Of a stretch of DNA of 34,898 nucleotides, positions 1 through 34,898 are shown piece after piece (within the stretch, counting starts at the first letter, position 1; each line of letters opens with the position of its first letter). The position numbers were made by a program, and so were the translations under genes. The stretch is taken from NCBI GenBank assembly GCA_028706005.1, contig JAQWCI010000007.1, positions 1-34,898 of the forward strand. Direction: 5' to 3'. This stretch comes from Lachnospiraceae bacterium (GTDB lineage: Bacteria > Bacillota > Clostridia > Lachnospirales > Lachnospiraceae). Below the pieces are notes generated by a model. It had not been told where the DNA came from. It saw only the letters and a list, made by a program, of their open reading frames with translations, and ran no database searches.

Positions 1-3
1 ACG

Positions 4-1350
4 ATGAAGGGGCAAAAGAGACCAGGGATACTGAATAACATAGGCCTCCGCATAGGTGCTTTTATTGCGGCCGTGATCATCTGGTTCCTTGTTACTGATA
101 TCAACGACCCGGTGACCAAGGTGCAGTTTGACAACATTTCGGTCAAGCTTTTAAACACAAGCACCATAACAGATGCAGGGCAGGTATACACGGTGCTCGA
201 CGGAACCGACACGATCCCGGTCGTGACGGTGATGGCTTCGCGCTCGATAATAGATTCCCTCGACAAGGATAATATCGTTGCGACAGCCGATGCGAGCGAT
301 ATAACAAGTCTCGGCACAGTTGACATAACACTGACGACTAACAAGTATTCAGGCAAGATAGAGAGCATAAAGGGAAGCATAGATACTGTGCGTCTCAGTG
401 TCGAGAAGAAGAAGACGACGCAGCTCGCGCTGCGCTACACTACGAGCGGAACACCGGCTGATGGGTATGTTCTCGGTGATGTGACGATAGATCAGAACCA
501 GGTCCGCGTTTCAGGCCCTGAATCAATAGTATCAAAGATAGCGAAAGCAGAAGCAAATGTCGATGTATCAGGAGCTGCCGCCACAGTTACCACTAATGTG
601 GATGTGAAACTCTATGACAGTGACGGCAAAGCTATAGATGCCACCTCGCTCACTATGAATATCTCTACGGTAAAGGTGTCGGCAGTCATACTTCCGACCA
701 AGAACGTTCCGATCCAGGTCTCAATAGGCGGGACCCCGGCCGAAGGGTATGCGCTCAATGGAAAAGTCACAGTCACACCGGCTACGGTGACCATAGCAGG
801 AAGGTCATCGGTTTTGAATTCCATTGAGAGTATTGTGATTTCGTCTGATTCAATAGATGTTACAGGCGCTGCCGAGACAAGAACATGGACTATTGATATA
901 ACAGGATACCTGCCGGAGAATGTCACAATTTCTGATGATAGTTTTGACGGGAATATAAGCATTGTTGCTGAGATAGAGCAGATAGAAAAGGAAACGCTGG
1001 ACTTTGATTCGGACAGTATAGCGGTCACAAATGTACCTGATGGTTATGATGCCGCGATAACAAGCGTGAGTGATGGACTCGGCAACACGGGGTCAGACGG
1101 ATCCGCCGTAAAACTTTCTGTGGATATAGTGGGACTTAAGGCGTCTCTTGACACAGTCAGCGCATCAAATATAGCACCGACACTCGACGTCGCGTCAATT
1201 ATCGGAGACGTTGACACAACAAAAGATATAAGCGGCAGCTACAACGGGGAAGTCGCGTTGACGCTTCCGGACAAGGTCACGGCGGACAACACCGTGCGCG
1301 CTGTAATTACTTTGACAGCTAAGAAATCTGATACAGATACTACAGAATAG
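4..1350 (+). CDS. cdaR: YbbR-domain protein, CdaR-type regulator of c-di-AMP synthase
   Basis: This is a membrane-anchored, extracytoplasmic protein of the YbbR family, which in Firmicutes binds and modulates the diadenylate cyclase CdaA. One N-terminal transmembrane segment at about residues 14-30 (IGAFIAAVIIWFLVT) is followed by the typical 'DINDPV' stretch. The rest is a series of roughly 80-residue beta-rich YbbR repeats, seen as recurring 'P..GY.l..v.v.P..V.i.G' patterns near residues 150, 245 and 340. The C-terminal tail is Asp/Thr-rich. The length of 448 aa is normal for the family. The ATG at position 4 is a plausible true start because the family's N-terminus begins just before the membrane segment. 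cdaA would be expected just upstream, outside the window. glmM follows after 22 bp, the classic cdaA-cdaR-glmM arrangement. The family assignment is firm; the partner is inferred from gene order. Confidence 0.9.
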   Translation: MKGQKRPGILNNIGLRIGAFIAAVIIWFLVTDINDPVTKVQFDNISVKLLNTSTITDAGQVYTVLDGTDTIPVVTVMASRSIIDSLDKDNIVATADASDITSLGTVDITLTTNKYSGKIESIKGSIDTVRLSVEKKKTTQLALRYTTSGTPADGYVLGDVTIDQNQVRVSGPESIVSKIAKAEANVDVSGAAATVTTNVDVKLYDSDGKAIDATSLTMNISTVKVSAVILPTKNVPIQVSIGGTPAEGYALNGKVTVTPATVTIAGRSSVLNSIESIVISSDSIDVTGAAETRTWTIDITGYLPENVTISDDSFDGNISIVAEIEQIEKETLDFDSDSIAVTNVPDGYDAAITSVSDGLGNTGSDGSAVKLSVDIVGLKASLDTVSASNIAPTLDVASIIGDVDTTKDISGSYNGEVALTLPDKVTADNTVRAVITLTAKKSDTDTTE

Positions 1351-1372
1351 CCTGACAGGGGGAACTTGATTA

Positions 1373-2725
1373 ATGAGCAGAATGTTCGGAACTGACGGAG
1401 TCAGAGGAGTAGCTAATGATGAGCTGACACCGAAGCTCGCGATGGAGTTAGGACAGGCAGGAGCATATGTTCTCGCCAAAACAAATGATGCGCACCGCCC
1501 GGTGATAATGGTAGGGTGTGATACACGTCTTTCTGGTGACATGCTGGCAAACGCACTGATGGCAGGAGCATGTTCCGTCGGTGCCAATGTTATTTATCTC
1601 GGGATCCTTCCGACGCCGGCTGTAGCGTTCCTTGCTAAAAAGCACCACGCAGATGCAGGAGTCGTCATATCAGCATCGCACAATCCGATGGAATTCAATG
1701 GTATTAAGTTCTTTGATGGCGAAGGATTCAAACTTCCGGATGCCACCGAGGATGAGATAGAAGCCGAGATCAGGTCAGGGATGAAAGACATAGTATTCCC
1801 TACGGGTGCAGGTGTAGGTAAGATCACATATAATTTTGACATGCGTAAGGAATACATACAGAATGCACTTGACCTTGTCCAGGTAGATCTCACAGGCATG
1901 AAGCTTGTCATGGACTGTGCAGAAGGCGCATCCACATTCACAAATGTTGATGCAGTTCGTGCGCTGGGTGCTGATCTTGTAACGATGCATGTCGATCCTG
2001 ATGGAACTAACATAAATAAAGGCTGTGGGTCCACACATATTGAAGAACTGCAGAAGAGAGTCGTTGAAGAGGGAGCTGATGCCGGTCTTGCGTTCGACGG
2101 TGATGCCGACAGGTTCCTGGCAGTGGATGAAAAGGGACAGGTAGTCAACGGCGATCAGATCATGGCAATTGTCGGCAAGTACATGAAGAGCAAGGGCACA
2201 CTTAATAAAGATACGGTGGTCGTCACCGTAATGAGCAACCTCGGTTTCTTTATGTGTGGAGAACGTGAAGGACTGAATATTGAGCGCACAAAAGTCGGCG
2301 ACAGATACGTTCTGGAATGCATGAAAGAAAAGGGCTACAATCTTGGGGGAGAGCAGTCAGGCCATGTTATTTATCTGAGTGAGAATACGACCGGCGACGG
2401 ACTTCTGAGCGCACTTCATCTCCTGCAGGTAATGAAAGAGACAGGTGACAAATTATCTGAAATGGCTGCAATCTGCGAGATGATGCCACAATCACTTGTC
2501 AATGCACATGTCGCCAATGATAAGAAAAATCACTATATGGATTACCCGGAAGTTAAAGAAGCATGTGAAAAACTCGAAAAAGAGTTTGCCGGCGAGGGAC
2601 GTGTGCTCATAAGACCGTCAGGGACAGAACCGCTCGTCCGTGTTATGATAGAGGGCAGAGATCAGGAACTGATACACAGGAAAGCTGAGGAACTGGCAAA
2701 ACTTATTGAGAAAGTGATGGGCTAG
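1373..2725 (+). CDS. glmM: Phosphoglucosamine mutase
   Basis: GlmM converts glucosamine-6-phosphate to glucosamine-1-phosphate, a cytosolic step toward UDP-GlcNAc and peptidoglycan. The sequence begins 'MSRMFGTDGVRG', as expected. The phosphoserine loop is 'VISASHNPMEFNG', with the catalytic serine at about Ser102. The metal-binding loop 'DGDADR' lies at about 242-247, the sugar-binding 'GGEQSGH' is around residue 325, and the phosphate-binding 'RPSGTEPLVRVM' is near the C-terminus. At 450 aa it has the standard bacterial length. It starts at ATG 1373, downstream of an 'AGGGGGAA' Shine-Dalgarno, 22 bp after cdaR, so the two are probably co-transcribed. A strong promoter for the next gene begins right after its stop codon. 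Confidence 0.97.
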   Translation: MSRMFGTDGVRGVANDELTPKLAMELGQAGAYVLAKTNDAHRPVIMVGCDTRLSGDMLANALMAGACSVGANVIYLGILPTPAVAFLAKKHHADAGVVISASHNPMEFNGIKFFDGEGFKLPDATEDEIEAEIRSGMKDIVFPTGAGVGKITYNFDMRKEYIQNALDLVQVDLTGMKLVMDCAEGASTFTNVDAVRALGADLVTMHVDPDGTNINKGCGSTHIEELQKRVVEEGADAGLAFDGDADRFLAVDEKGQVVNGDQIMAIVGKYMKSKGTLNKDTVVVTVMSNLGFFMCGEREGLNIERTKVGDRYVLECMKEKGYNLGGEQSGHVIYLSENTTGDGLLSALHLLQVMKETGDKLSEMAAICEMMPQSLVNAHVANDKKNHYMDYPEVKEACEKLEKEFAGEGRVLIRPSGTEPLVRVMIEGRDQELIHRKAEELAKLIEKVMG

Positions 2726-2732
2726 ATTCTTC

Positions 2733-2760
2733 TTGCAATGAAAGTTTTTAGTGTTACAAT
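2733..2760 (+). promoter_or_regulatory. Sigma-A-type promoter of ptsH
   Basis: A TTGCAA -35 box and a TACAAT -10 box are separated by exactly 16 bp, starting 7 bp after the glmM stop. They match the vegetative consensus in 5/6 and 5/6 positions. The predicted transcript has a roughly 50-nt leader before ptsH. Confidence 0.7.
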
Positions 2761-2763
2761 TAC

Positions 2764-2802
2764 ATTATTCTCTTGAGACAGAACACAAGAGAAGAATAAT
2801 CG
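2764..2802 (+). repeat. Inverted repeat in the ptsH leader
   Basis: The arms TTCTCTTG and CAAGAGAA form an 8-bp stem around a 10-nt loop. ATTA/TAAT pairing extends the stem across a 3-nt bulge. It lies between the predicted transcription start and the ptsH ribosome binding site. No U-run follows, so it is more likely a leader hairpin than a terminator. Its function is unknown. Confidence 0.4.
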
Positions 2803-2818
2803 GAGCGGGTCAGTAATC

Positions 2819-3082
2819 ATGGTAAGTCAGAAAGTAACAATTAAGAATCCAACCGGACTGCATCTAGGTCCTGCAGGTGTCCTATGCAAGGATGCAATGC
2901 TATTTAAGTCTCAGATCACTTTTCAGTTCCGTGAATCCACGGCAAATGCGAAGAGCGTTCTGAGCGTACTTGGCGCATGCGTTAAATCCGGTGATGAGAT
3001 TGAACTTATCTGTAACGGAGAGGACGAAAAGGAAGCTCTTGCTTTTCTTGTAAAAGAAATCAATGAGGGACTTGGAGAGTAA
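2819..3082 (+). CDS. ptsH: HPr-family phosphocarrier protein with atypical active site
   Basis: HPr carries phosphate from PTS Enzyme I to sugar-specific EIIA proteins and, when phosphorylated at Ser46, co-regulates catabolite repression. The 87-aa product has the right length. His15 is present in 'TGLHLGPAG', and the regulatory serine is present as Ser46 in 'NAKSVLSVLG'. The oddity is position 17, which is glycine where canonical HPr has arginine (HARPA). Arg17 normally stabilises the phosphohistidine and takes part in docking to EI and EIIA. The gene could be a regulatory HPr variant or a divergent phosphocarrier. It sits as a single-gene unit between its own promoter and a strong terminator, with no ptsI nearby. 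Family membership is certain; full phosphotransfer competence is not. Confidence 0.88.
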   Translation: MVSQKVTIKNPTGLHLGPAGVLCKDAMLFKSQITFQFRESTANAKSVLSVLGACVKSGDEIELICNGEDEKEALAFLVKEINEGLGE

Positions 3083-3116
3083 TCGTCCACCTTTGAAACA
3101 AGCACAGATTAAGGAA

Positions 3117-3148
3117 CCGGTTTCCATGCGGAGACCGGCTCTTTTTTT
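3117..3148 (+). terminator. Intrinsic terminator after ptsH
   Basis: A 9-bp stem (CCGGTTTCC / GGAGACCGG, one T-G wobble) with a 4-nt loop is followed by CTCTTTTTTT. It separates ptsH from leuA. Confidence 0.85.
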
Positions 3149-3212
3149 ACGGTTTTGCCGGGAGCTTCGCGACAGCAGTCAGAACAAATTTGACAATATA
3201 AGAGGAGAAAAA

Positions 3213-4907
3213 ATGCTGAATTACAAACGTTATCAGAGAGTACCAGTAACAGATTATCCAGAGAGGACATGGCCTGATAAGCAGATAACAAAGGCTCCCA
3301 TATGGTGCAGCGTGGATCTCCGCGATGGCAATCAGGCTCTTATAGATCCAATGATGGTCGGGGAAAAGCTTGAGATGTACGATCTTATAGTAAAGCTCGG
3401 CTTTACAGATATCGAGGTGGGTTTTCCTTCGGCAAGCCAGATCGAATATGATTTCATAAGAAAACTGATAGATGAGGACAGAATCCCCGACGGTGTGAAG
3501 CTTCAGGTGCTGTCACAGTGCCGCAAGGAGCAGATAGACCGCACATTTGAGAACATAAAGGGATGTAAGAATGTAGTATTCCACATCTATAATTCGACAT
3601 CTACACTTCAGAGAGATGTGGTGTTCCATATGGACAGGGAGCAGGTTAAAGAGCTCGCAGTTCAGGGAACAAAATGGGTAAAAGAAGGAGCCGCTGATTT
3701 TGACGGCAACCTTACACTCGAGTACTCACCTGAGAGCTACACAGGCACAGAGCTCGATTATGCGCTGGAGGTCTGCAATGCCGTCATAAACGAGTGGGGA
3801 CCGACACCTGAACACCCGATGATAATTAACCTCCCGTCCACAGTTGAAATGACGACACCGAATGTTTTTGCTGACGGCATTGAATGGATGAGCAGACATA
3901 TGGATCACAGAGACAGCGTGATACTCTCAGTCCATCCGCACAATGACAGAGGCACGGGAACAGCGGCTGCCGAGCTGGCACTTCTTGCAGGAGCCGACAG
4001 ACTCGAGGGAACGCTTTTCGGAAATGGCGAGCGCACGGGGAACCTTGATCTTCTGAACGTGGCTTATAATATGTTTTCACAGGGAATGGATCCCAAGCTT
4101 AAGATCGAGCATATTCCCGAGATCATAGATGTCTACGAACGCTGCAATAAGATGCCCATAGATCCGAGACATCCTTATGGCGGAAAACTTGTTTTCACGT
4201 CGTTCTCAGGTTCGCACCAGGATGCGATAAACAAGGGCACGCAGGCGATGAAGGACAGAAAGCTCGATTATTGGGCGGTCCCTTACCTCACTATAGACCC
4301 GGCGGATATCGGCAGGCAGTACGAGCCGATCGTAAGGATCAACTCACAGTCAGGCAAGGGCGGCGTAGCCTTCGTCATGGACAACTATTTTGGCTTCAAG
4401 CTGCCGAAGGGAATGCACCGCGAATTTGCGGATATCATTCAGGCTATTTCGGAGAAAGAAGGAGAAGTGTCGCCTGATGAGATCATGGCTGCCTTCAGGG
4501 AGAACTACATCGAGAAGAAGGAACCGCTGCATTTCAAGAGGCTCCAGGTAATAGATACGCAGCAGGATACGGACAGCGAGTTCGACACAAAGGTCATACT
4601 CACGTATACAGATCATGGCATAGAGGAGACGCTCGAGGGCGTCGGAAACGGTCCTCTTGATGCGACGAGACGTGGGATCCGCGAAACGATGGGCAGAGAA
4701 TACCGTATTCTTGACTACACAGAGCATGCGCTCACATCAGGCGCTGATGCGCAGGCAGCGGCATATATTCATCTCATGGACGGCGATACAGGTGAGGTCA
4801 CCTGGGGCGTCGGCGTGAGCTCCAATATCACAAGAGCTTCAGTGCGCGCCATATTCTCAGCGATGAACAGACTTGGCGCAGCGCCACAGCGCGGCATCAA
4901 AGATTGA
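3213..4907 (+). CDS. leuA: 2-isopropylmalate synthase, long (yeast/actinobacterial-type) form
   Basis: LeuA condenses acetyl-CoA with 2-oxoisovalerate, the first committed step of leucine synthesis. The start is set at ATG 3213 ('MLNYKRYQRVPV'), behind an AGAGGAG ribosome binding site five bases away. The longer ORF-track start at 3063 would run back through ptsH and its terminator. The protein is 564 aa, typical of the long LeuA type. The catalytic TIM-barrel motif 'SVDLRDGNQAL' is near the N-terminus and the metal-binding 'HPHNDRGTG' is in the middle. A C-terminal LeuA-type allosteric domain (about residues 430-564) probably confers leucine feedback inhibition. No other leu genes are adjacent, and I saw no leader peptide or T-box in the short upstream gap. 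Confidence 0.95.
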   Translation: MLNYKRYQRVPVTDYPERTWPDKQITKAPIWCSVDLRDGNQALIDPMMVGEKLEMYDLIVKLGFTDIEVGFPSASQIEYDFIRKLIDEDRIPDGVKLQVLSQCRKEQIDRTFENIKGCKNVVFHIYNSTSTLQRDVVFHMDREQVKELAVQGTKWVKEGAADFDGNLTLEYSPESYTGTELDYALEVCNAVINEWGPTPEHPMIINLPSTVEMTTPNVFADGIEWMSRHMDHRDSVILSVHPHNDRGTGTAAAELALLAGADRLEGTLFGNGERTGNLDLLNVAYNMFSQGMDPKLKIEHIPEIIDVYERCNKMPIDPRHPYGGKLVFTSFSGSHQDAINKGTQAMKDRKLDYWAVPYLTIDPADIGRQYEPIVRINSQSGKGGVAFVMDNYFGFKLPKGMHREFADIIQAISEKEGEVSPDEIMAAFRENYIEKKEPLHFKRLQVIDTQQDTDSEFDTKVILTYTDHGIEETLEGVGNGPLDATRRGIRETMGREYRILDYTEHALTSGADAQAAAYIHLMDGDTGEVTWGVGVSSNITRASVRAIFSAMNRLGAAPQRGIKD

Positions 4908-4936
4908 TTGAACCGGAGGCTTCTTTGTGCAATAAT
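4908..4936 (+). promoter_or_regulatory. Candidate promoter of proS
   Basis: TTGAAC and AATAAT are separated by 17 bp, just after the leuA stop and about 115 nt before proS. The match is reasonable but not strong. The 146-nt gap shows no T-box hallmark sequence. Confidence 0.4.
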
Positions 4937-5053
4937 GCTGTTGTTGTGGTGCCCGAAACGGACATACACACATGAGCACTTCAGTCTCGGCACGGGCCGC
5001 GGACATGTAACGAAGCACTTACACTTATCAGATTCAGGAAGGAATTCAAGGAA

Positions 5054-6490
5054 ATGGCCGATCAACAGAAGAAATTCGTGGAGTCAATAACACCCCGCGA
5101 TCAGGATTTCACACAGTGGTATACGGATGTCTGCATCAGGGCAAATCTCATTGCGTACAGCAATATAAAGGGCTTCATGGTAATAAAGCCGAACGGTTAT
5201 GCATTATGGGAGAACATTCAGAAGAACCTCGATGACAGGTTCAAGGCGACCGGAGTGCAGAACGTATATATGCCGATGCTCATACCTGAGAACCTCATGA
5301 ATAAAGAGGGGGAGCTTGTCAATGGTTTTGCCCCGGAGGTCGCATGGGTGACGAGCGGCGGAACAGAGCCACTCACTGAGAGACTTTGTGTGCGTCCGAC
5401 ATCAGAGACACTGTTCAGTGATTTCTATTCACAGGACGTCCATTCATACCGTGATCTGCCACGCCTTTACAACCAATGGTGCTCTGTAGTCCGCTGGGAG
5501 AAGGAGACGAGACCGTTCCTTCGTTCACGTGAATTCCTGTGGCAGGAAGGCCATACGATTCATGAAACAGCAGAGGAAGCCGAGGAGAGAACGCAGCAGA
5601 TGCTTGATGTATATGCTGATTTCCTTTCGGAAGAACTGGCTATCCCGGTAATAAAAGGACGCAAGACTGACAAGGAGAAATTTGCGGGTGCAGAGGCGAC
5701 GTATACGGTCGAGGCTCTCATGCATGACGGCAGAGCTCTTCAGTCAGGAACAAGCCATTATTTTGGCGACAAGTTCGCAAGGGCTTATGATATAAAATTT
5801 ACCGGACGCGACAACAAGATGAGCTATGTATATCAGACATCATGGGGCATGACGACGAGAGTAATAGGAGCGCTTATCATGGTCCACGGTGATGACGACG
5901 GAATAGTTCTGCCGCCGCATATTGCGCCGACACAGGTTGTGATCATCCCGATTCAGCAGCGCAAAGAGGGCGTTCTGGACAAAGCACATGAGATCGCAAA
6001 GGCTCTTAAAGATTACAGAGTGAAGATCGATGATACCGACAGAAGTCCTGGATTCAAGTTCGCGGAGCAGGAAATCAATGGAATACCGATCCGTATAGAG
6101 ATAGGCCCCAAGGATCTTGAGGTAGGCAAAGCTGTAATCTGCCGCCGTGATACAAGAGAAAAGATAGAAGTTCCGATCGGGGAGCTTCCGGTGCGCGTCG
6201 GAGAAGAGCTGGAGCGCATGCAGAAAGAAATGCTGGAGAGGGCGAAAGAGCATCTGAGGACTCATACTTTCGAGGCACACAGCAGGGAAGAATTTGAGGA
6301 AGAGTTCAAGGATACAAACGGGTTCGTCAAAGCTATGTGGTGCGGAGATCAGGCCTGTGAGGATAAGATAAAAGAAGAGTACGGCGTGACGAGCAGGTGT
6401 ATTCCTTTCGAGCAGGAAAATCTGTCAGGAACATGTGTCTGCTGCGGCAGACCGGCAAAGAAAATGGTCTGCTGGGGAAGAGCTTATTGA
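5054..6490 (+). CDS. proS: Prolyl-tRNA synthetase, short archaeal/eukaryotic type (ProS type 3)
   Basis: The enzyme charges tRNA-Pro with proline in the cytosol. The 478-aa length, without the editing (INS) domain of long bacterial ProRS, marks the short type 3 class. Class II motifs are visible: the 'LCVRPTSE' stretch, '[22 protein letters not shown]' (motif 2) and '[18 protein letters not shown]' (motif 3). An anticodon-binding domain follows. The C-terminal zinc-type domain has cysteines in 'CGDQACEDK' and 'TCVCCGR', and the chain ends in Tyr as in archaeal-type enzymes. ATG 5054 follows a purine-rich 'AAGGAATTCAAGGAA'. Clostridia commonly carry this form, so it is not unusual here. Confidence 0.95.
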
Positions 6491-6546
6491 TCAGAAAACC
6501 GCCGGTAGAGCGTTCGTTTCCGGATGGAAAGAAGGGAAAGCATAAA

Positions 6547-7758
6547 ATGAATATTCTAGTCATCAACTGTGGTAGTTCTTCGCTCAAGTATCAGCTTATA
6601 GACAGCATTTCGGAAAAGGTACTGGCGAAAGGATTATGCGAAAGGATAGGCAGTGACGGAGCGTGCATCACACATACCCCGGCCGGCGGAGAGAAGAAGA
6701 CAGACACTATACCGATGCCTGATCACAATGCAGCTATTGCCGCGGTAATTGAGAAACTCACAGACCCGGAAGTCGGTGTTATAAGTTCACTCGATGAGAT
6801 AAACGCTGTGGGACACAGAATTGTCCACGGTGGTGAGCGTTTCTCAAAGGCTGTGCTCATTGATGATGATGTAATAAAGGCAATCGAAGATGTATCTGAT
6901 CTTGCGCCTCTCCACAATCCGGCAAATCTCATCGGTGTAAGAGCCTGTGCAAAGCTTATGCCGGGAGTTCCTATGGTAGCGGTCTTTGATACGGCTTTCC
7001 ATCAGACAATGCCTTCGAAGGCTTATCTGTATGCGCTGCCGCTCGAGTATTACAAGAAGTATAAAGTCCGCAGATACGGGTTTCATGGTACAAGCCATGA
7101 TTATGTCAGCAACAGAGCAGCGCAGATCCTCGGAAAGAAGAGAGAAGACCTGCGGATAATAGTCTGCCACCTCGGCAACGGCGCTTCTGTCACAGCTGTT
7201 GATCACGGAAAGAGCATTGATACTACAATGGGGCTCACGCCTCTTGAAGGTCTGATAATGGGAACACGATGCGGTGACCTTGATCCCGCGATCATCACAT
7301 TCCTTATGAATAAACTGGACTGCTCGGCTGAGAATGTTTTGACTATCCTCAATAAGAAGTCTGGAATGCTGGGGCTCTCGGGCGGTATCTCAAATGATTT
7401 CAGGGACCTGAGCCGCGCTGCAGCAGAAGGCAACAAGGATGCCGAGACAGCACTACAGGCATATGCGCTTCGTGTCGGCAAGTATATAGGAGCTTACGCT
7501 GCCGAGATGGATGGCGCCGATGTCATAGTCTTCACGGCCGGAGTAGGTGAGAACGACGGCGCAATGAGAAAGAGGATATCAGATTACACGGAATTCCTTG
7601 GAACGAGCGTTGACCCGGAGAAGAATAAGATCCGCGGGGAAGAAGTCATTCTTTCAAGGCCTGAAGATAAAGTCGTCACGATGGTGGTCCCGACAAATGA
7701 AGAGCTGGCAATCGCAAGACAGACTCTGGCTATAGTAGGCTCGAAGGACGGAAATTGA
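6547..7758 (+). CDS. ackA: Acetate kinase
   Basis: AckA interconverts acetyl phosphate + ADP and acetate + ATP, the substrate-level phosphorylation step of acetogenic fermentation. The start is ATG 6547 ('MNILVINCGSSSLKYQLID'), preceded by GAAGGGAAAG. The ORF-track start at 6397 lies inside proS and is rejected. The product is 403 aa, the normal length. The N-terminal phosphate-binding 'NCGSSSLK', the signature 'YGFHGTSHDYVS', 'HLGNGASV' and 'FTAGVGEND' are all present. The usual partner pta is not adjacent. The stop codon overlaps the TTG start of cca (TTGA), indicating translational coupling. Confidence 0.97.
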   Translation: MNILVINCGSSSLKYQLIDSISEKVLAKGLCERIGSDGACITHTPAGGEKKTDTIPMPDHNAAIAAVIEKLTDPEVGVISSLDEINAVGHRIVHGGERFSKAVLIDDDVIKAIEDVSDLAPLHNPANLIGVRACAKLMPGVPMVAVFDTAFHQTMPSKAYLYALPLEYYKKYKVRRYGFHGTSHDYVSNRAAQILGKKREDLRIIVCHLGNGASVTAVDHGKSIDTTMGLTPLEGLIMGTRCGDLDPAIITFLMNKLDCSAENVLTILNKKSGMLGLSGGISNDFRDLSRAAAEGNKDAETALQAYALRVGKYIGAYAAEMDGADVIVFTAGVGENDGAMRKRISDYTEFLGTSVDPEKNKIRGEEVILSRPEDKVVTMVVPTNEELAIARQTLAIVGSKDGN

Positions 7759-9131
7759 ACCCTGCAGATATCACGATAAGTATTCCCGAAAAAGTTAACA
7801 CCGTCATTGAAACTCTGAGGCAAAATGGACATGAGGCCTACATCGTCGGGGGATGCGTCAGGGATTCCATTCTCGGAAGGACACCTGATGATTGGGATAT
7901 AACGACGTCAGCGATGCCTGAGGATGTGAAACGTCTGTTCCGCCGCACTGTAGACACGGGTATTAAGCACGGTACAGTGACGGTACTGATCGGAAATGAA
8001 CAGTTTGAGGTCACGACTTACAGAATCGACGGAGATTACGGGGACGGAAGACATCCGGACAACGTGGTATTTACGTCGAGTCTTAAGGAAGATCTGAGAC
8101 GCAGGGATTTCACGATAAACGCGATGGCGTACAGCGAAGAAGACGGTCTTATTGATTATTATGACGGGCTGGGCGACATAGACAGGAAAGTGATCCGCGC
8201 TGTCGGCGACGCAGAGGAAAGATTTACAGAAGATGCGCTGAGGATCATGCGGGCTGTCAGGTTTTCTGCGCAGCTCGGCTATTCGATAGAAGACAAAACA
8301 AAAGAAGCCGCCGGAGAACTTGCAGGGACGCTCACAAAGATCAGCGCCGAGCGCATTAACATTGAACTGACGAAGCTACTTGTTTCGCCGCATCCCGAGG
8401 AGCTGAGAACTATGTATGAGCTCGGGATAACAGCGGTGATCATGCCGGAATTTGATGTCTGCATGAAGACGCCGCAGAACAATCTGCATCATATGTTCGG
8501 CGTAGGTGAGCACATTATTCATTCGGTCCAGGCTGTGAGGGCTGATAAGGTCCTGCGATACACAATGCTGTTCCATGATATTGGAAAGCCGGACTGTCAT
8601 TACAGGGGAGCGGATGGTATAGATCACTTCCACGGACACGCTCCTGTAAGCGCTGAGATAGCGGCCAGGATAATGAAACGCCTCAAGTTCGACAATGATA
8701 CAGAAGCGAAGGTCGAAACGCTGGTGCGTTATCACGATATAAACATGGATGAAACGCCATACGCAGTCAGGAAGAGCATAGCTGTGATAGGTGAAGATCT
8801 GTTCCCGCTGCTGTTCGAGATAAAGATAGCCGATGGCGCGGCACAGAGCGAATTCAGACTTGAAGAAAAGAAAATGAAAGTCGCAGCCTGGGAGAGTATA
8901 TATAGCAGGATCATTGAAGATGGTGATTGCCTTGGCCTGAAAGACCTTAAGGTAAACGGGCAGGATCTGATAGATCGCGGGATGAAGCCCGGCAGAGAGA
9001 TAGGGATCACGCTCAGGAGGATGCTGGAAGATGTACTCCAGTACCCGTCGCACAATACGGAAGACTACCTTTTGAGCCACTATCAGCCACAGAAAGATGA
9101 GCCAGACAATAAATCAGGACAAAACTCATAA
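7755..9131 (+). CDS. cca: CCA tRNA nucleotidyltransferase with HD domain
   Basis: The enzyme adds or repairs the 3'-CCA end of tRNAs using CTP and ATP, without a template. The nucleotidyltransferase head shows 'GGCVRDSILGRTPDDWDITT', with the catalytic DxD at Asp46/Asp48. 'RRDFTINAMAY' and the 'ERINIELTKLL' region follow. A C-terminal HD-type domain with 'MLFHDIGKPDCHYR' completes the 458-aa protein, typical of the Firmicutes enzyme with an HD domain. The start is a TTG at 7755 that overlaps the ackA TGA, with an AAGGACGG Shine-Dalgarno five bases upstream. This start keeps the conserved N-terminal helix, so I accept it. Confidence 0.92.
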   Translation: MNPADITISIPEKVNTVIETLRQNGHEAYIVGGCVRDSILGRTPDDWDITTSAMPEDVKRLFRRTVDTGIKHGTVTVLIGNEQFEVTTYRIDGDYGDGRHPDNVVFTSSLKEDLRRRDFTINAMAYSEEDGLIDYYDGLGDIDRKVIRAVGDAEERFTEDALRIMRAVRFSAQLGYSIEDKTKEAAGELAGTLTKISAERINIELTKLLVSPHPEELRTMYELGITAVIMPEFDVCMKTPQNNLHHMFGVGEHIIHSVQAVRADKVLRYTMLFHDIGKPDCHYRGADGIDHFHGHAPVSAEIAARIMKRLKFDNDTEAKVETLVRYHDINMDETPYAVRKSIAVIGEDLFPLLFEIKIADGAAQSEFRLEEKKMKVAAWESIYSRIIEDGDCLGLKDLKVNGQDLIDRGMKPGREIGITLRRMLEDVLQYPSHNTEDYLLSHYQPQKDEPDNKSGQNS

Positions 9132-9178
9132 AAATGGGACCGCAAATGCTCAAAATAGCGCAAATTCGCTGTTTTTTA

Positions 9179-9207
9179 TTGACAAAGGGCAATAAAACAG
9201 ATATAAA
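9179..9207 (+). promoter_or_regulatory. Strong sigma-A promoter of hup
   Basis: A perfect TTGACA -35 box lies exactly 17 bp from TATAAA. A small TGCCGG...CCGGCA hairpin lies in the leader, then AGGAGG before the hup ATG. This fits a highly expressed gene. Confidence 0.88.
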
Positions 9208-9273
9208 TGAATAGTAGATGCCGGCCATGAGACCGGCACACATAACAAAAGAAATTATCAGGAGGATCATCAA

Positions 9274-9549
9274 ATGAACAAGACTGAATTAGTAGCTGCT
9301 ATTGCAGAGAAGTCAGGACTTTCAAAGAAGGACGCAGAAGCTGCACTGAAGGCATTTACAGAGACTGTTACTTCAGAGCTTAAGAAAAAAGAAGGCAAGG
9401 TTCAGCTTGTAGGCTTCGGTACATTTGAAGTTGTTAAGAGAGCTGCAAGAGAGGGAAGAAATCCTCAGACTGGCAAGGAAATGAAGATCAAGGCTTCAAA
9501 GGCTCCTAAATTCAAGGCTGGCAAGGCTCTGAAGGATGCCATCAACTGA
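9274..9549 (+). CDS. hup: HU-family nucleoid DNA-binding protein
   Basis: This is a small histone-like DNA-bending protein that acts as a dimer on the nucleoid. At 91 aa it has the exact family length. '[25 protein letters not shown]' and the HU/IHF signature '[21 protein letters not shown]' are present, with the DNA-intercalating proline in 'RNPQTG'. It has its own near-consensus promoter and an AGGAGG ribosome binding site eight bases before the ATG, consistent with high expression. A hairpin follows, so it may be transcribed mostly alone, with read-through into rqcP. Confidence 0.97.
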
Positions 9550-9581
9550 TAGTTGGTAACGACATTAAGAGATAACAGCGG

Positions 9582-9610
9582 CCCGGAGAGAGATCTCCGG
9601 GTCATGTTTT
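9582..9610 (+). terminator. Hairpin after hup, likely partial terminator
   Basis: A perfect 8-bp stem (CCCGGAGA / TCTCCGGG) with a GAGA loop is followed by a short, interrupted T-run (TCATGTTTTC). The weak U-tract suggests incomplete termination before rqcP. Confidence 0.55.
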
Positions 9611-9641
9611 CTAAATCCCCGGAAAATCATGGAAATGGATT

Positions 9642-9881
9642 ATGCGATTAGATAAATATCTTAAGATCTCAAGGCTTATAAAGCGCAGGACAGTTGCCAA
9701 TGAGGCATGTGACAACGGCAGGGTGACGCTGAACGGAAAACCGGCGCGTGCGTCTGCCGAAGTAAAGCCGGGAGATATCATTGAAATATCATTTGGGAAC
9801 AGAACGACCAAAGCCGAGGTGATCGCGGTGGAAGAGGCGGTCAGAAAAGAAGCGGCGGGTGAACTGTTCAGATACTTGTAA
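9642..9881 (+). CDS. rqcP: S4-domain RNA-binding protein RqcP (YabO/Hsp15 family)
   Basis: RqcP binds stalled 50S subunits and takes part with RqcH in alanine tailing during ribosome quality control. The 79-aa protein is almost entirely an S4 domain: 'MRLDKYLKISRLIKRRTVANEACDNGRVTLNGK' followed by 'VKPGDIIEISFG'. Size and position between hup and the divIC-like gene match the Firmicutes yabO locus. The yabP and yabQ genes that often follow it in spore formers are absent; only 16 bp separate it from the next gene. Confidence 0.92.
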   Translation: MRLDKYLKISRLIKRRTVANEACDNGRVTLNGKPARASAEVKPGDIIEISFGNRTTKAEVIAVEEAVRKEAAGELFRYL

Positions 9882-9897
9882 GAAACGGGGTGATCGT

Positions 9898-10203
9898 ATG
9901 GCCGGGAGGAGAAAGAAAAAGCGCAGGGTACACAGCGGGCTTCTTCTGGTGGCCCTTGTGGTCGGAATAGTCGTCGGTGTCATAGGTGTGAGGTGTTACG
10001 CACTCAGGCAGACACTCGCGGATGATAAGAAGACCGAAGCCGAGGTCGCGGCGCAGCTCACAGATGAGCAGCAGCGGTCAGAGGATCTCGACGAATATGA
10101 GAAGTACACAAAGACCAAGAAGTACATAGAAGAGGTCGCGAAAGACAAGCTTGGACTTGTTCACGACGGTGAGACAGTATTCAAGAACGAGGACAGTAAA
10201 TGA
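9898..10203 (+). CDS. DivIC/FtsB-like septum formation initiator
   Basis: This is a small bitopic membrane protein, probably part of the divisome FtsL-DivIC-DivIB subcomplex. The start is ATG 9898 ('MAGRRKKKRRVHSG'), preceded by ACGGGGTGAT. The ORF-track start at 9859 would overlap rqcP. A highly basic N-terminus is followed by one transmembrane helix (about residues 14-32) and then a charged coiled-coil-like segment (about 38-70). The C-terminal 'YIEEVAKDKLGLVHDGETVF' is the FtsB/DivIC hallmark. The 101-aa length fits. The locus position (rqcP-divIC-tilS) supports the call. Confidence 0.85.
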   Translation: MAGRRKKKRRVHSGLLLVALVVGIVVGVIGVRCYALRQTLADDKKTEAEVAAQLTDEQQRSEDLDEYEKYTKTKKYIEEVAKDKLGLVHDGETVFKNEDSK

Positions 10204-10219
10204 GCTGCCCTCGTTTTTT
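10186..10219 (+). terminator. Terminator overlapping the end of the divIC-like gene
   Basis: AACGAGG (last codons of the gene) pairs with CCTCGTT, with inner CAG/CTG pairing, and is followed by TTTTTTC. The stem straddles the stop codon. It may partly insulate tilS from the upstream unit. Confidence 0.65.
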
Positions 10220-10242
10220 CATAAAGGTCAAAGGCAAAACAA

Positions 10243-11658
10243 GTGAGTAGCAGAGACGGGAAAAGTCAGATCATTACAGAAATCAGGAGAACAATTGATA
10301 AAAATGCCATGTTGAATGCGGGCGACCACATCATCGTTGCCTTATCGGGCGGCGCTGATTCCGTCTGTCTTCTGGTACTGCTGTGCGAAATAAGGAAAGA
10401 GTATGGTTTTGAAGTGCGTGCAGTACATGTGCATCATGGACTTCGTAAGACCGCTGACAGAGATGAACAATATGTGCGCGATCTTTGCAGCAGACTTGGG
10501 ACACCGCTTGCAGTCCACAGAGTGAGGGCCGCTGAATATGCATCGCAGAGCCACATGAGCGTTGAAGAAGCCGGCAGAGCGCTTCGAATCACGGCTTTCG
10601 ATGAAGAACTGACTAAGTGGAAGACAGAATGCGGCGGGGAAGACACGCAATACAAGATCGCGCTTGCCCATCACATGGAGGACTCGGCTGAGACAGTCCT
10701 TTTTAATCTGTGCAGAGGCTCGTCTCTTTCGGGGATGTGCGGGATAAGACCTGTGAGCGGCAACAGGATCAGACCGCTTATTGACTGCACGAAACAGGAA
10801 ATAACCGGTTGTCTCAAGGACCGCGGCATTGCCTGGTGTGAAGATGAGACGAATACAGATACAGATATCACGCGCAACATGATAAGACTCAGGATAATGC
10901 CGGAACTCACAGGGTATGTCAATAATGAGGCGGCAAAACATATAACTGATGCGGCATCTGACATGCAGGAAGCTGAGGAGTACCTCAGAGCAGAGACAAT
11001 AATAGCGACAGAGCGCTGTTCATCAGAGCCTGGAGTGATAAACGTAAAGCGGCTTCTTGAGGAACCGGTAATTCTGCAGAAACGCGTGCTTTATGAGGCA
11101 CTCGTAAAGACGGCGGGCAGGAAAAAGGACATCGAGCATATACATATTGAGAATATAATGGCTGTGATCAGAAAAGGCGGCAGTGCAAAAGTCACTATGC
11201 CATACGGAATCATGGCTGTAAAAGAATATGATGATCTGCGTTTTACGAAAAACAAGGATGGGCCAGGACAAGGCAGCCGGGATCATGAACATGACACCAT
11301 GCGTGAAGCAGGACACGAGGTATACGCACAGCGTGTATTTGCAGTAGATGGGATGCTTTCAAAGATCCCTGATGGAAAGTATACGAAATGGTTCGATTAT
11401 GATAGAATAACTTCGTCTCTTGTGCTGAGAACAAGGGAAAAGGGCGATTATATCACACTTTCAGAAGACGGAAAGCGCAAGATGATATCGAGATTCATGA
11501 TAGATGAGAAGATCGCTCCCCGTGACAGAGATCTGATGATAATGCCGGCTGACGGCAGTGAGATACTCTGGATCCCGGGCTACAGGATAAGTGCAAGATA
11601 TAGGATAAGCGAAACCACAAAGAACATACTCGAAATAACGCTCAAATACGTGTTTTAA
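10243..11658 (+). CDS. tilS: tRNA(Ile)-lysidine synthetase
   Basis: TilS converts C34 of the CAU anticodon of tRNA-Ile2 to lysidine using ATP and lysine, so that it reads AUA. The PP-loop ATPase motif 'SGGADS' is at residues 35-40. 'HVHHGLR' and 'ALAHHMEDSAETVLFNLCRGSSL' follow, as in all TilS proteins. 'DETNTDTDITRNMIRLRIMPEL' marks the end of the catalytic domain. The C-terminal TilS domain is present ('KMISRFMIDEKIAPRDRDLMI'), giving 471 aa, a full-length form. The start is GTG 10243; no upstream ATG fits. The tilS-hpt-ftsH order is conserved across Firmicutes. Confidence 0.94.
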   Translation: MSSRDGKSQIITEIRRTIDKNAMLNAGDHIIVALSGGADSVCLLVLLCEIRKEYGFEVRAVHVHHGLRKTADRDEQYVRDLCSRLGTPLAVHRVRAAEYASQSHMSVEEAGRALRITAFDEELTKWKTECGGEDTQYKIALAHHMEDSAETVLFNLCRGSSLSGMCGIRPVSGNRIRPLIDCTKQEITGCLKDRGIAWCEDETNTDTDITRNMIRLRIMPELTGYVNNEAAKHITDAASDMQEAEEYLRAETIIATERCSSEPGVINVKRLLEEPVILQKRVLYEALVKTAGRKKDIEHIHIENIMAVIRKGGSAKVTMPYGIMAVKEYDDLRFTKNKDGPGQGSRDHEHDTMREAGHEVYAQRVFAVDGMLSKIPDGKYTKWFDYDRITSSLVLRTREKGDYITLSEDGKRKMISRFMIDEKIAPRDRDLMIMPADGSEILWIPGYRISARYRISETTKNILEITLKYVF

Positions 11659-11680
11659 CGCGTTGGAATGAAAGGAAATT

Positions 11681-12217
11681 ATGTCAGATACCATACGGGT
11701 CATGATTACAGAGGAAGAAGTAGAAGAAAAGATTCGCAGCCTCGGAGAACAGATATCAAGAGATTATGAGGGAAAATCGGTGATGCTGATCGGCATCCTT
11801 AAGGGAGCGAGCTTTTTCATGTGTGAACTCGCAAAGAGAATAACAGTGCCGGTCTTTATCGACTTCATGTCGGTATCGAGCTATGGGAACAGCTCGAAAT
11901 CCAGCGGTGTCGTGAGGATCAATATGGATATCAACGAGCCTGTCGAAGGCAAGGATATCATTATTGTGGAAGATATCGTTGACACAGGCAGGACGCTTAA
12001 TTATCTGATGGAGCTTATGCGCGGGCGCGGAGCAAATTCCATAAAGATCGCGACGCTGCTCGACAAACCTGATCGCCGCGTTGTTGACCTCATACCGGAT
12101 TATGCCGGATTCTCGATCCCTAATGAGTTCGTAGTCGGGTGGGGAATGGACTATGCGCAGAAATACAGAAATCTCCCGTATGTTGGAGTTGTAGAACTGG
12201 AAGCAAAAGATAAATAA
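11681..12217 (+). CDS. hpt: Hypoxanthine phosphoribosyltransferase
   Basis: The enzyme salvages hypoxanthine and guanine to IMP and GMP with PRPP in the cytosol. The 178-aa product has the PRPP-binding motif '[14 protein letters not shown]' at about 97-110. It also has the '[16 protein letters not shown]' loop and the C-terminal '[27 protein letters not shown]' typical of bacterial HPRT. An 'AAAGGAAATT' Shine-Dalgarno precedes the ATG, 22 bp after tilS. Its location between tilS and ftsH is the standard Firmicutes order. Confidence 0.96.
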
Positions 12218-12227
12218 TCTACACCTG

Positions 12228-14117
12228 ATGGTGCAGATGGAGCAGAATCAAAAGAGAGAAAGTCAGAGGCTATACATCTTGGAAAGCAAAAATCAGAAGA
12301 ATACATCAAATTCATATTTCTGGGTAGGACTTATAATACTGTTTGCTGTGATACTGGTCACACAGGTCCTCAGGGAAAGTGTTACAAGTTCAGCAGTAAG
12401 CTATACCATGGTCGATTTCGAGAATGACATTGAGCAGGGCAACATAGCGTCGGTCATCATAGTCCCGAATCAGCAGACACCGACGGGATCTGCAAAGATT
12501 ACTTTGAAGAACGGCAATACACAGATCCTCCATACTACAGATGTTACGGTCGCCGAGAATATGGCGCGCGAGGCAGATCTTGATCCTGTAGTCAGCGAGG
12601 TGCAGCAGGACAGCTGGTTCCTGACAAGCGTTCTGCCGATATTAATTGTAGCGGTGGTATGTCTGTTCTTCTTCTTTATGATGAGCGCACAGAGCATGGG
12701 AAATGGCGGCACGAACCAGAAGATGATGAACTTTGGCAAGAGCAAAGCCAGAATGTCTGATGCCAAAAACAACAAGACAACACTCAAGGACGTCGCAGGT
12801 CTTGAAGAGGAAAAGGAAGAACTTGGAGAGATAATAGACTTCCTCAAGAATCCCGGGAAATACACGTCCATAGGCGCAAGGATACCGAAAGGCGTTCTTC
12901 TCGAAGGAGCGCCCGGAACAGGCAAAACTCTTCTTGCGAGAGCTGTTGCAGGTGAGGCGGGAGTGCCGTTCTTCAGCATCTCAGGTTCTGATTTTGTTGA
13001 GATGTTCGTGGGTGTCGGCGCGTCAAGAGTAAGAGATATGTTCGAGGACGCCAAGAAAAATGCGCCCTGTATTGTTTTTATAGATGAGATAGACGCTGTT
13101 GCCAGAAGAAGAGGCACCGGTGTCGGCGGCGGCCATGATGAGAGAGAGCAGACACTTAATCAGCTGCTCGTAGAGATGGACGGCTTCGGAACAAATGAAG
13201 GCATCATTGTCATGGCAGCGACGAACAGAGTTGATATCCTTGACCCGGCTATACTCAGACCGGGACGTTTTGACAGAAAAATCAGTGTTTCACTTCCGGA
13301 TGTGCGGGGCAGAGAAGAGATCCTCAAAGTACATGCAAGAGGCAAGAAACTTGCTGAGGATGTAGATCTCGGAGAAATTGCACGAACGACAGCAGGATTC
13401 TCAGGAGCTGATCTCGAGAATCTTCTGAACGAAGCGGCAATACATGCCGCTGCTGCAAACAGGCAGTTCGTAAATCAGGAAGATATAAAGGAAGCTTTCA
13501 TCAAGGTCGGAATAGGGACAGAGAAACACAGCAGGGTCATTTCTGACAAAGAAAAGAAGATCACGGCGTATCATGAGGCCGGACATGCGATATTGTTCCA
13601 CGAACTGCCTGATGTCGGACCTGTATATACGGTATCTATAATACCGACAGGACTGGGGGCGGCGGGGTACACGATGCCGTTACCTGAGAAAGATGAAATG
13701 TTCCTCACCAGAGGCAAGATGCTGCAGAGTATTATGGTAAGCCTCGGAGGAAGAATTGCCGAGGAACTCGTGCTTGATGATATAACGACAGGCGCGTCAT
13801 CTGATATCAAGCAGGCGACTAGCCAGGCTCGCAATATGGTCACAAGGTACGGAATGTCAGCGGCGCTTGGAACGGTCAATTACGAACAGGAAGAGGAAGA
13901 TGTTTTCCTCGGATATGACCTCGGGCACTCGAGCCGTACATCGGAACTCATGGCTGGCGAGATTGATAAGGAAATAAGATCCATAGTGGAAGATTGCTAC
14001 AAGAAGGCAACTGATATAATAGCCGCACACCGCGACGTGCTCGATAAGGCAGCAGCCCTGCTAATTGAAAAAGAGAAGATATCAGGTGCTGAATTTGATG
14101 CTCTTTTTCAGCAATAA
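12228..14117 (+). CDS. ftsH: ATP-dependent zinc metalloprotease FtsH
   Basis: FtsH is a membrane-anchored AAA+ hexameric protease that degrades misfolded membrane proteins and some regulators. Two transmembrane helices (about 31-47 and 132-152) flank a small extracytoplasmic domain. The AAA module has Walker A 'GAPGTGKT' at 227-234, Walker B '[10 protein letters not shown]' and the second region of homology 'RPGRFDRKI'. The zinc site 'HEAGH' begins at His449. The 629-aa length is normal. ATG 12228 is used here, but a second in-frame ATG nine bases on (12237) is equally possible, since neither has a clear Shine-Dalgarno. It ends the housekeeping unit: a strong terminator follows about 140 bp on. 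Confidence 0.96.
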
Positions 14118-14437
14118 TTCACAAAAATAGCCTGGCCGTTTTGTTAAGTTTGTGAAAACTGAATATTTACCCAAATATGGGCGGGTGTTAGTATACTACT
14201 TGTAACCCCCCAATACATTATAAGTTTTGCTATATACCATTAGAAGAATAATCTTCTGTAAAAAAGACAGTCCCCCCAAGCACTGTCTTTTTTATTGTCT
14301 CAAAACGTATTATGATAAGGCCATGACTCCCATGTCATTACATATCAGGCTTCTGCCCGCGATGAGCAGGATCAGAAGAAACCAGGCTTAATTCAAAAGC
14401 TTTATTTGTGTTATGCAAAAACATAAGGAGAAACGTA
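14118..14437. other. Non-coding gap between ftsH and the carbohydrate locus
   Basis: This 320-bp stretch holds no convincing ORF. It contains the strong terminator at 14260-14296 and a small CCCA...TGGG palindrome near 14172. The promoter of the next gene must lie after the terminator (14297-14424), but I cannot pick out a good -35/-10 pair there, as might be expected of an activator-dependent promoter. Confidence 0.5.
14260..14296 (+). terminator. Strong terminator after ftsH
   Basis: A 12-bp perfect stem (AAAAAAGACAGT / ACTGTCTTTTTT) encloses a C-rich 10-nt loop. The A-run and T-run make it potentially bidirectional. Confidence 0.9.
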
Positions 14438-15646
14438 ATGAATGATGATATCAGAATAGGCATTATAGGTCTCGGCTGCAGGGGAATGGCACTGCTTGGG
14501 GATGTGATGCTGCCACAGGGAGTAAGAGTAGCGGCAGTCTGTGATATGTATGAAGACCGCAGGGATCAGGCGGCAGATATGGTGACAGGAGCCGGACAGG
14601 CGGATCCATTCAGAACAGCGGATTATCACGAAATTCTTAAGAGAGACGACATAGATGCAGTAGTAGTGACTGCCGCGTGGGAGGCTCATATCAAGGTGGC
14701 CTGTGAGGCTATGCAGGCGGGAAAATATGTCGGTATTGAGGCAGGCGGGGCGTACAGCGTCGAGGACTGCTGGAAACTTGTTGCTGTCAAAGAGGAGACA
14801 GGCTCAGAGTGCATGTTACTCGAGAACTGCTGTTACGGCAGGGACGAGCTTATGGTCATGAACATGGTGAGACAGGGACTTTTCGGAGAAGTCGTGCACT
14901 GCCAGGGCGGATACAGGCACGATCTTAGAGCAGAAGTGGCGGGCGGCAGAGAGAACAGACACTACAGGTTCATGAATTATCTGGACAGGAACTGCGAGAA
15001 CTACCCGACGCATGAGCTCGGCCCGATAGCAAACGTGCTGGGCATTAACAGAGGCAACAGAATGCTTAGCCTGACTTCGACTGCGTCCAAAGCAGCGGGT
15101 CTCCACGAGTATCTGTTGCGCGAAAAAGGCGAAGACTACGATGCGACCAACATGAATTTTCAGCAGGGAGACATTGTGACCACAGTAATCAAGTGCGCTC
15201 ACGGCGAAACCATATCACTCACGCTGGATACCACTCTTCCAAGATTTTATTCAAGAGGCTTTCATGTTCAGGGAACAAAGGGCATGTACATGGAGGACAA
15301 CAGGAGTATTTTCATCGACGGCAAAGACAACAGCTATGATTTCAAGTGGAAAGAGCAATGGAACAACGTCGACAGATACTATGACGAATACGACCATCCG
15401 ATCTGGAAAGAATACATAAAAGAAGGCATTAAGGGACAGCATGACGGAATAGACTGGCTCGTTTTCAAGGCTTTTTTCAATGCGGTCAGAGCCAAAACAT
15501 CTGTACCGATCGATGTATATGATGCCGCTGCGTGGATGAGCATAACACCGCTCAGCGAGCAGAGCATATCGACGGGAAGTATGCCGGTCGCAATACCAGA
15601 CTTTACAAACGGAGCATGGATGAGGAGAAAACAGTGGGAGCCATGA
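14438..15646 (+). CDS. Gfo/Idh/MocA-fold protein, GH109-like (candidate NAD-dependent glycosidase)
   Basis: The start is ATG 14438, seven bases after AAGGAG. The 402-aa protein has an N-terminal Rossmann fold ('GIIGLGCRG', residues 8-16) and a C-terminal Gfo/Idh domain, with no signal peptide. The lysine motif EKP of ordinary dehydrogenases is replaced by 'GIEAGGAYS'. The stretch 'YPTHELGPIANVLGINRG', followed by 'AGLHEYL', 'TTVIKCAHGETI' and 'RGFHVQGTKGM', resembles GH109 alpha-N-acetylgalactosaminidases, which use bound NAD in an oxidation-elimination mechanism. Resemblance is judged by eye. A plain sugar oxidoreductase remains possible. The stop overlaps the start of the next gene (ATGA), so the two are translationally coupled. 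The neighbourhood (fucosidase, sugar transporter) fits host- or mucin-type glycan use, but the substrate is unproven. Confidence 0.75.
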   Translation: MNDDIRIGIIGLGCRGMALLGDVMLPQGVRVAAVCDMYEDRRDQAADMVTGAGQADPFRTADYHEILKRDDIDAVVVTAAWEAHIKVACEAMQAGKYVGIEAGGAYSVEDCWKLVAVKEETGSECMLLENCCYGRDELMVMNMVRQGLFGEVVHCQGGYRHDLRAEVAGGRENRHYRFMNYLDRNCENYPTHELGPIANVLGINRGNRMLSLTSTASKAAGLHEYLLREKGEDYDATNMNFQQGDIVTTVIKCAHGETISLTLDTTLPRFYSRGFHVQGTKGMYMEDNRSIFIDGKDNSYDFKWKEQWNNVDRYYDEYDHPIWKEYIKEGIKGQHDGIDWLVFKAFFNAVRAKTSVPIDVYDAAAWMSITPLSEQSISTGSMPVAIPDFTNGAWMRRKQWEP

Positions 15647-16437
15647 GTGAGCTTTGCAGCGCCATTTCCCTGAGCCCTGAAGCAGTGGCCTGTGTTGAAA
15701 AAGTCAGAATAAGTGAAGAGGAATACTACGATAAAAGAAAACTATTCCGCGAGGACAGGGAGGCATTCTGGAGGGAGATCCTTGGCAGAAGCAACTACAG
15801 GATACTGTTCCTGCATTATTATCTGCGGTTTGCCTGCGATGCTTATGATGATTACCTGTCACAGGGACTGACCAGGGAAATATATTTTGATACTTTTCGT
15901 GACATAGAATACTGGTGTGCCAATTGTTTTGACAGATACGGAGAGTACGGAATTGCCGATTATGAGTGGATAGCAAAACTCATGGCTCCTGAGGTCATAA
16001 GGCTGGGGCGGCTCGAATATGAGGCTGTGACGCTGAAAAGAGACATTTCTGTGCCTGATCTGTTCCTGCCAAAAGGAAAGAAGATCATTTTCGTCCACAT
16101 TCCACAGGGCAGCAGGCTGGATGATGAGTCAGTGGGAGAATCGCTTAAGACGGCGCGGCAAAGGTACGGCGCCGGTGAAGTATTCGCATGTTATTCATGG
16201 CTTATGTACCCGGGGATCATGAATATCATTCCCAGGAATAGCAACATTGCTCTTTTCCAGAAAAGATTTGACATAAAAGGTGCCGATGAAAACGACAGAC
16301 AGGCCGAGGAGAGAGTTTTCGGACAGGCACTTGACGATCCGGCACATTACCCAGAAAGAACTGCGCTGCAAAGAAATATGAAACAATATCTGCTTTCGGG
16401 ACACAGCCTTGGCTGCGGGTTCGGGATTCTGAAATGA
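15643..16437 (+). CDS. Acyltransferase-domain protein (NAT_N/GNAT_C-type, formerly DUF5596)
   Basis: This is a 264-aa cytosolic protein with no membrane segments. The first half is alpha-helical ('YYDKRKLFREDREAFW...'). The second half has the pattern seen in the GNAT-like C-terminal acyltransferase family: 'LGRLEYEAV', 'IIFVHIPQGSRLDDESV', 'VFACYSWLMYPGI', 'IPRNSNIALFQKRFDI'. The ATG at 15643 overlaps the preceding stop codon (ATGA) and gives the family-like N-terminus 'MSELCSAISLSPEAV'. An in-frame ATG at 15616 is an alternative; the ORF-track start at 15532 lies deep in the upstream gene. The biochemical role of this family is essentially unknown. Coupling to the GH109-like gene suggests it acts on the same sugar, perhaps as an acyl- or acetyltransferase, but this is inference. 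Confidence 0.7.
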   Translation: MSELCSAISLSPEAVACVEKVRISEEEYYDKRKLFREDREAFWREILGRSNYRILFLHYYLRFACDAYDDYLSQGLTREIYFDTFRDIEYWCANCFDRYGEYGIADYEWIAKLMAPEVIRLGRLEYEAVTLKRDISVPDLFLPKGKKIIFVHIPQGSRLDDESVGESLKTARQRYGAGEVFACYSWLMYPGIMNIIPRNSNIALFQKRFDIKGADENDRQAEERVFGQALDDPAHYPERTALQRNMKQYLLSGHSLGCGFGILK

Positions 16438-16442
16438 CAGGC

Positions 16443-16475
16443 AAGGTCCGTGTTAAGTCACGGGCCTTTTTCTTT
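16443..16475 (+). terminator. Terminator after the GNAT_C-type gene
   Basis: A 10-bp stem (AAGGTCCGTG / CACGGGCCTT, one T-G wobble) with a 6-nt loop runs into TTTTTCTTT. It ends the GH109-like/GNAT pair, so the transporter genes have their own promoter. Confidence 0.88.
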
Positions 16476-16551
16476 ACAGTTCACTGGCCTGCTCCATGGT
16501 TAAAGTGTTCGTTTGAGTTTGTCCATCTCAGCTCTCATACATAGTGAATGC

Positions 16552-16569
16552 ATGCCAGTGAACTGGCAT
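16552..16569. promoter_or_regulatory. 18-bp operator-like palindrome
   Basis: ATGCCAGTGAACTGGCAT is two perfect 8-bp half-sites around a GA centre. Its right part also belongs to the 12-bp long-range inverted repeat. No LacI/GntR-type regulator is encoded in the window, so the binding protein is unknown. Confidence 0.5.
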
Positions 16570-16579
16570 CACTGCCTGG

Positions 16580-16628
16580 ACTTGTCTTATTCTGACATTT
16601 CCAGGCGCAAGGTCAGAATAAGACAAGT
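16580..16628. repeat. 17-bp perfect inverted repeat, 15-nt spacer
   Basis: The arms ACTTGTCTTATTCTGAC (16580-16596) and GTCAGAATAAGACAAGT (16612-16628) are perfectly complementary. The spacer contains CCAGGC, which is complementary to GCCTGG lying just outside the left arm (16574-16579), so an RNA copy could form a pseudoknot or an alternative fold. No T-run follows, so it is not an intrinsic terminator. Confidence 0.8.
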
Positions 16629-16677
16629 ATGGTGTAAATGACGTCAGAAAAAGGCAAGAATCCGGTAGTTTAACTTA

Positions 16678-16706
16678 TTCATCTAAAGGAGCGCAATTGC
16701 TAGAAT
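16678..16706 (+). promoter_or_regulatory. Candidate activator-type promoter of the transporter operon
   Basis: TTCATC (a poor -35 match) lies 17 bp from TAGAAT, with a TGC extension (TTGCTAGAAT) giving an extended -10. A weak -35 is common at promoters activated by AraC-type response regulators such as the one encoded downstream. The call rests on the -10 only. Confidence 0.4.
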
Positions 16707-16727
16707 GCAGTTGTAAGACATGGGAAC

Positions 16728-16753
16728 GCGATGCAAAAAGGGGTTTGCGTCGC
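16728..16753 (+). repeat. Leader hairpin before the sugar-binding protein gene
   Basis: GCGATGCAAA pairs with TTTGCGTCGC (10 bp, one T-G wobble) around a 6-nt AAGGGG loop, 43 nt before the start codon. The loop resembles a Shine-Dalgarno but is not followed by a useful start. It could stabilise the mRNA or modulate translation. Confidence 0.45.
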
Positions 16754-16796
16754 ACAACATACACCGGTGCAATGCGCTTCGGTATGGGAGAAAAGT

Positions 16797-18200
16797 ATGA
16801 ATAAGAAAAAGGCATTATCACTTGTTTTGGTCACTGCACTTGCAGGATCAGCGCTGATCACAGGGTGCGGATCACAGAGCACGGCATCAACAGATACAGC
16901 GGCAACAACAGCAGCTACGCAGGAAAGCGCTGCTGCGGAAAGCACGGCAGCTGCGGAAACAGAAACAGCAAATGGCGAGCTTCCGACAATCAAATTTGTC
17001 CACGGCTATTATCAGACAGCAGAGGAATGGCCGGCAGCTGAAGTTATGAGACAGATTTACGCTGATTTCGCGGAACTCCACAAAGATGAATACACATTTG
17101 AGGCAGTGGCGGATGAGACAGGCGGCGAGGGCATATACAACACGGCGCTCAACGATCTCAGTTCAGGAGAGTTTTATGACATCGCTGATTTCGGCGGCTG
17201 GGACATCACACCTGTAGCTTCAGAAGCAGGAGCAATCCTTGATCTCAAGCCTTATCTCGATGAGGATCAGGCATTCAAGGATGGAGTAGGCGTCTGCTAC
17301 GATCAGAACCTCACAGATGACGGCAAGATCTACACAGTACGTGAGCAGGTAGAGGCAATCGGTTTCTGGTACAACGAGAACCTGTTCAACGAGGCAGGAG
17401 CTGACACACCTGACAAATGGCAGACATGGGATGATTTCAATACAGCTGTTGATAAACTTGTGGCAGCAGGCATCAATCCTTTCGGTCTGAACGGCGGCTG
17501 GCCGTCAAACATTCTCACAGGTGCAAGCCTTCAGAGAAATGAAGCTTCAAGAGAGTTTTACCAGAACGGACTTAATGTGACAGATTTCAATACTGACGCA
17601 TTCAAAGAGACAGTAGCATTCATGCAGGACGATGCGCTCGGCAAGATAGATACAGCATATTTCGGACCCGGCGGAGATGATGACAACGCTTATACTGATA
17701 CCTTCAAAGAAGGAAAGTCAGCAATGCTCTTTAACGGCGTATGGGCAGCAGGCGACGCAGCAGAAGTTGACGGTGCTAAGCCGGCAGTGTTCCCGACAGA
17801 TGAGCCCGGCAAGAAGGCAGCTCTTATGACAGGCGGATGCGGACTTGTTGTTTCATCAAAACTTGATGAAGCCCAGACAGCGGCAGCAATTGATTTCCTC
17901 AAGTACATGACAAGCCCTGAGATAGCGGCAAAGATAGTTGAAGCGGGCGTAGGCATGGCTCCTTCCACAACAGTGGACTATAAAGCAATTGAAGGAAATG
18001 TAACTGACGCAGCAGGAAAGCTCCTTGTTGAGGCATGCAACCTCTGCCAGAGCGCTGATTATCAGTCAGTTGGATTCGGAACAGCATTCGGCGGCGGTAT
18101 TGAAGGCGAAATGAGCGCCAAGTATGCAGGTCTTAAGGATGGATCAAAGACACCTGACGATGTAGCTCAGGAACTCAACGATTTTGTAGCAGCTGAGTAA
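16797..18200 (+). CDS. ABC transporter sugar-binding lipoprotein
   Basis: This is an extracellular solute-binding protein (family 1) that captures a sugar or oligosaccharide and delivers it to the two permeases downstream. The start is ATG 16797, six bases after GGGAGA. The ORF-track start at 16731 would add 22 non-signal residues. A lipoprotein signal peptide ends in the lipobox 'LITGC', then an Ala/Thr/Glu-rich linker of about 35 residues. The mature part begins 'LPTIKFVHGYYQTAEEW'. The motif 'IYTVREQVEAIGFWYNENLFNEAG' and a C-terminal 'GKKAALMTGGCGLVVSS...AAIDFLKYMTSPEIA' are typical. The protein is 467 aa. It is a paralogue of the broken binding protein at 28091. A terminator-like hairpin follows, as is usual where binding protein must outnumber permease. 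The ligand is unknown. Confidence 0.92.
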   Translation: MNKKKALSLVLVTALAGSALITGCGSQSTASTDTAATTAATQESAAAESTAAAETETANGELPTIKFVHGYYQTAEEWPAAEVMRQIYADFAELHKDEYTFEAVADETGGEGIYNTALNDLSSGEFYDIADFGGWDITPVASEAGAILDLKPYLDEDQAFKDGVGVCYDQNLTDDGKIYTVREQVEAIGFWYNENLFNEAGADTPDKWQTWDDFNTAVDKLVAAGINPFGLNGGWPSNILTGASLQRNEASREFYQNGLNVTDFNTDAFKETVAFMQDDALGKIDTAYFGPGGDDDNAYTDTFKEGKSAMLFNGVWAAGDAAEVDGAKPAVFPTDEPGKKAALMTGGCGLVVSSKLDEAQTAAAIDFLKYMTSPEIAAKIVEAGVGMAPSTTVDYKAIEGNVTDAAGKLLVEACNLCQSADYQSVGFGTAFGGGIEGEMSAKYAGLKDGSKTPDDVAQELNDFVAAE

Positions 18201-18232
18201 TAAGAACAGTAATTATTAACAGGCAGTAGTAT

Positions 18233-18262
18233 ACAGGGAAGCCGGAAAGGCTTCCCTGTTTT
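18233..18262 (+). terminator. Intercistronic hairpin between binding protein and permeases
   Basis: A perfect 11-bp stem (ACAGGGAAGCC / GGCTTCCCTGT) has a GGAAA loop and a short TTTT tail. It is probably a leaky terminator or RNA-stabilising hairpin that gives excess binding-protein mRNA. Confidence 0.75.
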
Positions 18263-18314
18263 AGAGAGAAGGCCGTGAGCATTTGCAATACCGCTCAGGC
18301 AAGGAGGAAATCCT

Positions 18315-19214
18315 GTGAAAAACAAGCAGAAGAGTATTTTTATAATTGTTTTCCTGCTTCCGTGTATCATAATGTGGCTCCTGATCTATGCATATCCTCT
18401 GGCAAATATCATTGTCACATCTTTCTGCAACTGGAATTACAAGAATTTTACGGCGCCGGAGTTTCCCGGTGTTGCTCATATGTTCGACAACTACATCAAA
18501 TTGTTCACACTGGACAATAATTTCAAGATGGGTCTTATAAATTCACTGAAATGGGTCGTCCTGACGCTTATAGTTCAGGTCCCGTTCACGCTTCTTGTAG
18601 CACTTGTTTTGTCCAAAAAACCACGTGGGTGGAGATTTACAAGAAACGCATTCGTAATCCCTAATATCATTTCATCAGCGGCAATCGGCCTTATCTTTAT
18701 GAATCTGTACAGCCCTTCACGCGGAATCGTGACGGAAATCTGCAATTTCTTCGTGCCAGGCAGCAATGTCAGTGTACTTACGGATTCAAGATATGCTTTC
18801 TGGGGCGTGACATTTTCATTCATTCTTTACGGCGGAACGAACTGTATCCTTCTGCTGACTCAGATATTCTCAATTGATCCATCGATGATAGAGGCGGCAA
18901 AGGTCGATGGCGCGAGCAATGGTCAGATAGACACGAAGATAATAATGCCGCTCCTGCGCCCGATGATAGGAACAGTGGCAGTGCTTGCTGCAAATTACGG
19001 ACTGCTCCTCTACAACGAGATCGCACTTATAACAAGAGGCGGCCCGGACAACAGCACATATTCCCTCAGCTACTATATTTACAAGACAGCTCTCGGCAGC
19101 ACGAAACTCAACTTTGCCAGAGGCAACGCGGCGGGCGTAGTCCAGTTCATACTTGGGATACTTCTCGTCGGTGCACTCAATAAGTTATTCAGGACGAATG
19201 AGTCAGAGGTATAA
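18315..19214 (+). CDS. ABC sugar transporter permease 1 (MalF/UgpA-like)
   Basis: This is an integral membrane subunit of a carbohydrate ABC importer (CUT1 type). The 299-aa protein has about six transmembrane helices, starting 'IFIIVFLLPCIIMWLLIYAYPLANII'. The EAA loop that contacts the ATPase is 'EAAKVDGASNGQIDTKIIMPLLRPMI'. The start is a GTG at 18315, set by AAGGAGG seven bases upstream. It follows the binding-protein gene after the hairpin at 18233-18262 and pairs with permease 2 about 90 bp downstream. No ATPase gene lies in the locus, so a shared MsmX/MsmK-type ATPase from elsewhere is likely used. The substrate cannot be read from the sequence. Confidence 0.93.
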   Translation: MKNKQKSIFIIVFLLPCIIMWLLIYAYPLANIIVTSFCNWNYKNFTAPEFPGVAHMFDNYIKLFTLDNNFKMGLINSLKWVVLTLIVQVPFTLLVALVLSKKPRGWRFTRNAFVIPNIISSAAIGLIFMNLYSPSRGIVTEICNFFVPGSNVSVLTDSRYAFWGVTFSFILYGGTNCILLLTQIFSIDPSMIEAAKVDGASNGQIDTKIIMPLLRPMIGTVAVLAANYGLLLYNEIALITRGGPDNSTYSLSYYIYKTALGSTKLNFARGNAAGVVQFILGILLVGALNKLFRTNESEV

Positions 19215-19226
19215 AGACAGCATTGC

Positions 19227-19253
19227 CCGGAAATCGCACAAGCGAAATTCCGG
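19227..19253 (+). repeat. Hairpin between the two permease genes
   Basis: CCGGAA pairs with TTCCGG and TCGC with GCGA (one bulge) around an ACAA loop. There is no T-run. It is probably an mRNA-stabilising or processing hairpin in the 92-nt intercistronic gap. Confidence 0.5.
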
Positions 19254-19306
19254 ATTGAGCCTGCGGCATGGTATGAATTCAAGATTGAAAGCGCGGAGAA
19301 AATATT

Positions 19307-20119
19307 ATGAGACGATTTCTGGCAAGATTTTTAGAGTATTTCGTGATGTTAGTAGTTCTTATTATTTCAATATATCCGATATGGTGGGTTTTTATATCAT
19401 CATTTAAAGCCAACCCCGGCGGTCTGGCACTTCCGGATGTATGGGTGTTTGACGGTTATAAGACCATCTTCACCAGCCTGAATATTCAACAGTACTTCAT
19501 GAACAGCATCATTGTAGCGGTGGCGTCAACTATCATAAGCGTTCTGATAGTGAGCCTTGCAGCATATGTTTCCGCAAGAATGGAGTTCAAGGGCAAGTCG
19601 ATAATATCACTTATGTTCGCTACGACACTCTTTATCCCGGCTGTTTCAATAAGCTTTCCCATTTACAGAATGCTGGGCGATCTGGGGCTGAAAGACACAA
19701 GGATAGGACTTGTTTTTGTATATTCCGGTCTTGGTATAGCGGTCACATATTTCATAATCCGCAGCTATTTCCTCACGATTCCCAAGGAGATGGAAGAGGC
19801 GGCAAGAATAGACGGATGCAGCTACTATGCGACATTCTTCAAGATCATAGTACCGATTGCAAAACCGGGACTTTCGACTGCAGCGATCCTTGTTTTCCTC
19901 AACAACTGGAACGAATACTACTTCGCATCCATATTGCTCAAGAGTAAAGACAAAATGACATTGCCGGCATTGCTCGGTCAGTTTACGACAGCGTATTCCA
20001 AAAATCTCAATGGTATGTTCTCGGCGATAATCGTCACGGTTGTTCCTACTATTGTTGTTTTCTGTCTGCTGTCTGAAACCTTTGTAAAGTCGTTGACTGC
20101 AGGGGCGGTTAAAGGTTAA
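19307..20119 (+). CDS. ABC sugar transporter permease 2 (MalG/UgpE-like)
   Basis: This is the second membrane subunit of the CUT1-type importer. The 270-aa protein has about six transmembrane helices. It opens 'FLEYFVMLVVLIISIYPIWWVFISSFK', followed by the extracytoplasmic 'LPDVWVFDGYKTIF' typical of MalG-type permeases. The EAA loop is 'MEEAARIDGCSYYATFFKIIVPIAKPGL'. ATG 19307 follows CGGAGAAAA. The C-terminus '...FVKSLTAGAVKG' is the family's usual ending. It is adjacent to a structured repeat region and then the fucosidase gene, consistent with one transport-and-hydrolysis operon. Confidence 0.93.
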   Translation: MRRFLARFLEYFVMLVVLIISIYPIWWVFISSFKANPGGLALPDVWVFDGYKTIFTSLNIQQYFMNSIIVAVASTIISVLIVSLAAYVSARMEFKGKSIISLMFATTLFIPAVSISFPIYRMLGDLGLKDTRIGLVFVYSGLGIAVTYFIIRSYFLTIPKEMEEAARIDGCSYYATFFKIIVPIAKPGLSTAAILVFLNNWNEYYFASILLKSKDKMTLPALLGQFTTAYSKNLNGMFSAIIVTVVPTIVVFCLLSETFVKSLTAGAVKG

Positions 20120-20214
20120 TGCGACGTGAAAAGCCGTCGCATACGAAGTTGCGCCGGAGGCGCAACTTCGGGGCAGAGGAATAGCGTAGGTTCTAAAGCG
20201 ACGTGAAAAGCCGT
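20119..20214. repeat. Compound repeat: 17-bp direct repeats flanking a 12-bp stem-loop
   Basis: GCGACGTGAAAAGCCGT occurs at 20121-20137 and again at 20198-20214. The first copy sits in an 8-bp hairpin (ATGCGACG / CGTCGCAT, 20119-20142). Between the copies is a perfect 12-bp stem with a 3-nt loop: CGAAGTTGCGCC, GGA, GGCGCAACTTCG (20144-20170). It fills the 111-nt gap between permease 2 and the GH29 gene. It resembles a small dispersed (REP- or MITE-like) element, but only a genome-wide search could show that. Confidence 0.7.
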
Positions 20215-20230
20215 AAAAATTGGAGGATTT

Positions 20231-21547
20231 ATGAACATAATTGAAGACAGGGAGAGAAGGACCGCATGGTTCTCAAAAGACAGGTTCGGGATGTTCATCC
20301 ACTGGGGTCTTTACGCGATCCCGGGGAGAGGCGAGTGGGTACAGAGCGACGAGCAGATCAATCAGGACAAGTACGCAGAGTACTTTGACGAGTGGAACCC
20401 AACGCATTATGACCCGGTGAAGTGGGCAAAGATGGCCAAACAGGCCGGAATGAAATATGCGATCCTCACCACGAAGCATCATGAGGGGTTCTGTCTCTTC
20501 GACAGTGCATATACAGATTACAAATCAACAAACACAAAGTGTGGCAGGGATCTCGTGCGCGAATTCGTCGATGCTTTCCGTGCGGAAGGTCTCAAGGTCG
20601 GATTTTACTATTCACTTCTTGACTGGCATCATCCGGATTATCCTGCATACGGCGATATGTACCATGGCGACCGCAACAATAAGGCTCTCATGGGCAAAAC
20701 ACATAACTTCGAAAACTATCTCACCTATCTTCATAATCAGGTGAGGGAGCTCATGACAAATTACGGCAAGATAGATATTCTCTGGTTTGATTTTTCGTAC
20801 AAGGGACATATGGGCGAGGACTGGCACGGAACGGAACTTGTGAAACTGGTAAAGAGCCTTCAGCCCGATATCATCATGAACGGGCGGCTTGAAGCCAATG
20901 GTGAGAATTACGGCTCTGTCATGACTGATGAACCTAATGTTTTCTCGGGAGATTTTGCGTCTCCTGAAATGATAATCCCACCGGCAGGACTGCAGACGCC
21001 GTCAGGCATGGATGTGCCGTGGGAAGCTTGTTTTACCCTGAATAACAACTGGGGCTACGCGCCGAACGATAAACAGCACAAGAATCCAAGACAGATCATA
21101 AAGAAGCTTGTTGAGTGCGTGAGTAAGAACGGAAATATGCTCCTCAATGTTTCTCCTACCGCGAAGGGGGATATACCACAGTGGCAGCAGGATGTGCTTG
21201 GAACAGTCGGAAACTGGATAAGAGATAACGGCGACAGTATATATGGCTGCGGCAGATCTGAGTTCCCGAAGCCCGAATGGGGAAGATACACACAGAATGG
21301 CAACAAACTATATGCACATATCATGGAAGAGAGCATAGGAGCTGTTGCGCTGCCGGGACTTAAGGGCCGGATAGAAAAGGCCAGAAGACTTTCTGATGGT
21401 TTCGAGATGGTTACAATGACGCCCTGGGTCGCAAAGGAATTCCCGGATTGTGAGTTCATAAATTATGGACTGCCGGAATATTTCTCATTCACTACAGATG
21501 AAGAAATAGACACTGTGATAGAAATAACGCTGAAGGAAGAAGGGTAA
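20231..21547 (+). CDS. GH29 alpha-L-fucosidase-like glycoside hydrolase, intracellular
   Basis: GH29 enzymes cleave alpha-L-fucosyl residues with retention of configuration. The 438-aa protein starts at ATG 20231 behind TTGGAGGATTT. The TIM-barrel catalytic domain has the hallmark 'FGMFIHWGLYAIPGRGEWV', then 'YDPVKWAKMAKQAGMKYAILTTKHHEGFCLFDS', 'GLKVGFYYSLLDWHH' and 'IDILWFDFSYKG'. The last holds the predicted nucleophile at Asp187. 'NGNMLLNVSPTAKGDIP' ends the barrel, and a short C-terminal beta domain follows. There is no signal peptide, so it acts on imported sugars. The sequence is compact compared with secreted fucosidases that carry extra binding modules. Exact specificity (fucose or another 6-deoxy sugar, and linkage) is not visible. 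It is six bases from the GH65 gene. Confidence 0.9.
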   Translation: MNIIEDRERRTAWFSKDRFGMFIHWGLYAIPGRGEWVQSDEQINQDKYAEYFDEWNPTHYDPVKWAKMAKQAGMKYAILTTKHHEGFCLFDSAYTDYKSTNTKCGRDLVREFVDAFRAEGLKVGFYYSLLDWHHPDYPAYGDMYHGDRNNKALMGKTHNFENYLTYLHNQVRELMTNYGKIDILWFDFSYKGHMGEDWHGTELVKLVKSLQPDIIMNGRLEANGENYGSVMTDEPNVFSGDFASPEMIIPPAGLQTPSGMDVPWEACFTLNNNWGYAPNDKQHKNPRQIIKKLVECVSKNGNMLLNVSPTAKGDIPQWQQDVLGTVGNWIRDNGDSIYGCGRSEFPKPEWGRYTQNGNKLYAHIMEESIGAVALPGLKGRIEKARRLSDGFEMVTMTPWVAKEFPDCEFINYGLPEYFSFTTDEEIDTVIEITLKEEG

Positions 21548-21553
21548 TTTCTG

Positions 21554-23809
21554 ATGGGATGGCTTGTCAGTGAAGAGAATTTCGACAAATCGAAGATAGA
21601 ATTATTCGGCAGCAAATTCTGTATAGGAAATGGAAATTTCGGATACAGGGGAACGCTTGAGGAATATGGTAAGGAGCAGCTCTGCGCTCTGACATTGTCG
21701 GAGATATATGATGATAATGGCTGCGGCTGGCGTGAACCCGTAAATATGCCCAATCCTTTTCACATAAACCTGAGTGTCGGCGGCGGGAATATTTCTGTTC
21801 TTGGCAGCAATGTGGCAAAACATGAGCAAAGCCTTGATATTAAGCATGGAATACACAGCAGGAACACGACGTTTGTGACTGGCAGCGGCAGCAGGGTCAG
21901 TGTCAGCTCCGAACGCTTCGCGAGCATGGCAGCGCCTGAGCTCATCGCAGAGAAATATATGCTCTCAGCGGATTCAGACATTGATATTGTCATGAATGCA
22001 GGCCCTGATATGGATGTATGGGACATAAACGGTCCTCATTTTAATGTGATCCGCAGTGAGTCTTCGGGAGGAAATACGGACAATCATTTCCTCATCGAAA
22101 CAATAGAGAAGAAGTACCAGGTCTCAATGTGTGTGAGTTATCTTGTGCAGACCGGCTGTGATTATAAGCAGGACGGGAATCAGTACACAATACATCTGAC
22201 AAAGGATGATTCATTTCTGCTGACAACATATGCGGTCATCACCAAGGGCATCCACTGCGCTGATCCTTTTGCGGAATCTCGTGCAAAGTGCGAATGTTTT
22301 GCAGGGAAAGGTTTTGACCAGGTCCTTAAGGAACATGAGGCAGTGATAGAAAAGAGATGGAGATCATACGACATTGAGATAGAGGGTGACCCGTATGCGC
22401 AGCTTGCTGTGAGATACAGCATATATCTGCTCCTTATCGCTGCTCCATTCCACACGGAAGGCATTGCGATACCGGCCAGGGGCCTGTCAGGGCAGGTCTA
22501 CAAAGGAGCTATGTTCTGGGATACGGAAATCTACATGCTCCAGATGTTCCTGTTCGAGGAACCTGAGATAGCAAAGAACCTTGTTATGTACAGGGTAAAA
22601 CATCTGAAGGAAGCCCTGGAAAAGGCTGCAGAGTTCGGTTATGAGGGCGCATTCTATCCGTGGGAGAGCCAGGAGACGGGAAAAGACGGCTGCACGCTCT
22701 ACAATCTCACTGACATATTTACGGGAAGAAAGATGAGGACATATTTCAGGGACAAACAGATCCATATAAGCCCTGATGTCGTATTCGGCTTATACAAATA
22801 CATGGAGATCACCGGGGATTATTCGATACTCCTGCAAGGCGGAACAGAGGTCATTCTGGAGTGCGCAAGGTTCCTTTATTCGTACTCGTATTTCAAGAAA
22901 TCCAGGAACAGATATGAGCTTCTTGATGTGACAGGTGCTGACGAATATCACGAGAGAGTCAACAATAACGCTTATACGAATTATATGGCGAAGATGGCAC
23001 TGAAGTGTGCTGTTGATACACGCGCGTATATGGAGAAGAATCATAAGGCGGAGTGGGATTCGATCGTAAAGAAGCTTAAGTTTGAGGACGATCTCGCACA
23101 TATTGATGAGATGCACAGGCTTATCTATACGCCTGCGCCAGGCAAAGACGGCGTGATAGAGCAGTTCGACGGGTATTTCAAAGAAGAGGATCTTTCTGTC
23201 AGAGAACTTTACAGCAGACGTATCAAAGAAAACGAATATCTGGGGAGCCTATGCGGTCTTGCGGTAAACACTCAGATCCTCAAGCAGGCAGATGTGGTCC
23301 TTATGATGAGCCTCCGTCCTGATCAGTTCACAAAAGAGGAAAAACGAGCCAACTGGGATTACTACGAGAAGAGGACAGAGCACGGTTCGAGCCTGAGTAC
23401 CTGCATTTATGCGTTGCTCGCGGCCGAGATTGATGAGAAGACTTACGCTTATGACTACATGATGAAAGCCGCGACGATAGATCTTGTCGGGAATTACAAG
23501 CTCTACCTCGGAGATCTTTATATAGGCGGCACGCATCCTGCGGCAAACGGCGGAACATGGATGGTAACAGTCCTGGGATTCGGCGGACTCAGGGTAAATG
23601 CGGACGGAGTGAGTTTTGTGCCTGACCTGCCGGACAGTTGGAATTCAATGTCATATCACTTCGCGTGCAGGGGATATGAGGCTGACTGCAAGCTTACGAA
23701 GACCACAATGACACTTCACCTTACCGGGCAGAAGAAGAGCGGATTTTTGTTCAATATAGGCGGCAAAACATATGAAATGACGGATGACAGCATAACTGTG
23801 AACTACTGA
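21554..23809 (+). CDS. GH65 glycoside hydrolase/phosphorylase
   Basis: GH65 enzymes act on alpha-glucosides such as maltose, kojibiose, nigerose or glucosyl-rhamnose. Most are inverting phosphorylases that release beta-glucose-1-phosphate, and some are hydrolases. The 751-aa length fits. The N-terminal beta-sandwich starts 'FCIGNGNFGYRGTLEEYG'. The (alpha/alpha)6 barrel holds 'MFWDTEIYMLQMFLFEEPEIAKNLVMYR', 'GAFYPWESQETG' and the catalytic acid in 'VTGADEYHERVNNNAYTNYM' (Glu464). 'EHGSSLSTCIYALLAAEI' follows near the C-terminal domain. There is no signal peptide. I cannot decide phosphorylase versus hydrolase from the sequence by eye. It is six bases after GH29 and 13 bases before a HAD gene; a phosphatase/mutase partner would suit a phosphorylase, but that HAD is not a typical beta-phosphoglucomutase and is broken. 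Confidence 0.92.
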   Translation: MGWLVSEENFDKSKIELFGSKFCIGNGNFGYRGTLEEYGKEQLCALTLSEIYDDNGCGWREPVNMPNPFHINLSVGGGNISVLGSNVAKHEQSLDIKHGIHSRNTTFVTGSGSRVSVSSERFASMAAPELIAEKYMLSADSDIDIVMNAGPDMDVWDINGPHFNVIRSESSGGNTDNHFLIETIEKKYQVSMCVSYLVQTGCDYKQDGNQYTIHLTKDDSFLLTTYAVITKGIHCADPFAESRAKCECFAGKGFDQVLKEHEAVIEKRWRSYDIEIEGDPYAQLAVRYSIYLLLIAAPFHTEGIAIPARGLSGQVYKGAMFWDTEIYMLQMFLFEEPEIAKNLVMYRVKHLKEALEKAAEFGYEGAFYPWESQETGKDGCTLYNLTDIFTGRKMRTYFRDKQIHISPDVVFGLYKYMEITGDYSILLQGGTEVILECARFLYSYSYFKKSRNRYELLDVTGADEYHERVNNNAYTNYMAKMALKCAVDTRAYMEKNHKAEWDSIVKKLKFEDDLAHIDEMHRLIYTPAPGKDGVIEQFDGYFKEEDLSVRELYSRRIKENEYLGSLCGLAVNTQILKQADVVLMMSLRPDQFTKEEKRANWDYYEKRTEHGSSLSTCIYALLAAEIDEKTYAYDYMMKAATIDLVGNYKLYLGDLYIGGTHPAANGGTWMVTVLGFGGLRVNADGVSFVPDLPDSWNSMSYHFACRGYEADCKLTKTTMTLHLTGQKKSGFLFNIGGKTYEMTDDSITVNY

Positions 23810-23822
23810 GGAGCGAAAGATC

Positions 23823-24686
23823 ATGGCAAAGTATAAATGTGTTTTTTTTGATTGGGACGGGACTGCGGTCGAATCGAGGACTGCTCCGGCTGAAGATGTT
23901 TTGAAGGCTATGGTACCTGTACTTAGAGCGGGCGTAAAGCTTATAATAGTGAGTGGAACGACAATAGAGAATATCGCGGAAGGCAGCATTGAGAAGAACA
24001 TTCCGGAAGACTGCCTCGGAAATCTCTATCTCGGTCTCGGCAGGGGTGCCTTTGATTACGGCTTTAAAGACGGCAAGCCTGTGATAATAAACAGTATGCT
24101 GCCTGATAAGAATACACTGCTGAAGATCCATTCAGCCAGTTTTGACCTGCATACGAAGCTGCTGCGGGATTACGATCTGAATTCGGACATCGTTTTCTCG
24201 AGACCAAATTACTGTAAGGTCGATCTCATGGCAGATCACGATCGCGGCGGTAAACTTTTCCTTCAGCAGAGTGAAATCGGGATGGTACAGGAGAAACTGA
24301 AGAGAAAAGGAATTTCAGAAGGTCTTGCAGATGTCATCAGGATGGCGGATGATATGGGTACAAAGTAAGATTTACCTCTTTGTTCGACAACTGATGCCAA
24401 GTATATCGAGATCGGCATAACAACAAAGAGCGATAATGTTGATTACTTCATGAAAAACGTACTGTACAAAGAGGGAATAAAGGCCGAAGATTGCTGCTTT
24501 GTCGGGGATGAGTTCACATATCTCACCGACGGGATCAGAGGGAGCGACGCCTACATGATAACGGAAGCCACAAAGAATGGAACCTTTATTGATGTGTCCG
24601 AAAATCCGTGGAAACTGCCGGACGAAGTAAGAAATATCGGAGGCGGCGTAAGCGCATTTAAAGAATTCCTTTCTTCTGTGCTCTGA
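23823..24686 (+). pseudogene. HAD-superfamily (class IIB-like) phosphatase, interrupted by an in-frame TAA
   Basis: Motif I is 'CVFFDWDGTAVES' near the N-terminus and motif II is 'LIIVSGTT'. A cap region of about 110 residues follows, then TAA at 24366-24368 (codon 182). Reading on in the same frame gives an uninterrupted 'DLPLCSTTDAKYIEIGITTKSDNVD', with the motif III lysine in 'TTKSD', motif IV 'VGDEFTYLTDG' and a natural C-terminus at 24686. The gene is therefore one 288-codon frame broken by a single stop, possibly AAA to TAA. The truncated product lacks motifs III and IV and should be inactive. Its place directly after GH65 suggests a role in the sugar-phosphate step, but motif and cap layout are not those of beta-phosphoglucomutase. 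A sequencing error is the main alternative to a real lesion. Confidence 0.85.
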
Positions 24687-24722
24687 GGGTGGTTTTGCGG
24701 TTGCGCTCCCTGGAGGACATAA

Positions 24723-26489
24723 ATGAGTTCTGAGAGAAAAAAAGTAAAATCGCTCAGAAATACAATGATCACTACAAATGTTCTGATAGCACTCCTTGCC
24801 TTTACACTATGCGGAGTGCTATTTATCATATCTGCATCTACCCTCACAAAGGACTACATAAGCTCAGACATGGATTTCTACATGGAACAGATCACCGGCA
24901 ATATCGATCAGCGCACAAAGTTCATTGAAGATGCCATGATAAGTGTCAGGAATACTTCAGATCTGATGGATGCGGTAGCGAAAGATGATAACAGCGGCGA
25001 CAGGAATCAACTTCAGAACCGTTTCCAAAACGTGGTAGATATAAGCAGTGAGAATAACATCAGCGAGAACGGCACACCGTTCATAACCTGTGTTTTTCTT
25101 ATGTGTTCAGCGGACAATTATCTCACAAGTTTCTACTATGCTCCGGACAAGACAGAGCTTGGCAGGACAGACAGAGATATATCAGTTTTTTACAACAATT
25201 ATCTGGAGTCAGGGGAGACAGCCTACAGAGAAAGCCTTGACGGCAAAACATATCTGGCATATCCACTTTATGACAGCAACATGGACGCAGTCAGCTGCAT
25301 GATATTCAGGATGAATACCGACAGTATCAAAGAGGTGATGAGCACGATAGAACGCTTTGATGATGCCTTTTTTGTCATGTACGACAAGTATGGGACTGTG
25401 CTCGGAACAGACAACATAAACGCGGATGAAACAATAGCGGAATTCAACGGTGAACACAGTGACGATCCGTACATAAAGAAGATTGGAAACAAAAACTATC
25501 GCGTTTACAATACTGAATCCAACATGGGTTTTGACTTGCTGATGGGAATTCCTGAGTCTTATGCGGCTTCGGTCCTCATGAATTCTTTCAAAGTCTACCT
25601 GTTCGTTATCGTGATAGCGGGAGCTATCTCCCTTATAAGTTTTGCCGTTTTCACATCAAGAGTCACAAAGCCGCTTGAGCAGCTCACTGCGAAGCTCCGC
25701 AAGGTAGAGACTGGTGATTACACGGTAAAACTTGACCTTTACGACAGTGAGGAATTCACGGAGATAAGCAACGCCTTCAATGAGATGACTGATAATATCA
25801 ATCACCTTGTTCATGAGGTTTATGAGAAAAAGATCGCAATCGATGATATGAATCTTCGCTTCTATCAGTCTCAGATGAATCCACATTTTGTTTTCAACGT
25901 GCTGAACGGCATAGCGCTTCAGGCGAAGATGGACGGAAATGATTCTCTGTTCAAGGTCACTTCATCATTTGCAAAACTGATGCAGGCCAAGATATACAGG
26001 TCTGACAGTGAGAAGGTGATGATAAAGCAGGAGCTCGAGTATGTTAAGTGTTATCTCGAGATACAGGAATTCCGGTACGGGGATAAACTGAACTGCACTT
26101 TCAAAGTGGATAACGACAGGCTGCTCGATTATTATGTGCCAAAACTCTGAATACAGCTTATAGTTGAGAATGCCGTCGTACACGGAATCGAGAACAAGAT
26201 CGCGGATGGAGTGATCACGGTAAGTATAGCGGATGATGACGGCATTATGATTATTGTCGAGGACAATGGCGTGGGTTTTGACAGGGATGGGGAGATTCCT
26301 CTTCCGCTCGTGTTCGATGAGCAGGCCGAGGGACATAATCACATAGGAATCAATAATGTTCTGCAGATAATCAAACTGGCATATGGCGACAAATACGGCA
26401 TGAGGATAATTTCAGGGAAAAATGCCGGAACAACGGTAATGATGCATATTCCGTATGATAATGGATCAACAAAGCAAGGAGACGACTGA
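24723..26489 (+). pseudogene. YesM-type sensor histidine kinase, interrupted by an in-frame TGA
   Basis: This is a membrane sensor kinase of the Lyt/Yes family that pairs with AraC-type regulators. Order: transmembrane helix 1 (about 17-40), an extracellular sensor domain to about 280, helix 2 (about 291-311), HAMP, then the phospho-accepting 'QMNPHFVFNVLNG' with His388. TGA at 26148-26150 (codon 476) falls inside the sequence that normally reads 'PKL.lQ.lvENA'. Downstream in the same frame the N box 'QLIVENAVVHGIENK' and G box 'IIVEDNGVGFD' continue cleanly to 26489. The stop therefore removes the ATP-binding domain, and one base change (for example TTA to TGA) would explain it. The start ATG 24723 has GGAGG. 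Its end overlaps the regulator's ATG (TGATG), so the pair was translationally coupled. A sequencing error is possible. Confidence 0.87.
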
Positions 26490-28051
26490 TGTTCAAAGTC
26501 ATGTTGGCTGATGATGAGCCTATTATGAGAAAAGCACTGAATTCTCTTGTTAACTGGGAACAGTATGACTGCGAAGTGGTATATTGCGCCAGAAACGGGC
26601 TTGAGGTCTCGGAAAAGCTGGACGAAGTGAAGCCTGATATTCTTATAAGCGATATACGTATGCCAGGAAAAGACGGTATTGAACTGGCCAGAGAAATATA
26701 CGAGGAGAAGCGGGATATAGCAGTCATAATTCTGACGGCATACTCGGATTTCGAATACGCCAAGAAGGCACTGCAATACGGAGTGGTAGATTATGTGACA
26801 AAAACAGATGTGCTGGATCAGCTTGGACATTCACTTGAAATGGCAGCAGAAAAGCTTAAGGGTTCGAGGAACAGTGAGGGTGCAGACAATAAGCAGCTAA
26901 GACTGGAGAACATGCTTAAGTCTGTTTTTAATCACTCGGTTTATGATAAGAGCATTATTGAAGATTCTTTTAGTGCCTTATCTGTAGAGCTTCGCAACTA
27001 TGCAGTCCTGATCATACAGATACAGATCAGTGATGAACTCACAAAGAAGCGGTCTGAAACGAAGATCCGCGAGAGTATCGACAATTTCTTCAATATGGCT
27101 TTCGAGAATTATCTGTTTCAGGCTATCCCTGTTGAAAGGGACAGGTTCGCGGTGATTCTTGCCGGTTGCGAGCCACTGAGGCAGGGCAGTCTAATAATTC
27201 GCATCAAAGATGCGACGGAAACCATGAACAGGTTCATGCACCTCAAGGCAGGAACAGGTGTGAGCTCATTCCATGTAAACTGCGGAGAACTGGGCGAAGC
27301 ATACAAAGAGGCTGAGCTGGCGCTGGAGTCGGAGTTCCTCAGCGACAGAAAGAACGTATATTTTTACGGCGACGGCATAAAGGAAAAAGAACATTATGAT
27401 ACGGCTGAGAATGACAGGCTGGTGAGTGAAATCACAGAGAACATCAGGCTTGGGAATGATAAGGCTGCAGACGAATGTTTTGATGAGCTGTTGTCATATC
27501 AGAGGGAACAGGGGTATGGAGCCCACACAATAAAGAACACTGAGCTGTCAATCCTTATGCAGTGCAGTAGGATTACGGATGTTTATGATAAGAGTTTTTC
27601 CGAGGTGACAGGCATCAGGGAAAACTTTACGGAGATAATCCGGGAACAACGATTTATTGAAGAATATGAAGCACTGATGCGAAAAGTGATCGGGGATATG
27701 TGCGGCTTTATGGCTGAATCCAGGGACAGGAGCCGGTCTATCATAAAGGAATGTGAAGAATACATAGACAAGCATTACATGGAGAATCTTGTTCTTGACG
27801 AGATGGCGGATAGTATAGGCACCAGCACCGGCTACCTCAGCAGGCGGTTCAAGGAACTGACCGGTCAGACGATCATTGAATATACGAATAAAAAGCGGCT
27901 GGAGAAAGCCAAGGAATACCTGTCAAAAGATGATGTGATGATATACGAGGTCGCTGAGAAGCTGGGTTTCGGCAATGCTACGTACTTCTCGCACTTCTTC
28001 AGAAAAGCCACAGGAATGACACCGAAGGAATATAAGGATTCCTGCCAGTAA
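26489..28051 (+). CDS. AraC-family response regulator (YesN-type)
   Basis: This is a cytosolic transcription regulator, probably the activator of the surrounding sugar genes. The receiver domain (about 1-120) has the acidic pair 'ADDEP', phospho-acceptor Asp55 in 'LISDIRMPGKDG', 'ILTAYSDFEYAKKAL' and Lys106 in 'DYVTKTD' (Thr follows where Pro is usual). A long linker domain (about 130-410) of the YesN type follows. The C-terminal AraC double helix-turn-helix spans about 420-518 and includes 'EMADSIGTSTGYLSRRFKELTGQT' and 'YEVAEKLGFGNATYFSHFFRKATGMTPKEY'. The full 520 aa are intact, unlike its partner kinase. The start overlaps the kinase stop by one base. If the kinase is truly dead, the regulator may be constitutive, cross-phosphorylated or on its way to loss. 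Confidence 0.93.
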   Translation: MFKVMLADDEPIMRKALNSLVNWEQYDCEVVYCARNGLEVSEKLDEVKPDILISDIRMPGKDGIELAREIYEEKRDIAVIILTAYSDFEYAKKALQYGVVDYVTKTDVLDQLGHSLEMAAEKLKGSRNSEGADNKQLRLENMLKSVFNHSVYDKSIIEDSFSALSVELRNYAVLIIQIQISDELTKKRSETKIRESIDNFFNMAFENYLFQAIPVERDRFAVILAGCEPLRQGSLIIRIKDATETMNRFMHLKAGTGVSSFHVNCGELGEAYKEAELALESEFLSDRKNVYFYGDGIKEKEHYDTAENDRLVSEITENIRLGNDKAADECFDELLSYQREQGYGAHTIKNTELSILMQCSRITDVYDKSFSEVTGIRENFTEIIREQRFIEEYEALMRKVIGDMCGFMAESRDRSRSIIKECEEYIDKHYMENLVLDEMADSIGTSTGYLSRRFKELTGQTIIEYTNKKRLEKAKEYLSKDDVMIYEVAEKLGFGNATYFSHFFRKATGMTPKEYKDSCQ

Positions 28052-28090
28052 ATGTGCTGTATGTAAACAGCATGGGAGATATGCTCATAT

Positions 28091-29340
28091 ATGAAAAAGT
28101 GCCTGATCATAATTCTGGCCTGCGCTATGCTCCTTTTGGGGTGCGGCGAGACAGAAACAGCAGAGAAAACAAAAATATCGTTTATTCACGGATGGGGTGG
28201 CAGCAGCGAGATCCACGCCAGGATGCGCAAAATATATCAGGAGTTCGAAGAGCTTAATCCTGATATTGATCTCAGTATCACTGAATATGCTGACGCATCC
28301 GTTGCAATGGACAAAGCTGATGATATGTTATCGGTAGGTAAGATGCCGGACATTGTCAACACGAGTGGCTATGCTTCGTACGCAAGAAACGCCACAAAGC
28401 TTGGCTATGCCATGGATCTGAGCGGCTTCTTCGAAGAAAATACCGAAGTGGCAGACAGCCTTTACGAGGATGCAATTGATACGCTGAGAATGGGAAACGG
28501 CAGAATATATACGGTCCCGGATGCTATCGAGGCTCCGGATACTGGTACAATGAGAAGCTCTTTGATGCGGCAGGCGTGACAGAGGTGCCGCTCACCTGGG
28601 ATGAGTTTTTCGCAGATATGACCGCTGTGGATACTTACATGAAAGATGAAGATCTGGGATCGGCCTGCTGCGTTGAGTCCACCCAGCTGTACGAATTCTT
28701 CCTGCTGGCTGATATGTATGGACACTTCAGTGCAAGGGATGAAGCTTCGTTTAATTATGGCAGAACAAGTGGAGACACTTTATTCGCCGTCAGGAATGAC
28801 CTTGACAGACTGCTTGAGGTATCTGACACAGCGGACAACACTGCAGGTGCCAGAGAAACGTTCCTTTCAGGCGGCTCCGCGGTGTATTTTAACGGGATAT
28901 GGGAGAGTGAGCCTATAGACAAGGCAGATATTTCTGAAGATATAAAGTTCGCACCATATCCGTCTTCAGATGGAAAAGGGCTTATTTACTTCTCTGTGTC
29001 TTCAGGCTATGTAATAAAAAAACAGGAAGACTCGAAGAAAGAAGAAGCCGTGCAGAGGTTCCTTAAGTATATGCTCAGCGATGACGTACAGACACAGATC
29101 GCATATGATACTGGACAGATGCCAATTAGCAAAAATGTAGATTTCGATAAGGTCGAAGATTACATACCGACACTTAGCGCGGCTATAAAAGCCGCGAACA
29201 CAGCCGGCAAGAGAATAAGGACACTGTCTTCCGCCTGGAACCAGGAGAAGATAGACATTCTCTACGAATATTATGAGAGCGGGTCTGAGGACGAGAAAGA
29301 TGCTGTGTACGCCGCGGACATGATCAATAAGACATCCTGA
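28091..29340 (+). pseudogene. Sugar-binding lipoprotein of ABC type, frameshifted
   Basis: The N-terminal part (28091-28579) starts 'MKKCLIIILACAMLLLGCGE', a lipoprotein signal with lipobox 'LLLGC', followed by 'ISFIHGWGGSSEIHARMRKIYQEF'. The C-terminal part reads in another frame (ORF 28576-29340) and ends 'DAVYAADMINKTS'. Comparison with the intact paralogue at 16797 ('VEAIGFWYNENLFNEAG') places the break at about 28535-28537. Loss of one base in a C/G run there shifts the frame, and restoring it would give 'IEAPGYWYNEKLFDAAG'. The restored protein would be about 417 aa. Its position right after the two-component genes rather than beside permeases suggests it fed ligand to the kinase or was an alternative receptor for the same transporter. 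A homopolymer sequencing error is an alternative. Confidence 0.88.
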
Positions 29341-29426
29341 TAGCCCGGAGCATTGGATTGCCGGGGGTACCGCATCTGTGTTATCATTGTGCGCGAACAC
29401 AAAAGCAACAGGAAAGAAAAGACTTT

Positions 29427-31472
29427 ATGACTGATTTCGAGATAAATGCTATTTTTTCGGATTATACATCTGATTATATAAAACCATGGCAGCCTGCCCC
29501 GTTTTCTCAGCTTACAATTCTTCTCAGAACGGCAAAGACTGGAGTGGATCACTGTACGCTTTCCGTCAGAGGTGCACGCGAATATGAGATGATACGCGTG
29601 GCTGAGAACGATAGTTTTGCCTGGCATTCAGCGGTAGTGGAGCTGGATGACAGAAAGATTTCCTGGGTTTTTAATGTTTATACTGACACGGAGCATCTCC
29701 TGTATACAAGACGGGGAATTGAGGGAAAGATCGAAGAGCCATCATGGTGGAATCTTGTCCCCGGTTTTTGCGTACCAAAATGGATGGTCGGCGCTGTGAT
29801 GTACCAGATTTATGTGGACAGGTTCAGCAACGGAGATGAGTCAAACGACGTACAGACAGATGAGTACAATTACATCGGGAATCATTCTGTAAAGGTCGAA
29901 GACTGGAACAGACTGCCGCAGGCTGATGACGTCAGGGAGTTTTATGGCGGCGATATACAGGGAGTAATCAATAAACTTGACTATCTTTCTGATCTCGGCG
30001 TTGATGTTATATATTTGAATCCGCTGTTTGTTTCGCCGTCTAATCACAAGTATGACAGTCAGGACTATGGCCATATTGATCCGCATATCGGGAGAATAGT
30101 TAATGATGGAGGGAAACTTTTATCCCCTGACGATCACGACAACAGCCACGCATCGCGCTATGCTGTGCGCACTACTGATGCCGGGAATCTTACAGCGAGT
30201 GATGAGCTGTTCGCATTGCTTGTAAAGGAGGCCCACAGGCGCGGAATAAAAGTTATTATCGATGGTGTGTTCAACCACTGCGGTTCATTTAACAAATGGC
30301 TGGACAGAGAGCGTATATATGAACAGATTGACGGGGAGCCGAAGGGCGCATATGTAGCAGAGGATTCCCCTTATCATGATTATTTCCAGTTCAAGGGCGG
30401 AAAATGGCCTTATAACGGCACATATGATGCCTGGTGGGGACACGATACCCTGCCAAAGCTTAATTATGAAAATTCACGCGCATTAACTGATTATGTGCTT
30501 GATATTGGCCGTAAATGGGTATCGGCTCCGTTTCACGCTGATGGATGGCGTCTCGATGTGGCATCTGATCTCGGTCATTCTCCTGAGTTCAATCACCATT
30601 TCTGGCAGGAGTTCAGAAAGGCCGTAAAAGAGGCAAATCCTGACGCGGTAATACTGGCTGAGAATTACGGAGATTCTTCTGCCTGGCTTCAGGGCAATGA
30701 ATGGGATACCATTATGAACTATGACGCATTCATGGAGCCTATAACATGGTTCCTTACAGGCATGGAGAAACACAGTGATGATTTCCGCCGGGATCTTCTT
30801 AATAATACAGACCAGTTCTGGAAGAGAATGACCTATTACTGGAACGGTGCGATGAACAGCGCACCGATGTTTATAAGTATGAATGAACTGTCGAATCATG
30901 ATCATTCGCGGTTCCTTACAAGAACGAATCATAAGGTAGGCAGAATCGAGACTCTTGGCCCCCTGGCAGCAGAGGAGAATGTGGATATGGCTGTGTTCCG
31001 CGAGGCGATAGTCATGCAGATGACATGGCCGGGAGCTCCGACTGTCTATTATGGCGATGAAGCGGGACTCTGCGGTTTCACAGATCCTGACAACAGAAGG
31101 ACTTATCCATGGGGCAGGGAAAATGAGGATCTCATAAAATTCCATAAAGAGATGATCAGAATTCATAAGAAAGACAGGTGCCTTATCGCAGGCTCTGTCC
31201 GCCTCATGGAATCAAAGCCCGGTTGCATTTGCTATGCGAGATTTGATGAGATGGAAACTGTGCTGGTGATCATCAATAATAATGCTTTTGATGTGATTTC
31301 ACGGACAGAGCCTGTATTTGCAGGCACTGCCGTAAATTGTGACATGACGAGAATAATGATGTCAGACAGAACAGGGTACAATACTGACCCGGTGATAATA
31401 AAAGTTGAGAATGGGAAAATGGAAGTTAAAGTTTCGTCTGAATCAGCTACGATAATCAGGTGTTACCACTGA
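29427..31472 (+). CDS. GH13 alpha-glucanase, cyclomaltodextrinase/neopullulanase-like, intracellular
   Basis: The enzyme likely hydrolyses alpha-1,4 (and perhaps alpha-1,6) glucosidic bonds in imported maltodextrin-type oligosaccharides. The start is ATG 29427 ('MTDFEINAIFSDY'); the ORF-track start at 29358 has no signal or domain content. An N-terminal beta domain (about 1-120) precedes the GH13 barrel. Conserved regions: 'DGVFNHCG' (I), 'DGWRLDVASD' with nucleophile Asp377 (II), 'VILAENYGDS' with acid/base Glu412 (III), and 'ELSNHDHSRF' with Asp492 (IV). 'DVIYLNPLFVSPSNHKYDSQDY' is typical of GH13 subfamily 20. The 681 aa carry no signal peptide. It is the last gene of the locus and converges on the minus-strand operon with only 10 bp between stops. 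Confidence 0.93.
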   Translation: MTDFEINAIFSDYTSDYIKPWQPAPFSQLTILLRTAKTGVDHCTLSVRGAREYEMIRVAENDSFAWHSAVVELDDRKISWVFNVYTDTEHLLYTRRGIEGKIEEPSWWNLVPGFCVPKWMVGAVMYQIYVDRFSNGDESNDVQTDEYNYIGNHSVKVEDWNRLPQADDVREFYGGDIQGVINKLDYLSDLGVDVIYLNPLFVSPSNHKYDSQDYGHIDPHIGRIVNDGGKLLSPDDHDNSHASRYAVRTTDAGNLTASDELFALLVKEAHRRGIKVIIDGVFNHCGSFNKWLDRERIYEQIDGEPKGAYVAEDSPYHDYFQFKGGKWPYNGTYDAWWGHDTLPKLNYENSRALTDYVLDIGRKWVSAPFHADGWRLDVASDLGHSPEFNHHFWQEFRKAVKEANPDAVILAENYGDSSAWLQGNEWDTIMNYDAFMEPITWFLTGMEKHSDDFRRDLLNNTDQFWKRMTYYWNGAMNSAPMFISMNELSNHDHSRFLTRTNHKVGRIETLGPLAAEENVDMAVFREAIVMQMTWPGAPTVYYGDEAGLCGFTDPDNRRTYPWGRENEDLIKFHKEMIRIHKKDRCLIAGSVRLMESKPGCICYARFDEMETVLVIINNNAFDVISRTEPVFAGTAVNCDMTRIMMSDRTGYNTDPVIIKVENGKMEVKVSSESATIIRCYH

Positions 31473-31482
31473 GATCCGGGTA

Positions 31483-32691
31483 TTACAAAAGCTCAGTTCC
31501 GACATCATATGTTTTGCCATTTACGGCGTCACGAAGCCATGCGGCCATAGTGGCGCCTTTTAACGTCCGCATGTAGAAGTAACGAAGCCGCACGGCTGTA
31601 TGGATAGTGCCGAGCTGTGCTTTTGTGTAGAGCGGGTTCTTCCAGTCGTTTATGAAGAAGTGAAAATCGGAACCGAGATCACGGAGCTCTGATACCATCT
31701 GGTGAAGCTGCTTATAATATTTTCTTCTGACAGCGTTGTCCGTCTTATATATTTCTTTGGTCATATCATTGTAGAAGGCGCTGAGCAGATAATCATGGGT
31801 AGAGCTCGCGTAAAGACATCTGAACCGGCCGGGATTTGCATACAGAAGAGCTCTGTACCAGTCGAGAGTGATGTTGTCTCCGGAGAGCGGCTGCCACACT
31901 GAATTGTCACTCTTCCATACGTCGCGGGCAATCGACTGCCATTTATCGTTTATAAGCTGGGCACTGTCGGAAAACAAAGTAATATCATTGCAGTAAGGAT
32001 ACCATTCGTCAGCAATTCTTCCTGCGACAGCGGGAACTGCAAACGCCCCCGCTGAATCGCCGGCAATAAGGAGTTTTGACGGTGATGGGAAGAAATTTCT
32101 GGCAATATCCATAGCACATTCGAAGTTACGTCTTCCGTGGAAATGCAGTATCTGATCAGAACCGTCGAGAGCCTTGTATGGAAAATCAGAATTGCCGACA
32201 TGAAAGTCTCCGGTAGTGTATGTTATGATGACAAAATTCCAGTCATAAAACGGGTTTATGAGCTGGTTCGTGTCGGTAATCCCGACATTTATGTTCATGA
32301 TCTGGGTGAATGGACGCAGATTGTTCCAGTAGTAATTTGGCTCGCCGGAAGCGACTGCCGCGCCTGTAACAGGCCGTGCCGCAGTATACTCGTTCCAGGC
32401 AACTCCGCCGCCGGACATAAAGATGCACAGATTGTCAGTGCAGGCTTTTTTGATGTAGATGTGATATTCGGTGCCATCACCCGAAATTCCATAGGGAACC
32501 GGAATGCGATACCAGACGTGCGCCGTGGGTTCGCCGACAAGGAGGGGTGCTTCCTCGCGCCGTTCAATGAAACCGCCGACCGTCTCTTCGACAAAACTAC
32601 CCGCATTGGCGGCGAGCTTCTTAGTCTTCTCTATTGCTTTCTCAGCCTTCTCTTTTCTTATGAGCTTCTTGTTTTCCATATTATTTACCAT
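31483..32691 (-). CDS. Pectin-acetylesterase-like (PAE/Notum fold) serine hydrolase, no signal peptide
   Basis: This is a predicted alpha/beta-hydrolase esterase of 402 aa. The oxyanion motif 'CIFMSGGGVAWNEY' (about 89-102) and nucleophile elbow 'IAGDSAGAFAVPA' (Ser213) match the pectinacetylesterase/Notum family pattern. A following 'LFSDSA', a 'Y..STHDYLLSAFY' segment and a late 'GTIHTAV' probably supply the Asp and His. The N-terminus 'RKEKAEKAIEKTKKLAANAG' is a charged amphipathic helix, not a signal peptide, so the enzyme seems cytosolic or membrane-peripheral. Secreted pectin deacetylation is therefore unlikely. The ATG follows the upstream stop directly (TAAATG) with no clear Shine-Dalgarno, implying translational coupling. 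An ATG four codons on is an alternative start. It probably removes or transfers an acyl group in the same pathway as the acyltransferase in this operon. Confidence 0.75.
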   Translation of the reverse strand: MVNNMENKKLIRKEKAEKAIEKTKKLAANAGSFVEETVGGFIERREEAPLLVGEPTAHVWYRIPVPYGISGDGTEYHIYIKKACTDNLCIFMSGGGVAWNEYTAARPVTGAAVASGEPNYYWNNLRPFTQIMNINVGITDTNQLINPFYDWNFVIITYTTGDFHVGNSDFPYKALDGSDQILHFHGRRNFECAMDIARNFFPSPSKLLIAGDSAGAFAVPAVAGRIADEWYPYCNDITLFSDSAQLINDKWQSIARDVWKSDNSVWQPLSGDNITLDWYRALLYANPGRFRCLYASSTHDYLLSAFYNDMTKEIYKTDNAVRRKYYKQLHQMVSELRDLGSDFHFFINDWKNPLYTKAQLGTIHTAVRLRYFYMRTLKGATMAAWLRDAVNGKTYDVGTELL

Positions 32692-33351
32692 TTAAAGGTT
32701 AAACCATTTGCCGGTTGCGCTTTTCAGTTCCCTTGAACGGAACAGTGCCATTGCCGCACCGCCTATAAGGAGGAGAGCCATGGAAATCACCGCTGGTGCG
32801 GGAAATTTATTAAGACCGCTCAGCGTTCCGATGAGCTGCAATAATGACAGCATTACATTTGTAAAGAGATAAATGATATAAACCTCAAGAGAGATATGAA
32901 GTATTTTGGCAATTATGACCGTGATTATTGCCATCCCCACGAATGTCGAAGGAATCATCCATTCAACAGACCATCCGCGGAACCCCGACCCGATGTCTAT
33001 TATCAGACATATGACCATCGCGATATACAGCTCGATCGTCACCATTTTAATTACGTTATTGCGAAAATACAGGGCTATCCACAGATCAGCCCAGCAGATT
33101 ACAGCATATATCTCTGTGAGGGAGACCCAGGGAAGTGCGCGATCCGTCAGAAAATCCAGTGTTATCATGGCTATTTCGAGAACAATCAAAACAAATGTCA
33201 CTATCCGGAAGAATGACACCTGGCTGACAGCCGGCTTTTTAATAACCGGGAAGGCCGGTGATTCAGGTTCGCCTTCAAGAAGACCCTGACACAGAGGGCA
33301 GCACCTTTTGTTCCCACGGATTTTCACCTTACATCTGGGGCAGTATTGCAT
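32692..33351 (-). CDS. Zinc-ribbon multi-pass membrane protein (DUF6320-like)
   Basis: The 219-aa protein opens with a zinc-ribbon knuckle pair, 'CPRC' (Cys4/Cys7) and 'CCPLC' (Cys17-Cys21). A short linker and about six hydrophobic helices from residue 44 to 208 follow. The architecture matches DUF6320 proteins, whose function is not known. The ATG at 33351 directly abuts the upstream stop codon (TAAATG). An AAAGGAGG ribosome binding site lies inside the end of the upstream acyltransferase gene. It sits between an acyltransferase and an esterase-like gene, so it could anchor them to the membrane or move a lipid or acyl substrate; this is inference only. Confidence 0.78.
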   Translation of the reverse strand: MQYCPRCKVKIRGNKRCCPLCQGLLEGEPESPAFPVIKKPAVSQVSFFRIVTFVLIVLEIAMITLDFLTDRALPWVSLTEIYAVICWADLWIALYFRNNVIKMVTIELYIAMVICLIIDIGSGFRGWSVEWMIPSTFVGMAIITVIIAKILHISLEVYIIYLFTNVMLSLLQLIGTLSGLNKFPAPAVISMALLLIGGAAMALFRSRELKSATGKWFNL

Positions 33352-34644
33352 TTATCTGGCCTCCTTTATATCAGCTGTATGGTTGTTATAGTCATTGGTT
33401 GCTATTTCAACGTCAATTCCCATCTCGGTAAGGCGTCTGTAGAAGCGAAGCATTACAGGGTGCGAGGTGAATGTGCCGGCCGAACCGAAAACAAGCTTGT
33501 CCCCGAAGGTCGCCATTGTGACCTGCATGCCTGGTGCGGACATGAAAGCCGCAAAGTGATCAATGTAGGGCGTTATTTCGTCGGGCATTGTTATGCGCTC
33601 CATGTTAGACATTGAGGCCGTGACACCTTTCCGCTGAAGATAAATAAAATATGTGAGGCCCGGCTCCTTTAGCACGAGTGGAATGAATTTGATAGCCATG
33701 TTGTGAACAAGGGCTGAGAACGAATTCATGGTATTGCTTATGTTCTCATGCTGCAATTGTTCCGAAAACTGATCCTTTACGATTTTGATAATGCTTTGCA
33801 GATCGCCGTCGTAGTCTTTGGCATAGTAGATTATTGTAATGACACCAAAAAAGTTCCTGGTAGTATCCGACGGAAAGAATTGCCGCAGATTAACAGGAAC
33901 AGATATAACGACAGGCTTTGTGCTGTCGTGAACGGACATGCCGTCGATAACTGCGGCAATGTAAAGGGATGTCGCGAAAACTCCGACAGTCGTGCCATAT
34001 TTGTGAGCTGCGTCAACAAACTGTTTTGCGGAAAGAACGGCCTCCACTACGTGACTCAGTTGATTCATGTCGCGTTCGCCGTGAAGCTGGTATGCATTGA
34101 CGGATTTGAGCTGCCCTATCTTAAAATCCTTCTCATGCTGATAGTAGCGCGAGAATGCATCGATAGTCTTCTCGTCTCTTGATGAAAAATCCTGCGCCGC
34201 ACATGGGTCAAGATGATGAACAGCTGACAGGTAATTTGTCAGTAGTCTTCTGAGAAAAATTATGGCGCCGGTCCCGTCTGCCAGGACATGGAACATCTCG
34301 AGATTGATGCGGCGTTTATAATAGGTGACACGATAAAGAAGATTGCGTCTTCCGGGAATGTATATGGGAAACATGACAGGCTCGGCATCTTCTTCAACCT
34401 TTGCACCGAACGGCAGTGCGTCAAGGTAATACCAGAAGAGCCCTTTCCGAAGGCATGAGTTGAGATACGGGAATTCCTTAAGTGTCTCATCCAGTGCGGT
34501 CTGCAGGATGGCAGGATCCACATCTTCATTGAGCTCGCAGGCAATCCTGAAAACACGCGTATCCGCACCATGCGCGGAGCATGGAATTATAATTGCCGCA
34601 TTGTCAAGTTTGTACCACTTATTGCCTTTTCTGCCAGTATTCAA
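33352..34644 (-). CDS. Alcohol-acetyltransferase/condensation-fold acyltransferase
   Basis: The 430-aa protein resembles BAHD/condensation-type acyltransferases (alcohol acetyltransferase group), which move acyl groups from CoA or carrier proteins to hydroxyl or amine acceptors. The catalytic HxxxDG is 'FHVLADGTGA' (His119, Asp123); the first His of the usual HHxxxDG is Phe. A second conserved stretch, 'PVVISVPVNLRQFFPSDTTRNFFG', corresponds to the channel/latch region of the fold. A further C-terminal 'MQVTMATFGDKLVFGSAGTFTS' matches the family's closing strand. There is no signal peptide. The start is TTG at 34644, with AGAGG about eight bases upstream. A minus-strand promoter lies at 34696-34724. 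It is the first gene of a three-gene operon. The substrate is unknown; a lipid, alcohol or small metabolite ester is possible. Confidence 0.8.
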   Translation of the reverse strand: MNTGRKGNKWYKLDNAAIIIPCSAHGADTRVFRIACELNEDVDPAILQTALDETLKEFPYLNSCLRKGLFWYYLDALPFGAKVEEDAEPVMFPIYIPGRRNLLYRVTYYKRRINLEMFHVLADGTGAIIFLRRLLTNYLSAVHHLDPCAAQDFSSRDEKTIDAFSRYYQHEKDFKIGQLKSVNAYQLHGERDMNQLSHVVEAVLSAKQFVDAAHKYGTTVGVFATSLYIAAVIDGMSVHDSTKPVVISVPVNLRQFFPSDTTRNFFGVITIIYYAKDYDGDLQSIIKIVKDQFSEQLQHENISNTMNSFSALVHNMAIKFIPLVLKEPGLTYFIYLQRKGVTASMSNMERITMPDEITPYIDHFAAFMSAPGMQVTMATFGDKLVFGSAGTFTSHPVMLRFYRRLTEMGIDVEIATNDYNNHTADIKEAR

Positions 34645-34695
34645 ATTATGGCCTCTCAGAATGAGTTATATATTATGCAAATAAACTGTAGCACT

Positions 34696-34724
34696 AGTAT
34701 ATCACAGACAAACCGCTGTATCGA
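34696..34724 (-). promoter_or_regulatory. Minus-strand promoter of the acyltransferase operon
   Basis: On the minus strand, TCGATA and TATACT are separated by exactly 17 bp, about 50 nt upstream of the TTG start. The -10 is good and the -35 matches 4/6. Confidence 0.55.
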
Positions 34725-34727
34725 TGC

Positions 34728-34756
34728 TTGCACACACAGTCTCTTTTGTATATAAT
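34728..34756 (+). promoter_or_regulatory. Strong sigma-A promoter of the aldolase gene
   Basis: TTGCAC and a perfect TATAAT are separated by 17 bp. The boxes begin only 4 bp from the divergent promoter's -35, so the two promoters are back to back and may interfere or share a regulator. Confidence 0.85.
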
Positions 34757-34809
34757 TTATGGACGGAGCATTAACAAAATATCTCCAAAATGAAAGGTGG
34801 TATAAGACA

Positions 34810-34898
34810 ATGCCTATTGTTACAAGTACTGAACTATTCAAAAAAGCATATGATGGCGGTTATGCTATCGGCGCTTTCAACATCAACAACATGGAAAT
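34810..34898 (+). CDS. fba: Class II fructose-1,6-bisphosphate aldolase, N-terminal fragment (runs off window)
   Basis: The 29 complete codons present read 'MPIVTSTELFKKAYDGGYAIGAFNINNME', the typical start of class II (zinc-dependent) FBP aldolases of the Firmicutes type. These cleave fructose-1,6-bisphosphate in glycolysis. ATG 34810 follows AAAGGTGG with a normal spacing. A near-consensus promoter lies about 55 bases upstream, consistent with a highly expressed glycolytic gene. The gene is not in the ORF track because it is cut by the window end. Other members of the KbaY/GatY tagatose-bisphosphate aldolase group share similar N-termini, so the substrate is likely but not proven. Confidence 0.85.
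   Translation, partial: MPIVTSTELFKKAYDGGYAIGAFNINNME

Follow-up and report, generated by a model that had tools for sequence, protein, structure and literature searches.

A candidate three-half-site operator for an AraC-type response regulator upstream of a sugar transporter and fucosidase operon in a Lachnospiraceae bacterium

For AraC-type two-component regulators of sugar operons, sites upstream of promoters are reported to recur with a period of 21 or 32 bp (PMC8579813), and RhaR of Escherichia coli uses two inverted 17-bp half-sites separated by a 17-bp spacer (PMC3870299). In Ruminiclostridium cellulolyticum, according to excerpts of two reports, the CuaDSR system combines a sensor sugar-binding protein, a kinase and an AraC-type response regulator, and induces a neighbouring sugar ABC transporter and cytosolic enzyme, the cuaABC-cbpA operon (PMC5663094, PMC10384115). 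The class of mechanism that we propose here is already known.

Our study examined a window of 34 898 nt from a Lachnospiraceae genome, in which a perfect inverted repeat lies between a GNAT-type gene and an operon for a sugar-binding protein, two permeases, a GH29 alpha-L-fucosidase and a GH65 enzyme; a YesM-type kinase, a YesN-type regulator, a second sugar-binding protein and a GH13 enzyme are encoded further downstream. This inverted repeat is most likely the distal part of an operator of three half-sites to which the response regulator with an AraC HTH, encoded further along the cluster, would bind. The features concerned are as follows.

16443..16468, + strand: intrinsic terminator of the upstream GNAT-type gene, the only terminator found by the scan
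16580..16596, - strand: half-site 1, the left dyad arm, reading GTCAGAATAAGACAAGT on the - strand
16612..16628, + strand: half-site 2, the right dyad arm, GTCAGAATAAGACAAGT
16643..16658, + strand: half-site 3, the proximal, direct copy, GTCAGAAAAAGGCAAG, whose position relative to the promoter is conserved in orthologs
16678..16683, + strand: predicted -35 (TTCATC), within a conserved TTYATTC block, from conservation in orthologs
16701..16706, + strand: predicted -10 (TAGAAT), after a 17-bp spacer, from conservation in orthologs
16797..18200, + strand: extracellular solute-binding protein, first gene of the putatively regulated operon
18315..19214, + strand: ABC permease 1, conserved at every orthologous locus, with a Pfam BPD_transp_1 match slightly under the curated threshold
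19307..20119, + strand: ABC permease 2
20231..21547, + strand: GH29 alpha-L-fucosidase
21554..23809, + strand: GH65 family enzyme
24723..26150, + strand: YesM-type histidine kinase, with an in-frame TGA at 26148-26150
26489..28051, + strand: response regulator with a C-terminal AraC HTH (YesN-type), the proposed binder of the half-sites
28091..29340, + strand: second solute-binding protein, the proposed sensor (third component), its frame broken near 28575

The original prediction described a perfect 17-bp inverted repeat with a 15-nt separation, and this is present, the left arm reading ACTTGTCTTATTCTGAC and the right arm being its exact reverse complement. It was also right that such a match is unlikely by chance: when the 359-bp intergenic region was dinucleotide-shuffled 150 times, the longest perfect dyad was 5-9 bp. 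The account of the dyad was correct but incomplete, since a third half-site had been overlooked, which repeats the right-arm copy in direct orientation exactly 31 bp further on and is 14/16 identical. The 16-mers start at 16581 (-), 16612 (+) and 16643 (+), forming a 31-bp lattice of about three DNA turns, and four half-site matches at <=3 mismatches were found in the window versus 0.4 expected, and none of 100 shuffles reached four. Repeated half-sites of ~16-17 bp in helical phase are the arrangement of an AraC/XylS-type (YesN-like) operator. One further copy, at 15703-15718 with 2 mismatches, falls within upstream coding sequence and was treated as chance. A search for additional copies elsewhere in the same genome, as the original prediction had suggested, returned none of the half-site at <=2 mismatches, and the near-exact dyad, searched for in 392 genomes of the order, was found in its own genome only and in none of the viral contigs or plasmids searched.

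AraC-type operators of Caldicellulosiruptor bescii, from both two- and single-component systems, resemble the array in the window in having repeats with large spacers at sugar transporter operons (PMC8579813). Those repeats, sought at a periodicity of 21 or 32 bp, lie mostly upstream of mapped promoters; they are tandem, in contrast to a perfect dyad with an added direct copy, and the organisms, sequences and substrates differ (PMC8579813). The RhaR operator shares with the window inverted half-sites of ~17 bp, a similar spacer and a location upstream of a sugar operon, but the window has a third, direct half-site, and the half-site sequences are unrelated as far as compared (PMC3870299). RhaR is an AraC-HTH activator, as is proposed for the binder in the window, but it is a one-component rhamnose-binding protein, whereas the candidate in the window is a response regulator (PMC3870299). 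The circuit is similar to that of CuaDSR as it appears in the excerpts, in which no repeat-bearing operator was found described; however, CuaDSR is a cellobiose system and the enzyme linked to the transporter in the window is a GH29 alpha-L-fucosidase (PMC5663094, PMC10384115).

Several further genera of the family have orthologs of the solute-binding protein, at ~58-67 % identity. The same permeases come after each of them, and GH29 does so in all loci but one; these loci usually also carry the kinase, the regulator and a sensor-type binding protein. A TTYATT(C) block is common to their upstream regions, as is a -10 hexamer that follows the ATT of this block at 24-25 nt (in L071 and L072 other distances were initially assigned, and the hexamer at 24 was taken by eye). 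The array lies upstream of these conserved, predicted -35 and -10 elements, which is the position of an activator site, and transcription is predicted to start near 16713. The same kind of array, with a dyad, a proximal direct half-site and the conserved promoter, was found at the orthologous transporter promoter in six genera beyond that of the window, the dyads being those of L063, L065, L066 (and its near relative L067), L069, L071 and L072. L064 has the proximal site alone before the upstream gene begins, and L076 has a direct repeat. In nine loci an A-rich half-site is placed 34-37 nt ahead of the conserved ATT, and in L076 the proximal half-site is 46 nt ahead, one turn more. The window half-site deviates from the A-rich consensus of its relatives and its leave-one-out scores are low. 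The near-twin (L026 in genome G021) has an identical array and hence offers no covariation. A different A/T dyad was seen in L073 and no clear array in L074 and L075; these three distant loci were excluded from the statistics. The sequence of the array is not conserved in the genomes of the order that were searched, but its architecture is conserved in the loci described above. The pairing in relatives, on which the original prediction had staked its refutation, persists as dyad symmetry, but between DNA half-sites.

The spacing of the half-sites was examined with a weight matrix built from promoter-anchored proximal sites only, with the tested locus left out, and slid over the upstream DNA. 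A first scan, locus by locus, was significant in few loci only, and the register was imperfect for two sites. A joint test of the offsets over all loci resolved the matter. Direct sites cluster at -40, with a summed score of 46.5 versus a shuffle mean of -4.0 and maximum of 26.6, and inverted sites at -30, with a score of 13.4 versus a shuffle maximum of 1.8; in both cases 0/300 shuffles reached the observed value. Successive direct sites are ~29-32 bp apart in the window and in L076 and ~40 bp in the others, a difference of one turn. The dyads of the orthologs are perfect or nearly so, and the dyad spacers, of 15, 6, 26, 16, 25, 18 and 25 nt, are helix-phased (R 0.78-0.83, p 0.005-0.011), although these p values are indicative rather than strict, because the arm boundaries and test loci were chosen by hand after the sequences had been viewed. 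The spacers differ by steps of about one DNA turn, falling at 6, 15-18 and 25-26 nt. It is conceivable, as a tentative generalization that we would not yet favour, that in this operator family whole helical turns can be added or removed between half-sites (spacers of ~6, 16 and 26 nt), keeping the same helix face while the half-site sequence drifts across genera. The family would then form a natural series in which to study the way orientation and spacing are read by AraC-type response regulators.

Among the genes scanned, the AraC-HTH response regulator is the sole DNA-binding regulator in the cluster, and its PDB relatives include the DNA-binding domains of response regulators (6swi, and 3lsg, which is named YesN). 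Full-length regulators 38-41 % identical to that of the window were found in seven operon-bearing genomes from six other genera, and an eighth genome (G661) has one that is 39 % identical across the first 300 residues; paralogues reach ~25-31 %. Where aligned, the HTH regions are 47-57 % identical, L070 being left out of this comparison. The putative cognate regulator is thus co-conserved with the operon, except in Robinsoniella (G550), where the best-matching regulator is on another contig and not beside the operon. This exception, and the fragmented state of the near-twin locus, would suit a genuine operator to which some other transcription factor binds, such as an AraC protein of the single-component type encoded elsewhere. 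We consider that improbable, given a co-conserved regulator without a DNA-binding competitor among the genes scanned in the cluster and a geometry that suits an AraC-type protein.

A protein-binding site was one of three origins raised by the original prediction, and is the one supported by the third in-phase half-site, the equivalent arrays at orthologous genes and the predicted, conserved promoter just downstream. Since the array lies upstream of the predicted promoter and is helix-phased, an activator operator is the best reading. Together, the YesM-type kinase and a sensor sugar-binding protein would sense a sugar outside the cell, probably a fucosylated one, and bring about phosphorylation of the response regulator, which would then bind the three 16-17-bp half-sites (16580-16596, 16612-16628 and 16643-16658), about three DNA turns apart. 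The bound regulator would recruit RNA polymerase to the predicted promoter (16678-16706), whose -35 is poor, and so turn on the transporter and fucosidase operon. The half-sites, their phasing, the predicted conserved promoter and the co-conserved regulator all emerge from sequence comparison. From these we infer which protein binds, that it activates and does not repress, and what the inducer is.

Our proposal gives the fucosidase and sugar-transporter operon of an uncultured anaerobe an operator, a promoter and a regulator that can be put to the test. Counterparts exist in several genera, among them the cultured Robinsoniella peoriensis. To our knowledge, the operators that YesN-type response regulators use are poorly characterized, which makes it useful to have a set of relatives whose spacings differ by whole turns.

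As the kinase and sensor genes are interrupted in the assembly, the circuit may be decaying in this organism. The in-frame TGA of the kinase is absent from the near-twin genome, where the frame is open. A HAD-like gene is also interrupted (frame, at 24368), making three such genes in the cluster, and these interruptions may reflect real decay or assembly errors; the genomes of the window and the near-twin are both fragmented assemblies, and the record of the twin is a metagenome-assembled genome. Compared with window positions 21338-24522, the near-twin (L026:13548-14571) is without two stretches of ~1.07 and ~1.09 kb, a loss that cuts the GH29, GH65 and HAD genes.

A structured RNA, in which the repeat forms a 17-bp hairpin and perhaps a pseudoknot in the operon leader or a small RNA, was another origin raised by the original prediction and is very unlikely. 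The repeat folds well as RNA (-27.7 kcal/mol, z -4.9), as any perfect dyad would. The proposed pseudoknot strands, GCCTGG at 16574-16579 and CCAGGC in the loop, both exist and are able to pair. A match of 6 nt is weak evidence, however, and no such pairing was seen in the orthologous regions. The predicted transcript begins downstream of the array, which argues against a leader RNA; the loop varies from 6 to 26 nt among relatives, and a hairpin would leave the direct third copy without a role. Rfam gave nothing above threshold in the window and a match at chance level only in the intergenic region, none of it credible for the repeat. The leader and pseudoknot reading was rejected on the position of the predicted promoter, the variable loop and the missing pseudoknot in relatives.

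That the repeat is an intrinsic terminator of the upstream transcription unit is less probable again. In L063, L066 and L071 the operator dyad does run into a T-rich stretch right after the preceding gene, and one sequence may serve there as both terminator and operator. However, this stretch coincides with the further inverted half-site at -30, and in the window, as originally observed, no T-run follows the repeat, so that it is not the G+C-rich stem with T-run of a terminator; moreover, a separate G+C-rich terminator at 16443-16468 serves the preceding gene. A remnant of a small mobile element, the third origin raised, can be dismissed almost entirely, since the MITE-like repeat that ends 14 bp upstream is unrelated and its copies are without the inverted repeat, the inverted repeat has no other copy at <=2 mismatches in the genome and none in the plasmids and viral contigs searched, and the array occurs at the same promoter in other genera.

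The MITE-like repeat itself spans 89 bp (16477-16565), has inverted ends CAGTTCACTGGCCTGC and GCATGCCAGTGAACTG, and has related copies of variable length in its own genome and in the near-twin. A separate dispersed repeat was seen in the near-twin, where an extra ~165 bp (L026:8830-8990), absent in the window, lies immediately ahead of the operon start codon. About 150 bp of this extra stretch is a dispersed repeat, matched in full or in part 19 times in G000 and 22 times in G021; copies lie in L088-L092 and L093-L111. Most copies inspected in G000 are in one orientation, shortly upstream of the start codons of unrelated genes (tyrS-, dapB- and purA-like, and others). The repeat ends in a module carrying a Shine-Dalgarno sequence; this module, CGCTCMGKCATGGAGG, occurs at <=1 mismatch 32 times in G000 versus 0 for the reversed control and 33-34 times in G040 and G038, is rare in most other species of the genus, and is present in the window at 18292-18307. 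The leader repeat found no credible Rfam match. A consensus with several hairpins is shared by eight copies, and six of its pairs have changed on both sides in one copy or more. It is possibly an undescribed mobile leader RNA, and perhaps more unusual than the operator array.
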